In this document: piece after piece, positions 1-64,000 of the stretch | Layout: every line of letters starts with the position of its first letter | How positions within the stretch are numbered: position 1 is the first letter of the stretch | NCBI RefSeq assembly: GCF_000255295.1 | Contig: NC_017030.1 | Coordinates: 7,166,328-7,230,327 of the forward strand | From: Corallococcus coralloides DSM 2259 | Lineage (GTDB): Bacteria; Myxococcota; Myxococcia; Myxococcales; Myxococcaceae | Direction of reading: 5' to 3' | DNA length: 64,000 bases | Position numbers and translations under genes: made by a program | Notes under the pieces: model-generated | Seen by the model: only the letters and a program-made list of their open reading frames with translations | Database searches by the model: none | Told to the model about the DNA's origin: nothing

Positions 1-819
1 CAGCGGCGCGGACTCGAAGCAGACGCCCACGCCCAGGCGGCGCGGACGCTGGAGGACCTTCATCGCGGCGCGGGCCTCGAAGAGCTCGCCGGACTCATCC
101 ACGAAGCCGGAGAGGCTGTAGATGCCCTCCGCGGCCTCCGGGTGGAACTCCTGCACCATGGGGTTCACCACGGCCGGGTCGAACTTCACGAGCATGGGCG
201 CGTAGGTGTCCCGCGCGAACTCGCGGTACTCGCGCGCCAGGTCGTCCGGCGAGGACACCGGCTGGCCCTTGCGGTGCGTGGCGTGGAGGATCTGCGTGGT
301 GGGCTTGAGCAGCACCGGGAAGTTCGCCTGGCGGCGCACCGCTTCCAGGTCCTCCTCCGACTGGGGGAACCAGGTGCGCGGCAGGTGCAGGCCCACCTCC
401 GTGCCCACTTCGTAGAGGCGGCGCTTGTTGAGCAGGCCGTACACCGCGTCCACGCCCGGGTCGTAGAGGTGGAAGAGGTCCTCCAGCTTGGAGCGGTGCG
501 CGGAGATGAGCCACGCCAGCTCGTCGCTCGTCGGATAGAGCACGTGCTTGACGGGCTCGCGCAGGCCGAAGTCCACCAGCCACTGGAGGAAGGCCTCCGG
601 CTGGGACTCCGGCGGGCACTGCACGCGGCGGCTGACGAAGCGCGAGTAGCTGGCCGGCCCCAACCGGCCGGTGTCCGCCACCGTCACGTCCACGCCGTGG
701 CGGCCCAGACAGCGGGCGGCGGCCAGGGTGCCGTAGAAGTTGGCGGAGAACAGCAACGCGGGGGGCCGGGCCGCGATGACGGCCGCGGGGGCCTCATCGG
801 AGTAGGCGGCCTCTTCCAT
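1..819 (-). CDS. ATP-grasp family carboxylate-amine ligase (C-terminus beyond window)
   Basis: Partial gene: the 273 visible codons run off the left edge. The N-terminal part resembles an ATP-grasp ligase: a nucleotide-fold segment (PALLFSANFYGTLAAARCLG), a preATP-grasp region with YPTSDE, then an N-lobe containing NFPVLLKPTTQ, whose Lys is the expected ATP-binding residue. Such enzymes join a carboxylate to an amine through an acyl-phosphate in the cytosol; the substrate cannot be told. I chose the ATG at 819 because GGAG lies about 10 bases upstream. The frame stays open to an ATG at 999, but those 60 extra codons are Arg-rich with atypical third positions, so I treat them as untranslated. 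Confidence 0.7.
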   Translation of the reverse strand, partial: MEEAAYSDEAPAAVIAARPPALLFSANFYGTLAAARCLGRHGVDVTVADTGRLGPASYSRFVSRRVQCPPESQPEAFLQWLVDFGLREPVKHVLYPTSDELAWLISAHRSKLEDLFHLYDPGVDAVYGLLNKRRLYEVGTEVGLHLPRTWFPQSEEDLEAVRRQANFPVLLKPTTQILHATHRKGQPVSSPDDLAREYREFARDTYAPMLVKFDPAVVNPMVQEFHPEAAEGIYSLSGFVDESGELFEARAAMKVLQRPRRLGVGVCFESAPL

Positions 820-1123
820 CTCATGCTCCAGTTTCGCGGGGTCGGCCTCGCGGCGCGCGCGCGCGGAGGAACGACGGGATTGGCGGTGGGGACGCTGCGC
901 GAGACGACCCCCTCCAAGCTCGGAGGTCGACGGGCCGGCGGCGGACGAGGTGCTTGCCATCAGCCCCGCGGCGAGAAGCGTCAGAAGGTGCCTGTTCATG
1001 TCGAAGCCGTCTGCCTCTGGCGAAGCGGGGGGCCGCCGGAAGCTGAATTCCCGACAGAATACCTTTTCCGGCGGCGCTTGGGACCGGCTCCCGCATGATT
1101 GCACCCCCAAGGAGTGACCGGGC

Positions 1124-1942
1124 TCAGGCGGGAGTGCCGCCGGGCGGGCTCCAGCGCAGGAATCCCCGGGCCAGGAGCCACGCGTCGGTCGCGACCCCTG
1201 GCGTCGTTCTCGCGAGGCGCACGGCGGACTCGGCGAAGGCGTCCGGAGGCGCGGTGTGGCCCTCCGTGCGCGCGGCCTTCCATGCCGCCTCCCACGCCTG
1301 GAAGAAGGCGTGCATGGGGTCGCCAGGGCGGACGCGGCGGCGCAGGTCGCGGGGCAGCCAGTCGCGCAGGAGCAGCGGCGCGAAGCCCCGGGAGAAGTCG
1401 GTGTGGAAGAGGAGGCCCTCGCGCGTGGGGGCTTCCGTTTCCGGTGTCCGGCGCAGCAGGTGGGCCACCAGCACCGCGCCGTCCGTGTCGGAGGAGCCCT
1501 CCACCAGCAGCCCCCCGGGCAGCAGGTGCCGCGACATCGCGCGGTGGGCCTCCGGGATGCGCTCCGGCGCGCCCTGGCGCAGGAGGTTCATGGCGCGCAC
1601 CAGGCGGGCGGGTTCGTCCGGTGTCAGCGGGAGCGCGAAGCCGCCCTCGCGAAAGTGCGTGCGCGCATCCGCGTGGTCTCGCGCGGCGGCCGTGGCGCGC
1701 TCGGGGTCCAGCTCCACGCCCACCACGGACAGCTCCGGGTTCAGCGCGCGAAAGGCGCTGGCGCTCTCCAGCGTGGTCCACGGGTGCTCCCCGAAGCCCA
1801 CGTCCACGAAGGCCGCGCGAGCCCAGGGGCCGTCGTCACGCGTGAGCAACGGGGCCTCGAGCTGGCACAGGTACGCGTCCAGTGCGCGCAGCCGCCCACG
1901 CGCGGTCCTCCCCCGGGTGCGGGTGTCCAGTTCCTGGGCCAT
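1124..1942 (-). CDS. Class I SAM-dependent methyltransferase-like protein
   Basis: Encodes about 272 residues. The N-terminal half shows a Rossmann-type methyltransferase core: motif I as VDVGFGEHPWTT, followed by VVGVELDPER, whose acidic residue would bind the SAM ribose. A later LLPGGLLVEGSSD segment fits the strand 4/5 region. The substrate is unknown. The frame is open upstream to 2137, but the ATG at 1942 begins the conserved-looking sequence, and the extension crosses the dyad and promoter of the neighbouring gene, so it is unlikely to be coding. It is transcribed divergently from the exported protein at 2213. Confidence 0.65.
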   Translation of the reverse strand: MAQELDTRTRGRTARGRLRALDAYLCQLEAPLLTRDDGPWARAAFVDVGFGEHPWTTLESASAFRALNPELSVVGVELDPERATAAARDHADARTHFREGGFALPLTPDEPARLVRAMNLLRQGAPERIPEAHRAMSRHLLPGGLLVEGSSDTDGAVLVAHLLRRTPETEAPTREGLLFHTDFSRGFAPLLLRDWLPRDLRRRVRPGDPMHAFFQAWEAAWKAARTEGHTAPPDAFAESAVRLARTTPGVATDAWLLARGFLRWSPPGGTPA

Positions 1943-2037
1943 GGGCACGACATGGGCGCTCCGGGCCGGAGGCGTCAAGCGTTCCCCTCCGGTTGTAGCG
2001 CGAGAGGTCATTTGCCGGGCCCGCGCCGTAACCCGGC

Positions 2038-2070
2038 ATGTCACAACCGTTGTCTCAAACATTGTGACAT
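2038..2070. promoter_or_regulatory. Dyad ATGTCACAA-N15-TTGTGACAT, candidate activator site
   Basis: A perfect inverted repeat with 9-base arms at 2038-2046 and 2062-2070 and a 15-base spacer. A second, nested dyad ACAA-CCG-TTGT occupies 2043-2053. The centre lies about 93 bases upstream of the start inferred from the sigma-54-type promoter at 2121-2136. This is a usual position for an enhancer-binding-protein site. It also lies 96 bases upstream of the divergent methyltransferase start and could act on both genes. Confidence 0.5.
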
Positions 2071-2120
2071 CCGGAGGTCTTCCCTCTGGCGCCGGGTGGA
2101 ACAAAGGCCGTGTGAGGGAT

Positions 2121-2136
2121 TGGCATCGCCGCTGCA
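2121..2136 (+). promoter_or_regulatory. Sigma-54-type -24/-12 promoter
   Basis: TGGCATCGCCGCTGCA matches the sigma-54 consensus TGGCACG-N4-TTGCW at the invariant GG (2122-2123) and GC (2134-2135), with the required 10-base gap between them. The TGGCA block and the final TGCA also match. The inferred start is near 2147, about 66 bases before the ATG at 2213. Confidence 0.55.
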
Positions 2137-2212
2137 CAGGGGAGCCGCCGGTGTCGCAGTCCGTGGCATCCGTGACCGCAGTCCCCTCCTAGAGATTGGT
2201 TCCCCGTCCCCC

Positions 2213-2839
2213 ATGATTACTTCCCGCTTCATGCGCTCCTCCCTCGTTGCCGCCCTCCTCCTCTCCGGCTCCGCCTTCGCGGGTGAGTCCCGTTACGCGT
2301 CGGCCGCCGCGGCCGCCTGCGGCGAGCTCAAGACCGAGCTGGTGCGGGGCGCGAAGGAGCAGGGCGTCGCGCTCAACGAGGAGGAGATCGGCACCCTCAC
2401 GACGGACAAGGCCACCGTCGTGGCGACGGCCATCGCGGGCTACGAGAAGGTCCCCGCCGCGGAGTACGAGAAGGGCGTGGACGCGGCGTTCGTCTACATC
2501 GACTCCGAGGAGGCGGGCATCCCGGCGGGCCACTACCGGGTGAGCGTCCGCGCCAATCCGGAAGACATCCAGGTGGGCAAGTACAAGGCCATCGCCACCC
2601 TCATCGACAAGGACGGCAAGGAGGTCGCGCAGCGTGCGACGGTCATCGAGACCTTCCCCTCGGCGGTGAAGTCCGCGCGCTACGGCTCGCCGATGAGCGT
2701 GGGCATCCAGCAGCAGACCATCAACGACTGGAACCTCACGCGCTTCCGCAAGACGATCATCGTCGTCATCGTGCACTCGTGGGGCGTCACGGTCATCGAC
2801 CTGTTCGGCACGGACTACAGCAGCTACTACGGCTTCTAG
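2213..2839 (+). CDS. Small exported protein of unknown function
   Basis: Encodes 208 residues. A Sec-type signal peptide is clear: basic start, hydrophobic LVAALLLSG, and a cleavage site near AFA|GES. The mature part looks like an acidic alpha/beta domain (IPAGHYRVSVRANPED, LIDKDGKEVAQRATV) with a hydrophobic strand TIIVVIVHSWGVTVIDLF near the C-terminus and an aromatic tail YSSYYGF. I do not recognise the family. An alternative start at 2231 would still keep the signal peptide. It lies downstream of the sigma-54-type promoter at 2121 and ends just before a strong terminator, so it is probably a single-gene unit under activator control. Confidence 0.7.
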   Translation: MITSRFMRSSLVAALLLSGSAFAGESRYASAAAAACGELKTELVRGAKEQGVALNEEEIGTLTTDKATVVATAIAGYEKVPAAEYEKGVDAAFVYIDSEEAGIPAGHYRVSVRANPEDIQVGKYKAIATLIDKDGKEVAQRATVIETFPSAVKSARYGSPMSVGIQQQTINDWNLTRFRKTIIVVIVHSWGVTVIDLFGTDYSSYYGF

Positions 2840-2851
2840 TCCCGCGTTCCG

Positions 2852-2890
2852 CCGCCGGGAGCCTCGTGGGTTCCCGGCGGTGCGATTTTC
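2852..2890 (+). terminator. Rho-independent terminator
   Basis: Thirteen bases after the stop codon, a 12-bp stem (2852-2863 with 2869-2880, one G-T wobble) carries a 5-base loop. It is followed by a T-rich stretch (TGCGATTTTC). It ends the transcript of the exported protein. Confidence 0.75.
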
Positions 2891-2924
2891 GTCCCGTCCG
2901 CGGCGCACCTAGAGTGCAGGGCTT

Positions 2925-3953
2925 GTGAGCCCCTCGTCCGCGTCCTGTCCCCGCTGTGGCGCCCCCCGCGTGGCGGGGCCCGAGTGCCCGGCGTGCGGCG
3001 TCATCTACCTGCGAGCCGAAGCGCGCGCCGCCACCCGTCAGGCCGAGGCCCGTGACCGCGAGGCGGCCCAGCGGGAAGCCGAGGACCAGCGAGCAGCCCT
3101 GCGCGAGGCGCTGGAAGCCCACACCGTCCCCACGTTCGCCTCGCCCCTGGTGGCGGCCCGGCCCGCGCCGGAGCCGGCCACGGAGGGCATCACCTTCCAC
3201 CCGGGCGAGGCGCTGAGCGACGGCGCCCTGGAGGCGCGGCTACGGCTGGCGGTGCTTCCCGTGGCGCTCGCCGGAGCGTGGTTCGCGGTCCAGGCGCCCT
3301 TCTTCCACTTCTTCATTCGCACCTTCCTCACCATGCCGGTGCATGAGCTGGGGCACGCCGTCACCGCCTGGTTCTGCGGCTACAGCGCCGTGCCCACGTT
3401 CTGGGTGACCCACGTGTCGCAGGAACGCTCGACGTTCATCTTCCTCCTGCTGTCGGGCCTGTCGGGCGCGCTCGTGTGGCAGGGCTGGAAGCGCCGCCAG
3501 TGGGCGTGGATGGGCGTGGGCGCGGTGCTGCTCGCGGCGGCCGGGGCGGGCCGGTTCGGCCTCACCCATGTGCAGGCCCGCGCCCTCATCTACTTCGGCG
3601 GCGACGCGGGCCGGATGGTGCTGGGCACCCTGCTGATGGCCACGTTCTTCGTGCCGCCGGGCCACTACCTCCACCGGCATCAGCTGCGCTGGGGCTTCGT
3701 CGTCATCGGCGCGGCGGCGCTCATGGACAGCTTCGAGATGTGGTGGGCGGCCCGCACCCACGTGGACCGCATCCCCTTCGGCCGCATCGAGGGCGCGGGC
3801 CTCAGCGACCCCAGCGCCCTGGTGGACGTGTACGGCTGGAACGTCAGCCGCGTCATCCACTGGAACGTGAACGTGGGCCTCGCGTGCCTCGCCGCGCTGG
3901 CCGCGCTCTACTTGGTCTCCCTCTGGCGTGTTCGCGACGTGCTGCGCGGCTGA
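2925..3953 (+). CDS. Zinc-ribbon, HELGH-containing membrane metalloprotease-like protein
   Basis: Encodes 342 residues from a GTG start. Residues 8-24 hold two CPxC-type pairs (CPRC, CPAC), a small zinc ribbon. Residues 30-65 form a charged Ala/Glu/Arg helix. From about 105 the protein is membranous, with roughly six hydrophobic segments. The HELGH motif at 140-144 lies at the start of a membrane helix, as in M50 (site-2-protease-like) enzymes. Its target is unknown. The 3' end overlaps the converging metallo-beta-lactamase-fold gene by 46 bases. Confidence 0.7.
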   Translation: MSPSSASCPRCGAPRVAGPECPACGVIYLRAEARAATRQAEARDREAAQREAEDQRAALREALEAHTVPTFASPLVAARPAPEPATEGITFHPGEALSDGALEARLRLAVLPVALAGAWFAVQAPFFHFFIRTFLTMPVHELGHAVTAWFCGYSAVPTFWVTHVSQERSTFIFLLLSGLSGALVWQGWKRRQWAWMGVGAVLLAAAGAGRFGLTHVQARALIYFGGDAGRMVLGTLLMATFFVPPGHYLHRHQLRWGFVVIGAAALMDSFEMWWAARTHVDRIPFGRIEGAGLSDPSALVDVYGWNVSRVIHWNVNVGLACLAALAALYLVSLWRVRDVLRG

Positions 3954-5500
3954 GGCGCGGCCTCGCGCCAGTTGCCGAACGGCCACTCGAAGCCCGGCGT
4001 GCTCAGCACCTCCGGCTTCCGCGCGCCACGCCAGCGCAGGGCCTCGCCGGGCCGCAGCAGGAGCGCCTCGGGCCCCTCGCCCAGTGCCTTCCGCACCTCG
4101 GCCAGCCGCTCCGGATAGGGATCCGCGTCCGGGTTCTCGTCCATCTGGCTGGCGCCCGTGACGGGCTCGCCTGGATAGCCGGCGTAGCGAGGGCCCATGC
4201 CCTCGCGCCAGTACCAGGGGGCGCCGCCGTCCGCGCAGGGCACCACGTAGCGCGCGCCCAGCAGCGCGCCGTAGCGCAGCGCCTCCTCCGGGCCCGCCAT
4301 CAAGCGCTGCGGCGTGGTGAGCGCGTCGCGCGGCACGTTGACGAGGAACGCATCCAACGTCGTAAAGCCGAAGAAGATGGGCGGTAGCCGGAAGCCGCGC
4401 ACCCCGCAGAAGAGCACGTCCACCGGCCCCTGCTGCTTGCGCACGCGGCGGCACACCGCGGCCATGTCCCCGCGCACGTCATGGCCCGCGTCCGCGAAGA
4501 AGGCGGCGGAGAAGTCCTTCGAGCGCACGAGCCACGTGTTGCCCTCGTTGTAGAGGTCCGGGTGGGGCCCCTCGCCGTCGGTGGGCTGCTCGCCGTGGAA
4601 GGGCAGCGCGTGCACCGTCACGTCGCCCACCTGCCTCGACTCGCCCCAGCGCAGGGGCTCCACGCGCGTGAAGCCCAGCTGCTTCAGCCGCAGCGCACAG
4701 TCCGTGGAGAAGAGGCTTTCGCGCGCCACCGCCGGCACGAAGATGCGCGTGTCGCGAGGCAGGGGCAGCAGCGAGCCCAGGTGGAAGTGGTCGCCGTGCG
4801 AATGGGTGATGACCACCGCGTCCACCCGGCCCAGGTCCGACGCCTGCAACGCGCCATAGCCGGGCAGGTCCGCCTCGCCCGTGGGACGGAAGTACGGATC
4901 CACCAGCACGCGCCCTTCCCTGCCCGACACCAGCACCGTGTTGTGCCCCACGAAGAGCGCTCCCGGTCCCGGCACGTCCACCGGCCCCACGTGGCGCACG
5001 AGCCAGCCAGCCTGCGACAGGTCGCCGAGCAGCTCGCCCACGACGGGCACGGTGGCCAGCGCGCGCAGCTCCTCCCGGGTCGCGCCACGGGCGAGCGCCG
5101 CGAACAGGTCCGCCACCGCGGGCCAGTCCTTCGCGCGCACCGGCACGTCCAGCCCCAGCGAGTCCTGGCGCAGGTGCAGCACGCGCGGGCGGTGGCGCAG
5201 CGGATCCGGGAAGAGGACGTCCTCGCGCAGCACGCGCCGGCCCATGCGCCGCTTCGTGCCCTGGCAGAGCGCGGCGTAGCGGGGCGTGTCCTCCAGCCAG
5301 CGGATGAGCGCGTCCGCTTCGCGCAGGGCCCCCTCGCGGCCCAGCGCGGCGATGTGGCGCTTCAGCGGCACCTGCGCGCGGCGCACGGGGCGCGCGGTGG
5401 GCCCCTGGATGCTGCACCCCAGGTCCTCGTGGTGGTCGGCCTCCGTGCGGGCGGAGGCGAGGACGGCCAGGCTGACGCCGCGATGCAGGGTGAATCGCAT
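3908..5500 (-). CDS. Metallo-beta-lactamase-fold hydrolase
   Basis: Encodes 530 residues. After a helical N-terminal region of about 170 residues, a metallo-beta-lactamase fold begins. Its metal motif THSHGDH gives H233, H235, D237 and H238; further candidate ligands lie in FHGEQPTDG and FFADAGHD. The C-terminal part carries CADGGAPWYWREG and is unusual for the fold. The substrate is unknown. The ATG at 5500 is preferred: the frame is open to 5620, but that extension is basic, low-complexity and overlaps the divergent OPT promoter. The last 46 bases lie antisense to the 3' end of the membrane protease gene. Confidence 0.75.
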   Translation of the reverse strand: MRFTLHRGVSLAVLASARTEADHHEDLGCSIQGPTARPVRRAQVPLKRHIAALGREGALREADALIRWLEDTPRYAALCQGTKRRMGRRVLREDVLFPDPLRHRPRVLHLRQDSLGLDVPVRAKDWPAVADLFAALARGATREELRALATVPVVGELLGDLSQAGWLVRHVGPVDVPGPGALFVGHNTVLVSGREGRVLVDPYFRPTGEADLPGYGALQASDLGRVDAVVITHSHGDHFHLGSLLPLPRDTRIFVPAVARESLFSTDCALRLKQLGFTRVEPLRWGESRQVGDVTVHALPFHGEQPTDGEGPHPDLYNEGNTWLVRSKDFSAAFFADAGHDVRGDMAAVCRRVRKQQGPVDVLFCGVRGFRLPPIFFGFTTLDAFLVNVPRDALTTPQRLMAGPEEALRYGALLGARYVVPCADGGAPWYWREGMGPRYAGYPGEPVTGASQMDENPDADPYPERLAEVRKALGEGPEALLLRPGEALRWRGARKPEVLSTPGFEWPFGNWREAAPQPRSTSRTRQRETK

Positions 5501-5622
5501 GCGTGCGACGTCGCATGGCGCCCTGCCCTTCGCAAGGGATTGCGCTTGCGACCGGCCGCCGGGCTGCCCGCGACCTCGCGGGTTGTGGGCGCCCCATGGA
5601 GGCCGGTACCCTCCCCCCACCC

Positions 5623-7470
5623 ATGGCCCACCCCGCCGAGCCGCTCCCGCCGGAGCCTTCCGCCCCCCTGTCCTCCGTGCCCGACGCCGTCGCGCCGCGC
5701 TTCCGCTTCCTGCCCGCGGTGGGCACGTGGAAGTACCACCTGATGCTCGCGTCGGTGGCCATCTTCATCCTGGGCCCGCTGGGCGGCGTGGCCGCGTCGT
5801 ACATGAACTTCAGCCTGGGCTTCTTCGTCGCCAGCCAGGTGCTGTCCGGCATCCTCGGCAGCGTCGTCACCTACGGCTACGGCGCGGAGGGCAAGCACGG
5901 CGCCAACTACATGCAGACGATGGCCGCGTCGGTGGCCTCGCTGTGTGCCATGTCCGTGCTCATCCAGTCCATGGTGTGGCTGGGCATGCCGCAGCCGCCC
6001 GCGTGGCAGCTGATGCTCTTCGTGGGCTGCGTGGGCATGTTCGGCGTGGGCGTGGGCATGCTCTACACGCCGCTGCTCGTGGACCGGCTCCAGCTGGACT
6101 ACCCGTCCGGCTACGCGGTGGCCAACATCCTGCGAGCGCTCACGGACAAGCGCCTGCTCAAGGCCTCCATCGCGAAGCTGGGCGGCGGCACCGGCCTGGG
6201 CATCCTGGCCGCGTGGCTCACGGAGAAGTTCGCCGCCATCGCCGCGCTGAGCGTGAGCAGCTCCACGGTGGGCGCCGGCATGGTGGTGGGCAGCCGCATC
6301 ACCGTGCCCGCCATGCTCATGGGCCTCATCGGCTACGCCCTCTCGCCCTATCTTCAGAGCATCGGGTGGCTGGGGCCGAATGATCCGTACCGGAAGATCG
6401 GCTTCCTCATCTCGCTGGCGATGATCTGCGGCGCGGCGCTGGTGGACCTGGCGCTGCTCGCGGTGCAGGCGGTGGACCGCATCCGGGGCCGCGCGCAGGC
6501 GCCCGCGGACGACGAGCCCGCGTGGAAGAAGGTCAACGTGCCCCGGCTCATCGCCTGGGTGGTGGGCTGGGGCGCGGCCGTCGTCGTGGTGGCCACGCAG
6601 GTGCTGCACCAGCCCCCGGGCTTCATCCTCTTCGGGCTCGTGCTGTCGCTGCTGTTCGTGCTGATCAACGGCATCGCCTACGGCATCAGCGACAACAACC
6701 CCATCTCCAGTGCCTTCGTGGTGTCGGTGCTGCTGATGTCGCTGCTGGGCCTGAAGGATCCGCTGGTGGGGCTGATGGCGTCCTCCATCCTGCTCATCTC
6801 CACGTCGGTGGGCTGCGACATGCAGCAGGACCGCTCCACCGGGTGGCGCCTGGGCACCAACCGCGTGGTGCAGTTCCGCTACCAGGTGCTGGGCATCTTC
6901 ATGGGCGCGGTGCTGTGCGTGGTGCTGGCGCGCGTGTTCATGGGCGCGTACCCGGTGCTGTCCGTCAACCAGCTGGATCATCCGGACGTGAAGGTGGCCC
7001 AGTGGAGCTCCGCGATGACGTACAAGTTCGTGGGCGCCATCCGGGACCTAGGCACGCTGTCGGCGCACAAGGTGACGGCGCTGCTCGTGGGCCTGTCCAT
7101 CGGCTTCACGCTGGAGGTCATCCGCAAGGTGGTGCGCCGCCGCCCCGCGTACCAGAGCTACGTGCAGGGCTCGCGCACGGGGTTCGGCGTGGGCTGGGGG
7201 ATGGACTCGCTGGTGCTGGCCAGCCCCTACGCGCTCGCGTTCGGCGGCTTCATCGCGCTGCCCGCGGCCATCTGGTTCGGCATGGGCGGCATCCTCACGT
7301 CCCTCTTCAACACCGTCTCCAAGCGCTTCCGGAAGGAGCCCGCGCCGGGTGAGGCCGTGCTGCCGGAGGACATGAGCACGATGTCGCTGGTGGGCGGCGG
7401 GCTCATCGCGGGCGAGTCGCTCTTCTATCTGTTCGTGGGCCTCGCCGGCCTGCTGTCCCTCCTGGGCTGA
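5623..7470 (+). CDS. OPT-family oligopeptide/metal-chelate transporter
   Basis: Encodes about 615 residues, nearly all in hydrophobic segments (roughly 14-16 membrane helices). The family pattern is recognisable: YTPLLVDRLQLDYPSGYAVA, GGGTGLGILAAWLTEKF, NPISSAFVVSVLLMS and VGCDMQQDRSTGWRLGTNR. OPT proteins import oligopeptides or iron-chelate complexes across the inner membrane; bacterial substrates are mostly unproven. The ATG at 5623 is chosen; an in-frame ATG at 5596 would add nine residues. It is divergent from the metallo-beta-lactamase-fold gene across 122 bases. Confidence 0.85.
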   Translation: MAHPAEPLPPEPSAPLSSVPDAVAPRFRFLPAVGTWKYHLMLASVAIFILGPLGGVAASYMNFSLGFFVASQVLSGILGSVVTYGYGAEGKHGANYMQTMAASVASLCAMSVLIQSMVWLGMPQPPAWQLMLFVGCVGMFGVGVGMLYTPLLVDRLQLDYPSGYAVANILRALTDKRLLKASIAKLGGGTGLGILAAWLTEKFAAIAALSVSSSTVGAGMVVGSRITVPAMLMGLIGYALSPYLQSIGWLGPNDPYRKIGFLISLAMICGAALVDLALLAVQAVDRIRGRAQAPADDEPAWKKVNVPRLIAWVVGWGAAVVVVATQVLHQPPGFILFGLVLSLLFVLINGIAYGISDNNPISSAFVVSVLLMSLLGLKDPLVGLMASSILLISTSVGCDMQQDRSTGWRLGTNRVVQFRYQVLGIFMGAVLCVVLARVFMGAYPVLSVNQLDHPDVKVAQWSSAMTYKFVGAIRDLGTLSAHKVTALLVGLSIGFTLEVIRKVVRRRPAYQSYVQGSRTGFGVGWGMDSLVLASPYALAFGGFIALPAAIWFGMGGILTSLFNTVSKRFRKEPAPGEAVLPEDMSTMSLVGGGLIAGESLFYLFVGLAGLLSLLG

Positions 7471-7529
7471 AGCACCCCGTCCCGGAGCACGGCTTGACTT
7501 TCCGTGCATCCGGGAGCACTTCTTGTCCC

Positions 7530-7613
7530 GTGAACCTCGTCATCCACACCACCGCGACCACGACCACCACCGCTTCGGCGGGCGTGGGTGCGGTGCGCGT
7601 GTCGGTGTCCTGA
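7530..7613 (+). CDS. Threonine-rich leader peptide of the ThrRS paralog
   Basis: A 27-codon reading frame with a GTG start and a GGGAG ribosome-binding site at 7512-7516. It contains seven Thr codons within nine positions (HTTATTTTTA) and ends at TGA 7611-7613. A TTGACT box at 7494 could be part of its promoter, but no good -10 is seen. Composition, size and position, directly upstream of a threonyl-tRNA synthetase-like gene, match attenuation leader peptides such as thrL and pheM. The gene is too short for ordinary ORF calling. A His-rich frame overlaps it (TTG at 7523), but that frame continues far into the synthetase gene. Confidence 0.6.
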   Translation: MNLVIHTTATTTTTASAGVGAVRVSVS

Positions 7614-7694
7614 CGAGCGCACGGTTTCCCGCCCCGCCGAAGTCCGGCCGGGGCGACCGTGCAACCTCACACGCCCCGTGTCCGGCCCCGGCTG
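7574..7694 (+). promoter_or_regulatory. Transcription attenuator: four mutually exclusive RNA segments
   Basis: Region 1 (7574-7582, TTCGGCGGG) lies directly after the Thr codons and is perfectly complementary over 9 bases to region 2 (7633-7641). Region 2 can instead pair with region 3: CGCCCCG 7630-7636 with CGGGGCG 7649-7655, plus outer CGGT 7622-7625 with ACCG 7656-7659. Region 3 (7645-7654) also pairs over 10 bases, one of them a G-T, with region 4 (7685-7694). Stalling at Thr codons would cover region 1 and favour 2:3; free translation would allow 3:4. Region 4 is followed by only a weak T-rich tract (CTTCAT), so termination may be Rho-assisted. Confidence 0.55.
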
Positions 7695-7724
7695 CTTCAT
7701 CCCGACCGACACACGGAGACGACA

Positions 7725-8927
7725 ATGCTCGACGAACACGACCACCGCGCGCTGGGCCAGCGCCTGGACCTCTTCCACCTGCAGGAGGAGGCCCCGGGCA
7801 TGGTGTTCTGGCACCCTCGCGGATTGATGCTGTACCGGCTGCTGGAGGACCACGTCCGCCAGCGCATGCGCGAAGAGGGCTACCGCGAAGTCCGTACGCC
7901 GCAGCTGTGCTCCCAGCCGCTCTGGGAGCAGAGCGGCCACTGGGAGAACTTCCGCCAGAACATGTTCTGCATGCCGGAGGGCGACCGGCACCTGGCGCTC
8001 AAGCCGGTGAGCTGCCCGGGCCACATCCAGCTCGTGCAGCGCATGGCGCCCAGCCACCGCGACCTGCCCCTGCGCCTGGGGGAGTTCGGGCTGGTGCACC
8101 GCAGCGAGCCCAGCGGCGCGCTGCACGGGCTGTTCCGCCTGCGCCAGTTCACGCAGGACGATGGCCACATCTTCTGCGCGGCGGAGCAGGTGGAGGCGGA
8201 GGTGGTTCGCTTCGTGCGCTCGCTCAAGGCGTTCTACGCGGGCTTCGGCTTCGACGACGTGCAGGTGGCCTTCTCCAACCGTCCGGCGATGCGTGCCGGC
8301 AATGACGCGCTGTGGGACCAGGCGGAGGCGTGGCTCCAGTCCGCGGCGAAGCAGGCGGGCCTCCAGTACGAGGACCAGCCCGGCGAGGGCGCCTTCTACG
8401 GGCCCAAGCTGGAGTTCGTGCTGAAGGACCGGCTGGGCCGTGCGTGGCAGTGCGGCACGATCCAGCTGGACCTGGTGTTGCCGGAGCGCTTCGACCTGCA
8501 CTACGTCGGCGCGTCCGGAGAGCGCCTGCGCCCGGTGATGCTTCACCGCGCGCTGTTCGGCAGCCTGGAGCGCTTCATCGGCGTGCTGCTGGAGCACCAT
8601 GGCGGGGCGCTACCGGCGTGGCTCGCGCCCGAGCAGGTGGTGGTGGCCTCCGTGGGAGCGGGGGCCGCCGCGTACGCGGAAAGCCTGGCGGCGCGGCTGC
8701 GGCTGGCCGGCTGCCGCGCGCGGGCGGACGTGCGGGACGAGTCCCTGTCGAAGAAGGTCCTGGGCTCGCACGAGGACGGCGTGCCGTTCCTCGCGGTGGT
8801 GGGTGGCCGCGAGGTGGAGTCGAAGGGCGTCCGCCTGCGGCAGCGCGATGGTTCTCAGCGCGACCTGCCCTGGGATGACGCCGTGGCGTGGCTGTCCGCT
8901 GCGTGCCAGCCGGCCGTGGCGGGCTGA
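7725..8927 (+). CDS. Threonyl-tRNA synthetase paralog lacking TGS and editing domains
   Basis: Encodes 400 residues against about 640 for full-length ThrRS. The class II catalytic core (about 1-295) and the anticodon-binding domain (about 300-395) are present. The N-terminal TGS and the editing (N2) domains are absent, and the protein starts cleanly at the core. The three catalytic zinc ligands are kept: C97 (KPVSCPGH), H125 (LVHRSEPSG) and H274 (VMLHRALFGS). It should therefore charge tRNA-Thr but cannot clear Ser-tRNA-Thr in cis. The ATG at 7725 has CGGAGA six bases upstream. It could be a stress-induced back-up enzyme or a resistance copy (ThrRS is the target of borrelidin and obafluorin). 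Its leader suggests control by charged tRNA-Thr. Confidence 0.85.
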   Translation: MLDEHDHRALGQRLDLFHLQEEAPGMVFWHPRGLMLYRLLEDHVRQRMREEGYREVRTPQLCSQPLWEQSGHWENFRQNMFCMPEGDRHLALKPVSCPGHIQLVQRMAPSHRDLPLRLGEFGLVHRSEPSGALHGLFRLRQFTQDDGHIFCAAEQVEAEVVRFVRSLKAFYAGFGFDDVQVAFSNRPAMRAGNDALWDQAEAWLQSAAKQAGLQYEDQPGEGAFYGPKLEFVLKDRLGRAWQCGTIQLDLVLPERFDLHYVGASGERLRPVMLHRALFGSLERFIGVLLEHHGGALPAWLAPEQVVVASVGAGAAAYAESLAARLRLAGCRARADVRDESLSKKVLGSHEDGVPFLAVVGGREVESKGVRLRQRDGSQRDLPWDDAVAWLSAACQPAVAG

Positions 8928-8947
8928 GCGTCCGTCCATGAAGCACC

Positions 8948-8990
8948 GGCCCGGTGCTCCCTTCCCGCGAAGTGAAGGGGGCGCCGGGCC
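8948..8990 (+). terminator. Terminator hairpin after the ThrRS paralog
   Basis: A 17-bp stem (8948-8964 with 8974-8990) with a 9-base loop, followed by TTCTAT. Two pairs are G-T on the plus strand and would be A-C mismatches on the minus strand. The hairpin is therefore built for the ThrRS paralog rather than for the converging CBS gene. Confidence 0.7.
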
Positions 8991-9000
8991 TTCTATGGGC

Positions 9001-9420
9001 TCAGGAGTAGAGGCTCAGGTATTCCAGCGGCTCGCCGGGCCGCAGCAGCGTGAGGGGCTCGGAGGCGACGTCGTCCAGGCAGAGGAGTCCCACCGCGTGA
9101 TGCTCCGCGTCCACGACCACCAGGCGGTTCAGGTGGTGCTGCTCCATCAGGCGCTCGCCGGCCTCCAGCGGTGCGTCCTCCGGGCAGGTGACGAGCGGGG
9201 CCGTCATTGCCTCGCGCACGGTGGTGACGTCGGGGTCATGGCCGTGGACGGTGGAGCACAGGAAGAGCTCGGAGTCGGTGAGCAGTCCCACCACCCGGCC
9301 GTGCTCCGTGACGGGCAGCGCCCCCAGACTGGCGGTGTCCAGCCGTTCGGCGGCGGAGCTCAGGCATTCATCCGCGTCGATGGTCTTCACGTCCCTCTGC
9401 ATCAACTCCGAAATCCGCAT
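9001..9420 (-). CDS. Two-CBS-domain protein
   Basis: Encodes 139 residues. Two tandem CBS domains fill the protein: residues 5-60 (MQRDVKTIDAD, GALPVTEHGRVVGLLTDSE) and 70-130 (MTAPLVTCPEDAPL, NRLVVVDAEHHAVGLLCLDD). Stand-alone CBS pairs bind adenine nucleotides and act as energy sensors or partner regulators; no partner is adjacent. The start is well supported by AGGAGG about 10 bases upstream of the ATG at 9420. It converges on the ThrRS paralog and diverges from msrB. Confidence 0.85.
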   Translation of the reverse strand: MRISELMQRDVKTIDADECLSSAAERLDTASLGALPVTEHGRVVGLLTDSELFLCSTVHGHDPDVTTVREAMTAPLVTCPEDAPLEAGERLMEQHHLNRLVVVDAEHHAVGLLCLDDVASEPLTLLRPGEPLEYLSLYS

Positions 9421-9636
9421 GGGCAGACCTCCTGATGACGCGCGCCCGCGTCTCGGAGCAGTACAACCGGCGCACGGACATCCAACCCATTGCCCTGAAG
9501 GCCTGCCGTTCCGTGAGGAGCAGAACCGAGGCGCCGGGCCCCCGCCTGTCCGCCTGGTATAGGGTGCGACGCAAAGGCCCACGGTGCATCCAAGGCCGTG
9601 CTCCGGGCTCCAGGCCCGAAACGTGGAGGAGGACCC

Positions 9637-10059
9637 ATGGCGGACAAACTCATTCTTTCCAACGACGAGTGGCGCAAGCGCCTCACCCCCGAGGAGTTCC
9701 AGGTGCTGCGGCAGCACGGCACCGAGTACCCGGGGACGGGCTGTTTCCTCGGCACCAAGACGCCGGGCACCTACGTGTGCGCGGGCTGCAACAACCCGCT
9801 GTTCAAGGCCGGGACGAAGTTCGAGTCCGGCACCGGCTGGCCGTCCTTCACCCAGACGCTGTCGGAGGACTCGGTCACGGAGATCCGCGACGTGTCGCAC
9901 GGGATGATTCGCACCGAGGTGCGCTGCGCGCGCTGCGACGGCCACCTGGGCCACGTGTTCCCGGACGGCCCGCCGCCCACGGGGCTGCGCTACTGCATGA
10001 ACTCCGTGGCGATGAAGCACGTCCCGGAAGGCAGCCCCATCGAGCTGGTCCGGGCCTGA
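9637..10059 (+). CDS. msrB: Peptide-methionine (R)-S-oxide reductase MsrB
   Basis: Encodes 140 residues, the full length for the family. MsrB reduces R-methionine sulfoxide in oxidised proteins. Two CxxC pairs (CAGC and CARC) form the structural zinc site, SGTGWPSF is the signature loop, and the catalytic Cys lies in RYCMNSVAM near the C-terminus. The ATG at 9637 is preceded by GGAGGAGG. It is followed by a strong hairpin and converges on the GntR gene, whose frame runs 70 bases into the msrB 3' end. Confidence 0.93.
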
Positions 10060-11570
10060 GCAGGCCGCCGGAAGTTCATTGGCGCCTCCGGCCACGGAAG
10101 CACGGCGCGGCCGGAGGCGTCCGGCTGACGTCGCTCACGAAGCATCGGGACCAGTGACTGAACCATGGAGCCCCAGACGCGAGCGGCCCACCGGCCCCAA
10201 AGAGCCCCGAAGTCCACGAAGCGGCTCGCCCACCTTGCGAACCGCCCCGCGGCTGAGTCCGAAGAAGCTGGAGGGTGGAGCCCCGAATCGCTGGAGGCCC
10301 CTTCCTGGGACGAGGCGTCAGAACCTGTCCGACAGTCGGGCAGGTTTCCCAAGACCGCGTCCATCACATTCCTTCCGACGCACTCTCCCCCCTGACCACA
10401 GGGAATGAACGCTGGGGCGGCTGGAGGAAACAGCGCCCCACTGTCCGGCGCCACGGAAAAGGACTCTCCATCGGGGCGAGGTGCGACCCCAAGACTCCCG
10501 AGGGTTGGAGCGACGCAGCAATTGGAGCCACGTGCATCCACAAGGAGGCGTGACACAAGTGCATTGTCCTGCTCAACGGATGACGACAGGCGGCCAGGCC
10601 CACGCGCATCCAAGCAGGGACGTGCCTCCGGCGCCTCGTCCTGCTCAGCGGATGCCGTAGGGCGGCCGACGTCACCCTCTTCGATGTCGGGGCGTGACTC
10701 CAGCATCTCGTCCTGTGCGGTGGCTGGCGTACGGCGACCGACGTCACCCTCTTCGATGCCGAGGTGTATCCCCAAAGCACCGTTCTGGTGAGTGACTGAT
10801 CCGGAAGCACCGATGAGGTCCTCTTGGGAAAGGTGGGCCTCGGGGGACGCAGGTACCTGGGGAGCAGGGGCGAATGCGTTCAGCACTCGCTCGTCACAAG
10901 CCTTCAACATCGCTGGCAGCTCGTGCTGAAGCGCCCGTGCATCGCGCTCGTGCAGGATCGTCATCACGCGGAAGGCCCACTCGCGCAGCGCCTCTCCGCC
11001 CATGAGCGGCAGCAGTTGGGCTGCGCCTCCCAGGAATGCCCGCTGCAGGGATTGAACGAGGAGCACATGCCCGGGACGGTCCGCTACCCGCGCTGCCTGC
11101 CGCAGCAACTCGAACTCCACCCGGGCGCAGGTTTCCCCCGACTCCCAGCGCGCCGCGTCCTGGAGCTGGAAGCACGTGCTCCCCAGCCGGTCCAGGTCGA
11201 GGTCCGAAGCCCTCTCGCAGCAGTCCGCCAGCAGTTCCACCAGCACCTGCCTCTTGAGGCTGAAGTAGCCCTCCAGGAGCCACCGGGCCTTCGGTTTGCG
11301 CACGTCATGCAGCGCCAGGCCCAGGTTCTCCAGCGTCAGCGACTCATCCAGCGCTACCGCGCGCGTCTTGCGTCCGGAGCGCTGCACCACCAGCCCCCGC
11401 GCCGCCAGCCGCCGCAGCGCCTCGCGGATGGTGCCCCGGCATACCTCATAGCGACGCGCCAGCTTCGCTTCGGAGCCGAATTGCCTGCTCGGGTGCAGCC
11501 GCCCCAGCGCGATATCGCGCTCGATTTGCGCCTCCACATAGGCCACGAGTCCTCCCCGTCCCATCCCCAT
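9990..11570 (-). CDS. GntR/FadR-type regulator with a long repeat-containing C-terminal tail
   Basis: Encodes 526 residues, about twice the usual length. Residues 5-75 are a GntR winged helix-turn-helix ([20 protein letters not shown], then [14 protein letters not shown]). Residues 85-255 form an all-helical FadR/FCD-like effector domain; the metal-ligand His of typical FCD proteins looks lost. Beyond about 260 the sequence is acidic and Ser/Pro-rich, with 24-residue repeats (EEGDVGR..., A.QDE...) and one copy of the local palindrome. The final part runs antisense into msrB. The ATG at 11570 has a strong purine-rich site (GAGGAGGGGGGA). The tail frame has no stop, but whether all of it is translated is uncertain. 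Its promoter region holds the palindrome array. Confidence 0.65.
10083..10119. terminator. Terminator hairpin after msrB
   Basis: A perfect 11-bp stem, CGCCTCCGGCC (10083-10093) with GGCCGGAGGCG (10109-10119), 24 bases after the msrB stop. There is no T-run. It lies inside the tail frame of the opposing GntR gene. Confidence 0.6.
10322..10346. repeat. Single palindrome copy inside the GntR tail
   Basis: AACCTGTCCGAC-A-GTCGGGCAGGTT, one mismatch from the consensus of the array at 11672-12310. It lies within the coding frame of the regulator's C-terminal extension (residues [10 protein letters not shown]), which suggests the element is dispersed locally. Confidence 0.75.
10495..10783 (-). repeat. 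72-bp tandem repeats in the GntR gene
   Basis: At least three in-frame 72-bp units start near 10567, 10639 and 10711 on the plus strand (landmarks TCCTGCTCAACGG, TCCTGCTCAGCGG, TCCTGTGCGGTGG). A degraded unit lies at 10495. Each encodes 24 residues of the acidic tail. The unit length is a multiple of three, so copy-number change would not break the frame. Confidence 0.75.
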
Positions 11571-11671
11571 TCCCCCCTCCTCGTCCCAGTATCGCCATCC
11601 AACCACAGGGGTCTGACATGGACGCGCGGGCCCACCCTCCGCGTCGCTTGCTGGGCCAGCGCGCCCCTGGG

Positions 11672-12310
11672 CCGCATGGGGCGAAAACCTGTCCGACAGT
11701 CGGACAGGTTTTGAGGCAACCGGGCCCGGGCGAGCGCCCTGTCCGTGCCCTACCTTGGCCTTTGCGCACGCATGACTCGCGCCCCTGCAGGGACGGTGCG
11801 ACCTCGGGGGCACGCGGAGGAAACGTGTCCGGCTGTCGGACAAGCAAACCGTCCTCGTCACCTGCCGGGCCGGCTCGGCCTGGGCTTCATGCGGCGGCAA
11901 CCTGTCCGACAGTCGGACAGGTTTTGAGCGAACCAAGCCCGGGCGGCGCCTCTGTCCGTGCCCCTCGTTGATGTTTGCGCTCGCACGGCGTCGCTCACCT
12001 ACCGGGACAGGCACGTCCTCGGGCCGCATGCTGCGAAAACCTGTCCGACTGTCGGACAAGTTTGGAGGGAACCGGGCCCGGGTGGACGCCGTTGGCCGAG
12101 TCCCCAACGTGGGGGCCGCGCGTGCATGACGTCGCGCACCTGCGGGCTGACAGCCTCGGGCCTCATGCGGCGAAAGCCTGTTCGACTGTCGGACAGGTTT
12201 TGAGGGAAGCGGCCCCGGGCGGGGGCGATGTCCGTGCTTCATCCTGGCGTCCGCGCACTCATGACGTCGCGGCTCATCGCGACGCTCCGTTGGGCTTGAG
12301 CGCTCACGGA
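11672..12310. repeat. Array of ~138-bp repeats centred on the palindrome CCTGTCCGAC-W-GTCGGACAGG
   Basis: The space between the divergent GntR and chitinase genes (11571-12409) holds five imperfect direct repeats. Their palindromes centre at 11698 (perfect 29-base dyad, 11684-11712), 11834 (degraded, short unit), 11911 (11899-11923), 12050 (12036-12064, one mismatch) and 12187 (12173-12201, two mismatches). Centre spacings are 136, 77, 139 and 137. The flanks are also conserved: GCATG-GCGAAAA before, TTTTGAGGGAACCGGGCCCGGGCG after, then TCCGTGC and GCATGAC. The function is unknown; options are operators, hairpin RNA elements or a mobile repeat family. No gene is seen in this stretch. Confidence 0.85.
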
Positions 12311-12409
12311 AGCCTTCCGGTCGCGGGACTCTTTGACGAACTCCTGGCGGCCCTGCCTGGTGCCTCGATGCAGGACGCGCCTCCCCTCCCTCTGCGAGGA
12401 TGGGAGACC

Positions 12410-14302
12410 ATGCGACGACCTCTGGCTGGACTCCGGGTGCTGCTGACCGCGCTCTTGCTGGGCGGTGCTTCCCAGGGTGCGCCCCCTCCGAAAGCAGCGC
12501 CTCCCACGCAGCCCCAGGTGACATGGCTCTATCAGGACCGGCTGGCTTCGCCCTGGGAGGACCTGACGTGGGCCGGCGCGCACGCGATGAGCGCCACCGT
12601 GTCAGGGGCCTCGGGCAGCCACGCCATCTCCGTGACGATGGGACCCTGGGAGGCGCTGTACTTCGGTCACCCGGGCTTCGACGTGTCACCGGATGACACG
12701 CTGGTGCTGAAGGTGAACGGTGGCCAGGACGGCGCGAACGCGGCGGTGCGCGCGCGCGTCGTCATCGGCTCCGAGCAACCCGTGGGCGTCCCCCTGGGCC
12801 CCACCTGCGATGGTGGCGCCATCCCCGCCAGGAAGTGGACGACCTGCCGCGTGCCGCTGGCGAAGCTGCTGCCCGAAGGGCGCACGCGCATCACCGGCCT
12901 GTGGCTCCAGGAGGACAGCGGCAAGACGCTGCCGCCCCTCTCCTTCGACGACATCGGCATCGAGCAGGGCCTGCGGCCTGTGACCGTCACGCTGGAGACG
13001 CCCGCGGTCTTCCTGGCGCCGGGGGCCACGCACGCCTTCCGCGCCACCGTGACGAACAGCAAGGACACGGAGGTGGCCTGGAGCGTGGAGCCCGGAAACG
13101 AGCGGGGCACCATCAGCGCCGCGGGCGTCTACACCGCGCCTCGCAAGCCGGGCACGTACCGGGTGATGGCCCGGAGCAAGGCGGATCCGAGCCAGGTGGT
13201 CCAGGCCAGCGTGGTGGTGAGCGCATCCCCGGTCGTGAAGGGTCCGCCGGGTCAGGGTGGCAAGTGGGTTTCGGGCTACTACACGGGCTGGAACGCGGAC
13301 GACTACCCGCCGGAGAAGGTGGACTTCGGCGCGCTCACGCACATCCTCGTGGGCCGCGTCACGCCGAAGGCGGACGGCACGCTGAGCACGAAGTTCGACA
13401 ATGACCGGGGGCCGGAGATCGCCCGCACGATGTCGAAGCGCGCGCATGCGGCGGGCCGCAAGGCGCTCATCATGGTGGGCGGCTCCGGTGAGCACGACGG
13501 CTGGGTGGGCGCCGCGTCCGACGCGAACCGCGCGAAGTTCGTCCGCTCGCTGCTGAAGGCGATGGACGACTTCGGCTACGACGGGCTGGACCTGGACTGG
13601 GAGCCCGTGGAGAAGGAGGACCGGCCGCACCTGCTGGCCCTGGTGAAGGCCCTGCGCGAGGCGCGGCCGAAGATGCTCCTCACCTTCCCCCTCCACTGGA
13701 TCAACACCAACTTCCCCACCGACGCCGACCCCTGGTTCGCGGAGCTGGCGACGCACTTCGACCAGATGAACCTGATGTCCTACGAGATGATTGGCGCGTG
13801 GGACGGATGGAAGTCCTGGCACACGTCCGCGCTGAAGGGCGAACAGGGGCTGCATCCCACGTCCATCGCGTCCAGCCTGGACCTGTGGGTGAAGGCCGGC
13901 ATCCCCAAGGCGAAGCTGGGCATCGGCATCCCCTTCTATGGCCTCGCGTGGCGCCACATCACCGGGCCCTACCAGCCCTTCACGAACTGGTCCGACTACG
14001 TGGGCGGGGACAACTCGTTCACCTACAAGAAGATCCTCCGCTATTCGAAGCAGGGGAAGTACCAGTGGGACGAGAAGGCCCAGGCCAGCTACCTGACGTT
14101 CGCTCCCGACAAGCTCGTGGAGGACGGCACGGTGACGTGGATCTCCTACGACAGCCCGCAGGCCATCGCCGCCAAGGGCGCCTTCGTGAAGCAGGAGGGC
14201 TACGGCGGCACCATCATCTGGACAATCAACCAGGGTTGCACCGATCCGGAGACCGGTGCCAACCCGTTGCTGGACGCCGTGCGGGACGCCTTCCTGAAGT
14301 GA
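12410..14302 (+). CDS. Exported GH18 chitinase with Ig-like domain
   Basis: Encodes 630 residues. A signal peptide (LAGLRVLLTALLLGGASQ) is followed by a beta-rich, CBM-like region (about 45-195). An Ig-like domain spans about 200-275 (VTLETPAVFLAPGATHAF..., GVYTAPRKPGTYRVMAR). The GH18 catalytic barrel follows (about 285-630). The DxxDxDxE motif reads D391-GL-D394-L-D396-W-E398, with E398 the acid/base. FGALTHILVG, MNLMSYEMIG and GIPFYGLAW are further GH18 landmarks. It should hydrolyse chitin or a related GlcNAc polymer outside the cell, useful for predation or scavenging. The ATG at 12410 is chosen because the signal peptide begins there and GGGAG precedes it. Confidence 0.9.
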   Translation: MRRPLAGLRVLLTALLLGGASQGAPPPKAAPPTQPQVTWLYQDRLASPWEDLTWAGAHAMSATVSGASGSHAISVTMGPWEALYFGHPGFDVSPDDTLVLKVNGGQDGANAAVRARVVIGSEQPVGVPLGPTCDGGAIPARKWTTCRVPLAKLLPEGRTRITGLWLQEDSGKTLPPLSFDDIGIEQGLRPVTVTLETPAVFLAPGATHAFRATVTNSKDTEVAWSVEPGNERGTISAAGVYTAPRKPGTYRVMARSKADPSQVVQASVVVSASPVVKGPPGQGGKWVSGYYTGWNADDYPPEKVDFGALTHILVGRVTPKADGTLSTKFDNDRGPEIARTMSKRAHAAGRKALIMVGGSGEHDGWVGAASDANRAKFVRSLLKAMDDFGYDGLDLDWEPVEKEDRPHLLALVKALREARPKMLLTFPLHWINTNFPTDADPWFAELATHFDQMNLMSYEMIGAWDGWKSWHTSALKGEQGLHPTSIASSLDLWVKAGIPKAKLGIGIPFYGLAWRHITGPYQPFTNWSDYVGGDNSFTYKKILRYSKQGKYQWDEKAQASYLTFAPDKLVEDGTVTWISYDSPQAIAAKGAFVKQEGYGGTIIWTINQGCTDPETGANPLLDAVRDAFLK

Positions 14303-14320
14303 CGCGAGGCCCGCGTCGCC

Positions 14321-17300
14321 TCAGCCCAGGGTGACGCGGGCGTTGCGGAACATGCGCATCCAGGGGCCGTCCTCGCCCCACTCCGCCGGGTGCCAGGAGT
14401 GCTGCACGGTGCGGTGCACGCGCTCCGGGTGCGGCATGGTGATGGTGAAGCGCCCGTCCTTCGTGGTGACGCCGGCAATGCCGTGCGGCGAGCCGTTGGG
14501 GTTGGCCGGGTACTTCGCCGCCACCTGGCCCCGGTTGTCCACCCAGCGCGTCGTCACCAGCCCGGCGGCGTTGAAGCGCGCGGCGGCGTCCGCGTTGGCG
14601 AACTCCGCCCGCCCCTCGCCGTGCGACACGACGATGAGCATCCGGCTGCCCTCCATGCCCTTGTAGAAGAGCGACGGCGACGGCGCGATTTCAACGGTGC
14701 CCAGGCGGGCCTCGAACTGCTCGGACGCGTTGCGCACGAAGCGCGGCCAGCCGTCCGCGCCGGGGATGAGCTCGCGCAGCTGCGCGAACATCTGGCAGCC
14801 GTTGCACGCGCCCAGGCCGAAGCTGTCCGGCCGCGCGAAGAACTCCGAGAAGGCGTCCCGCGTGCGCGGGTTGAAGAGGATGGACTTCGCCCACCCGCCG
14901 CCCGCGCCCAGCACGTCGCCGTAGCTGAAGCCGCCGCACGCCATCACGCCGTGGAAGTCCTTCAGCGACACGCGGCCCGACAGCAGGTCGCTCATGTGCA
15001 CGTCCACCGCGGTGAAGCCCGCGCGGGTGAACGCTGCCGCCATCTCCTGCTGGCTGTTGACGCCCTGCTCACGCAGCACCGCCACGCGAGGCCGGGCCCC
15101 CTTGGCGATGTACGGCGCCGCCACGTCCACCTTCGGGTCGAACGTGAGCTTGGGCGACAGGCCCGGGTCGCTCGCGTCGCACTTCGCGGCGTACTCCTCC
15201 TCCGCGCAGGTGGGGTTGTCACGCAGCTTCTGGATCTCGTAGCTCACGCGGGACCAGGTGCGCTTGAGCGCCACTGTCTCCTCCGCGAGCAACTCCCGAC
15301 CGCCGTGCCGCACGCGCACCACCTGCTGGGACGTGGGGCGCCCCAGCTCGTGGACGTGCGAGCCCAGGCCGTGGCGGGTGAAGGCATCACGCACGCGAGC
15401 CACGTCGGACGCGCGCACCTGCACCACCGCGCCCAGCTCCTCGTTGAAGAGGGCCGCCACCGCGTCGCCGCCCAGATTTGCCAGGTCCACGTCCAGACCG
15501 CAATGGCCGGCGAAGGCCATCTCCGCGAGCGTGGCCCAGAGGCCACCGTCGGAGCGGTCGTGGTACGCGAGCAGCACGCCCGCCGCCTGGAGTTCCTGCA
15601 CCGCCGCGAAGAAGCCCTTCAGCGCCGCCGGGTCGTCCACGTCCGGGCACTCCGGGCCCACCTGCTGGTGCACCTGCGCCAGCACGGACGCGCCCAGCCG
15701 CTGCCGGCCCTTCGCGACATCCAACAGCAAGAGGCGCGTGTCACCCGCCACGTCCACCGGCTGCGGCGTCAGCGTGACGCGCGCGTCCAGCACCGGCGCG
15801 AACGCGGTGATGATGAGCGACAGGGGTGCCGTGACCGCCTTCTTCTGGCCGTCCTCCTGCCACTGCGTGCGCATGGACATGGAGTCCTTGCCCACCGGGA
15901 TGGCGATGCCCAGCGCGGGGCACAGCTCCATGCCCACCGCGTGCACCGCGGCGTAGAGGTTCGCGTCCTCGCCGGGGCTGCCCGCCGCCGCCATCCAGTT
16001 CGCGGACAGCTTCACGTCCGACAGCTTTCCGATGCGCGCCGCCGCCAGGTTGGTGAGCGCCTCGCCCACCGCCATGCGCGCGGAGGCCGCCGCGTCCACC
16101 AGCGCCACCGGCGTGCGCTCGCCGAGCGCCATGGCCTCGCCCGTATCGGACATCAGCGATGACAGCGTCACCGCGCAGTCCGCCACCGGCACCTGCCACG
16201 GCCCCACCATCTGGTCGCGCGCGGTGTGGCCGCCCACGGAGCGGTCGCCAATGGTGATGAGGAACGACTTGTCCGCCACCGTCGGGTGCGACAGCACCGC
16301 GTGCGCCGCGGCCTTCAAGTCGGACGGGAGGCTCAGCGGCGCGTGCTTCAGCGGGCGTGACGCGAACTCGCGGTGCATGCGCGGCGCCTTGCCGAAGAGG
16401 ACGTCCATGGGCAGCGCGATGGGCGTGTCCCCCAGCTCGCGGTCCGTGAGCGTGAGCACCTGCTCCGCGGTGGCCTCACCCAGCACGGCAAAGGGGGCGC
16501 GCTCGCGCTCGCACAGCGCGGCGAAGCGCGACAGGTCCTCCGGCGCCACGCCCAGCACGTAGCGCTCCTGCGCCTCGTTGCACCAGATTTCGACCGGGGA
16601 CATGCCCGGCTCGTCGTTGGGCACCTCGCGCAGCTCCAGCCGGCCGCCCAGGTCGTTGTCGTGCGCCAGCTCCGGCAGCGCGTTGGACAGGCCGCCCGCG
16701 CCCACGTCGTGGATGGAGCGCACGGGGTTGTGGTCGCCCTGCATCCAGCACTGGTCGATGACCTCCTGGCAGCGGCGCTCCATCTCCGCGTTGTCCCGCT
16801 GCACGGAGGCGAAGTCCAAGTCCGCCGCGCTCGCGCCCTGCGCCATGGAGGACGCCGCGCCGCCGCCCAGGCCGATGAGCATCGCCGGGCCGCCCAGCAC
16901 GATGAGCTTGTCGCCCGCGCGCAGCGGGGCCTTCTTCACGTGGCCCGCGCGGATGTTGCCCAGGCCGCCCGCCAGCATGATGGGCTTGTGGTAGCCGCGC
17001 ACCTCCACGCCCTCCGGCGTGGGCACGTGCTGCTCGAAGCTGCGGAAGTAGCCGGTGAGGTTGGGCCGGCCGAACTCGTTGTTGAACGCGGCGCCGCCCA
17101 GCGGGCCGTCCACCATGATGTCCAGCGCGGACACGATGCGGTCCGGCTTGCCGTAGGGCGCCTCCCATGGCCGCGCGAAGTCCGGCAGGCGCAGGTGGCT
17201 GACGGAGAAGCCGGTGAGCCCCGCCTTGGGCTTCGCGCCGCGCCCGGTGGCGCCCTCGTCGCGGATCTCACCGCCCGCGCCCGTGGCCGCGCCCGGGTAC

Positions 17301-18217
17301 GGCGAGATGGCGGTGGGATGGTTGTGCGTCTCCACCTTCATCATGATGTGGGCCGGCTCGCGCACGGTGCCCCACTCGCGCCCTTCGCCCTGCGGGAAGA
17401 AGCGCTCCACCTCAAAGCCCTCGATGACGGCCGCGTTGTCCTTGTACGCGGACAGCACGCCGTCCGGGCTCTGGGCGTAGGTGTTCTTGATGGCCTGGAA
17501 CAGCGAGCGCTCGCGCGGCTGGCCATCCACCGTCCATGACGCGTTGAAGATTTTATGGCGGCAGTGCTCGCTGTTCGCCTGCGCGAACATCATCAACTCC
17601 ACGTCGGTGGGGTTGCGCTTCAGCTCCGTGAAGCGCGCCACCAGGTAGTCGATTTCATCCTCCGCCAGCGCCAGGCCCAGCTCACCGTTGGCCCTCGCCA
17701 GCGCCGCGCGGCCTCCGCCCAGCACGTCCACGCGCGTGAGCGGCCGGGGCGAGTCCGTGCGGAACAGCACCTCCGCGTCCTCCAGCCGGGGCAGCACCGC
17801 CTGCGTCATCCGGTCGTGCAGCACCGCCTGCACGCCCTCCGCCTCGTTCGCGTCCAGTTCCCGGCCGCCGGGGCCGGTGAGGAAGAACGCGATGCCGCGC
17901 TCCATGCGGCGCACCTGGGGGAGGCCACAGTGGTGCGCGATGTCCGTCGCCTTGGAGGCCCAGGGCGACACCGTGCCCGGACGCGGCACCACCAGCAGCA
18001 GCGTGCCCGTGCGCTCGCGCTTCGCCGTGTGGGGGCCGTACTCCAGCAGGCGCCCCAGCCGCTCCGACTCGTCCTGCGTCAGCGGCGCGGACGCGTCCAC
18101 GAAGTGCACGAACTCCGAGTAGAGGGTGGCCACCGTAGGCACCCGCTCCCGGCAACGGGCGAGCAGCTTGGCGAGCCTGAATTCGGAGAGGGCCGGAGCC
18201 CCGCGCAGCGTGAGCAT
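14321..18217 (-). CDS. purL: Phosphoribosylformylglycinamidine synthase
   Basis: Encodes 1298 residues, the full length of the large single-chain enzyme. It converts FGAR to FGAM with glutamine and ATP in de novo purine synthesis. The synthetase part covers about 1-1030 ([60 protein letters not shown]). The C-terminal glutaminase (about 1040-1298) has the nucleophile Cys in GACNGCQMF and the His/Glu pair in PHPERVHR. The ATG at 18217 has AAGGA upstream. The 3' end lies 18 bases from the converging chitinase gene. No other purine gene is adjacent. Confidence 0.96.
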
Positions 18218-18474
18218 GAAGGTCCTTGCGAACGGGTGACGGGAGGTAACAGCGGGGCCGTCCTTATCACCGCGCCTCGCGTCACAACGTCCGGAGTTCG
18301 TGCCAGGACGCCCGCACAGCCCCCAGGTGGGTGAACCACCGCCGACGTGGGCGCTCCTCCGTCCTCGGCCTCCTTTCCAACACTCCCAGTCATTCCTGAA
18401 TTCACCTTACAGTCAGGGCTCCATGCTTTGCTCGCCAGGCTTCACAGACTCGTTCGTCACACTGGGGGCATGTC

Positions 18475-20364
18475 ATGACGCGAAAGAACCGCTGGCTCCT
18501 CGCCGGCCTGACGTTCACGCTGTCCGCATGTAGTGCGGGAGGACCTGACGCCGAGGCCCCTTCCGCTCCTTCCGAAGCCCGCCTGGGAGACCTGAAATCG
18601 GCGCTGGGAGCATTGCCCGGCGCGGAGGTGCGGGGAGTGCACGCGGACGGCGTGCCCCAGTTCATCCTGGGCGCGCTGGGTACGGCGGGACGGCCCGTCT
18701 CCGGTGCCAGCGCCTGGCAGGCGCACGCGCTCCTGGAGCCCACCCTGCTGCGCGTGCTGCCCGCCTTCCGGCTGACGGCGAAGGACGTGGTGCCCAAGCG
18801 CATCCACACGGACCCGTTGGGCAATACGCACCTGCGCTACACGCAGACCAAGGGCGGGCTCCCGGTGGTGAACGAGGAGCTCATCCTCCACCTGGACGCG
18901 CGGGGGCAGGTGTACGCGGTGAACGGCACCGCGCGTGACGGCGAGCCCCTGCCGGCCCCCGCCCGCATCGCTCCAGAGGCCGCGAGCGAGGCGGCGCTGG
19001 CGGGGTCCCCGGCGGGCAGCAGCGCGGGAGCGCCTCGCGAGGTCTTCGTCCGGCCGACGCCCGAGGCCTCCCTGGTCCGCGCCTTCGAGGTGGTGGTGTC
19101 CGGACAGGACGCGGACGGCATGCCCCTGCGCGACCGCGTCTACGTGAGCGCGGCGGACGGCACGGAGGTGCTGCGCGCGCCGGAAGTCCACGCCGCGCGC
19201 AACCGCCAGGTGTGCTCGGTGGGCGGCCCCAACAACGGCACGTGCCGGATTGAAGGCCAGGTGGCCACCGGCGACACGGCCATCGACAAGACGTACGACA
19301 ACATGGGCCTCTTCTACGACTGCTTCCAGGCGAACTTCAGCTGGGACTCGTACAACGGCACGGGCGGCCCGTTGCGGGCGCAGGTGCACTACGGCACCCA
19401 CTACGCGAACGCGTACTTCGACGGCGCGAAGCTGATCTGCGGTGACGGCAGCCTGCCCGAGCTGGGGCAGCCGTGCGAGGACCCGGACATCGTCGTGCAC
19501 GAGTTCATGCACGGCGTCACCGCGACCACGTCCGACCTCATCTACACCGGCGAGTCCGGCGCGCTCACCGAGTCGCTGTCGGACATCTACGCCGCCACCT
19601 GCGGCAGCTGGGCCTCGGGCACCTGGAGCACCGCGACGTCCGTGTGGCACATCGCGGAGACGGCGTGGACCCCCGGCACGTCCGGGGATGCCCTGCGCTA
19701 CATGAACGACCCGGCGGCGGATGGCTACTCCGTGGACTACGCCCCGGACCTGAACAGCGGCACGGAGGTGCACTCCGGTGCAGGCGTGGCCAACCTGGCG
19801 TTCAAGCTGATGGCCACCGGCGGCGTGCACCCGCGAGGCAAGACGCTGGTGAACGTGCCGGCCATCGGCGTGGAGGCCGCGGCCCGGATCTTCTGGTACG
19901 CCAACATGAACCTCTTCACCCCCAACACCAACCTCATCTCCGCCAAGACGGCGACGCGGGTGGCTGCGCAGAGCCTGGGCTACAGCACCGCCGTCCAGGA
20001 CGCGGTGGAAGCGGCGTGGAACGCCGTGGGCGTGGGCATCACGCGGACGCCTGCCTGCGTTCCGCTGCCCAACAACACCACGGTGTCGCTCATCACCGGC
20101 AACGCCTCGTCGCTGAAGTACTACTGCTTCGACGTGCCCGCGAACACGCCCGCCACGGTGTCCATCTCCAGTGGCACGGGGGACGTGGACCTCTACACGC
20201 GCTTCGAGTTCGCGCCCACGACACAGCAGTACGACTGCCGCCCCTACCTGACGGGCAACAACGAGACGTGCAACCTGGTGGCTCGGTCCACCGCCGGCCG
20301 CCAGTGGATCATGCTCCGGGGCTACACCGCCTACAGCGGCGTGAGCCTCTCCGTGGCCTGGTGA
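18475..20364 (+). CDS. Secreted M4 (thermolysin-family) metalloprotease, lipoprotein-type signal
   Basis: Encodes 629 residues. The signal ends in LSACS, a plausible lipobox. An FTP/PepSY-like propeptide (about 45-230) precedes the catalytic domain. The zinc motif is HEFMH at 342-346 and the third ligand is E366 in GALTESLSDI. The His-to-Glu spacing equals that of thermolysin. A C-terminal PPC-type beta domain (about 525-629; CFDVPANTPATVSISSGTGD) is common in secreted myxobacterial proteases. It should digest protein outside the cell. It is divergent from purL across 257 bases in which I see no further gene. Confidence 0.92.
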   Translation: MTRKNRWLLAGLTFTLSACSAGGPDAEAPSAPSEARLGDLKSALGALPGAEVRGVHADGVPQFILGALGTAGRPVSGASAWQAHALLEPTLLRVLPAFRLTAKDVVPKRIHTDPLGNTHLRYTQTKGGLPVVNEELILHLDARGQVYAVNGTARDGEPLPAPARIAPEAASEAALAGSPAGSSAGAPREVFVRPTPEASLVRAFEVVVSGQDADGMPLRDRVYVSAADGTEVLRAPEVHAARNRQVCSVGGPNNGTCRIEGQVATGDTAIDKTYDNMGLFYDCFQANFSWDSYNGTGGPLRAQVHYGTHYANAYFDGAKLICGDGSLPELGQPCEDPDIVVHEFMHGVTATTSDLIYTGESGALTESLSDIYAATCGSWASGTWSTATSVWHIAETAWTPGTSGDALRYMNDPAADGYSVDYAPDLNSGTEVHSGAGVANLAFKLMATGGVHPRGKTLVNVPAIGVEAAARIFWYANMNLFTPNTNLISAKTATRVAAQSLGYSTAVQDAVEAAWNAVGVGITRTPACVPLPNNTTVSLITGNASSLKYYCFDVPANTPATVSISSGTGDVDLYTRFEFAPTTQQYDCRPYLTGNNETCNLVARSTAGRQWIMLRGYTAYSGVSLSVAW

Positions 20365-20371
20365 CACACCG

Positions 20372-20413
20372 GGCGCCGCCCCTCACTGCGGGTACGCGGT
20401 GAGGGTGGGCGCC
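20372..20413 (+). terminator. Terminator-like hairpin after the M4 protease
   Basis: GGCGCC (20372-20377) pairs with GGCGCC (20408-20413), and CCTCAC (20381-20386) with GTGAGG (20399-20404), with a small internal loop between the two stems. It begins 8 bases after the stop codon and has no T-run. Confidence 0.5.
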
Positions 20414-20493
20414 AGGGGGCTGGCCTCCTCCCGGGCCCTGGGCGAAGAATGCGCGCCCGGGGCCTGTTCAGGTCCCGGCAAGGACGGAGGGCC

Positions 20494-21051
20494 ATGAGGG
20501 ACGAGCGCGTCATCTTCAGCAGCAGCGTGGACAGCCTGTACCGCAAGGTGCTGGCCCCCTCCCTGACGCCCGAGCTGGTGGACCGGCTGCGCGCGCGGGG
20601 GATGAACCTGCACGCCCCGCTGCTCGCCGCGTACCCCCTGGCCGTCTGGGTGGACTGTCTGGCGGACACGGCCCGCACGCTCCACCCCGACCAGCCGGTG
20701 GAGCAGGGCCGGCGCCTGATGGGACGGCGGATGGTGGAGGGCTACGCGCAGACGCTGGTGGGCGGCGCCGTCCTCACGCTGGCGCGCGTGGTGGGGCCCA
20801 TGCGCTCGCTCGAGCGGATGCAGCACAACTTCCGCAGCGGCAACAACTACACGGAGACGCGGCTCACCGTGCTGGGCCCCGCCCAGGCGGACCTCTGGTT
20901 CAACGAACCGGAGGCCCTGGAGGGCTTCGTGGACGGCGTGCTGGAAGAAGGGATGTTGCGCGTGGGAGTCCAGGGCTTCACCCTGCACCGCACCCGCCAC
21001 TCGCCCGATTCCGCCACCTATCACCTGCAGTGGGCCGACCGGTCCGCCTGA
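20494..21051 (+). CDS. DUF2378 (TIGR02265) family protein
   Basis: Encodes 185 residues. The pattern VIFSSSVDSLYRKVL, LGRRMVEGYAQT-like (here MGRRMVEGYAQTLVG) and RSGNNYTETRLTVLGP matches the DUF2378 family, which is expanded in Myxococcus and has no assigned biochemical role. The ATG at 20494 is preceded by GGAGGG. It lies 13 bases upstream of the Cys-rich protein gene and is probably co-transcribed with it. Confidence 0.8.
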   Translation: MRDERVIFSSSVDSLYRKVLAPSLTPELVDRLRARGMNLHAPLLAAYPLAVWVDCLADTARTLHPDQPVEQGRRLMGRRMVEGYAQTLVGGAVLTLARVVGPMRSLERMQHNFRSGNNYTETRLTVLGPAQADLWFNEPEALEGFVDGVLEEGMLRVGVQGFTLHRTRHSPDSATYHLQWADRSA

Positions 21052-21064
21052 CCCCCAAGCCTTC

Positions 21065-22159
21065 ATGTCCTCCATCCTCTCGACGCTGCCCGCCCTCTAC
21101 CAGGACCTCCTGCCGGATTTCTTCCGCAAGGACGCTCCGACGGAGACGAAGGCCACCTGCTCCAACTGCGCCATGAGCCGCGCCTCCGCGCAGGCCACGG
21201 TGGAGTCCGTGGACGGGGCGGAGCACCTGTTCCGGCCGGACACCAAGTGCTGCACGTACCAGCCGCGGCTGCCCAACTACCTCGTGGGCGCGCTCTTGTC
21301 GGATGACTCGCCGCAGATGGCGGAGGGGCGCCGGCGCATCGAGGCCAAAATCGACAGCCGCATCGGCGTGAGCCCGCAGTGGGTGAAGCCGCCCGCGAAG
21401 TTCAACCACCTGTACAAGAACGCGCACCAGTTCTTCGGCCGCGCGTCGTCGCTGCGCTGCCCGTACTACGCGCTGGAGTCCGGCGGCTGCACCATCTGGG
21501 CGTACCGCGAGTCCGTCTGCTCCACGTTCTTCTGCAAGTACGTGGCGGGCCGCGACGGTCAGCGCTTCTGGATGTCGCTCAAGACGTACCTGACGCTGGC
21601 GGAGTTCCAGCTGTCGCGCCACGCGCTGCTCCAGCTGATGCCGGAGTTCCTCCTGGACGGCCGCGACAAGGCGGAGGTGGCCACCGGCCCGCTGTCCGTG
21701 GAGGACCTGGATGACGCGGCGCCCCCGGCGAAGGTGTACGCCGCGCTCTGGAAGGGCTACGCCGGGCTGGAGAAGGACTTCTACCGCGCGTGCTACGACG
21801 CCGTGCGCACCGTCACCCGGGACGGGCTGGAGCGGATGCTGGGCCTGGACGGCACCATCGAGCAGAAGGTGCTGGAGAAGCTGCACACCCAGGCCACCGC
21901 GCCCACGCTGCCGCGCGTGCTGCGCTTCAACCCGGACGCGACGGTGAAGTGGCTGCCGGACGGCAGCGTGGCGCTGGGCTCGTACAGCGAATACGACGCG
22001 GTGGCGCTGCCGGGTGAGGCCTACTCGCTGCTGGTGGAGTTCACCGGCCAGAAGCCCGTGGACGCCGTCCGCCAGCACCTGCGCGACCACAAGCAGGCGG
22101 ACCTGGATCCAGACATCCTCCTGGAGCTGCACCGGCACCGCATCCTCATCGAGCCCTGA
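21065..22159 (+). CDS. Cysteine-rich cytosolic protein of unknown function
   Basis: Encodes 364 residues without a signal peptide. The first 165 residues are Cys-rich: CSNC, CCTY, RCPYYALESGGC and SVCSTFFCKY. The set suggests a metal or Fe-S cluster, broadly like YkgJ-type zinc/iron chelatase families, although I cannot assign it. The C-terminal half is helical and ends in a compact domain (LRFNPDATVKWLPDGSVALG) that looks like a winged-helix or PqqD-like fold. Its start follows the DUF2378 gene by 13 bases. Confidence 0.6.
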   Translation: MSSILSTLPALYQDLLPDFFRKDAPTETKATCSNCAMSRASAQATVESVDGAEHLFRPDTKCCTYQPRLPNYLVGALLSDDSPQMAEGRRRIEAKIDSRIGVSPQWVKPPAKFNHLYKNAHQFFGRASSLRCPYYALESGGCTIWAYRESVCSTFFCKYVAGRDGQRFWMSLKTYLTLAEFQLSRHALLQLMPEFLLDGRDKAEVATGPLSVEDLDDAAPPAKVYAALWKGYAGLEKDFYRACYDAVRTVTRDGLERMLGLDGTIEQKVLEKLHTQATAPTLPRVLRFNPDATVKWLPDGSVALGSYSEYDAVALPGEAYSLLVEFTGQKPVDAVRQHLRDHKQADLDPDILLELHRHRILIEP

Positions 22160-22187
22160 GCGGGCCTGAGCTTCAGGGCTGGCCCGC
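22160..22187. terminator. Shared bidirectional terminator-like hairpin
   Basis: GCGGGCC (22160-22166) pairs with GGCCCGC (22181-22187) around an alternative inner stem CCTGA-GCT-TCAGG (22165-22177). It starts at the stop of the Cys-rich protein gene and includes the stop codon of the converging gene. Confidence 0.45.
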
Positions 22188-23150
22188 GAAGGCGCCCACG
22201 TCGCGCAGCCAGCGGGCGATCTTCTGGGTGCGCTCCCACGCGGGCTCGGCGGCGACCAGGTGCTCCGCCAGCCACGCGCTGAAGGCCGGGTCGCCCGCGC
22301 GCAGCCACGCGGCGGACTCGGCCAGCTCATGGGCGGCGGCCTCCCACGCGCGGCGCACGGCGCTGGCCACGGCCATCAGCTCCGCGATGCAGCGGGTGAA
22401 CACCTCCATGCCCACGGTGACTTCGTTGGCGCTGTCGCCGCAGGACAGGGCCAGCGCGCGCAGGTGGCCCAGGTCCTTGAGCAGCCCCTGCTCCAGGGCC
22501 GCGGCGGTCCCCAGCCGGGCCTGGGCGGCGCGCTGGAGCAGCTCCACGTCCTCGCAGAGCTGGCGCCAGGCCGTGTCGTCCCCGGCGGGGAAGCCGCCCC
22601 GGCGGCGCAGGCGCACGCCTACGGCCTGCCACAGGTTGCAGAAGACGAGCACCTCCTCGACGCTGCGGCGCACGTGCGGCGGGATGTGGTCCAGGAAGTC
22701 CACCACGGACGCGCGAGCCTCACGGATGAACGCGTCACCCCGGGGCGTGGCCTCTACCACGCCGCGTGCGAGCTGGAGCACACGCCAAGCCCACTGCAGG
22801 GCACGCTCGGAGGTGGTGAAGAGCACCTCCACGCCGGTGCCCAGGGCACCCGCGGCGTAGCTGGTGTCGGCGGTCGTCGGAGAGGGAACGGACGCAGGTC
22901 CACCGTCTTCAGCGCGCACGTCGGACGGGCGGGAAGCCGGTATCCCCGCGTCCTCGCTGTCGGTGACGGTCCAGGACCCGTGTGGCCCCGGCACCGTGTG
23001 CTCACGCCCCATGTGCGTCTTCGCCCTCACTCGCCGGTGGAAGTCCCCTCCTTCCGAATATCGCACGCCCCAGGAATGCCTCCAGACCTGGATGCGGGGA
23101 CGTGCGCTGCACCGCAGGGTGGCCAACCCTTCACCGTCGGTCAGGGTCAT
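22173..23150 (-). CDS. Hypothetical protein, helical C-terminus
   Basis: Encodes about 325 residues from the ATG at 23150. The first 70 residues look beta-rich and basic (RIQVWRHSWGVRYSEGGDFH). A Ser/Pro-rich linker follows (about 70-105), then a long, mostly helical domain (about 110-325) with no membrane span. I do not recognise the family. The frame is open to 23465, but the extra N-terminal sequence is low-quality and crosses the terminator of the next gene. No clear ribosome-binding site is seen at 23150, so the start is uncertain. Confidence 0.5.
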   Translation of the reverse strand: MTLTDGEGLATLRCSARPRIQVWRHSWGVRYSEGGDFHRRVRAKTHMGREHTVPGPHGSWTVTDSEDAGIPASRPSDVRAEDGGPASVPSPTTADTSYAAGALGTGVEVLFTTSERALQWAWRVLQLARGVVEATPRGDAFIREARASVVDFLDHIPPHVRRSVEEVLVFCNLWQAVGVRLRRRGGFPAGDDTAWRQLCEDVELLQRAAQARLGTAAALEQGLLKDLGHLRALALSCGDSANEVTVGMEVFTRCIAELMAVASAVRRAWEAAAHELAESAAWLRAGDPAFSAWLAEHLVAAEPAWERTQKIARWLRDVGAFAGQP

Positions 23151-23478
23151 GCTCGGACAACCTGTTCGATGAATTTCCTCACCTTCGGCGTGAGGTATTT
23201 GGAACCGGCCTGCCTTGTTTGCCCTGTCGAGCACGAAGTCGGGCAACGGGCATGCCCCCATCCCGCACAGGCGGCTTGCAGGAGAGCCTCGCCGCGGGTG
23301 AGTGAAACGACCCTCGTTGTCCGTTGAAACAGAGACGCTGGCGCGCTCCCATGGGTTCTCGCTGGAGTTTGGCGCGCCGGAAGACGGCACGGGTGTGGAG
23401 CTTGCCTCCGTGCACGGCCTCGCGAATTTCTGGCAATGGCGAGGTGCCCCACCAGGGTGGGGCACCTCCCAACCTTAC
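23151..23478. other. Intergenic spacer between two minus-strand genes
   Basis: This 328-base spacer should hold the promoter of the hypothetical gene at 22173-23150. I see no convincing promoter boxes. A half-copy of the local palindrome (AACCTGTTCGA at 23159) and the terminator at 23441-23468 are its only recognisable elements. Confidence 0.4.
23441..23468 (-). terminator. Terminator hairpin after the DUF2383 gene
   Basis: A perfect 13-base inverted repeat, GAGGTGCCCCACC (23441-23453) with GGTGGGGCACCTC (23456-23468), with only AG between the arms. It lies 11 bases past the stop codon at 23479. Confidence 0.7.
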
Positions 23479-23916
23479 TCAGTGCAGGTTCGGATTGTGC
23501 TTCAGCCGGCTGAGTCGATCATGCGTCTGCTTCTGGGCCGGAAGCAGCTGCTGCCGCGCGAAGCTGCGCGCCTCGCCATGGAGCTTGCTCACATCGCGGT
23601 TGTAGTCCGCCAGACCGTGGTCCTCGCCCTGCTCCAGGGCATCGATGGCGGCCTTCTCCCCCAGCAGGTCCGCTCCGCCTTGGACCACCTTGGCGAAGAC
23701 GCCCCAGATGCCGGAGCTCTCCGACGGGCTGCCGCCCAGCTTCTCGATGCGCTCCTTGAGCGCCTCGACGCGGGCCTCGTGGTCATGGAGGCAGGCGTCC
23801 ACCTCCGTCCGGGCGATGTCGCTCTTCAAGTGCTTGCTCGCCTGCCGGTAGGTCTCCACGGCGGAGAGCTCACCGCGCAGGAAGGAGTTCAGCGTCTCGA
23901 TGTCGGTATTGGCCAT
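23479..23916 (-). CDS. DUF2383 / PA2169-type four-helix protein
   Basis: Encodes 145 residues, almost all helix. The N-terminal LNSFLRGELSAVETYRQA carries the Glu and Tyr of ferritin-like families, and DHEARVEALKERIEKLGGSP follows in the second helix. The fold is ferritin-like; no enzyme activity is established, and members are often stress-linked. The ATG at 23916 has AAGGAG 13 bases upstream; the longer frame to 23961 is rejected. It is divergent from xdhC across 154 bases. Confidence 0.8.
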   Translation of the reverse strand: MANTDIETLNSFLRGELSAVETYRQASKHLKSDIARTEVDACLHDHEARVEALKERIEKLGGSPSESSGIWGVFAKVVQGGADLLGEKAAIDALEQGEDHGLADYNRDVSKLHGEARSFARQQLLPAQKQTHDRLSRLKHNPNLH

Positions 23917-24070
23917 GACGTCATCTCCTTGGTTCCGGTGAACGGGAATCGACTCGCGCAAAGGTGGTGTGCCTCACCGGCCCGGCAACGAGCGCTGGCC
24001 TCCTCGTCCCCGCGGCAGGCATCCGGAGGGGCGCCGCCCGGACGGCGGCCGTGGCAGACTCACCCGCGGC

Positions 24071-24889
24071 ATGTGGAACTGGGTTCATCAGCTGGCGCAG
24101 TGGGCACGCGAGGACACGCCGTTCGCCGTCGTGACGGTGACGGAGTGCAAGGGCAGCACGCCCGCGCCCCCCGGCGCGAAGCTGCTGGTGCGCGCGGACG
24201 GCACCTTCCACGGCACCATTGGCGGCGGCCACCTGGAGCAGCTCGTGCTTCAGGACGCCCGCGCGAGTCTGGCCAGGGGCGAGGCGCGCACGTTCCGCTA
24301 TCCGCTGGGCGCGAAGCTGGGCCAGTGCTGTGGAGGAGTCGTGGACGTCTTCGTCGAGCCCGTCAACCACGGGCCCCAGCTGTACCTCTTCGGCGCCGGC
24401 CACGTGGGACAGGCGCTGTGCCGCATCCTGGAGGGCACCCCCTTTCGCGTGCACCTGGTGGACGAGCGCGCCGAGTGGGTCCAGTCCCCGCGGGTGCCCT
24501 CGGGCGTGGTGCGTCACGAGGAGGCCTGGGACGACTTCGCGGCGCGCGCGGCCTGGGACGAGCAGCGCACCTACGTGGCGGTGATGACGCACCGCCACGA
24601 CGTGGATCAGGACATCATCGCCTTCGCCATCCAGAAGCCGGCCCGCTACATCGGGCTCATCGGCAGTGACACGAAGTGGGCCCGCTTCCGGCAGCGGCTG
24701 GAGGCGAAGGGGATGCCCGCCCGGCAGGTGGGCCGCGTCCAGTGCCCCATGGGGCTGCCTACCGGGGGAAAGTCACCGCAAGAGGTGGCCGTGAGCATCG
24801 CGGCCGGGCTGCTCCAGCTGCATCACGGACTGGCCCAGGAAGCAGGCGCTCAGCCAGCGCCCGCGCCCCTGCTATCCTCGGGGGAATGA
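24071..24889 (+). CDS. xdhC: XdhC-family molybdenum cofactor insertion factor
   Basis: Encodes 272 residues. The N-terminal XdhC/CoxI domain shows VTECKGSTPAPPGAKLLV and GTIGGGHLE. A GQCCGG motif (about residue 82) carries Cys residues implicated in Moco handling in this family. The C-terminal Rossmann domain begins at LYLFGAGHVGQAL. XdhC binds and delivers sulfurated Moco to xanthine dehydrogenase. Its stop codon overlaps the xanthine dehydrogenase start (ATGA at 24886-24889), so the two are translationally coupled. Confidence 0.92.
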   Translation: MWNWVHQLAQWAREDTPFAVVTVTECKGSTPAPPGAKLLVRADGTFHGTIGGGHLEQLVLQDARASLARGEARTFRYPLGAKLGQCCGGVVDVFVEPVNHGPQLYLFGAGHVGQALCRILEGTPFRVHLVDERAEWVQSPRVPSGVVRHEEAWDDFAARAAWDEQRTYVAVMTHRHDVDQDIIAFAIQKPARYIGLIGSDTKWARFRQRLEAKGMPARQVGRVQCPMGLPTGGKSPQEVAVSIAAGLLQLHHGLAQEAGAQPAPAPLLSSGE

Positions 24890-27800
24890 GCACCCCCTTC
24901 GAGTTCCGGCTCAACGGACAGACCGTCCAGCTTGACGACGCGTCGCCCAACACCACCCTGCTGGATTACCTGCGTGCGCGAGGACTGACGGGCACGAAGC
25001 AGGGCTGTGCCGAGGGCGACTGCGGCGCCTGCACCGTGGCCATGGTGGACCGGGACGTGAGCGGCCAGAAGACGCTGCGCGCGTTCAACAGCTGCATCGC
25101 GCTGTTGCCCATGGTGGCCGGGCGCGAGCTCGTCACCGTGGAGGGCGTGGGCAGCCGCGCCGCGCCCCACCCCGTGCAGCAGGCGATGGTGAAGCACTAC
25201 GGCTCGCAGTGCGGCTTCTGCACGCCGGGCTTCGTCGTCTCCATGGTGGAGGCCTACTGTCGCAAGGACGCGGGCTCGCCGGAGGCCATCGCGGATCAGC
25301 TCTGCGGCAACATCTGCCGCTGTACCGGCTACCGCCCCATCCGCGACGCGATGGTGGACGCGCTCGCCACCCGCGACGCGAAGGGCGCGGGCCCGGGGCT
25401 CCCCTGTGTCTCGTTGGAGGGTGCGCCCTCCCCCATCCCGCCCCTGCGCTACGAGGCGCGTGACGGCCTGTTCCTGCGCCCCACCACGTGGGAGGACCTG
25501 CTCGCGCTGCGCGCCCTGCACCCGGAGGCGATGCTCGTGGCCGGCGCCACCGAGCTGGGCGTGGACATCACCAAGAAGTCCCGCCGCTACCCGTTCCTCA
25601 TCTCGACGGAAGGCGTGGAGGCCCTGCGCGCCATCCGCCGCGAGGAGGACGGCTGGTACGTGGGCGGCGCCGCGTCGCTGGTGGACGTGGAGGACGCGCT
25701 GGGCCACGAGGTGCCGGAGCTGGCGAAGATGCTCAACGTCTTCGCCTCGCGGCAGATCCGCCACCGCGCCACGCTCGCGGGCAACCTGGTGACGGCCTCG
25801 CCGATTGGCGACACGGCGCCGGTGCTGCTCGCGCTGGACGCCCGGCTGGTGCTTGCGTCCGTGCGCGGCGAGCGGACGGTGGCGCTGTCGGACTTCTTCC
25901 TCGCCTACCGCAAGACGGCGCTCCAGCCGGATGAAGTGGTCCGCTTCGTCGTCATCCCGCACGCCCCGGCGAAGGACAGCGGGCTCACGCGCCACTCGGA
26001 CAGCTTCAAGGTGTCCAAGCGCCGCGAGCTGGACATCAGCATCGTCGCGGCGGGCTTCTGCATCGAGACGGACGCGCTGGGCCTCGTGCGCACCGCGCGG
26101 CTGGGCTACGGCGGCGTCGCGGCCACTCCGGCGCGGGCGAAGCAGACGGAGGCCCTGCTCGTGGGGCACCCGTGGAACGCGGAGGCCGTGGCCCGCGTGC
26201 GAGCCACGCTGGAGCGCGAGTTCACGCCCCTCACGGACCTGCGCGGCAGCGCGGAGTACCGGCGCGGGCTGGTGGTGTCGCTCCTGGAGAAGTTCGCGTC
26301 CGGCGAGCACAGCCCCGCGCTGGACGGACGGCCCCGCTTCGCCCCGGGCGCTCCTTCCGCCACCGCGGACGCGGGCCGCGAGCTGCGCCATGAGAGCGCG
26401 CTGGGCCACGTGACGGGCAGCGCGCAGTACGTGGACGACCTCGCGCAGCGCCGGCCCATGCTGACGGTGTGGCCGGTGCTGTCGCCGCACGCGCACGCGC
26501 GCATCCTCCGCCGCGACGCCAGCGCCGCGCTGAAGGTGCCCGGCGTGGTGAAGGTGCTGCTCGCGGAGGACATCCCGGGCATGAACGACACGGGCCCCAT
26601 CCGCCACGACGAGCCGCTGCTCGCGAAGGACGAGGTGCTCTTCCACGCGCAGGTGGTGGCGCTCGTCGTCGGCGAGACGCCCGAGGCCTGCCGCGAGGGC
26701 GCCCGCCAGGTGGTGGTGGACTACGAGCCCCTGCCCGCGGTGCTCACGCTGGCCGAGGCCCTGAAGCAGGAGCGCTTCCACACCGACCCGCACATCATCC
26801 GCCGGGGCGACGTGGACAGCGCGCTCGCCTCCAGCCCGAACCGGCTGGCCGGGGAGCTGACGATGGGCGGCCAGGAGCACTTCTACCTGGAGACGCACGC
26901 GGCCTTCGCGGAGGTGGGCGATGAAGGCGACGTCACGGTGACGTCCTCCACGCAGCACCCGTCGGAGGTGCAGGCCATCATCTCGCACGTGCTGCACGTG
27001 CCGCGCAGCCGCGTGGTGGTGAAGGCGCCGCGCATGGGCGGCGGCTTCGGCGGCAAGGAGACGCAAGGCAACGCGCCCGCGGCGCTGGTGGCGCTGGCGG
27101 CGGTGCACACGGGCCGGCCGGTGAAGTGGATGCTGGACCGCGACGTGGACATGGTCGTCACCGGCAAGCGCCATCCGTTCCACGCGGCCTGGGAGGTGGG
27201 CTTCGACGCCACGGGGCGGCTGCTCGCGCTCAAGGCGGACCTCACGTCCAACGGCGGCTGGTCCCTGGACCTGTCCGAGTCCATCACCGACCGCGCCCTC
27301 TTCCACCTGGACAACGGCTACTACGTGCCGTCGGTGCGCTACACCGGCCGCGTGGCGAAGACGCACCTGGTCTCCAACACGGCCTTCCGCGGCTTCGGCG
27401 GACCGCAGGGCATGCTGGTGATGGAGGACATCCTCGCGCGCATCGCGGCGACCCTGGGCCTGGCCCCGGAGGCCGTGCGCCAGCGCAACCTCTACGACGG
27501 CGTGGGCGACACCAACACCACGCACTACGGCCAGGAGCTGGAGGACAACCGGCTGCCGAAGCTGTGGAACGACCTGATGGAGTCGTCCGACTTCGTGAAG
27601 CGCCGCGCGGAGGTGGAGGCCTTCAACGCGTCCAGCCCTCGCATCAAGCGAGGCCTCGCCATCACGCCGATGAAGTTCGGCATCTCCTTCACCGCCACCT
27701 TCCTCAACCAGGCGGGCGCGCTGGTGCACGTGTACCGCGACGGCTCCGTGCTGCTGTCGCACGGCGGCACGGAGATGGGCCAGGGGTTGCACACCAAGAT

Positions 27801-28719
27801 TCAAGGCGTGGCCATGCGCGAGCTGGGCCTGCCCGCAGACCTGGTGCGCGTGGCGCACACGGCCACGGACAAGGTGCCCAACACGTCCGCGACGGCGGCC
27901 TCCAGCGGCTCGGACCTCAACGGCGCGGCGGTGCGCGAGGCCTGCGTCCAGGTGCGCGAGCGGCTGGCCCCGGTGGCCGCGCGCATGCTGGTGCAGCTGC
28001 ACGGCCAGGCGGTGTCGCCGGACGCGCTGGTGTTCGAGGACGGGCGCATCGCCGCGGCGTCGCGGCCGGACCAGGGGCTGTCCTTCGCGGCCGTGGTGGA
28101 GGAGGCCTACCGCGACCGCGTGGGCCTGTCCGTCACGGGCTACTACCGCACGCCGGGCATCGGCTACGACCGGACCCTGGGCCGGGGCAAGCCGTTCCTC
28201 TACTTCGCCTACGGCGCGGCGGTGAGCGAGGTGGAGGTGGACGGCGACACGGGCATGAAGCGCGTGCTGCGCTCGGACCTGCTGGAGGACGTGGGCGACT
28301 CACTCAACCCCGGCGTGGATCGGGGCCAGGTGGAGGGCGGCTTCGTGCAGGGCATGGGGTGGCTCACCGGCGAGGAGCTGAAGTGGGACGCGAACGGGCG
28401 GCTGCTCACGCACTCCGCCAGCACCTACGCGGTGCCCGCGTTCAGCGACGCGCCCATCGACCTGCGCGTGGCCTTGATGGAGCGGGCCGGGCAGAAGGGC
28501 ACCATCCACGGCAGCAAGGCCGTGGGTGAGCCGCCGCTGATGCTGGCCCTGTCCGTCCGGGAGGCGCTGCGCGACGCGGTGGCCGCCTTCGGAGCGCCGG
28601 GCGGCGACGTGGACCTGCCCTCGCCCGCCACGCACGAAGCCCTCTTCCTGGCCATCCAGCGGCGCAAGGCACGGGGCGCGGGACTTCCGGTTCCGGACGA
28701 AACGCGCGAGGTGGCCTGA
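24886..28719 (+). CDS. Xanthine dehydrogenase, FeS/FAD and molybdopterin parts fused
   Basis: Encodes 1277 residues, a single-chain enzyme like eukaryotic XDH rather than the usual two bacterial subunits. The order is a [2Fe-2S] ferredoxin domain (C41, C46, C49 in CAEGDCGAC); a second [2Fe-2S] domain (QCGFCTPG, CRCTGY); an FAD domain (about 180-480; LVAGATELGVDI); and the molybdopterin domain (about 500-1277; GGGFGGKE, FRGFGGPQ, and VGEPPL with the likely catalytic Glu). It oxidises hypoxanthine and xanthine to urate. The ATG at 24886 is chosen because the ferredoxin domain starts there and it overlaps the xdhC stop; the frame extension back to 24676 is antisense-like noise. Confidence 0.94.
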   Translation: MSTPFEFRLNGQTVQLDDASPNTTLLDYLRARGLTGTKQGCAEGDCGACTVAMVDRDVSGQKTLRAFNSCIALLPMVAGRELVTVEGVGSRAAPHPVQQAMVKHYGSQCGFCTPGFVVSMVEAYCRKDAGSPEAIADQLCGNICRCTGYRPIRDAMVDALATRDAKGAGPGLPCVSLEGAPSPIPPLRYEARDGLFLRPTTWEDLLALRALHPEAMLVAGATELGVDITKKSRRYPFLISTEGVEALRAIRREEDGWYVGGAASLVDVEDALGHEVPELAKMLNVFASRQIRHRATLAGNLVTASPIGDTAPVLLALDARLVLASVRGERTVALSDFFLAYRKTALQPDEVVRFVVIPHAPAKDSGLTRHSDSFKVSKRRELDISIVAAGFCIETDALGLVRTARLGYGGVAATPARAKQTEALLVGHPWNAEAVARVRATLEREFTPLTDLRGSAEYRRGLVVSLLEKFASGEHSPALDGRPRFAPGAPSATADAGRELRHESALGHVTGSAQYVDDLAQRRPMLTVWPVLSPHAHARILRRDASAALKVPGVVKVLLAEDIPGMNDTGPIRHDEPLLAKDEVLFHAQVVALVVGETPEACREGARQVVVDYEPLPAVLTLAEALKQERFHTDPHIIRRGDVDSALASSPNRLAGELTMGGQEHFYLETHAAFAEVGDEGDVTVTSSTQHPSEVQAIISHVLHVPRSRVVVKAPRMGGGFGGKETQGNAPAALVALAAVHTGRPVKWMLDRDVDMVVTGKRHPFHAAWEVGFDATGRLLALKADLTSNGGWSLDLSESITDRALFHLDNGYYVPSVRYTGRVAKTHLVSNTAFRGFGGPQGMLVMEDILARIAATLGLAPEAVRQRNLYDGVGDTNTTHYGQELEDNRLPKLWNDLMESSDFVKRRAEVEAFNASSPRIKRGLAITPMKFGISFTATFLNQAGALVHVYRDGSVLLSHGGTEMGQGLHTKIQGVAMRELGLPADLVRVAHTATDKVPNTSATAASSGSDLNGAAVREACVQVRERLAPVAARMLVQLHGQAVSPDALVFEDGRIAAASRPDQGLSFAAVVEEAYRDRVGLSVTGYYRTPGIGYDRTLGRGKPFLYFAYGAAVSEVEVDGDTGMKRVLRSDLLEDVGDSLNPGVDRGQVEGGFVQGMGWLTGEELKWDANGRLLTHSASTYAVPAFSDAPIDLRVALMERAGQKGTIHGSKAVGEPPLMLALSVREALRDAVAAFGAPGGDVDLPSPATHEALFLAIQRRKARGAGLPVPDETREVA

Positions 28720-28803
28720 GTCCGGCGGCGGGTGCGGCAACATGCCACGGTATTGCGGCGAGGCCGGTGCGTTAGACGGGAGCACCTTCCAAGGATGATT
28801 CCC

Positions 28804-29661
28804 ATGCGCTCCCTGCTCCGCTCCCGCCTCCTCCTGCCGCTGGCCCTCGTGGGCGCGCTCGGCTGTGGAGAGGATGAACCCGAGGTCCTGACGGTGGAGC
28901 TGCCCGTCGTCGCCCGCGTGGGCACGGAGGCGTTCGCGTGCGGCAAGACGTACACGAATGTCGGGACGACGGGGACGACGTACGAGCCCATGGACTTCCG
29001 CGTGTACGTCCACGACGTGCGGCTGGTGACGCGGGACGGGCAGGAGGTGCCCGTGACGCTGACCGAGGACAAGACGTGGCAGCACTCGGGCGTGGTGCTG
29101 CTGGACTTCGCGAACAAGGACGGGCTTTGCACGCAGGGCACGGAGGGCATGAACGCGTCCATCAAGGGCACGGTGCCGCAGGGTGACTACACGGGCCTGC
29201 GCTTCACGCTGGGCATCCCGGAGGAGTTGAACCACGGCGACCCCACGACGCTCGGCAAGCCGATGGAGGACACGGGCCTGCACTGGAACTGGCAGAGCGG
29301 CTTCCTCTTCACGCGCATCGAGGGCCGCACGCAGGGTCTTCCCCAGCACGTCATGCACCTGGGCAGCACGGCCTGCGCGCCGCCGCCCGAGGGCCAGACG
29401 CAGGGCACCGCTGGCTGCGCGAACAACAACCGTCCGGAGTTCCACCTGGACGGCTTCGACGTGACGAAGAACACGCTGGTGATGGACCTGGGCACGCTCT
29501 TCGCAGGCTCCGACCTGAACGTGAACACCCCCAGCACGGCCGCGGGCTGCATGTCGTTCCCCACCGACGCGGACTGCGCTCCCATCTTCCAGCGCCTGGG
29601 ACTGGCCTTCGGCGGCCAGGCGGCGAACCCGGCCGCGCAGACCTTCATCCGGGCCGAGTAG
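28804..29661 (+). CDS. mbnP: MbnP-like periplasmic copper-binding lipoprotein
   Basis: Encodes 285 residues. The signal ends in VGALGC, a lipobox. The mature protein is beta-rich and has the MbnP pattern: MDFRVYVHDVRLV, WQHSGVVLLDF, LRFTLGIPEELNHGD and TGLHWNWQSGF. MbnP proteins bind copper, and in studied examples a Trp is oxidised by the partner MbnH. The ATG at 28804 has AAGGA eight bases upstream; the ATG at 28795 lacks a spaced site. The di-heme gene starts 12 bases after its stop, so the two form an operon. Confidence 0.8.
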   Translation: MRSLLRSRLLLPLALVGALGCGEDEPEVLTVELPVVARVGTEAFACGKTYTNVGTTGTTYEPMDFRVYVHDVRLVTRDGQEVPVTLTEDKTWQHSGVVLLDFANKDGLCTQGTEGMNASIKGTVPQGDYTGLRFTLGIPEELNHGDPTTLGKPMEDTGLHWNWQSGFLFTRIEGRTQGLPQHVMHLGSTACAPPPEGQTQGTAGCANNNRPEFHLDGFDVTKNTLVMDLGTLFAGSDLNVNTPSTAAGCMSFPTDADCAPIFQRLGLAFGGQAANPAAQTFIRAE

Positions 29662-29673
29662 CAGGAGTCCGAC

Positions 29674-30822
29674 GTGGCACGACGACAAGCACAGGCGTGG
29701 AAGGCCCTGGCGACGGTGGCGTTGCTGGCCGCGGGCTGCGCGGATCCCTCGGGGCCGACCGAGGAGCCCGCGCCCTACGACTGGAAGCTGCCCGCGGGCT
29801 TCCCCAAGCCGCGCGTGCCGGAGGACAACCCCATGTCGGAGGCGAAGGTCCAGCTGGGCCGGCGCCTCTTCTACGACAAGCGCCTGTCGTTGAACGGCAC
29901 GCAGTCCTGCGGCTCCTGTCATGAGCAGGCAAGGGCCTTCACGGACGGGCGCGTGCACTCGGTGGGCAGCACGGGAGAGGCGCACCGCCGCAACGGGCAG
30001 GGGCTGGCGAACGTGGCGTACGCGACCAGCCTGACCTGGGCCAACTCCGCGCTCACCACGCTGGAGGCCCAGTCGCTGGTGCCGCTGTTCGGGCGGGAGC
30101 CGGTGGAGCTGGGGTTCGCGGATCAGCAGGAGGTGTTGCTGGAGCGGCTGCGCGCGGATCCGGACCTGACGGCCCGTTTCGCGGAGGCCTTCCCGAACGA
30201 GGCCACGCCGGTGTCGCTGGCCACGCTCACGCGGGCGCTGTCCGCGTTCGAGCGGTCGCTCATCTCCGGCACGTCGGCGTATGACCGCTATCTGTACGGC
30301 AAGGAGGTGGACGCGCTGAGTCCCGCGGCGAAGCGGGGCTTGCAGCTGTTCCTGTCCGAGCGCCTGGAGTGCGACCACTGCCACTCCGGCTTCAACTTCC
30401 AGGACGCGACCGTGCACGAGGCGACGGCGGAGCCGGTGCTGCCGTACCACAACACGGGGCTCTACAACGAGGACGGCCAGGGCGCGTATCCCGCCGGGGA
30501 CACAGGCCTCTTCGAAATCACGTTCCGTCCAGAGGACATGGGGCGCTTCCGCGCGCCGTCGCTGCGCAACGTGGCGGTCACCGGGCCGTACATGCACGAT
30601 GGCAGCCTGGAGACGCTCTCCGACGTGTTGGACCACTACGCGGCGGGAGGCCGGGCCAGGGCGGTGAACGGCGGACAGCCGAGCCCCCTGCAGAGCGCCT
30701 TCGTGCGCGGCTTCGAGCTGACGCCCGAGGAGAAGGCGGACGTCATCGCGTTCCTGGAGTCGCTCACGGACACGGCGTTCCTGACCGACCCACGCTTCGC
30801 GGACCCCGCCACCGTGCCGTGA
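29674..30822 (+). CDS. mbnH: MbnH-like di-heme enzyme (cytochrome c peroxidase family)
   Basis: Encodes 382 residues from a GTG with CAGGAG upstream. A lipobox-like LLAAGC ends the signal. Two c-type heme sites are present, CGSCH at 79-83 and CDHCH at 233-237, together with bacterial cytochrome c peroxidase landmarks (LGRRLFYDKRLSLNGTQSC, RNVAVTGPYMHDGSLETL). Adjacent to mbnP, the most likely role is oxidative maturation of that copper protein in the periplasm. A general peroxidase role is the alternative. Confidence 0.85.
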   Translation: MARRQAQAWKALATVALLAAGCADPSGPTEEPAPYDWKLPAGFPKPRVPEDNPMSEAKVQLGRRLFYDKRLSLNGTQSCGSCHEQARAFTDGRVHSVGSTGEAHRRNGQGLANVAYATSLTWANSALTTLEAQSLVPLFGREPVELGFADQQEVLLERLRADPDLTARFAEAFPNEATPVSLATLTRALSAFERSLISGTSAYDRYLYGKEVDALSPAAKRGLQLFLSERLECDHCHSGFNFQDATVHEATAEPVLPYHNTGLYNEDGQGAYPAGDTGLFEITFRPEDMGRFRAPSLRNVAVTGPYMHDGSLETLSDVLDHYAAGGRARAVNGGQPSPLQSAFVRGFELTPEEKADVIAFLESLTDTAFLTDPRFADPATVP

Positions 30823-30865
30823 GTCGGTATCGTCATCGGCTGTGATTCAGCCATGGCGATTCCTC

Positions 30866-32869
30866 ATGCGACGGTGGGCGGTGCTGGCGTGCATGGCCCT
30901 GCTCATCGCGGGCTGTGCCTCGTCATCGTCCCACGGCGGCACCTGGGGCTATGGCACTGCGGCGGCACGGTCCTCATGGAGGCCATGGGCTGGAGCGTCC
31001 CGGAAGGCCGCGGCTGAGTCCCCGGAGGACAAGGGATGGGCCTGTGGCGGTCGCCCCCTGCCGCGAGGCTGGCCCGACCTGGAGCGCAGTGAGCAGCGCC
31101 TCGCGCCCTTCCTGGCCTGTGCGTCGCCCGCGGCCTTCGTGGCCATGCAGCGAGGGGTGGACATGCCCCGGCTGGTGGAGTCCCTCGATGCTTGGGATGC
31201 CGTCCGGCTGGGGGCGCTGGGGCCGTTGGACGCGAAGGCCTCCAGCATCCTTCAGCGCAAACGCGCGGCCTTCCTCGTCAGCGCTGTCGAGAAGTACGGC
31301 CCGCCCCGCGCGGAGGTGTTCGCCCTCTTCATCCTCCACGCCACTTTCGATGATGAGCTGCGCGACCTGATCCAGCGCCTGGCGCGCGACAAGCAGCTCA
31401 GGGAGACCCTGGGCGGCATGCCGGCCGTGCGCGAAGAGTTGCTGCGCAGGGGCTTGAAGGTCACGGCGTATCCGGAGCGAGAAGAGCAAGCCGGTGACGT
31501 CCTGCGGGGCCTGGGGCGCGCGGGCCGGGACGCGCTGTCCAGCACCGACGTGAGCGCGGGGGCCCGCTACGTGGAGTTCTCCGCGAAGCGTGCGCAATTG
31601 CCGCCGCCCTACCAGGAAGCGCTCGACGCGGTGGAGCGGGCCCTGATGGCAGGGCACTTCTCACCGGGCAACGTGGTGCGCGGCGGCTTCGATCACCTGA
31701 CGTTCGGTGTCCCGATGGGCTTCTTCCACCTGCTCGCGGGAACAGCGCACGGTGCAACGTCCCTGGCGAAAGGCCGGTACGAACAGGCCACGCGAGAGCT
31801 GGCACCCGCCGCGCTCATGGTGGCGCTGTACGCGGGAGGCAAAGGCGCACGGGCCTTGCGAGGAGAACGGCCCACCTTCGACGTGGAGGCACTCAAGGCG
31901 GCGGTGGAGCGACTGGAGGACCAGCTCGGAGTGAATGCCACGCGGGAGCTGCTGCGTCAGCTCCGAGCGAGCCGGGAAGGCGCCCTCCTCGCCGCCGAGT
32001 GGGGAGAAGCCGGAGCGCTGGCGCTGTACGAGGCCCGAGGCAATCCGGCGAAGGCCCAGGCCCTGCTGGCGGAGGCAAGCCGCGAACGCCCGGGAGCCGC
32101 ACAGAAGAGCACCGGCAGTGGAGTGCAGTCGAAGGACTTCACAGGGGTGCCACCGGAGGTCCTGGAGGCCCGGCTCGCCCAGGTGGAGTGGGAGGCCACG
32201 GGCCCCCGGCTGTCCCGTGATGTGTCCTTCCTGAAGGAACATCCACCGGAGCGGGATGCACCACCAGGAGCCGAAGGTCACCCACTCTGGACGGAGTACG
32301 TGAGTTATCGCGAGGCAAGGCTCGCGGAACTGGAACAGGGCACGCCCGCGAAGGGGCCTTTGAAATGGGAAGGCTACCTGGACCTGCGCGGGCAGTTCAT
32401 CCGCGGGCTGATGTTCGAACGAGACATGGTCGCCCGGCTCCGGGCGGATGCGGCACTGCCCCAAGCGCAGCGTCGGTGGCTCCGAGACTTCGATCAGCCG
32501 CGAATCGAAACGCACGTGGGCATGACGAAGGCGGACCTGCGCTTCGCGGACGCGCTGGTCATCGAAACGAAGCCACCGCCAAGCCAACCGCCACGCATGG
32601 AGACCTTCAGCTTCAAGCGCCGAAACCTCCGTCAGCTTGATCAGGACGCACTGGCGGCCCAAATGAGAGCGGACGCGCGTGCGGCTCTTCGGTATTACGG
32701 CGAAACCGTGAACGTCCGCAGACCTGGGCTGGAAGGGCCAGCGCGAATCCGGAAGGTGCGCCTCATCTATGAGGGGGGCAGCCTGAAGCCTGAAAACACA
32801 GCCGCTCTGGAGAGAAACCTGGCGGTCCTTCGCGAAGCACTCCCAGGTGTGGAGGTCCAAATCCAATGA
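30866..32869 (+). CDS. Lipoprotein with C-terminal nuclease-like toxin domain (SitA-like candidate)
   Basis: Encodes about 667 residues. A textbook lipoprotein signal (VLACMALLIAGC, Cys17) is followed by a long helical carrier region with an amphipathic/hydrophobic patch (about 275-340). The last 160 residues carry D557, D562, E567 and K569 (DLRFADALVIETK), a PD-(D/E)xK-like arrangement found in many nuclease toxins. The overall plan resembles SitA toxins, lipoproteins that myxobacteria pass to kin by outer-membrane exchange. The start is ambiguous: a GTG at 30842 would add eight residues, and neither has a good ribosome-binding site. The next gene overlaps by ATGA and is a candidate immunity gene. 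Confidence 0.6.
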   Translation: MRRWAVLACMALLIAGCASSSSHGGTWGYGTAAARSSWRPWAGASRKAAAESPEDKGWACGGRPLPRGWPDLERSEQRLAPFLACASPAAFVAMQRGVDMPRLVESLDAWDAVRLGALGPLDAKASSILQRKRAAFLVSAVEKYGPPRAEVFALFILHATFDDELRDLIQRLARDKQLRETLGGMPAVREELLRRGLKVTAYPEREEQAGDVLRGLGRAGRDALSSTDVSAGARYVEFSAKRAQLPPPYQEALDAVERALMAGHFSPGNVVRGGFDHLTFGVPMGFFHLLAGTAHGATSLAKGRYEQATRELAPAALMVALYAGGKGARALRGERPTFDVEALKAAVERLEDQLGVNATRELLRQLRASREGALLAAEWGEAGALALYEARGNPAKAQALLAEASRERPGAAQKSTGSGVQSKDFTGVPPEVLEARLAQVEWEATGPRLSRDVSFLKEHPPERDAPPGAEGHPLWTEYVSYREARLAELEQGTPAKGPLKWEGYLDLRGQFIRGLMFERDMVARLRADAALPQAQRRWLRDFDQPRIETHVGMTKADLRFADALVIETKPPPSQPPRMETFSFKRRNLRQLDQDALAAQMRADARAALRYYGETVNVRRPGLEGPARIRKVRLIYEGGSLKPENTAALERNLAVLREALPGVEVQIQ

Positions 32870-34209
32870 CGATGGACGGCATCCCCAGGCACATGGCGGA
32901 CGACTACCTGTACATTTCGTTTGATGGAGCCTGCAACACCCCTGGCGTCCTCGAACGAGAACTCACGCCGTTTCTTGAAGCACTTGAGTCAGGCGCCGGC
33001 GAGTGGATGCCTGACATCGTCAGGGGGATACGGCGCCGCAAGTACACACGCGAGGCCGTCGTCAAAGGGTTGGCTGAAGCGCGCGAGGAAAGAAGTACGT
33101 CCGTGGGCCTCTATCGCACGAAGGGGGCTGACCTGGACATGTCGCTCCGCCTTCGACTTCCGCCGCTACGACCCAGCCTGGATCTTTCTCTCATGGTGGG
33201 GCCGCTCGAACTCTTCGCGCAGGAATCGAGTTGCAAGGGACTCGTGGAGATGGCCCGAACCTGGGCCATCCACTACCCCGTCACCCACGCAACGGCCCAC
33301 AGTCTCGCGGACAAGGATCTGGCGAACTTCCCTCTCTTCGGCCGCGACCGGGAAACGGCCTATCAGGACGGCTTCGACAAGATCTACGAAGTCTGCTGGC
33401 TCAACGTCTTCGGCACGAAGCTGGTGGAGAGCGTAGGCCGAGAGCACATGCGCTCCACCCCTGCCCACCGGGTCGAAGAGCTTCCTGACGGCTCCGTCCT
33501 CCTCGTCACCTGGCCCACCGCCGCGGACTTCGCCAGCGAGGCCGCCCGCGTCGCCCAGGCCCGCGCGTGGGTCCACCTCCGGCCGGACCTCGACTTCGAC
33601 ACGGTGATGGCCACCCTCCGCGAACGAAGCGCGACCCTCGCCCCCGTCCAACCCCGCTTCGCTCCGGACATCGCCGCGCTGCTCTCACGTCTCCCCGAAT
33701 ACGCATCTCTGGCCCAGCGCCAGCGGCGCATCGCAGAGCTCAACGCCTACGTCCCGCCAGAGCCGGACGAGTGGCTCCCCCTGGACGCCGCCCTGCATTC
33801 AGACGTGGCCGACCCGAAAGCAGCCCTCGATCAGTACGCATACTTCGCGGAACGCCTCGTGGCGCTGCTCCACACGCCGGTGCCCTCCGTCTTCAAGGGG
33901 TCCCCAGAATCCCTGACGGACATCGACCTCCACTTCTGGAAGGAGACCTTCCCGGACACTTTCGAACGGCACAACATCGATGCCATCGCGGTCCCCGCCG
34001 TGGGTGCCTACCTGGGCGAAGTGCTGGTCAAACACCTGGGCGGCCAATGGCTCCCACGCAAGCAATGGATGGAAGCCCAGGTCCGAGTCGGTGATCGCGT
34101 GTGGCTGCCCTTCGCCCGCGCCCACCGCTACATGCGGTCCACCCAGTCCCTGCTGGACCACTCCCTCACCCAGCTCTACCGCGTCGCGGAACGCCACCGG
34201 TCCCGCTGA
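32866..34209 (+). CDS. Candidate immunity protein (type VI immunity / DUF3396-like)
   Basis: Encodes about 447 residues, cytosolic, with no signal peptide. The N-terminal half (LYISFDGACNTPG, WAIHYPVTHATAHSL, YEVCWLNVFGTKLVESVG) resembles the DUF3396 'type VI immunity' family, a call made by eye. The C-terminal half is helical and less familiar. The ATG overlaps the stop of the lipoprotein gene (ATGA at 32866), coupling translation, as expected for a toxin/immunity pair; an ATG at 32872 is an alternative. Base use in the first 300 bases is visibly less GC-rich than in the neighbours. Confidence 0.55.
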   Translation: MTMDGIPRHMADDYLYISFDGACNTPGVLERELTPFLEALESGAGEWMPDIVRGIRRRKYTREAVVKGLAEAREERSTSVGLYRTKGADLDMSLRLRLPPLRPSLDLSLMVGPLELFAQESSCKGLVEMARTWAIHYPVTHATAHSLADKDLANFPLFGRDRETAYQDGFDKIYEVCWLNVFGTKLVESVGREHMRSTPAHRVEELPDGSVLLVTWPTAADFASEAARVAQARAWVHLRPDLDFDTVMATLRERSATLAPVQPRFAPDIAALLSRLPEYASLAQRQRRIAELNAYVPPEPDEWLPLDAALHSDVADPKAALDQYAYFAERLVALLHTPVPSVFKGSPESLTDIDLHFWKETFPDTFERHNIDAIAVPAVGAYLGEVLVKHLGGQWLPRKQWMEAQVRVGDRVWLPFARAHRYMRSTQSLLDHSLTQLYRVAERHRSR

Positions 34210-34215
34210 GTCCCA

Positions 34216-34410
34216 CTACCGGGCCGGCGGCTTGAGGTCGTCCGGCAACCGCTCCAACGGGGGACGCTCCAACGCTCCCGGCCGCTCCACACCGGAGGCC
34301 GTACCCGCGTCCTCCACGATGGTGCCCGCGTCACTCTGCCCCGTGGGCGAGGGCTTGTCCGAACAGCCAGCGAGAACACCGACACACAACACGAAGAGCC
34401 AGTGGCGCAT
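34216..34410 (-). CDS. Small lipoprotein
   Basis: Encodes 64 residues. The signal LFVLCVGVLAGC gives a clear lipobox at Cys16. The mature part is short, acidic and Pro-rich with no recognisable domain. AGGAG lies seven bases upstream of the ATG. It follows the YcnI-like gene by 8 bases and is the last gene of a three-gene operon. Its stop lies 6 bases from the end of the converging immunity gene. Confidence 0.65.
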   Translation of the reverse strand: MRHWLFVLCVGVLAGCSDKPSPTGQSDAGTIVEDAGTASGVERPGALERPPLERLPDDLKPPAR

Positions 34411-34418
34411 GGTCGCTC

Positions 34419-35138
34419 CTAGTACTTCACCCAGATGACCGTGCCCGGATGGATTTGAGTGAGCGCGGTGACGCCGGGCTCCTTCTCGATGAGCGCCTGC
34501 GTGACGGGATTGAAGCTGTACGCCTGCGTCCCGGACCACACGATGAGCGCGTCCTTGAACACGGTCAGGTCATGCACGTGCTCCTCCACCGTGTACTGGT
34601 TCCAGCCCGGCAGCCGCGAGGGCAGCAGGTAGAGCGACGGCGCCGGGTTCTCCGAAGGCGCCGTGCCCGCGTCCCCGTCATGGCTGTGCTCGCCGCCCGC
34701 CGTGCTCGTCCACTCCACCACCGTCAGCGCGCCGCCTTGCGTGCTGCACGTCTGCGTCGTGGGGAAGAACAGCGTGGTGAACGGCTTCGAGGGCAGCTTC
34801 ATGCGCAGCCCCAGGTGGAAGAAGTGCGTGTCCGCCGCCTTCACGTTGCCCGGGGGCCGGGTCCACGTGACCGCCGTCACGTTGCCGGAGGCGTCCTTCT
34901 CCACCTCGGCTGTGCCGAACACGGAGTCCACCGGGCGCACATTCGTCACACCCTCCGGAATCTGGACCCGCATCTTGGACGTGTCCGCGCCGTCACAGCC
35001 GTGGCTCACCGTGATGTCCGCCTCGAAGGTCGCCCCGGCATACGGAGGCGTGGCCCCCGCCACCGCCGCGTGCGCGAAGGCGGACGAGGACAGCAGCGAA
35101 CCCGCGACGACACACAGCGGCCCCAGGACAGACTTCAT
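34419..35138 (-). CDS. ycnI: YcnI/DUF1775-type copper-binding exported protein
   Basis: Encodes 239 residues. The signal peptide should be cut at AFA|H, leaving His23 as the first mature residue. A free N-terminal His is the key ligand of the YcnI copper site. The mature domain follows the DUF1775 pattern: GATFEADITVSHGCDGADT, MRVQIPEGVTNVRPV and WTRPPGN. A long Tyr/Trp-rich tail continues beyond the domain. CGGAG precedes the ATG. It is the middle gene of the operon, downstream of a two-CxxCH lipoprotein. Confidence 0.8.
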   Translation of the reverse strand: MKSVLGPLCVVAGSLLSSSAFAHAAVAGATPPYAGATFEADITVSHGCDGADTSKMRVQIPEGVTNVRPVDSVFGTAEVEKDASGNVTAVTWTRPPGNVKAADTHFFHLGLRMKLPSKPFTTLFFPTTQTCSTQGGALTVVEWTSTAGGEHSHDGDAGTAPSENPAPSLYLLPSRLPGWNQYTVEEHVHDLTVFKDALIVWSGTQAYSFNPVTQALIEKEPGVTALTQIHPGTVIWVKY

Positions 35139-35231
35139 CGGTGACTCCGGGAAGAAAGGAGCATCCCGGATAGCAGCCCCCCGTGGCGCGGCCGCTGCGG
35201 TCATTTGTCGCAGCGTCCGCACCGGACATCC

Positions 35232-35801
35232 TCACGGCAGCGCGATGCGCCCCGGAGCGTCCTGGGTGCCCTGCTCGGTGTGACAGCTGTTGCAGTCCCC
35301 GTTGCTCTGCGGCGTGACCATCCTCCGCGACGTGCCATCCGGCCCCACCAGCCGCGCCCGGTACGGCATCGGGAAGGACGGCTGGAGCGACGTGGACATG
35401 AAGTTGCCCGCGGAGTTCGGCACCAGCGTGAGCCGCACCTGATCCTCCATGTCCAAAATCTCCACCTTCACGCTCGACGGCGCCACCAGCCGGGCATCAC
35501 ACCCGTCCGCCTCGTGGAGCGTCGGGAACACCGTGCCCATGAAGAAGTACGCCACGGAGGGTGCCTGCCGCAGGTGACAGGTCCGGCAGGCGTAGCCCGG
35601 CGCCATGGTGGCCCCGGTGCCGCCCGTCGCCTCGGTCCAGATGCTTCCGCTCGCGCACGTCGTCGGCGCGGGCCCCGGCTCCACGCCCGCGTCCACGTCC
35701 AACACCACCGCCATTCCCGGCTCCGCGGAACACCCCAACGCACCGCACAGGAGCAGCGCCTTCCACGTCCACCGCGTCACGTCGCGACTCCATCCCGGCA
35801 T
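35232..35801 (-). CDS. Lipoprotein with two CxxCH motifs
   Basis: Encodes 189 residues. The lipobox GALGC places Cys24 as the lipidated residue. Two c-type heme motifs are present, CRTCH at 72-76 and CNSCH at 170-174, separated by a beta-rich stretch (VKVEILDMEDQVRLTLVP). It may be a small di-heme electron carrier at the membrane. A GTG at 35810 with GGGAG is an alternative start. It is the first gene of the operon with ycnI, which begins 93 bases downstream. Confidence 0.7.
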   Translation of the reverse strand: MPGWSRDVTRWTWKALLLCGALGCSAEPGMAVVLDVDAGVEPGPAPTTCASGSIWTEATGGTGATMAPGYACRTCHLRQAPSVAYFFMGTVFPTLHEADGCDARLVAPSSVKVEILDMEDQVRLTLVPNSAGNFMSTSLQPSFPMPYRARLVGPDGTSRRMVTPQSNGDCNSCHTEQGTQDAPGRIALP

Positions 35802-36453
35802 GGCTCTCACGCTCCCGCGCGGCGTCTACCACGCACGCCAGGTGCCCCCCGTGCGGCAAGAGCGCGCAGGGACATGTCGGACCCACCCCGTATCGTCCTC
35901 AATCACTCCACAGACGAATTCAGGTAATTCCATTTTCACTGACAATTCAAAGACACAGTCAGATCCGGCCAATCTCGCCGTGACAAGACGCTCACGGGGA
36001 GGCGGACCCATACACTCCGCGTGTTCCCGTCGCATGAACCGATGTGTCACGTTTACACGGACACCGCGCCCATTATCCCGTGAACAGGGGAGGTCCCCGG
36101 GTTTCCGACCTTGGGGGTCATTTGAATGTGCCTCCGTTCGCGCGATGAAGTGACTCACGACTCAGACGCTCTCCGAATTCCGTCCCCATGAAATTCGCCT
36201 CCTGCCCCGCCCCTGATTCACGCACTCCCCGCCGGGCCCGGGGGCCGGAATGGCGCCAATGTGGGTGGGGGGGGATTGCTCGCGCGCGCGTCAGGCGATA
36301 CATGCGCGAAACAACGCCCCTTCACGGCGGGTGCTGATTGCGACTGAGCCCTTGAATCCCTGTCTTGCCGGGAGACAGCAGCCCCCCGGCCCCTGAATCC
36401 GCGTCTCCGTGCCCCCCGCGCACGGAACACCCCCGCCTCCCAGGAGTCGCGTC
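35802..36453. other. 652-base upstream region of the biosynthetic operon
   Basis: Less GC-rich than its surroundings between about 35900 and 36060, and without a convincing gene. It must contain the promoter for the NRPS/PKS operon. Visible elements are a dyad GTGTC-N11-GACAC (36044-36064) overlapping a TTTACA box, and two leader hairpins close to the start codon: GGAGAC 36371-36376 with GTCTCC 36403-36408, and CCGTGC 36407-36412 with GCACGG 36420-36425. Promoter assignment is uncertain. Confidence 0.4.
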
Positions 36454-39400
36454 ATGCCTACTGGAACCACGTCCGGTTCTTCCCCGGTCCCTGACCTTGC
36501 GTTTTCCACCCTGGTTGAATTGCTTCGCGTTCGCGCGAGCACCCAGGGAGACCGTCGGGGCTTTACGTTCCTATTGGACGGGGAAACGGATGAAGCGCAC
36601 CTGACGTACGCGGAGCTGGATCAGAAGGCTCGCGCCATCGCGGCGGCGCTCCAGGCGCGCGGGGCCCAGGGCCAGCGGGCGCTGCTGCTGTATCCGCCGG
36701 GGCTGGACTACATCGCCGGGTTCTTCGGCTGTCTGTACGCGGGCGTGATCGCGGTCCCCATCTATCCGCCGGACCCCATGCGCCTGGCGCGCACGCTGCC
36801 GCGCCTTCTGGCCATCAGCCAGGACGCGCAGGCCACCATCGCCCTCACCACCGACTTCATCTACGGCATGGGGGAGATGCTCTTCGAGCAGGCGCCGGAG
36901 CTGCGGGAGCTGCACTGGATCGCCACGGACACGCTGGACGCGGAGGTCGCCGAAGGCTGGAAGGACCCCGGCGTGGCCACGGACACGCGGGTGTTCCTCC
37001 AGTACACGTCCGGCTCCACGTCGTCGCCCAAGGGCGTGGTGCTGACGCACGGCAACCTGCTGCACAACTCAAAGCTGATCCACTCGTGCTTCGGTCACTC
37101 GGCGGAGAGCCAGGGCGTCATCTGGCTGCCGCCGTACCACGACATGGGCCTCATCGGCGGCATCCTGCAGCCGTTGTACGGCGGCTTCCCGGTGACGCTG
37201 TTCTCGCCGGTGGACTTCCTCAAGCGCCCCATGCGCTGGCTGGAGGCCATCTCCCGCTACAAGGCCACCACGAGCGGCGGTCCCAACTTCGCGTTCGACC
37301 TGTGCGTGCGCAAGAGCACGCCGGAGGAGCGCGCGAAGCTGGACCTGAGCCACTGGGACCTGGCCTTCAACGGCGCGGAGCCCATCATGCCGGACACGCT
37401 CCGGCGCTTCGCGGAGGCGTTCGGCCCGCAGGGCTTCCGTTCGGAGGCCATCTATCCCTGCTACGGCCTGGCGGAGGGCACGCTCATCGCCTCTGGCGGT
37501 GACAAGCGCGAGCTGCCGGTGCAGCGCACCGTGGACGGGGGCGCGCTGAAGGACAACCGCGTGGTGGCGAAGGAGGCGGCGAGCCCCGGCGCCCAGACGC
37601 TGGTGGGCTCCGGCCGCAACCTCACGGATCAGCGCCTGGTCATCGCGCATCCGGAGACGGGCGCGCCGCTGCCGGCGGGCCAGGTGGGCGAGATCCGCGT
37701 CGCCGGCCCCAGCATCGCGCAGGGCTACTGGGGCCGCGAGGAGCAGACGCGCACCACCTTCCAGCAGCCGCTGGCCGGCACGGGGGACCCGACGCCGTTC
37801 CTGCGCACGGGCGACCTGGGCTTCCTCGCGGACGGCGAGCTGTTCGTCACCGGCCGTCTGAAGGACCTGATCATCATCCGCGGGCGCAACCACTACCCGC
37901 AGGACATCGAGCGCACGGTGGAGTCCGCCCACCCCGCCATCCGCCCCGGCTGCACGGCGGCGTTCTCCATCGAGCAGGATGACGAGGAGCGCCTGATCGT
38001 CGTGACGGAGGTGGACCGCCGCGCGGTGGAGCGCGACGGCGTGGACCTGGACGCGCTGGCGCAGGGCATCCGGCAGGCGGTCGCGGCCGGGCACGACCTG
38101 CAGGCCCAGGGCGTGGTGCTGCTGGGGCCGGGCGCCATCCCGAAGACGTCCAGCGGCAAGATCCAGCGCTTCGCCACCCGCGCGGAGTACGTCGCGGACA
38201 CGCTGGAGGCGCTGCACAAGAGCGTCCTCGCCGCCGCGCCCGTCCCCGCGCCCGAGGCCGTGAAGACCGCCGCCCCGGAAGCCGCCGCCGCGCCCGCGCC
38301 CGTGGGCCCGGACACCAGCATGCTGCAGAAGATGCTGGCGGTGGTGACGGACGCCACCGCGCGCCGGGCCATGGTGGCGGTGTTCCTCCAGGAGCAGGCC
38401 GCGCAGGTGCTGCGGCTGCCCACCGCGCAGGTGGACGTGCAGAAGCCGCTGCATGCCTACGGCGTGGACTCGCTGATGGCGGTGGACTTCAAGAGCGCGG
38501 TGGACGCGGGGCTGGGCATCGACCTGCCGCTGTCGGACGTGCTCCAGGGCGTGTCGCTGTCGAAGCTGGCGGAGGTCGTGGTGACGCTGATGTCGGCGCC
38601 CCCGTCCCAGCAGGCCTCGAACGCGGTGGCCGCTTCGTCCGCCACGGGTGACGCGCCCCTGTCCGGTGGACAGCAGGCGCTGTGGTTCATGCACCAGCTC
38701 GCGCCGGAGAGCGCCGCCTACCACGTGCCCGTCGCCGTGCGCGTGCGCGCGGGGCTGGACGCCAACGCCCTGAAGGGTGCCTTCGAAGCGCTGGTGGCCC
38801 GCCACCCTGCCCTGCGCACCACGTTCGTCATGGCGGCCACCGGCCCCGTGCAGCGCGTGCACGCGGAGCTGCCGCTGGACTTCACCACCACGGACGCGAA
38901 GGGCTGGAGCGACGCGCAGGTGGCGGAGCACCTGTCCGCCGAGGCCCGCCGCCCGTTCGACCTGGAGAAGGGTCCTCTCCTGCGCGTGCGGCTGGTGTCG
39001 CGGTCCGCGGAGGACCACGCGCTGCTCATCGCGATGCACCACATCGTCACCGACTTCTGGTCGCTGGCGGTGATGGCGGAGGAGCTGGACGCGCTCTACC
39101 CGGCGCTGAAGCTGGGCAAGCGGCCCTCGCTGGCGCAGCCCGCGCGCACCTACGCGGACTACGCGCGCTGGCAGTCGGAGATGCTCACCGGGGCTCGCGG
39201 CCAGGCGCTGGAGAAGTACTGGCGCGAGCAGCTGTCCGGCACGCTGCCGGTGCTGGACCTGCCCACGGACCACCCGCGTCCCCCGGCGCAGACCTTCAAC
39301 GGCCGCGTCCACACCACGCGGCTGGACGCGAGCGTCGCGAGCGCGGTGAAGACGCTGGCGCGTGACCACGGCGCCACGCCGAACATGGTGCTCCAGACGG

Positions 39401-41901
39401 CGTTCCAGGTGCTCCTGCACCGTTACACCGGCCAGCAGGACTTCACGCTGGGCGTGGTGAGCGCGGGCCGCGGACGCGCGGAGCTGGCGGGCATCACGGG
39501 CTACTTCGTCAACCCGCTGGTGGTGCGCACGCGGCCGTCCCCCACGCTGTCCTTCACGGACTACCTGGCCCAGACGCGCCAGACGATGCTGGGCGCGCTG
39601 GAGCACCAGGACTACCCCTTCAGCGCGCTCGTGGACCGGCTGCAGCCGGTGCGTGACCAGAGCCGCTCGCCGCTGTTCCAGGTGATGTTCGTCTACCAGC
39701 GTGCCTCCAAGCTGGACGAGCGCGGCCTCACGCCCTTCGCCCTGGACATCCCGGGCGCGAAGTCCACCGTGGCGGGCCTGCCCATCGAGTCGCTGGTCCT
39801 GTCGCACGGCGGCGCGCAGTTCGACCTCACGCTCACCATGGGCGAGGCGGACGGCGAGCTGGTGGCCTCCTTCGAGTACAACACCGACCTCTTCGAGGCC
39901 GGCACCATCGAGCGCATGGCCGGGCACCTGGCCACGCTCCTGTCCGGCATCGCCGCGCAGCCGGGCCACGCGCTCGCGGGGCTGCCGCTGCTCACGCAGG
40001 CCGAACAGCAGCAACTGCTGGAGACCTGGAAGGGTCCTCGCGTTCCGCTCACGCAGGCGGACATGCTCCCTGCCCTCTTCGCGGCGCAGGTGGCGCGCAC
40101 GCCGGACAACGTCGCGGTCCTCTTCAAGGACGCACAGCTCACCTACCGTGAGCTGGATGCGCGCGCGGGGCAGCTGGCCGCGTGGCTGCGCGGCGCGGGC
40201 GTGAAGCCGGGCGACATCGTCGGCATCTGCCTGGAGCGCTCCGTGGAGACGCTCGTGTCCGTGCTGGCGGTGATGGCCGCGGGTGCGGCGTACGTGCCCA
40301 TCGACCCGGCCTATCCCTCCGAGCGTGTGGCCTTCATCCTGGGCGACACGCAGGCGCCGGTGCTGATCACCCAGTCGTGGCTCCAGCGCACACTGCCCTC
40401 CGGCACGTCCGCGCGCACGCTGTTCGTGGACCAGCCGCTGGACGGTGCGCTGTCCTCCGCGCCCGCCGCGACGGTGGCGGCCGGGGACCTGGCGTGCCTC
40501 GTCTACACCTCCGGCTCCACCGGCCAGCCCAAGGGCGTGATGCTGGAGCACGGGGGCCTCGCGAACCTGGTGCGCTCGTTCGTGGAGTCCTACGCGCCTG
40601 GCGCGACGGACCGGATGCTGCCGCTCACGTCGGTGGCCTCCGCCAGCTTCGTGGGCGAAATCCTCCCGCTCCTGTGCACGGGTGGCGCGCTGGTGCTGCC
40701 CACCGAGGAGGAGATCCTCGACCAGGAGAAGCTGTTCCAGCTGATCACCCGCCACACCGTCACCATCGTGAGCACGGTGCCCGCGGTCATCGCCGGGCTC
40801 AACGCGCGCCTGGAGCAACTGCCGCCGCTCAAGCTGGTGCTCTCCGGCGGCGAGGCGCTGGTGGCCAGCGACGTGGAGAAGCTGCTCGCCACGGTTCCGG
40901 TGGTGAACGGCTACGGCCTCACGGAGACCACCGTGTGCTCCACCTACCACCGCATGGCGGTGGAGGACCTCCAGGGCCACGCGTGGGTGCCCATCGGCCG
41001 GCCCGTCATCAACACGGACGTGTACGTGCTGGACGCGGAGCGCAACCTGCTGCCCGTGGGCGTCGCCGGTGAGCTGTACGTGGGCGGCCTGGGCGTGGCG
41101 CGCGGGTACTGGAAGCGGCCGGAGCTGACCACGGAGCGCTTCGTCGCGAACCCGTTCGCCTCCGACAAGGGCGAGCGCCTGTACCGCACGGGCGACCGCG
41201 CGCGCTGGCTGCCGGACGGCGTGCTCACGTTCCTGTCCCGCGCGGATGATCAGGTGAAGATCCGCGGTTTCCGCATCGAGCTGGGTGAGGTGGAGGCCGC
41301 CGTGCGCCGCCACCCGGCCGTGAAGGACGCGTTCCTGATGGCGCGCGAGGATTCGCCCGGCGACAAGCGCCTGGTGGCCTACATGGTGCTGGGCGAGCCC
41401 GCGCCCACGCACTCGGACCTGAACAGCTTCCTCGCGGAAGGGCTGCCGCCGTACATGCTGCCGTCCGCGTACGTGCCGCTGGCCGCGCTGCCCCTGTCGC
41501 CCAACGGCAAGGTGGATGCGAAGGCGCTGCCCGCGCCGGAAGGGGCGCGCCTTGCGTCCGGCGTCGCCTACGCCCAGCCGCAGAGCGCGGTGGAGCGCAG
41601 CGTGGCCGCCATCTGGGCGGCGGTGCTGAAGGTGGAGCGCGTCGGCCTCAACGACAACTTCTTCGAGCTGGGTGGCAACTCGCTGCTCATCGCGCAGGCC
41701 CACCGGCGGCTGAAGGAAGAGCTGGGCGCGGACCTGGCGCTGGTGGACATGTTCAAGTTCACCACGGTGAGCGCACTGGCCCAGCACCTGGCGAACAAGG
41801 GCGAGGACTCGGGCGCGGCCTCCCAGAAGATCAAGGACGAGGCGGAGCGCCGCCGGGCCGCCCAGGCGCGGCGTCAGCAGGCGCGCGGCCGTGGCAAGTA
41901 A
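36454..41901 (+). CDS. Hybrid loading/NRPS module: FAAL-ACP-C-A-PCP
   Basis: Encodes 1815 residues. The fatty-acyl-AMP ligase (about 10-600) has QYTSGSTSSPKG near 185 and the FAAL motif LPPYHDMGLIGGIL. An ACP follows with carrier Ser673 (GVDSL). The condensation domain has HHIVTDF at 862-868. The adenylation domain (about 1190-1690) has VYTSGSTGQPKG at 1350-1361. The PCP has Ser1743 (GGNSL). It should activate a fatty acid, load it on the ACP and acylate one PCP-bound monomer. By-eye alignment to GrsA gives Ala, not Asp, at pocket position 235 (ASFVGEIL), so the monomer may not be an ordinary alpha-amino acid. The ATG at 36454 has AGGAG nine bases upstream. Confidence 0.92.
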   Translation: MPTGTTSGSSPVPDLAFSTLVELLRVRASTQGDRRGFTFLLDGETDEAHLTYAELDQKARAIAAALQARGAQGQRALLLYPPGLDYIAGFFGCLYAGVIAVPIYPPDPMRLARTLPRLLAISQDAQATIALTTDFIYGMGEMLFEQAPELRELHWIATDTLDAEVAEGWKDPGVATDTRVFLQYTSGSTSSPKGVVLTHGNLLHNSKLIHSCFGHSAESQGVIWLPPYHDMGLIGGILQPLYGGFPVTLFSPVDFLKRPMRWLEAISRYKATTSGGPNFAFDLCVRKSTPEERAKLDLSHWDLAFNGAEPIMPDTLRRFAEAFGPQGFRSEAIYPCYGLAEGTLIASGGDKRELPVQRTVDGGALKDNRVVAKEAASPGAQTLVGSGRNLTDQRLVIAHPETGAPLPAGQVGEIRVAGPSIAQGYWGREEQTRTTFQQPLAGTGDPTPFLRTGDLGFLADGELFVTGRLKDLIIIRGRNHYPQDIERTVESAHPAIRPGCTAAFSIEQDDEERLIVVTEVDRRAVERDGVDLDALAQGIRQAVAAGHDLQAQGVVLLGPGAIPKTSSGKIQRFATRAEYVADTLEALHKSVLAAAPVPAPEAVKTAAPEAAAAPAPVGPDTSMLQKMLAVVTDATARRAMVAVFLQEQAAQVLRLPTAQVDVQKPLHAYGVDSLMAVDFKSAVDAGLGIDLPLSDVLQGVSLSKLAEVVVTLMSAPPSQQASNAVAASSATGDAPLSGGQQALWFMHQLAPESAAYHVPVAVRVRAGLDANALKGAFEALVARHPALRTTFVMAATGPVQRVHAELPLDFTTTDAKGWSDAQVAEHLSAEARRPFDLEKGPLLRVRLVSRSAEDHALLIAMHHIVTDFWSLAVMAEELDALYPALKLGKRPSLAQPARTYADYARWQSEMLTGARGQALEKYWREQLSGTLPVLDLPTDHPRPPAQTFNGRVHTTRLDASVASAVKTLARDHGATPNMVLQTAFQVLLHRYTGQQDFTLGVVSAGRGRAELAGITGYFVNPLVVRTRPSPTLSFTDYLAQTRQTMLGALEHQDYPFSALVDRLQPVRDQSRSPLFQVMFVYQRASKLDERGLTPFALDIPGAKSTVAGLPIESLVLSHGGAQFDLTLTMGEADGELVASFEYNTDLFEAGTIERMAGHLATLLSGIAAQPGHALAGLPLLTQAEQQQLLETWKGPRVPLTQADMLPALFAAQVARTPDNVAVLFKDAQLTYRELDARAGQLAAWLRGAGVKPGDIVGICLERSVETLVSVLAVMAAGAAYVPIDPAYPSERVAFILGDTQAPVLITQSWLQRTLPSGTSARTLFVDQPLDGALSSAPAATVAAGDLACLVYTSGSTGQPKGVMLEHGGLANLVRSFVESYAPGATDRMLPLTSVASASFVGEILPLLCTGGALVLPTEEEILDQEKLFQLITRHTVTIVSTVPAVIAGLNARLEQLPPLKLVLSGGEALVASDVEKLLATVPVVNGYGLTETTVCSTYHRMAVEDLQGHAWVPIGRPVINTDVYVLDAERNLLPVGVAGELYVGGLGVARGYWKRPELTTERFVANPFASDKGERLYRTGDRARWLPDGVLTFLSRADDQVKIRGFRIELGEVEAAVRRHPAVKDAFLMAREDSPGDKRLVAYMVLGEPAPTHSDLNSFLAEGLPPYMLPSAYVPLAALPLSPNGKVDAKALPAPEGARLASGVAYAQPQSAVERSVAAIWAAVLKVERVGLNDNFFELGGNSLLIAQAHRRLKEELGADLALVDMFKFTTVSALAQHLANKGEDSGAASQKIKDEAERRRAAQARRQQARGRGK

Positions 41902-41945
41902 CCAACGACTTTCAGACACACCCCCAGGTTTCGAAGGACGGCTTC

Positions 41946-44900
41946 ATGAGCACTGACACTCCCGAAGTGGATGGCATCGCGGTCATCGGCCTGGGTGGCC
42001 GCCTGCCCGGTGCGAAGACCATCTCCGAGTTCTGGAAGAACCTCACCGGCGGCGTGGAGAGCATCACGTTCTTCACCGATGAGGAGCTCATCGCCGAGGG
42101 CGCCGACCCCGCGATGGTGCGCGCGCCCAACTACGTGAAGGCCCGAGGCACGCTGGGCGACACGGATCAGTTCGACGCGGCCTTCTTCGGGATGAACCCC
42201 CGCGAGGCCGCGCTGATGGACCCGCAGCACCGCGTCTTCCTGGAGTGCGCGTGGGAGGCCATGGAGAGCGCCGGCTACAGCCCGGAGCGCCAGCCCGGCC
42301 GCGTGGGCGTGTTCGGCGGCATGAGCATGAACACGTACCTGCTCTCCAACCTGTACTCGCACCTGGCGCACGTCGCGTCGGTGGAGAGCCTCCAGGCGTC
42401 CATCGGCAACGACAAGGACAGCCTCACGACCGAAGTGGCGTACCGCATGGACCTGAAGGGCCCGGCCGTCACGGTCCAGTCCTCGTCCTCCACGTCGCTC
42501 ACGTGCATCCACTACGCCTGCCAGAGCCTCCTGTCGTTCGAGTGCGACATGGCGCTGGCCGGTGGCGTGTCCATCCACTTCCCGGAGAAGGCGGGCTACC
42601 TGTACCACGAGGGTGGCACCACGGCGCCGGACGGCCACTGCCACACCTTCGACGCGGAGGCCGCGGGCTTCGTCGCCGGCCACGGCGCGGCGGTGGTCGC
42701 GCTCAAGCGCCTGTCGGACGCGCTCAAGGACGGTGACACCGTCTACGCGGTGGTGCGCGGCTCGGCGGTGAACAACGACGGCTCGCAGAAGGTCAGCTAC
42801 ATGGCCCCGGCCGTCGCGGGCCAGGCGGAGGTCATCGCGCTGGCGCAGGCCGTCGCGGGCGTGGATCCGGACTCCATCGGCTACGTGGAGGCGCACGGCA
42901 CGGCGACCAAGGTCGGTGACCCGATCGAGGTCGCGGCGCTCACGCAGGCCTTCCGCCAGGGCACGGACAAGAAGAACTTCTGCGCGCTGGGCTCGGTGAA
43001 GAGCAACATCGGTCACCTGGACTCGGCGGCGGGCGCGGTGGGCTTCATCAAGGCGGCCCTCACGCTGCACCACAAGGTGATTCCGCCCAGCCTCAACTTC
43101 AAGACGCCCAACCCCGCGTGCGACTTCCCCAACAGCCCGTTCTACGTGAACACGGAGCTGCGCGACTTCCCTCGCGGTGAGACGCCGCGCCGCGCGGGCG
43201 TCACGTCGCTGGGTATGGGCGGCACCAACGCGCACGCCATCCTGGAGGAGGCGCCGGAGCTGCCCGCCACCGACAAGGCCCGGCTGCCCGCGCAGGTGGT
43301 GCTGCTGTCCGCGCGCACGGAGAACTCGCTGGAGGTCGCCACCGACCGGCTGGCCGCGCATCTGCGCGAGAACCCGGACGTGGACCTGGCGGACGTGGCG
43401 TACACGCTACAGCTGGGCCGCAAGCGCTTCGGCAAGCGCCGCGCGGTGGTGGCTCGCACCACGGCGGAGCTGGCCTCCGCGCTGGCGGAGCGCACTCCGG
43501 GCCGCGTCTTCAGCGGCAGCGCGGAGAACAGCGGCCGTCCGGTGATGTTCATGTTCTCCGGGCAGGGCTCGCAGTACGTGGACATGGGCCGCGAGCTGTA
43601 CGAGACGGAAGTGCTCTTCCGCGCCCAGGTGGACACCTGCGCGGAGAAGCTCAAGCCGCACCTGGGCCTGGACCTGCGCACGGTGCTGTACCCGGCCGCG
43701 GAGTCGCGCGAGCTGGCGTCGGAGCGCCTCAAGCAGACGGGCCTCACGCAGCCCGCGCTGTTCGTCATCGAGTACGCGCTCGCGAAGCTCTGGGAGTCGT
43801 GGGGCGTGACGCCTCACGCGATGGTGGGCCACAGCATCGGTGAGTACGTGGCCGCGTGCCTCGCGGGCGTCTTCACCCTGGACGACGCGCTGGCGCTGGT
43901 GGCCGCGCGCGGCCGGCTGATGCAGTCGCTGCCCGCGGGCTCCATGCTCGCGGTGTCCCTGCCGGAAGAGCACGTCACGCCGATGCTGCCGGAGGGCCTG
44001 TCCGTGGCGGCGGTGAACAGCCCGGCCACGTGCGTGGTCGCCGGCCCCACGCCGCTCATCGACGCGTTCGTGGAGACGCTGAAGCTCCAGGGCCTGGCGT
44101 CCTCGCGGCTGCACACGTCGCACGCGTTCCACTCCGCGATGATGGACCCCATCCTGGACGCCTTCCGCGAGGCGGTGCGCAAGGTGGCCCGGAAGGCGCC
44201 GACGAAGCCCTACCTGTCCAATGTCACCGGCACCTGGGTGACGGCCGAGCAGGCCACGAGCCCCGACTACTGGGCGAAGCACCTGCGCGGCGCGGTGCGC
44301 TTCGCGGACGGCGTGGCGGAGCTGCTCAAGGAGTCCGATGCCATCCTGCTGGAGGTGGGCCCGGGCAACACGCTCGTCACCCTGGCGCGGCAGCACCCGG
44401 ACAAGGGCGCGAAGCACGCGCTGATCAACTCGCTGCGCCACCCGAAGGAGCAGGTCGCGGACCTGGACCACGTGCTGGCCACGCTGGGCCGGCTGTGGCT
44501 GGAGGGCGTGGAAGCGGACTGGGACGCGTTCCGTGGCGGGGAGAAGCGCCGCCGCATCGCGCTGCCCACGTCCCCCTTCGAGCGTCAGCGCCACTGGGTG
44601 GACCCGCGCAAGGATACCGCCGCAGACGGCGAGCGCGCCGAGTGGGCGTCCGCGGATCAGAAGCAGCCCGTGGCCCGCTGGTTCTACCTGCCGTCGTGGC
44701 AGCGCGCGCTGCCGTCGCCGCAGGGCACCTGGAGCGAGAAGAAGGCCACCTGGTGGCTGCTGCTCCCGGACGACTCCAACGAAGGCCTGGGCGCGCGGCT
44801 CGCGCTCAAGCTGGGCGAGGCCGGCCAGGACGTGGTGCGCATCACCCCGGCCGCCGTCACCGCGAAGCACGACGAGCACCACTGGTCGCTCGCGCTGGGC

Positions 44901-46604
44901 GGCGAGGCCACGGTGCTGGAGGCGCTCACCGCGCAGGGCCGCGCCCCGGACCACGTGTTGCACCTGGGCACGCTGGGCCTGGGTGACGCGCACGGCGAGG
45001 CGGACTTCGAGTCCGCGCTGGGCAAGGGCTTCCTGGGGCTCTTGTCCCTGGCGCAGGCCCTGGGCCGTCAGCCGGGCACGCGTCCCGTGTCGTTGGTCGC
45101 GGTGACCAACCGCATGCAGGCGCTGGGCGACGAGGCGCCGAACCCGGAGCTGGCCACGGTGCTGGGCCCGGTGCGCGTCATCCCGCAGGAGTACGGCCAC
45201 CTGTCCGCGAAGGCCGTGGACGTGCGCCTGCCTGCGTCCGGCAGCTGGCAGGAGACGGCGCTGGTGGAGGCCCTGCTGTCCGAGGCCGCCACGCCGTCCA
45301 AGCTGGAGACCGTCATCGCATACCGGGGCGGCGCCCGCTGGGTGCAGCACTTCGAGCACGTGCCGGCGGACGCGCCGCGCACGGCCCAACTGCCGCTGCG
45401 CGACGGGGGCGTGTACCTGCTCATCGGCGGCTTCGGCACGCTGGGCTTCTCCCACGCGAAGTCGCTGGCGAAGCGCGCCAAGGCGAAGCTGGTGCTCGCG
45501 GGCCGCACTGCGCTGCCGGAGCGCTCTCAGTGGGACGCGCACCTGTCCGCGCATGGCGAGGACGACGCCGTCTCCCGCCGCATCCGTCAGGTGCGGGAGC
45601 TGGAGGCGCTGGGTGCCGAGGTGCACACCGTGTCCGTGGACGCGGGCAACAAGGTCCAGGTGAAGGAGGCCGTGGACGCGGCGCTGACGCACTTCGGCGC
45701 GCTGCACGGCGTGGTCTTCGCGGCGGGTGACGTGGGCCAGGCGCTCTTCCGCGCCATCCCGGACACGCGCCCCGAGGACGTGCGCGACACCTTCCACGGC
45801 CGCGTGCGCGGGCTGTACGCGCTGGAGGAGGCGGTGCGCGGACGCTCGCTGGACTTCTGCGTGCTGTCGTCGTCGCTGGCGGCGGTGCTGGGCGGTCTGG
45901 GGCTCGCGTCGTACTCGGCGGCCACGTCCTTCATGGACGCGTTCGCCACGAAGCAGGCGCAGACGTCGCCGGTGCCGTGGATGAGCGTGGGCTGGGACGC
46001 GTGGCAGTACGAGTCCCGCGCGGGCGGCGCGCAGAGCCCGTTCGGCGCGCTGGCCATCACGGCTTCCGAAGGCGAGGACGCCTTCGAGCAGCTCTTCCAG
46101 CTGGGCGCCGTGTCGCACGTGGCCGTGTCCACGAGCAACCTGCGCGCCCGCGCTCGCAAGTGGGCCCAGCCGGCCGCCGCGCAGGAGAAGGCGGAGGCGA
46201 AGCAGGAGGCGGGTTCTTCCCTGGGCACCACGCCCCGGCCCGCGCTCCAGAACGCCTACGTGCCGCCGCGTGACGAGCTGGAGGAGAAGATTGCCCGCCT
46301 CTGGCAGACGACGCTGGGCATCGACCAGGTCGGCGTGCACGACAACTTCTTCGAGCTGGGTGGCAACTCGCTCGTCGGCGTGAAGCTGATTGCCCGCGTG
46401 CGCGAGCAGTTCGGCGTCGCGCTGCCGGCCGTCACCCTCTACGAAGGCCCCACCGTGGGGGCGCTGGCCAAGCTGCTCAAGGCCGCCAGCGGCAGCGAGG
46501 ACACGGAAGCCGCGCCCGAGGAGACCGAGGCGCTCAGCCGCGGGGAGCGCCGCCGTGCGCGCCGCGCGAACCGCCGGGGCGACAGCGCCTCCGACGAGGA
46601 GTAG
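41946..46604 (+). CDS. PKS module KS-AT-KR-ACP with Ser in place of the KS catalytic Cys
   Basis: Encodes 1552 residues. The KS (about 10-430) reads VQSSSSTSL where VQTACSSSL is expected, placing Ser181 at the catalytic Cys; the two catalytic His are kept (H317 in EAHGTAT, H357 in NIGHLD). The AT has the active-site Ser630 in GHSIGEY and HAFH at 726-729, which predicts malonyl-CoA. The KR (about 1150-1400) has GGFGTLG and keeps the catalytic Tyr1323. The ACP carries Ser1475 (GGNSL). Normal Claisen elongation through an acyl-Cys is therefore doubtful here; decarboxylation, transfer or a structural role are alternatives. It lies 44 bases after the loading module gene. Confidence 0.9.
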   Translation: MSTDTPEVDGIAVIGLGGRLPGAKTISEFWKNLTGGVESITFFTDEELIAEGADPAMVRAPNYVKARGTLGDTDQFDAAFFGMNPREAALMDPQHRVFLECAWEAMESAGYSPERQPGRVGVFGGMSMNTYLLSNLYSHLAHVASVESLQASIGNDKDSLTTEVAYRMDLKGPAVTVQSSSSTSLTCIHYACQSLLSFECDMALAGGVSIHFPEKAGYLYHEGGTTAPDGHCHTFDAEAAGFVAGHGAAVVALKRLSDALKDGDTVYAVVRGSAVNNDGSQKVSYMAPAVAGQAEVIALAQAVAGVDPDSIGYVEAHGTATKVGDPIEVAALTQAFRQGTDKKNFCALGSVKSNIGHLDSAAGAVGFIKAALTLHHKVIPPSLNFKTPNPACDFPNSPFYVNTELRDFPRGETPRRAGVTSLGMGGTNAHAILEEAPELPATDKARLPAQVVLLSARTENSLEVATDRLAAHLRENPDVDLADVAYTLQLGRKRFGKRRAVVARTTAELASALAERTPGRVFSGSAENSGRPVMFMFSGQGSQYVDMGRELYETEVLFRAQVDTCAEKLKPHLGLDLRTVLYPAAESRELASERLKQTGLTQPALFVIEYALAKLWESWGVTPHAMVGHSIGEYVAACLAGVFTLDDALALVAARGRLMQSLPAGSMLAVSLPEEHVTPMLPEGLSVAAVNSPATCVVAGPTPLIDAFVETLKLQGLASSRLHTSHAFHSAMMDPILDAFREAVRKVARKAPTKPYLSNVTGTWVTAEQATSPDYWAKHLRGAVRFADGVAELLKESDAILLEVGPGNTLVTLARQHPDKGAKHALINSLRHPKEQVADLDHVLATLGRLWLEGVEADWDAFRGGEKRRRIALPTSPFERQRHWVDPRKDTAADGERAEWASADQKQPVARWFYLPSWQRALPSPQGTWSEKKATWWLLLPDDSNEGLGARLALKLGEAGQDVVRITPAAVTAKHDEHHWSLALGGEATVLEALTAQGRAPDHVLHLGTLGLGDAHGEADFESALGKGFLGLLSLAQALGRQPGTRPVSLVAVTNRMQALGDEAPNPELATVLGPVRVIPQEYGHLSAKAVDVRLPASGSWQETALVEALLSEAATPSKLETVIAYRGGARWVQHFEHVPADAPRTAQLPLRDGGVYLLIGGFGTLGFSHAKSLAKRAKAKLVLAGRTALPERSQWDAHLSAHGEDDAVSRRIRQVRELEALGAEVHTVSVDAGNKVQVKEAVDAALTHFGALHGVVFAAGDVGQALFRAIPDTRPEDVRDTFHGRVRGLYALEEAVRGRSLDFCVLSSSLAAVLGGLGLASYSAATSFMDAFATKQAQTSPVPWMSVGWDAWQYESRAGGAQSPFGALAITASEGEDAFEQLFQLGAVSHVAVSTSNLRARARKWAQPAAAQEKAEAKQEAGSSLGTTPRPALQNAYVPPRDELEEKIARLWQTTLGIDQVGVHDNFFELGGNSLVGVKLIARVREQFGVALPAVTLYEGPTVGALAKLLKAASGSEDTEAAPEETEALSRGERRRARRANRRGDSASDEE

Positions 46605-46643
46605 CCGTCCCCTCCCCCACCTTTCGAAGCCCGAGCACACCCC

Positions 46644-49600
46644 ATGTCCGCTGAATCGAACATCGACGCGCAGGCCATTGCCATCGTCGGCATGGCCGGA
46701 CGTTTCCCCGGCGCTCCCGACCTGGACTCCTTCTGGAAGAACCTGCGCGAAGGCGTGGAGTCCATCCAGCCCGTCCCCGACGCGGAGCTGGAGAAGCTGG
46801 GCGTGGACCCCGTCCTGCGCAAGGACCCTCGCCACGTGAAGGCCAGCGCAGCCCTGGCCGGCATGGAGCTGTTCGACGCGGGCTTCTTCGGCTTCACGCC
46901 CCGCGAGGCGGAGCTGATGGATCCGCAGCACCGCGTCTTCCTGGAGTGCGCCTGGGAGGCGCTGGAGAAGGCGGGCCACACGCCGGAGGGCTTCGACGGC
47001 TCCATCGGCGTGTTCGCGGGCGCGGCCACCAACACGTACCTGGTGTTCCACCTGGTCCCCAACTTCGACCAGCTGAGCGGCATGGACCAGGTGCAGGTGG
47101 ACGTGAACAACGGCGGCGACTTCCTGGCCACCCGCGTCGCGTACAAGCTCAACCTGCGCGGCCCCAGCTACTCCATCACCAGCGCGTGCTCCACGTCGCT
47201 CGTGGCCACGCACGCGGCCTGCCAGAGCCTCTTGAATGAAGAGTGCGACATGGCGCTGGCCGGTGGCGTGTCCGTGCACGTGAAGCACCCGGAGGGCTAC
47301 CCCTTCGTGCCCGGCGGCATCGTGTCCCCGGACGGCCACTGCCGCGCGTTCGACGCGAAGGCGGAGGGCACGGTCTTCGGCAGCGGCGTGGGAGTGGTGG
47401 TGCTCAAGCGGCTGGCGGACGCGATTGAAGACGGCGACCACATCCACGCCATCATCAAGGGCAGCGCCATCAACAACGACGGCGCGCTGAAGGTGGGCTT
47501 CACCGCCCCCAGCGTGGAGGGCCAGGCCACCGTCATCACCGAGGCCCTGGGCGCGGCGGGCGTGGCGCCGGAGACCATCGGCTACCTGGAGGCGCACGGC
47601 ACCGGCACGAAGATGGGTGACCCCATCGAGGTGCGCGCGCTCAACAAGGCGTTCAAGTTCCGCTCGGCGGCGGCGAAGGCCAACCCGCCGAAGATTCCGG
47701 TGGGCTCGCTCAAGAGCAACATTGGCCACCTGGCCAACGCGGCCGGCGTGTCCAGCCTCATCAAGGCGGTGATGGCGCTGGAGAACCGGCAGATTCCGCC
47801 CAGCCTCCACGTGACGGAGGTGAACCCGGAGATTCCGTTCTCGGGCGGCCCGTTCTTCGTCAACACGAAGCTCGCCGACTGGCAGGCGAATCCCAAGCAC
47901 CCGCGCCGCGCGGGCGTGAGCTCCTTCGGCGTGGGCGGCACCAACGCGCACATCGTGCTGGAGGAGGCCCCGGCCCTTCCGGCGTCCGGCGCGTCCCGCC
48001 CGGCGCAACTCCTGGTGCTGTCCGCGAAGAGCGATGCGGCGCTGGATGCGGCGACAAAGAACCTGGCCGCGCACCTGAAGGCGCACCCCGCGCAGGCGCT
48101 GGCGGACGTGGCCTTCACGCTCCAGACGGGCCGTCAGGCCATGGCGAAGCGGCGCGTGCTGGTGTGCCGCGACCGCGATGACGCACTGGCCGCGCTGGAG
48201 GTGGAGGACGGCCCGCGCCTGTGGACGAACACGCCGGACGTGCACGAGCGGCCGGTGGCCTTCCTGTTCCCCGGACAGGGCTCGCAGTACGTGGGCATGG
48301 CGCGCGACCTGTACGCGTCCGAGCCGACCTTCAAGCGGCACCTGGACGCGTGCGCGGACAAGCTGACGCCGCACCTGGGCCTGGACCTGCGCACGGTCCT
48401 CTTCCCGGAAGCCTCCAAGGCGGAAGCCGCGACGCAGGCGCTGACGCGCACGGAGCTGACGCAGCCCGCGCTCTTCGCCGTGGAGTACGCGCTGGCGAAG
48501 CTGTGGATGGCCTGGGGCGTGAAGCCCTCCGCGATGCTGGGTCACAGCATCGGGGAGTACGTGGCCGCGTGCCTCGCGGGCGTGTTCAGCCTGGACGACG
48601 CGCTGGCGCTGGTGGCCGCGCGCGGCAAGCTGATGCAGGGGCTGCCCTCGGGCGCCATGCTGTCCGCGAAGCTGGAGGAGTCCGCGCTCAAGCCGCTGCT
48701 CCCCGCGAACGTCAGCGTGGCGGCGGTGAACGCGCCGGGATTCACCGTCGTGGCGGGCCCCACCGACGCTGTGGACGCGCTCCAGGCGAAGCTGGAGGCG
48801 CAGGGCGTGGAGGTGTCGCGGCTGCACACGTCGCACGCGTTCCACTCCGCGATGATGGACCCCATCCTCGCGACCTTCACCGCGCGCGTGCGCCAGGTGA
48901 AGCTCAACGCCCCCACCCTGCCCTTCCTGTCCAACGTGACGGGCACCTGGATTGAAGCGGCGCAGGCGACGGACCCGGGCTACTGGGCCACGCACCTGCG
49001 TCAGGCCGTGCGCTTCTCCGCGGGCCTTCAGGAGCTGTCACGCAAGTGGCCCCAGGCGGCCCTGCTGGAGGTGGGCCCCGGCACGGTGCTCACCACGCTG
49101 GCGAAGCAGCAGCCGGGCGCGGAAGCGCGCGTGCTCATCTCCTCCACGCGCCACCCGCGCGAGCAGGCGCCGGACCTCCAGGTGCTGCTGAGCGCGCTGG
49201 GCCGGCTGTGGCTCAACGGCGTGACGGTGGATTGGAAGGGCTTCGCGGGCAACGAGCAGCGCCGCCGCGTGCCGCTGCCCACCTACCCCTTCCAGCGTGA
49301 GCGCTACTGGATCGATGCGAAGCCGCTGGGCGGTGGGGCCCGGACGGATGCGCCCGCGTCGCTGGCGAAGCGCCCGGACGTGGCGGACTGGTTCTACGCG
49401 CCGTCGTGGAAGCTGTCCCCTCTGCCCAAGGCGAAGGACGCGGCGGGCAAGGGCTGGCTGGTGCTCGCGGACGACACCGGCGTGGCGGAGGCACTGGCGC
49501 CGAAGCTGGGCGGAGACGTCTTCCGCGTCGTCCCCGGCGCGCGCTTCGAGCAGCGTCCGGACGGCACGTTCACGGTGGACCCCGCGCGCCGCGAGGACTT

Positions 49601-52600
49601 CTGCTCGGTGCTGGAGGCGCTGAAGAAGCAGGGCCGCGCGTTCTCCAACGTGGTGCACCTGTGGGGCCTGTCGCACGAGCCCGCGTCCCAGGAGAAGGCG
49701 CTGGACCTGGGCTTCCACAGCCAGCTGTTCCTCGCTCGCGCCCTGAGCGAGACGGGCCACCTGGAGCCGCTCACCTGGTCCGTGGTGACCAGCCGCTCCG
49801 CCCGCGTGGAGCAGGCGGACGTGCAGTTGCCGGAGCAGGCCCTGCTGGTGGGCCCCTCGCGCGTGCTGCCGCAGGAGTACCCGAACCTCTCCTGCCGCTT
49901 CGTGGACATGGTGCCCAGCGACGCGGGCGCGGTCGTGGACCGGCTGGCCGCGGAGCTGGGTGCCGAACCGCGTGACGCGGTGGTGGCCCTGCGTGGCCGC
50001 CAGCGCTGGGTGCAGACCTTCGAGCCCGTGCGCCTGGAGGCGGCCGGCGCGGAGGTGCTGCGCGACGGCGGCGCGTACCTCATCACCGACGGCCTCACCG
50101 GCATCGGCCATGCGCTGGCGTCCGAGCTGGCCACGGTGCACCAGGCGAAGCTGACGCTGGTGGAGACGCCGGACTTCCCCAGCCGCGGCCAGTGGACGGC
50201 GTGGGTGGAGAAGCACGGCGTGCAGGACGCGGTGTCCCGCCGCATCCAGCGCGCACTGGCCCTGGAGCGCACCGGTGTGGAGATGCTGGTGCTGCCGGCG
50301 TCCCTCACCGACGTGGAGTCCATGCGCGGCGTGGTGGACGCGGCGGTGGCGCGCTTCGGCCAGATCGACGGCGTCATCCACGCGGCGGGCGGCATGCAGG
50401 GCGCCACGCTGGGCACCATCGCGGAGACGGGCCCGGACGAGTGCGCCTGGCACTTCCGCCCGCAGGTGCACGGCGTGCGCGTGCTGGAAGAGGTGCTCCC
50501 GAAGGAAGGCCCCGCGTTCTGCCTCCTCGTGTCGTCGCTGTCGTCCGTGCTGGGTGGCCTGGGGCAGGTGGCGCAGGCCTCCGCCAGCGCCTTCATGGAC
50601 GCGTTCGCCGAAGCGCGCACGGAGGGCTTCGCCTACCCGTGGCTGAGCGTGGACTGGGACGCGTGGCAGTTCGCGGACGCGCAGGCCATGGCGGAGCTGT
50701 CCCCCACGCTGGCCCAGTTCGCCATCCAGCCCGCCGAAGGCCTTGAGGCGCTGCGCCGCGCGCTGTCGCATGGCGAGAGCGGCCGGCTCGCGGTCTCCAC
50801 GGGTGACCTGGCCGCGCGCCGCCGTCAGGGACCTCGGGCCGCGAAGGCGGAGAAGGGCAAGAAGGATGCGGCGAAGGGCAACAAGCACGCGCGCCCCTCC
50901 ATCCTCACGCCCTACGCCGCGCCTCGCACGGAGCTGGAGAAGACCGTCGCGGGCATCTGGGAGCAGGTGCTGGGCATCGACGGCATCGGCATCAACGACA
51001 ACTTCTTCGAGCTGGGCGGCCACTCGCTGCTGGCCACGCAGCTGCGCAACCACATCCACGCGGTGCTGAAGGTGGACCTGTCGCTGCGCGGCCTCTTCGA
51101 GACGCCCACCGTCGCGGGCGTCGCCGGACGCGTGGAGCAGGAGCTGGGCAAGCGCGCGGCCTCCACGGAGAAGCCCATCACGGAGCGCCTGCGCACCGCG
51201 TTCCCCACCGAGCGCCCCGCCCTGCTCACCGAGTACCTGCGCCACCACATCTCCGAGGGCTTGCGCATCCCCCAGGACCAACTGCCCGCCGACGGCAGCC
51301 TCAAGGGCTACGACCTGCACGCGCTGGGCGCGGAGCTGGAGTACGACCTGCGGCAGGACTTCAAGTTCCAGCTCTATCCGCACGAGGTGCAGGCGCATCC
51401 GTCCATCCCGGAGCTGTCCAAGTACCTGCTGGTGGAGATGGACCGGCTCCAGGACCCGCAGCGCTTCGCGGAGAACAAGCCGCTGTCCGCGTATCCGCTG
51501 AAGCCTTATCGAGCCCAGACGTCCGGTGTGCAGCGCACCAACACGGCGAAGAAGAACCCGCCCATGGTGTTCGTGCACTCCAGCCCGCGCGCGGGCTCCA
51601 CGCTGTTCCGCGTGATGCTCGCGGGCCACCCCCGGCTGTTCTGCCCGCCGGAAGTGAACCTGCTCTTCTTCGAGGGCATGCGCGAGTGGCGCGAGAACAT
51701 CGGCTTCGGCTCCGAGATGGAGTGGACCACGGGCGGCCTGCAGTGGGCGCTCATGGAGCTGGAGAAGCTGGACTCGCCCGCCGGCGCTGCGCTGGTGGAC
51801 CGGCTGGTCGCGGATGACGTGTCCGCGCAGGACGTCTACCGCCGCCTCCAGGAGAGGTCCGCGCCCCGGCTGCTCGTGGACAAGACGCCCACGTACGCCA
51901 TGGACGTGGAGACGCTGGAGCGCGCGGAGCGGATGTTCGAGGGCAACAAGTACATCTACCTCTACCGCCACCCGCTCCCGGTGATGGAGTCCATCCTCCG
52001 GATGCGCTTCGACCGCCTCTTCGCCGCCGGCCTCTTCGGCGACGCGGACGTGGATCCCTACGTGGTGGCGGAGACGGTGTGGGCGCTGTCCAACCGGAAC
52101 CTGCTCAACTTCTTCGACGGCATCGGCCGCGAGCGCTGCCACTGGGTGCGCTACGAGGACCTGGTCGCGGACCCCACGAAGGTGATGACCGGCGTGGCCC
52201 AGTTCCTGGGGCTCGAGTTCGACGAGCGCATGGTCCAGCCGTACGACGGCAAGAAGGACCGCATGATGGGCGGCCTGGGGGACCCGAACATCCTCCAGCA
52301 CCAGGGCATCGAGAAGAAGATGGGCGAGTCCTGGAAGCGCATCAAGTGGCCCCGCCCGTTCGACGCCTCCACCCACGCGGTGATTGAGCGGCTGGGCTAC
52401 TCCGTGGAGGGCGCCACGCCCACGCAGCCCCTGGTGCCCGCGCAGCCGGTGGCCACGCCCGCCGCGAAGCAGAAGGTGACCGCGGCGGAGGCGGAGAAGT
52501 TGCTGGAGAACATGGACCAGCTGTCGGACGAACAGGTGGCGGAGCTGCTCGCGGTGATGGAAGACGCAGGCGGCGGTGACGGTGGTGACAGCAGCAGCAG

Positions 52601-52616
52601 CGAGGACGCGGCCTGA
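46644..52616 (+). CDS. PKS module KS-AT-KR(inactive)-ACP with ACP-like and sulfotransferase domains
   Basis: Encodes 1990 residues. KS with Cys182 (SACSTSL). AT with Ser635 (GHSIGEY) and HAFH at 731, predicting malonyl. The KR has a deviant nucleotide loop (TDGLTGIG) and Gln1311 where the catalytic Tyr should be, so it is probably inactive. ACP with Ser1461 (GGHSL). Next comes an ACP-like domain (about 1500-1600) reading GYDLHALG, with Leu1558 at the carrier Ser site. A sulfotransferase (about 1640-1930) then shows a PAPS loop SPRAGST (1647-1653) and YRHP near 1774. The end has a docking-like helix (ENMDQLSDEQVAELL). A similar PKS-embedded sulfotransferase occurs in CurM, but there a thioesterase follows. 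Confidence 0.9.
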   Translation: MSAESNIDAQAIAIVGMAGRFPGAPDLDSFWKNLREGVESIQPVPDAELEKLGVDPVLRKDPRHVKASAALAGMELFDAGFFGFTPREAELMDPQHRVFLECAWEALEKAGHTPEGFDGSIGVFAGAATNTYLVFHLVPNFDQLSGMDQVQVDVNNGGDFLATRVAYKLNLRGPSYSITSACSTSLVATHAACQSLLNEECDMALAGGVSVHVKHPEGYPFVPGGIVSPDGHCRAFDAKAEGTVFGSGVGVVVLKRLADAIEDGDHIHAIIKGSAINNDGALKVGFTAPSVEGQATVITEALGAAGVAPETIGYLEAHGTGTKMGDPIEVRALNKAFKFRSAAAKANPPKIPVGSLKSNIGHLANAAGVSSLIKAVMALENRQIPPSLHVTEVNPEIPFSGGPFFVNTKLADWQANPKHPRRAGVSSFGVGGTNAHIVLEEAPALPASGASRPAQLLVLSAKSDAALDAATKNLAAHLKAHPAQALADVAFTLQTGRQAMAKRRVLVCRDRDDALAALEVEDGPRLWTNTPDVHERPVAFLFPGQGSQYVGMARDLYASEPTFKRHLDACADKLTPHLGLDLRTVLFPEASKAEAATQALTRTELTQPALFAVEYALAKLWMAWGVKPSAMLGHSIGEYVAACLAGVFSLDDALALVAARGKLMQGLPSGAMLSAKLEESALKPLLPANVSVAAVNAPGFTVVAGPTDAVDALQAKLEAQGVEVSRLHTSHAFHSAMMDPILATFTARVRQVKLNAPTLPFLSNVTGTWIEAAQATDPGYWATHLRQAVRFSAGLQELSRKWPQAALLEVGPGTVLTTLAKQQPGAEARVLISSTRHPREQAPDLQVLLSALGRLWLNGVTVDWKGFAGNEQRRRVPLPTYPFQRERYWIDAKPLGGGARTDAPASLAKRPDVADWFYAPSWKLSPLPKAKDAAGKGWLVLADDTGVAEALAPKLGGDVFRVVPGARFEQRPDGTFTVDPARREDFCSVLEALKKQGRAFSNVVHLWGLSHEPASQEKALDLGFHSQLFLARALSETGHLEPLTWSVVTSRSARVEQADVQLPEQALLVGPSRVLPQEYPNLSCRFVDMVPSDAGAVVDRLAAELGAEPRDAVVALRGRQRWVQTFEPVRLEAAGAEVLRDGGAYLITDGLTGIGHALASELATVHQAKLTLVETPDFPSRGQWTAWVEKHGVQDAVSRRIQRALALERTGVEMLVLPASLTDVESMRGVVDAAVARFGQIDGVIHAAGGMQGATLGTIAETGPDECAWHFRPQVHGVRVLEEVLPKEGPAFCLLVSSLSSVLGGLGQVAQASASAFMDAFAEARTEGFAYPWLSVDWDAWQFADAQAMAELSPTLAQFAIQPAEGLEALRRALSHGESGRLAVSTGDLAARRRQGPRAAKAEKGKKDAAKGNKHARPSILTPYAAPRTELEKTVAGIWEQVLGIDGIGINDNFFELGGHSLLATQLRNHIHAVLKVDLSLRGLFETPTVAGVAGRVEQELGKRAASTEKPITERLRTAFPTERPALLTEYLRHHISEGLRIPQDQLPADGSLKGYDLHALGAELEYDLRQDFKFQLYPHEVQAHPSIPELSKYLLVEMDRLQDPQRFAENKPLSAYPLKPYRAQTSGVQRTNTAKKNPPMVFVHSSPRAGSTLFRVMLAGHPRLFCPPEVNLLFFEGMREWRENIGFGSEMEWTTGGLQWALMELEKLDSPAGAALVDRLVADDVSAQDVYRRLQERSAPRLLVDKTPTYAMDVETLERAERMFEGNKYIYLYRHPLPVMESILRMRFDRLFAAGLFGDADVDPYVVAETVWALSNRNLLNFFDGIGRERCHWVRYEDLVADPTKVMTGVAQFLGLEFDERMVQPYDGKKDRMMGGLGDPNILQHQGIEKKMGESWKRIKWPRPFDASTHAVIERLGYSVEGATPTQPLVPAQPVATPAAKQKVTAAEAEKLLENMDQLSDEQVAELLAVMEDAGGGDGGDSSSSEDAA
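48732..48863 (+). repeat. 132-base AT segment nearly identical to 58005-58136
   Basis: The AT segment around FTVVAGPTDAVDALQAKLEA and HTSHAFHS differs from the equivalent part of the third PKS gene (58005-58136) at only about six positions. The surrounding AT sequence is clearly more diverged. This points to recent gene conversion or duplication between the modules. Confidence 0.75.
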
Positions 52617-52618
52617 AC

Positions 52619-55600
52619 ATGACGCCCGAAGAGAAGCGAGCACGCCTGGCCCAGCTCCTGAAGGACAAGTCGCGCCCTGCCTCGAAGCAGGCGCCCCTGT
52701 CCTTCGCGCAGGAGCGGATGTGGTTCCTGGACAAGTGGAGCCCCGGCAGCGCGGCCTTCCACATGCCCACCGCGGTGCGCCTGACGGGCACCGTGGACAC
52801 GGACGCGCTGCGCCGCGCCCTGGCGCTGCTGGTGGAGCGGCACGACACGCTGCGCACCACCTTCCAGGAACGCGAAGGCGGCGCCGTGCAGGTCATCGCC
52901 TCCACGGGTGAGGTGCCGCTGGAAGTCATGGACCTCCAGGGGCTGCCGGTGACCGAGCGCGAGGCCGAAGCCCAGCGGCGCGTGGTCACGCTCGCGCAGC
53001 AGCCGTTCAGCCTGGAGCAGGGGCCGCTGTTGCGCGCGGTGCTGATGCTCCTGGGCAACGGTGAGCAGGTGCTGCTGGTGGATCAGCACCACATCGTCTC
53101 CGACGGCTGGTCCATGGGCGTGCTCGTGCACGAGCTGGCCATGCTGTACCGCGCGTGCCTGGAGGGCCAGCCCTCGCCGCTCAAGCCCCTGCCCCTGCAG
53201 TACGCGGACTGGGCGGCGTGGCAGAAGGAATGGCTCCAGGGCGCGGAGCTGGAGCGCCAGCTCACCTACTGGAAGAACCGCCTCAACCCGAACGCGCTCC
53301 TGGAGCTGCCGCAGGACAAGCCGCGTCCGGCGCTGATGAGCTCCAAGGGCGAGCGGCAGGTGATGCACCTGTCCCCCGCCCTCACCCAGGCGCTCAAGGC
53401 GCTGGGCCAGCGCGAGGGCCGCACGCTCTTCGTCACGCTGCTGTCCGCGTTCAACGTGCTCCTGTCCCGATACACCGGGCAGGACGACATCGTGGTGGGC
53501 ACGCCCATCGCGGGCCGTCCGCGCGCGGAGGTGGAGGGGCTCATCGGCCTGTTCGTGAACATGCTGGCGCTGCGCTCGGACCTGTCCGGCAAGCCCACGT
53601 TCAAGGAGCTGCTGAACCGCGTGCACGAGTCCACGCTGGACGCGTACGCGCACCAGGACATCCCCTTCGAGCGGCTGGTGGATGCGCTCAAGCCGGAGCG
53701 GCACCTCAGCCACTCGCCCATCTTCCAGGTGATGTTCGTCCTGCAGAACGCGCCCATGCCGGCCCTGGAGGCCCCGGGCGTGGTGATGGAGGCGAAGCCG
53801 GTGGACACCGGCACGACGAAGTACGACCTGTCGCTCCTGCTGGTGGACCTGCCGCAGGGCCTGCGCGTCATCGCCGAGTACAGCACCGACCTCTTCGAGC
53901 GCTCCACGGCGGAGCGGCTCCTGGGCCACTACCTGACGCTGCTCGAAGGCATCGTCGCGCAGCCGGACGTGCCCATCTCCCGCCTGCCGCTCTTGCCCGA
54001 TGCCGAGCGCCAGCGCGTGCTGAAGGACTGGAACGACACCGCCGTCACGCACCCGAAGGACGCGACGCTCACGTCGCTCATCGAGGCGCAGGTGGCGCGC
54101 ACGCCGGACGCCGTCGCCCTGGAGTTCGAGGGCAACCGCCTCACCTACCGCGAGCTGGACGCCCGCGCGAACCAGCTGGCGCACGCGCTGCGCAAGCACG
54201 GCGTGGGACCGGAAGTCCGCGTGGGCCTGTGCGTGGAGCGCTCGCTGGAGATGGTGGTGGGCCTGCTGGGCACGCTGAAGGCCGGCGGCGCCTACGTGCC
54301 GCTGGACCCGGGCTACCCGCAGGAGCGCCTGGGCTGGATGCTGGAGGACGCGCGTCCGCCGGTACTCCTGGTGCAGGAGCGGCTGCTGGCGCGGCTGCCG
54401 GCGTCGGACGCGAAGGTGGTGAAGCTGGACACGGGCTGGGAGGAGATTGCCCGCGAGCCCACCACCGCGCCCGAGCCCACGGCGACGCCGGACTCGCTGG
54501 CGTACATCATCTTCACGTCCGGCAGCACGGGCCGCCCCAAGGGCGCGATGAACGCGCACGGCCCGGTGGTGAACCGCCTGTTGTGGATGCAGTCCGCCTA
54601 CCGGCTCACGCCTCGGGACGTGGTGCTCCAGAAGACGCCGTTCAGCTTCGACGTGTCCGTCTGGGAGTTCTTCTGGCCGCTGATGACGGGCGCGAAGCTG
54701 GTGGTCGCGAAGCCCGGCGGGCACCAGGACCCGGGCTACCTCAAGTCGCTGATTGCCTCCGCGTCCGTCACCACGCTGCACTTCGTGCCCTCCATGCTCC
54801 AGGCCTTCCTGGACGAGCCGGGCGTGGCGGAGTGCACGTCGCTCCAGCGCGTGGTGTGCAGCGGTGAAGCGCTGCCGCTGGAGCTGAAGGAGCTGTGCCT
54901 GCGCACGCTGCCCGGCGCGGGGCTGCACAACCTCTACGGCCCCACCGAGGCCGCGGTGGACGTGACGTTCCACGCGTGCAGGGCCAACGACGGCCGCCGC
55001 TCCGTGCCCATTGGCCGGCCGGTGGACAACACGCAGATCCGCATCCTGGACGCGGAGCTCCAGCCGGTGCCCCAGGGCGCGGCGGGTGAGCTGTACATCG
55101 GCGGCGTGCAGGTGGGGCGCGGCTATCTGGCGCGGCCCTCGCTGACGGCCGAGCGCTTCATCCCGGATCCGTACGCGACGGTGCCGGGCGCGCGCATGTA
55201 CCGCACGGGCGACGTGGCGCGGTGGCTGCCGGACGGCGAAATCGAGTACCTGGGCCGCGCGGACTTCCAGGTGAAGATCCGCGGCCTGCGCATCGAGCTG
55301 GGCGAGATTGAGTCCTCGCTGGAGAAGCACCCCACGGTGCGCCAGGCGGTGGTGCTCGCGCGCGAGGACCGGCCGGGCCAGAAGCGGCTGGTGGCCTACG
55401 TCACCGGCAAGGACGCGAAGCCGGAGGGCGCGGCGCTGCGCACGTACCTGCTGGAGCGGCTGCCCGAGTACATGGTGCCGTCCAACATCGTGGTGCTGGA
55501 GCGCATGCCGCTCAGCCCCAACGGCAAGGCGGACCGCAAGGCGCTGCCCGCTCCGGAGGCCGGTGGCGCGGATCCGTCGCGGCCCTTCGTGGCGCCGGGG

Positions 55601-55942
55601 ACGGCCATCGAGCAGCAGATCGCCCAGGCGTGGAAGGACCTGCTCCACGTGGAGCGGGTGGGCCTGGACGATCCCTTCTTCGAATTGGGCGGCAACTCGC
55701 TGCTCGCGCTCCAGCTCCACCGCCGGTTGACGGCGGAGCTCGGTGTGACGCTGGCGCTCACGGACCTCTTCCAGTACCCCACCGTGCGGGCACTGGCGGC
55801 GCGGCTGTCGCGCCGGGAGGACACGCCCTCGGAGGACGCGGCGCAGGCGGGCCGCTCCCGTGCCGAGGCGCGACGCACGGTCAACCGCCGCGCGGGAGCC
55901 TCGCGCGGTCGGGTGGAAACGGATGGAGACGCGGATGAGTGA
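52619..55942 (+). CDS. NRPS module C-A-PCP, predicted serine
   Basis: Encodes 1107 residues. The condensation domain has HHIVSDG at 157-163 (LCL type by appearance). The adenylation domain (about 490-960) has FTSGSTGRPKG at 632. Pocket residues read by eye against GrsA are D, V, W, H, V, S, L, V, D, K, close to the serine code. The PCP has Ser1027 (GGNSL). There is no epimerase. It starts 2 bases after the upstream stop and its stop overlaps the next gene by 8 bases, so translation is coupled on both sides. Confidence 0.92.
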   Translation: MTPEEKRARLAQLLKDKSRPASKQAPLSFAQERMWFLDKWSPGSAAFHMPTAVRLTGTVDTDALRRALALLVERHDTLRTTFQEREGGAVQVIASTGEVPLEVMDLQGLPVTEREAEAQRRVVTLAQQPFSLEQGPLLRAVLMLLGNGEQVLLVDQHHIVSDGWSMGVLVHELAMLYRACLEGQPSPLKPLPLQYADWAAWQKEWLQGAELERQLTYWKNRLNPNALLELPQDKPRPALMSSKGERQVMHLSPALTQALKALGQREGRTLFVTLLSAFNVLLSRYTGQDDIVVGTPIAGRPRAEVEGLIGLFVNMLALRSDLSGKPTFKELLNRVHESTLDAYAHQDIPFERLVDALKPERHLSHSPIFQVMFVLQNAPMPALEAPGVVMEAKPVDTGTTKYDLSLLLVDLPQGLRVIAEYSTDLFERSTAERLLGHYLTLLEGIVAQPDVPISRLPLLPDAERQRVLKDWNDTAVTHPKDATLTSLIEAQVARTPDAVALEFEGNRLTYRELDARANQLAHALRKHGVGPEVRVGLCVERSLEMVVGLLGTLKAGGAYVPLDPGYPQERLGWMLEDARPPVLLVQERLLARLPASDAKVVKLDTGWEEIAREPTTAPEPTATPDSLAYIIFTSGSTGRPKGAMNAHGPVVNRLLWMQSAYRLTPRDVVLQKTPFSFDVSVWEFFWPLMTGAKLVVAKPGGHQDPGYLKSLIASASVTTLHFVPSMLQAFLDEPGVAECTSLQRVVCSGEALPLELKELCLRTLPGAGLHNLYGPTEAAVDVTFHACRANDGRRSVPIGRPVDNTQIRILDAELQPVPQGAAGELYIGGVQVGRGYLARPSLTAERFIPDPYATVPGARMYRTGDVARWLPDGEIEYLGRADFQVKIRGLRIELGEIESSLEKHPTVRQAVVLAREDRPGQKRLVAYVTGKDAKPEGAALRTYLLERLPEYMVPSNIVVLERMPLSPNGKADRKALPAPEAGGADPSRPFVAPGTAIEQQIAQAWKDLLHVERVGLDDPFFELGGNSLLALQLHRRLTAELGVTLALTDLFQYPTVRALAARLSRREDTPSEDAAQAGRSRAEARRTVNRRAGASRGRVETDGDADE

Positions 55943-58900
55943 CGCAGTGGGTGGTGGCGAGGAGCGCATCGCGATCGTCGGCCTGTCGGGCCGCTTCCCG
56001 GGTGCGCAGACGCTGGAGGGCTTCTGGGAGATGCTCCGGCGCGGCGGCGACGCGCGTCGCGTGCCCACGGACTCGGAGCTGGACGACGCGGGCGTTCCCC
56101 AGGCCCTGCGCGCCCATCCGCAGTGGGTGCGCTCCAGCTACGTGCTGGAAGGCGCGACGGAGTTCGACGCGGGCCTCTTCGGCTACAGCCCGCGCGAGGC
56201 GGAGCTGATGGACCCCCAGCAGCGCATCTTCATGGAGTGCGCGTGGGAGTCGCTGGACAACGCCGGCTATGACCCGGGCCGCTTCAAGGGCGCGGTGGCC
56301 GTCTACGCGAGCGTGAGCCTGAGCTCGTACCTGCTGCGCGCGCTGATGCGGCAGCCGGACCTGATGGACGCGGCCGGTTCGTTCGGCGTGATGCTGGCCA
56401 ACGACAAGGACTACGTGGCCACGCGCGTATCCCACCGGCTGGGCCTGCGCGGCCCCGCGGCGACGGTGCAGACGGCGTGCTCCAGTTCGCTGGTGGCGCT
56501 CCACCTGGCGTGCCAGAGCCTGCTGTCCGGTGAGAGCGACATGGCGCTCGCGGGCGGCTCGTCCGTGTCCTTCCCGCAGACGGCGGGCTACCTCTACCAG
56601 GAGGGGATGATCTTCTCGCCGGACGGCTACTGCCGCGCGTTCGACGCGAAGGCCAACGGCACCGTGCGCGGCGCGGGCGCGGCGGTGGTCGTGCTCAAGC
56701 GCCTGTCCGACGCGCTGAAGGACGGCGACACCATCCACGGCGTGCTGCTGGGCACGGCGGTGAACAACGACGGCGCGGGCAAGGTGGGCTTCACCGCGCC
56801 CAGCGTGGAGGGCCAGGCCGCGGTCATCGCGGAGGCGCTCGCCATCTCCGGCGTCACGCCGGACGACATCCAGTACGTGGAGGCCCACGCGACGGGCACC
56901 CCGCTGGGCGACCCGATAGAGGTGGCCGCGCTCAACCAGGCCTTCGGTGGCAAGGAGACGGGCCAGAAGCGCGTGGCGCTGGGCTCGCTCAAGGCGGCCA
57001 TCGGACACCTGGACGCGGCGGCCGGCATCGCGGGCGTGGTCAAGACGGTGCTCGCCATGGAGCACGGTGAGATTCCCGCGAGCCCCCACTTCCAGCAGCC
57101 CAACCCCGTCATCGACTTCGACGCGGGGCCCTTCTTCGTGCCCTCGCAGCCCCGGCCGTGGACGTCCCCGAACGGGCCGCGCCGCGCGGGCGTGAGCGCC
57201 TTCGGCATCGGCGGCACCAACACGCACGTCATCCTGGAGGAGGCTCCGAAGACGGCCGCCTCCGCGCCGTCCAAGCGCGCGTGGCACGTGCTGCCCCTGT
57301 CCGCCCGCACGCCCGCGGCGCTGGACGCGGCGACGGAGCGACTGGCCGCGCACCTGGACGCGAACCCGAACGTGTCCCTGGCGGACGTGGCCTACACGCT
57401 CCAGGTGGGCCGCCACGCGCACGAGCACCGGCGCGCGGTGGTGGTGAAGGACATCGCGGACGCGAAGGCGGCGCTGCGGGATGCACGGCGGCTCTTGGGC
57501 GGCTCTGGCACCAACACACGGCGGCCGGTGGTGTTCCTCTTCTCCGGCCAGGGTTCGCAGTACGTGGACATGGGCCGGGGCCTCTACGAGCAGGAGCCCG
57601 CCTTCCGCGCGGAGGTGGACGCGTGCGCGGAGAAGCTCAAGCCGCACCTGGGCCTGGACCTGCGCACCGTGCTCTATCCGCCTGCGGACGGGCGGGAGAA
57701 GGCGACGGAGCAGCTCAAGCAGACGTCGCTCACGCAGCCCGCGCTGTTCGTCATCGAGTACGCGCTGGCGAAGCTGTGGGCGTCCTGGGGCGTGACGCCG
57801 CAGGCGATGGTGGGCCACAGCATCGGTGAGTACGTGGCCGCGTGCCTGTCGGGCGTGTTCAGCCTGGACGACGCGCTGGCGCTGGTGGCCACGCGCGGCC
57901 GGCTGATGCAGTCGCTGCCCTCGGGCTCCATGCTGTCCGTGCGGATGACGCCGGAGGCGCTGGCGCCGCTGATGGACGCGCGCATCTCCGTGGCGGCCGT
58001 GAACGCGCCGGGATTCACCGTCGTGGCAGGCCCCACCGACGCGGTGGACGCGCTCCAGGCGAAGCTGGAGGCGCAGAAGGTGGAGGTGTCGCGGCTGCAC
58101 ACGTCGCACGCGTTCCACTCCCACATGATGGACCCCATCGTGGAGGAGTTCCGCCAGGCGGTGGCGAAGGTCGCACGCAAGGAGCCGAAGGACCTCTACC
58201 TGTCCAACGTCACCGGCACCTGGGTGACCCGCGAGGACGCGGTGAGCCCGGCGTACTGGGCACGGCATCTGCGCGACGCCGTGCGCTTCCAGGACTCGGC
58301 GACGCTGCTGTTGAACGACCCCGAGCATGTCTTCCTGGAGGTCGGTCCCGGCAACGCGCTGGCCACGCTGGTGCGCCGCAACGCCCAGGAAGGCACCTTC
58401 CCGGCCATCCTCACGACGCTGCCCGCGCCGCGCGACGCCCAGCAGGACGCGCTCACGCACGCAGCGGACGCGTTCGCGAAGCTGTGGCTCGCGGGCGCGA
58501 AGACGACCGCGGGCCGCGTCTACAAGGGCGAGTCCCGCCGCCGCATCCCCCTGCCCGCCTACCCCTTCCAGCGCGAGCGCTACGACCTGCTCAAGGGTCC
58601 GCCGCCCGCGTTGCCTCGCGCCGCCGCCGCGCGGACCGCGACGACGCAGGGCGTGGAGTTGACCGTCCCCTCGTGGCCGCGCACGCGTGCCTCACCGCAA
58701 GTTCCGTCGCTGTCCGGCCAGCGTTGGCTGGTGCTGGAAGCGGACACGCCGGTGGCCTCGCGCGTGTCGGAGCGCCTGCGCCAGGCGGGCGCGGACGTGG
58801 TGTCGCTCGTCGCGGGACAGGGTGCGTCGGATCCGGTGACGAAGCGCTTCGCCGTGGATCCGTCGTCTCCCGACGCGCTGGGCGAGCATCTGGAGCGCCT

Positions 58901-60470
58901 GCGCGGTGAGGACTGGTCGCCCGCGCACGTCGCGTACCTGTGGCCACTGGTGAAGGACTCGCGCGACCTGGAGTCGGGGCTCGCGACGTCGTTCCACGGG
59001 CTGCTCGCGCTGGCGAAGGCCGTGGGCCCGGGCGCGGCGAAGACGCCCGTGACGCTGGACGTGGTGACCACCGGCGCCCAGGACGTCACGGGCGAGGAGC
59101 CGCTGCTGCCCTGGCAGGCTGCCGCTGTCGGTGCCAGCCGCGTGCTTCCGCAGGAGTACCCCGGCCTCACCGTGCGCGCCGTCGACGTCACCTGGCCCGC
59201 GCCGGAGGAGTCCGCGTCCGGCCCGTGGATGGAGCGGCTGGTGACGGAGCTGGCCGCCGGCAAGGATCCGGTGGTCGCGCTGCGCGGTCCCTACCGCCAC
59301 GTCGAAGCGTTCGAGACCATCGACGTCCCTGCCCCCACGGAACAGGCCGGCCTCAAGGACGGCGGGGTCTACGTCATCGTCGGTGGCCTGGGCCGCGTGG
59401 GGCTCGCGCTCGCGGAGCAGCTGACGCAGGCGGTGAAGCCGAAGCTCGTGCTGCTGTCTCGCCGCACGCTCCCCGCTCCCGGCGAATGGGACGCGTGGCG
59501 CGCGGGCCATGACGCGCAGGACGCGACGTCCAAGGCCATTGACCGCATGCGCGCGCTGGAGCGCTCGGGCGCGCAGGTCCTGGCGCTGCGAGCGGACGCG
59601 GGCGTGCCGGGTCAGCTCGACAAGGCGCTCCAGGTCGCGGAGGCGAAGTTCGGCCGCATCGACGGCGTCTTCTACGCCGCCGGTGACGGCGGCATGGCCA
59701 CCCGCATCTCCGTGGCCGAGGCCACGCCGGAGGCCACCACCCCGCTGCTGTCCGGCCGCTTCGGAGGCCTCACGCGGCTGGCGGAGGCCCTGGCGTCGCG
59801 GCAGCCGGACTTCGTCGTGGTGCAGTCCTCCCTCACCGTGGTGCTGGGCGGCATGGCGGTCAGCGCGGTGGCGGCGGCGCACGCCGGCATGGACGCGGTG
59901 GCGGCACGGCAGGCCCGGCTGGGAGGCACCCGCTGGTACACCGTGGACTGGGACGTGTGGGGCGTGGGCGAGGGCTTCCGGCCCGACGCCGTCATCCCTC
60001 CCACCGAGGGCTTCCGCCTCCTGCGCGCGCTGCTCACCCAGCCCACCGGGGGACGCTTCCTCGCGTCACTCGGGTCGCTGGAGGCTCGGCGTCAGGTGGC
60101 TCGCGACGGCGCCTCCACCTCCCGCGCGGGCGGAAGCGGCAGCGGCAAGCACCCGCGTCCTCCGCTGGCCAACGCCTTCGTCGCCCCGCGCGACGAGACC
60201 GAGGAGAAGGTCGCCGCGCTCTGGCAGGACCTGCTGGGCGTGGAGTCGGTGGGCATCACCGACAACTTCTTCGAGCTGGGCGGCCACTCGCTCCTGGGCG
60301 TGCAGCTGCTGTCGCGCATCCGCGAGGCCTTCCAGGTCGAGCTGTCCATGCGCGCCCTCTTCGAGTCCCCCACCGTGGAGGTGATGACGGTGGCCATCGT
60401 GGAGGCGAGCGCCAGTCAGCTCGACCCCGAAGCCCTGGAAGCCATGCTCGCGGAGCTGGAGCAGAGCTGA
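55935..60470 (+). CDS. PKS module KS-AT-KR(inactive)-ACP
   Basis: Encodes 1511 residues. KS with Cys182 (TACSSSL) and H318, although the usual HGTGT reads HATGT; IGHLD is intact. AT with Ser629 (GHSIGEY) and a SHAFHS motif predicting malonyl. The KR has a normal nucleotide loop (GGLGRVG) but Val1312 at the catalytic Tyr site, so the keto group should remain. ACP with Ser1452 (GGHSL). It ends with a short acidic helix (LDPEALEAMLAELEQS) that looks like a docking element, and has no thioesterase or reductase. The ATG at 55935 has GGAG seven bases upstream; the in-frame ATG at 55923 is less likely. Confidence 0.9.
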   Translation: MSDAVGGGEERIAIVGLSGRFPGAQTLEGFWEMLRRGGDARRVPTDSELDDAGVPQALRAHPQWVRSSYVLEGATEFDAGLFGYSPREAELMDPQQRIFMECAWESLDNAGYDPGRFKGAVAVYASVSLSSYLLRALMRQPDLMDAAGSFGVMLANDKDYVATRVSHRLGLRGPAATVQTACSSSLVALHLACQSLLSGESDMALAGGSSVSFPQTAGYLYQEGMIFSPDGYCRAFDAKANGTVRGAGAAVVVLKRLSDALKDGDTIHGVLLGTAVNNDGAGKVGFTAPSVEGQAAVIAEALAISGVTPDDIQYVEAHATGTPLGDPIEVAALNQAFGGKETGQKRVALGSLKAAIGHLDAAAGIAGVVKTVLAMEHGEIPASPHFQQPNPVIDFDAGPFFVPSQPRPWTSPNGPRRAGVSAFGIGGTNTHVILEEAPKTAASAPSKRAWHVLPLSARTPAALDAATERLAAHLDANPNVSLADVAYTLQVGRHAHEHRRAVVVKDIADAKAALRDARRLLGGSGTNTRRPVVFLFSGQGSQYVDMGRGLYEQEPAFRAEVDACAEKLKPHLGLDLRTVLYPPADGREKATEQLKQTSLTQPALFVIEYALAKLWASWGVTPQAMVGHSIGEYVAACLSGVFSLDDALALVATRGRLMQSLPSGSMLSVRMTPEALAPLMDARISVAAVNAPGFTVVAGPTDAVDALQAKLEAQKVEVSRLHTSHAFHSHMMDPIVEEFRQAVAKVARKEPKDLYLSNVTGTWVTREDAVSPAYWARHLRDAVRFQDSATLLLNDPEHVFLEVGPGNALATLVRRNAQEGTFPAILTTLPAPRDAQQDALTHAADAFAKLWLAGAKTTAGRVYKGESRRRIPLPAYPFQRERYDLLKGPPPALPRAAAARTATTQGVELTVPSWPRTRASPQVPSLSGQRWLVLEADTPVASRVSERLRQAGADVVSLVAGQGASDPVTKRFAVDPSSPDALGEHLERLRGEDWSPAHVAYLWPLVKDSRDLESGLATSFHGLLALAKAVGPGAAKTPVTLDVVTTGAQDVTGEEPLLPWQAAAVGASRVLPQEYPGLTVRAVDVTWPAPEESASGPWMERLVTELAAGKDPVVALRGPYRHVEAFETIDVPAPTEQAGLKDGGVYVIVGGLGRVGLALAEQLTQAVKPKLVLLSRRTLPAPGEWDAWRAGHDAQDATSKAIDRMRALERSGAQVLALRADAGVPGQLDKALQVAEAKFGRIDGVFYAAGDGGMATRISVAEATPEATTPLLSGRFGGLTRLAEALASRQPDFVVVQSSLTVVLGGMAVSAVAAAHAGMDAVAARQARLGGTRWYTVDWDVWGVGEGFRPDAVIPPTEGFRLLRALLTQPTGGRFLASLGSLEARRQVARDGASTSRAGGSGSGKHPRPPLANAFVAPRDETEEKVAALWQDLLGVESVGITDNFFELGGHSLLGVQLLSRIREAFQVELSMRALFESPTVEVMTVAIVEASASQLDPEALEAMLAELEQS

Positions 60471-60488
60471 AATCCCCCTCGCAACGCC

Positions 60489-60525
60489 GGGCCCGCGCGC
60501 ACTCCGTAGTACGGTGCGCGGGCCC
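60489..60525 (+). terminator. Strong hairpin between the PKS and exporter genes
   Basis: GGGCCCGCGC (60489-60498) pairs with GCGCGGGCCC (60516-60525), and an inner CCGTA/TACGG stem fills the loop. It lies 19 bases after the PKS stop and has no T-run. It may end most assembly-line transcripts or lower expression of the exporter and acylase. Confidence 0.55.
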
Positions 60526-60561
60526 TTGACCCTCCTGCCCCCCAGGAGAAAGAGACGTGGA

Positions 60562-61965
60562 ATGAGCCTCGCGCAACGCCTGACCATCACCCAGCCCATG
60601 CGGGTTTTCTGGATCACCTGGTTCGGCCAGCTCATCTCGATCCTCGGCTCCGGCCTCACGTCCTTCGGCGTGGGCGCGAAGGTCTTCCTCGACACGCGCT
60701 CCACCACGCAGTTCGCGCTGCTGTCCTTCTTCGCGCTGGCGCCCATGGTGGTGCTGTCCCCCATCGCGGGGACGCTCATCGACCGGTGGGACCGCCGCCG
60801 CGCCATGCTGCTGGCGGACCTGGGCAACGGCTTCACCACGCTGCTCATCTTCAGCATGTTGCTGGCCAGCGAACGGGGGCTGTTCAAGCTGGAGCCCTGG
60901 CACTTCTACCTGCCCGTCGCCCTGGGCGCGTGCTTCGGCGCCTTCCGCTGGCCGGCCTTCTTCGCCACGGTGACCCTCATCGTGCCCAAGCAGCACCTGG
61001 GCCGCGCCAATGCCATGGCGGAGGTGGCCAGCGGCGCCAGCCAGATCCTCTCCCCCATCATCGCGGGAGCGCTCATCGACAGCGTGGGCCTGAAGGGCGT
61101 GCTGACAGTGGACGTCTGCAGCTTCTTCATCGCCGTCACCACGCTGCTGATGGTCCGCTTCCCCAGGCCCACCGCCTCCGCGGAGGGCCAGCAGGGCAAG
61201 GGGTCGCTGCTCGCGGAGATGAAGCAGGGCTGGGCCTTCATCAGCGCGCGCAAGGGGCTCTTGTCCCTGATGGCCTTCACCGGCGTGGCCGTGCTGTGCA
61301 TGGACCTGGTGGTGCTGCTGATCACCCCGCTGGTGCTCGCCTTCACGGACATCTCCACGCTGGGCAGGATCGCGTCCATCGCGGGCGTGGGCGCGCTGCT
61401 GGGCGGCATCGGCATGGGCGTGTGGGGCGGCCCCAAGAACCCGCTGCACGGCATCCTCGGCTTCCATGCGTTTTCGGGCGTGGTGCTCTTCATGGCCGCG
61501 CCGGCGCCCAGCGTGCCTCTCGTCGCCACCGCCGCCGCGCTCTACCTGTTCACCATGCCGCCCGTGATGGCGGGCATCCAGTCCATCTGGCAGCGCAAGA
61601 TTCCCGCGGACCTCCAGGGCCGCGCCGCCGCCGTGAAGCGGATGATCATCCTCTGCGTGTCGCCGTTCGCGGCCCTCATCGCGGGGCCTCTCGCGGATGA
61701 CATCTTCGAGCCGGCCATGCGCGAGGGGGGCGCGCTCGCCAGCACCATGGGCCGCCTCCTGGGCGTGGGTCCGGGGCGCGGCATCGCCGTCATCTTCATC
61801 GTCCTGGGCCTGCTGACGCTCACCAACGTCGCGGCCGGGTGGCTCAACCCGCGCCTGCGCAACCTGGACAAGGAGCTGCCGGACGCGCTCCCGGACACGC
61901 CGCCCGCCACCTCTGACGACACCGCCGCCCCCAACGCCCCCACTGCTGGAGCCTCCGCGTCATGA
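60562..61965 (+). CDS. MFS exporter (EntS/MFS_3-like)
   Basis: Encodes 467 residues with about 12 membrane helices. The pattern FWITWFGQLISILGSGLTSF, then PIAGTLIDRWDRRRAMLLAD, is typical of the MFS subgroup that exports siderophores and macrolides. A charged loop of about 30 residues separates the two halves, and the C-terminal tail is Pro/Ala/Asp-rich. Position next to the NRPS/PKS genes suggests it exports the product or provides self-protection. Its stop overlaps the acylase start (ATGA at 61962). Confidence 0.85.
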   Translation: MSLAQRLTITQPMRVFWITWFGQLISILGSGLTSFGVGAKVFLDTRSTTQFALLSFFALAPMVVLSPIAGTLIDRWDRRRAMLLADLGNGFTTLLIFSMLLASERGLFKLEPWHFYLPVALGACFGAFRWPAFFATVTLIVPKQHLGRANAMAEVASGASQILSPIIAGALIDSVGLKGVLTVDVCSFFIAVTTLLMVRFPRPTASAEGQQGKGSLLAEMKQGWAFISARKGLLSLMAFTGVAVLCMDLVVLLITPLVLAFTDISTLGRIASIAGVGALLGGIGMGVWGGPKNPLHGILGFHAFSGVVLFMAAPAPSVPLVATAAALYLFTMPPVMAGIQSIWQRKIPADLQGRAAAVKRMIILCVSPFAALIAGPLADDIFEPAMREGGALASTMGRLLGVGPGRGIAVIFIVLGLLTLTNVAAGWLNPRLRNLDKELPDALPDTPPATSDDTAAPNAPTAGASAS

Positions 61966-64000
61966 GTGCCTTCACCCAGGTCCTGCGCATGCTGCGCATG
62001 TTGCCGTCCGCCATGGCCGTGGCCACCCCGGGCGTGGGCCCCTGGCTCGCCCGCCGCCGCTGGACGCGCGAGGAAGGCACGCTCAGCCTGCCCGGCCTGC
62101 ACGGCAAGGTGGAGGTGCTGCGCGACACGTGGGGCGTGCCGCACATCTTCGCCAACGACGAGCACGACCTCTTCTTCGCCCAGGGCTACGTGCACGGGCA
62201 GGACCGGCTGTGGCAGTTGGAGATGGGCCGCCGGCTGGTGGACGGCCGGCTCGCGACCCTGCTGGGCCCCATGGGACTGTCCGCGGACCGGTTCCTGCGC
62301 ACCGTGGGCCTGCGCCACATGGCCGAGAAGTCCTGGGAGCAGGTGGACCCGGAGGCGCGCGCCATCCTGGAGGCCTACAGCGCGGGCATCAACGCGCGCA
62401 TCGCCGCGGAGCCGCTGCCCTACGAGTTCACCGTGATGGCCACGGAGCCCACGCCGTGGACGCCCGTGGACTCGCTCGCGCGCGGCAACCTGCTGGCGAT
62501 GATGCTGGGCGGCAACCACCGCATCGAGCTCTTCCGCGCGCGGCTGGTGGCGGCGGTGGGTGAAGAGGTGGCCAATGCGCTCTTGCCGCAGAACGCGCCG
62601 GAGACGCCCCTCATCGTCCCCAAGGAGGCGCGCCTGCCGGGCCTCAAGGACGTGAAGGCGATGTCCGGCCTGGACAGCGTGGACGCGGTGATGGGCGACC
62701 CCAACATCGTCTCCGGCAGCAACAACTGGGTGGTGCACGGCCAGCGCACGAAGAGCGGCCAGCCGCTGCTCGCCAACGACGTGCACATCCCCCTGAGCAT
62801 GCCGTCCACCTGGTACGAGAACGGCCTGCACGCCGGCCGCTTCCAGCACGTGGGCTTCTCCCTGCCCGGCGTGCCCATGCTGATTGTCGGCCACAACGGG
62901 AAGGTGGCCTGGGGCATGTCCAACCTGGGGCCGGACACCCAGGACTTCTACATCGAGAAGCTGGACGACCCGAAGGCGCCGAAGAAGTACCTCTACCAGG
63001 ACGTCTGGCACGACCTGGAGGTGCGCCGCGAGGAGATCCCCGTCAAGGGCGGCGCGCCCGTGGTGCTGGAGGTGCAGAGCACCCGGCACGGCCCGCTGAT
63101 GAACGTCGTCATGGCGGAGGAGCTGAAGGACAGCGAGCCCCTGGCGCTCAAGTGGGCGCACCGCGAATGCCAGCCGCTCATCAACTCGGTGCTGAAGCTC
63201 AACCTGGCGACGGACTGGGAGTCCTTCCGCGCCGCCATGAAGCTCTGGGAGGGGCCGGGCCAGAACTTCGTGTACGCGGACACGGCCGGCAACGTGGGCT
63301 ACCAGGCGACGGGGAAGATCCCCATCCGCCAGGGCCACCAGGGCCTCATCCCCATGCCGGGCTGGACGGGCGAGTCCGAGTGGACGGGCTTCATCCCCTT
63401 CGAGGAGCTGCCCGCGTCCTTCAACCCGCCCGCCGGCTACGCGGCCACGGCGAACAACAAGATTACGTCCGACGACTACCCGCACCTCATCGCGCACAAC
63501 TGGTTCCCGGGCTACCGCGCGAAGCGCATCACCGACCTGATTGAGGCGGGCACGCAGCACACCGTGGAGTCCATGCGGGACATCCAGGCGCAGACGTACT
63601 CGCTGCCCGCGGAGGCGCTGCGCCCCTACTTCCTGGCGGCGGCGCTCCCTGCGGACGACACCCAGCGCCAGGCGGTGGAGGCGCTGAAGGCGTGGGACCT
63701 GCGCTTCGAGCCGGAGGCCGTGGGCGCCACGGTGTTCCAGGCCTGGTACATCGAAGTGCTGCGCAAGCTGCTCCAACACAAGCTGGAGCCGTCGCTGGTG
63801 AAGGAATACCTGATGGGCCAGTACGAACGGCACGGCAGCCTGCACATGCCCTTCGTCATCGGCCTGATGTCCCAGCCGGACAGCGCCTGGTGGGATGACC
63901 CGAAGACGCCGGAGAAGGAGACGCGCGACGACATCCTCCGCGCGGCCCTGGGCGTGGCCACCGCGTGGCTGGTGAAAACGTACGGCCCGAAGCCGGAGGC
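61962..64000 (+). CDS. Penicillin-acylase-family Ntn hydrolase (C-terminus beyond window)
   Basis: About 679 visible residues; the gene runs off the right edge. The family pattern is clear: VEVLRDTWGVPHIFANDEHDLFFAQGYVHGQDRLWQLE, given here as its short landmarks WGVPHIFA and AQGYVHGQDRLWQ. The processing site is GSNNW, with Ser253 the likely N-terminal nucleophile after self-cleavage. ATANNKI and GYRAKRI occur later. These enzymes cut amide-linked acyl chains from small molecules; PvdQ removes the fatty acid from the FAAL-primed pyoverdine precursor. Paired here with a FAAL-started assembly line, a maturation role is likely. The N-terminus has only a weak hydrophobic stretch, so export to the periplasm is uncertain. 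Confidence 0.88.
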   Translation, partial: MSAFTQVLRMLRMLPSAMAVATPGVGPWLARRRWTREEGTLSLPGLHGKVEVLRDTWGVPHIFANDEHDLFFAQGYVHGQDRLWQLEMGRRLVDGRLATLLGPMGLSADRFLRTVGLRHMAEKSWEQVDPEARAILEAYSAGINARIAAEPLPYEFTVMATEPTPWTPVDSLARGNLLAMMLGGNHRIELFRARLVAAVGEEVANALLPQNAPETPLIVPKEARLPGLKDVKAMSGLDSVDAVMGDPNIVSGSNNWVVHGQRTKSGQPLLANDVHIPLSMPSTWYENGLHAGRFQHVGFSLPGVPMLIVGHNGKVAWGMSNLGPDTQDFYIEKLDDPKAPKKYLYQDVWHDLEVRREEIPVKGGAPVVLEVQSTRHGPLMNVVMAEELKDSEPLALKWAHRECQPLINSVLKLNLATDWESFRAAMKLWEGPGQNFVYADTAGNVGYQATGKIPIRQGHQGLIPMPGWTGESEWTGFIPFEELPASFNPPAGYAATANNKITSDDYPHLIAHNWFPGYRAKRITDLIEAGTQHTVESMRDIQAQTYSLPAEALRPYFLAAALPADDTQRQAVEALKAWDLRFEPEAVGATVFQAWYIEVLRKLLQHKLEPSLVKEYLMGQYERHGSLHMPFVIGLMSQPDSAWWDDPKTPEKETRDDILRAALGVATAWLVKTYGPKPE

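Follow-up and report, generated by a model that had tools for sequence, protein, structure and literature searches.

The window analysed here is a stretch of 64,000 nucleotides from Corallococcus coralloides DSM 2259. On its forward strand it carries a gene for a threonyl-tRNA synthetase paralog of 400 aa (ThrRS2, 7725..8927), preceded by a short threonine-rich open reading frame and by a series of RNA segments that can pair in alternative ways. The protein matched TIGR00418 with 456 bits against a cut-off of 384. Pfam annotation found only the class II core (PF00587) and the HGTP anticodon-binding domain (PF03129), with neither a TGS nor an editing domain, which bears out the initial annotation of the gene as an editing-less ThrRS paralog. 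The E. coli ThrRS zinc ligands and active-site residues that were checked are retained in the window protein, and the residues equivalent to the zinc ligands (Cys97, His148 and His274) are present in 68 of 68 ThrRS2 proteins. ThrRS2 was found in 66 of the 96 genomes of the family (matches with E ≤1.6e-156), and among the matches listed the window protein was 98% identical to ThrRS2 of Corallococcus carmarthensis (L004).

The same genome (10.08 Mb, single contig) also encodes a full-length thrS (L002, open frame of 668 aa), whose product is 45% identical to ThrRS2, compared with 48-54% identity between ThrRS2 and proteobacterial full-length ThrRS among the matches listed. Since ThrRS2 is nearer to the proteobacterial enzymes than to the full-length enzyme of its own genome, the comparison suggests acquisition by transfer, followed by loss of the N-terminal domains. 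In E. coli ThrRS, replacement of Gly463 by Ser or Ala gives resistance to obafluorin and borrelidin (PMC11252418). The equivalent residue is Gly in the window protein and in 66 of 68 ThrRS2 proteins, so that a role as a resistance paralog of the ObaO type is unsupported. It is Ala in L131 and L134, from two genomes of genus g3, and by analogy these two enzymes may be naturally less sensitive to both compounds. In addition, ARAGORN placed a tRNA-Val gene (anticodon GAC) just 5' of full-length thrS at 13 of 13 loci (L002, L150-L158 and L160-L162); as the two genes adjoin on the same strand, they may share a transcript or be co-regulated.

The leader open reading frame occupies 7530..7613 on the forward strand and comprises 27 codons from a GTG at 7530 to a TGA at 7611-7613, translating as VNLVIHTTATTTTTASAGVGAVRVSVS. 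Its 7 Thr codons fall within 8 consecutive codons, and its stop lies 111 nt before the ThrRS2 ATG at 7725; the initial annotation had recognised this 27-codon leader correctly and had placed it 112 bases from the start codon. A stretch of 7 Thr in 9 codons occurs once in the 64 kb, both strands considered, and dinucleotide shuffling of 7471-7724 produced one in 6 of 20000 shuffled sequences. A Thr-rich frame (6-8 Thr in 9 codons) ending 100-130 nt before ThrRS2 was present at 70 of 70 loci, that is, the 66 loci of the family together with L003, L004, L005 (Byssovorax) and L018 (a Polyangiaceae MAG); L003 and L004 duplicate L113 and L084, leaving 68 distinct loci. Thr-rich leaders also precede the ThrRS2 genes of genomes G156, G113 and G112. 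The 68 leaders contain 533 Thr codons (6-10 each; ACC 328, ACG 131, ACT 74) and start with GTG in 56 cases and ATG in 12. Before full-length myxobacterial thrS, in contrast, the 500 nt scanned held no more than 3-4 Thr per 9 codons (13 of 13 genes), and before the full-length thrS genes among the 80 matches listed the maximum was 5 in 9 (76 of 76); neither set, 89 loci together, has a comparable run. The remaining 4 of these 80 matches (L003, L004, L005 and L018) are editing-less ThrRS with 6-8 Thr in 9 codons. The Thr-rich leader thus appears to be conserved specifically with ThrRS2, and this is a stronger argument than the odds in shuffled sequence.

A conserved small frame before a synthetase gene might also act independently of tRNA charging, through autoregulation by binding of ThrRS to the RNA, through drug-induced arrest or through translational coupling. 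E. coli ThrRS autoregulates, as named in PMC2965389, and ThrRS inhibitors are natural products, so that an inhibitor-induced synthetase is plausible. The conserved trait, however, is a run of Thr codons written with the synonyms ACC, ACG and ACT rather than a fixed peptide, the Gly463 determinant of obafluorin and borrelidin action is the same in nearly all ThrRS2 proteins, and the RNA pairings described below fit the positioning of a ribosome; we consider a charging-independent frame quite improbable.

Upstream of the leader lies a promoter-like element (7494..7522, forward strand) consisting of TTGACT, 17 nt and CACTTC, with the leader start codon 7 nt after it. Among 64 distinct loci, the distance from TTGAC to the leader start codon was 36 nt in 59, 35 nt in 3 and 37 nt in 2. 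The count leaves aside L141, L147, L005 and L018; in the first three of these, TTGAC was seen by eye some bases farther away. The hexamer 17 nt after TTGACN starts with CA in 64 of 64 loci; its last base is T in 46 of 64, a set that does not include the CACTTC of the window. A sigma-70 scan did not report this element at threshold, and its -10 is poor. A transcription start 6-8 nt past the -10 hexamer would coincide with the leader start codon; the transcript is therefore probably leaderless, with at most a couple of nucleotides ahead of the GTG. From the position of TTGAC upstream of 7530, too, a start close to the GTG is more likely than one beyond 7613.

Eight segments of the transcript, all on the forward strand, can form seven alternative helices (S:A, A:B, C:D, B:E, D:E, E:F and F:G). 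Segment S (7564..7574) consists of the last Thr codons and pairs with segment A (7574..7587), of which 7577-7587 face S and 7574-7582 face segment B (7631..7641). The core of A:B is an exact 9-base complement between TTCGGCGGG (7574-7582) and CCCGCCGAA (7633-7641). Inside A:B, segment C (7593..7605) pairs with segment D (7610..7625) around the leader stop codon, D using 7610-7622 for C and 7619-7625 for the 3' part of segment E. The latter segment (7644..7662; CCGGCCGGGGC, then GACCGTGC) pairs either with B and D, in which case D:E lies outside B:E, or with segment F (7672..7685; CGCCCCGTGTCCGG). Segment F is an anti-Shine-Dalgarno strand, which can pair alternatively with segment G (7706..7718; CCGACACACGGAG), where the ThrRS2 Shine-Dalgarno (SD) sequence GGAG occupies 7715-7718. 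In L103, whose genus handle is shared with Myxococcus qinghaiensis, the identical string AACCGTGCG occurs both in segment C and in the 3' part of E, so that the two compete for D with the same sequence. The initial annotation had described four segments: its perfect complement of segments 1 and 2 is the A:B core, and its pairings 2:3 and 3:4 exist as B:E and E:F. Absent from it were the pairing of the Thr codons with A, the C:D helix nested in A:B and the pairing of F with the SD sequence. An Rfam scan (E up to 5) gave two miRNA matches far below their gathering scores and nothing else, including no T-box.

All seven helices had favourable duplex energies in 13 of 13 sequence groups, with B mis-placed in 15 sequences; for S:A the group means ranged from -10.3 to -17.0 kcal/mol. 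On alignment A1 (56 sequences, 55 distinct), the helices of the OFF state (S:A, D:E, B:E and F:G) were paired in 94.6% of cells and those of the ON state in 93.7%, E:F reaching 100% in the 55 distinct sequences. A slide of the partner strand by 1-3 columns reduced pairing to 35-50% in both sets. The OFF set had 33 cells with a double change, where shuffles gave 11.9 and none of 500 reached 33; counted by pairs, there was no excess, neither in pairs with a double change (4 vs 3.6, 297 of 500) nor in further pair types (18 vs 17.8, 321 of 500). Specifically, the F:G pair adjoining the SD sequence (columns 166-199) was U-A in 29, A-U in 18, U-G in 2 and unpaired in 6 (n=55), and a D:E pair (columns 104-136) was U-A in 32, C-G in 8, unpaired in 13 and gapped in 2 (n=55). 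Covariation in the ON helices was weak, with 1 double-change cell and 164 of 500 shuffles as high. So little variation is to be expected where each base serves two helices, yet it is not independent proof. A comparison of orthologs of the kind proposed in the initial annotation thus yielded a conserved Thr run, conserved pairings and covariation in the OFF helices, but little in the ON helices; the lack of conserved Thr codons or pairings that would have refuted that annotation was not seen.

RNAalifold on A1 preferred a hybrid structure in which A:F stands beside B:E and D:E, with a covariation term of only -0.39. The mean duplex energy was -15.0 kcal/mol for A:F against -19.7 kcal/mol for A:B. 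Though the weaker helix on average, A:F is a possible alternative to A:B and would likewise free the SD sequence.

On this evidence we propose that the element works by ribosome-stalling attenuation, sensing charged tRNA-Thr and thereby controlling the translation of ThrRS2, a reading to which we assign a probability of roughly 0.7. Translation of the leader would begin at a GTG that forms the 5' end of the transcript or lies no more than a couple of nucleotides from it. When Thr-tRNA is ample, the ribosome would reach the stop codon and cover C:D, S:A would re-form behind it, B and D would pair with E, and F would pair with the SD sequence, so that ThrRS2 is off. When Thr-tRNA is scarce, the ribosome would stall on the Thr codons and block or out-compete S:A; A would then pair with B, with C:D inside, and the freed E would capture F, leaving the SD sequence without a partner and allowing ThrRS2 to be made. 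The editing-less ThrRS2 might thereby serve as an emergency synthetase during threonine limitation or whenever the housekeeping ThrRS fails or is inhibited. We infer all three of leaderless initiation, stalling and a translational, as opposed to transcriptional, output.

The switch was followed in folding models of 67 sequences (L018 excluded), with the ribosome edge set 13 nt beyond the first base of the A-site codon and A:B scored as formed at a probability of at least 0.5 in a transcript ending just 3' of B. With the ribosome at Thr1, A:B formed in 65 of 67 sequences, at Thr2 to Thr5 in 67 of 67 and at Thr6 in 59 of 67. At later codons it formed in 49 of 59 (Thr7), 19 of 33 (Thr8) and 1 of 7 (Thr9), and the mean probability of A:B was 0.57 at Thr8 and 0.12 at Thr9, a late stall masking A in some sequences. 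When the ribosome was placed on the stop codon, the RNA behind it re-formed S:A in 64 of 67. Once F was transcribed, E:F formed in 67 of 67 when B and D were locked and in 0 of 67 when they were free. In the OFF-state model, B:E was present in 67 of 67 and F:G in 64 of 67, failing in L146, L147 and L005. All five switch conditions, including the absence of A:B without a ribosome, held in 42 of 67 native sequences vs 3 of 402 dinucleotide shuffles, counts that are not independent events because the helices were picked by eye beforehand and the sequences are related. The commonest failing condition was that of the ribosome-free RNA, which is not uniformly OFF and formed A:B in 24 of 67 sequences, the window included.

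These results also bear on the view that the pairings are merely the chance complementarity of GC-rich sequence, with no regulatory role. Such sequence pairs readily, and chimeric pairings were almost as stable as native ones: native duplexes were 0.4-2.1 kcal/mol better than between-group chimeras, with no gain for B:E, B being mis-placed in 15 sequences. Conservation contradicts this view, however. The element recurs in 13 sequence groups, its promoter spacing is held at 35-37 nt, Thr codons stand before every ThrRS2 scanned with no like run before full-length thrS, and the switch test separated native from shuffled sequences; we give chance hardly any credence.

The predicted effect on the SD sequence itself is small. 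The GGAG was unpaired at 0.14 in the ON state vs 0.10 in the OFF state. In equilibrium folds the mean accessibility was 0.14-0.18 with a Thr stall, 0.10 in free RNA and 0.04 with the ribosome at the stop codon, these three means including L018, an artefact row in which the SD sequence is mis-located. In the ON model at equilibrium, F:G came back in 21 of 67 sequences, while 46 of 67 retained E:F; persistence of the ON state would therefore have to depend on kinetics or on the 30S subunit.

This weak predicted opening leaves room for another output, and transcription attenuation has to be weighed here. Under it, the same leader and the same S:A, A:B and B:E switch would operate, but transcription would end at the B/D:E hairpin or in the untranslated RNA that follows it, with or without Rho, and F:G would be secondary. 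This would be the classical leader-peptide logic, the B:E hairpin is very stable and nearly invariant, and short T-runs (TTTT) occur some bases 3' of F in a subset of orthologs such as L098 and L126. On the other hand, a scan of 7614-7725, between the leader stop and the ATG, found no terminator-like site and no intrinsic terminator with a GC stem and U-run as in a classical transcription attenuator; the initial annotation had noted a weak T-run and read it as a sign that the output could be Rho-dependent. A T-run directly 3' of E was absent in the 28 orthologs inspected. Moreover, the pairing of the F strand with the SD sequence is conserved with compensatory change, which a terminator would not need. 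Rho-dependent termination before ThrRS2 is possible, but we regard transcription attenuation as unlikely. As the last helix covers the SD sequence with compensatory change and no terminator-like site was found, we favour translational control, with the SD sequence as its endpoint.

The wiring first suggested for this locus was that a stall masks the segment just after the Thr codons, with B:E as antiterminator and E:F as terminator. Its named pairings exist, and in some sequences a ribosome halted at the end of the Thr run does cover A. At most Thr codons, though, the modelled footprint leaves A free (Thr2-5, 67 of 67), the window has no terminator-like T-run after E:F, and with B:E formed the SD sequence is paired, so that ThrRS2 would drop in threonine starvation; we judge this scheme very improbable. 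Its first segment is A, the partner of the Thr codons, and so takes the place of segment 2 in a classical attenuator. The modelled relay ends on the SD sequence, so that the output is likely translational; in that wiring the E:F hairpin is part of the ON state rather than a terminator. The likeness to a his/trp/thr-type attenuator therefore stands for the Thr leader and the mutually exclusive pairings but not for the wiring or the terminator, and the earlier interpretation was right in kind; its wiring was wrong, and so, probably, was its output.

The distribution of the RNA element follows that of ThrRS2. Covariance model R1, trained on 27 sequences of which 26 came from the 195 Myxococcota genomes searched, found the element in 67 of these 195 (E up to 0.01, strict filters): 65 of the 66 ThrRS2-bearing genomes of the family, plus G156 and G112. 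It gave no match in the 30 family genomes without ThrRS2 and missed G081 and G113, though both have a visible Thr leader. The ThrRS2 of G112, below the threshold of the protein search, was located via the RNA element alone; it is 54% identical to the query, and its leader has eight consecutive Thr codons. R1 matched one place per genome, as counted for this element only; in G014 and G015 a second weak match lay on the opposite strand at the same place. Leaderless short-ORF attenuators can occupy several loci per genome under common control, as a ribulon.

In the his, trp, thr and pheST attenuators of proteobacteria, a leader peptide carries the regulatory codons and the segments pair as 1:2, 2:3 and 3:4. 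The ThrRS2 leader resembles them in its regulatory codons and in these three pairings, which correspond here to S:A, A:B and B:E, but differs in that no intrinsic terminator was found and in that the added steps E:F and F:G end on the SD sequence. It shows the features of a leader-peptide attenuator, a run of cognate codons and conserved, mutually exclusive helices set in silico by ribosome position, and that of a translation attenuator, an SD sequence sequestered in the uninduced structure of the OFF model. Published examples of synthetase genes governed by a leader peptide are pheST, trpS and leuS (PMC1262725) and the hisS paralogs of bacilli (PMC2965389); the initial annotation was thus right to name pheST but too narrow, since trpS and leuS in Streptomyces and the bacillar hisS paralogs belong beside it. 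The trpS, leuS and hisS leaders share with the ThrRS2 leader an amino-acid-specific frame before a synthetase, and those of hisS likewise precede paralogs; in the consulted text of these sources they are described as classical or were found via terminators, and none is threonine-specific.

Other systems are similar in output. The erm translation attenuators have drug-sensing leaders on which stalling relieves sequestration of the SD sequence. T-boxes that sequester the SD sequence are described for actinobacterial ileS (PMC1262725). In both, as proposed here, a stall or the sensing of tRNA frees the SD sequence via alternative helices; unlike the ThrRS2 leader, erm leaders sense drugs, and T-boxes bind tRNA without a leader peptide. 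Mycobacterial polycysteine leaderless short ORFs reportedly act as attenuators (Canestrari et al. 2020, Mol. Microbiol. 114:93), and these leaderless attenuators appear by analogy to be the closest known system. Like the ThrRS2 leader, they are short ORFs with many codons for one amino acid and precede a gene for its metabolism; the ThrRS2 leader differs in its threonine codons, its occurrence in Myxococcota, its synthetase target and its multi-helix relay, and its own leaderless start is a prediction. Cys-rich upstream ORFs of mycobacteria are described in PMC4633059, and translation attenuation, defined as SD occlusion relieved by stalling, is illustrated with cysteine genes in PMC13236596. 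Within the open-licence literature we found no prior report of the ThrRS2 leader element, of a threonine synthetase leader or of a myxobacterial case.

A physiological parallel is offered by Anabaena, which has two ThrRS: T2 is impaired in editing and is made when zinc shortage lifts Zur repression, and the constitutive T1 edits in trans (PMC4787780). The myxobacterial ThrRS2 resembles T2 in being an additional, editing-deficient synthetase that accompanies a housekeeping enzyme; the Anabaena T2, unlike it, is under Zur and zinc control, and the consulted text of that source mentions no leader peptide. More tentatively, at somewhat less than even odds, we suggest an architecture particular to Myxococcota, in which a leaderless Thr ORF triggers, upon stalling, a strand exchange over 110 nt (S:A to A:B, B/D:E to E:F, F:G to an open SD sequence) and deploys an error-prone ThrRS2 only when Thr-tRNA fails, speed being bought with Ser-for-Thr errors that the housekeeping ThrRS may edit in trans.

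If the proposed reading is true, charging-dependent attenuation would extend to threonine, to a ThrRS paralog and to a phylum new to it, with a conserved relay that ends on the SD sequence. It would also give a testable answer to the question of when a ThrRS without proofreading is put to use, namely only when charged tRNA-Thr is scarce. Furthermore, soil predators may encounter antibiotics aimed at ThrRS, and in them the element would provide a natural readout of ThrRS inhibition.
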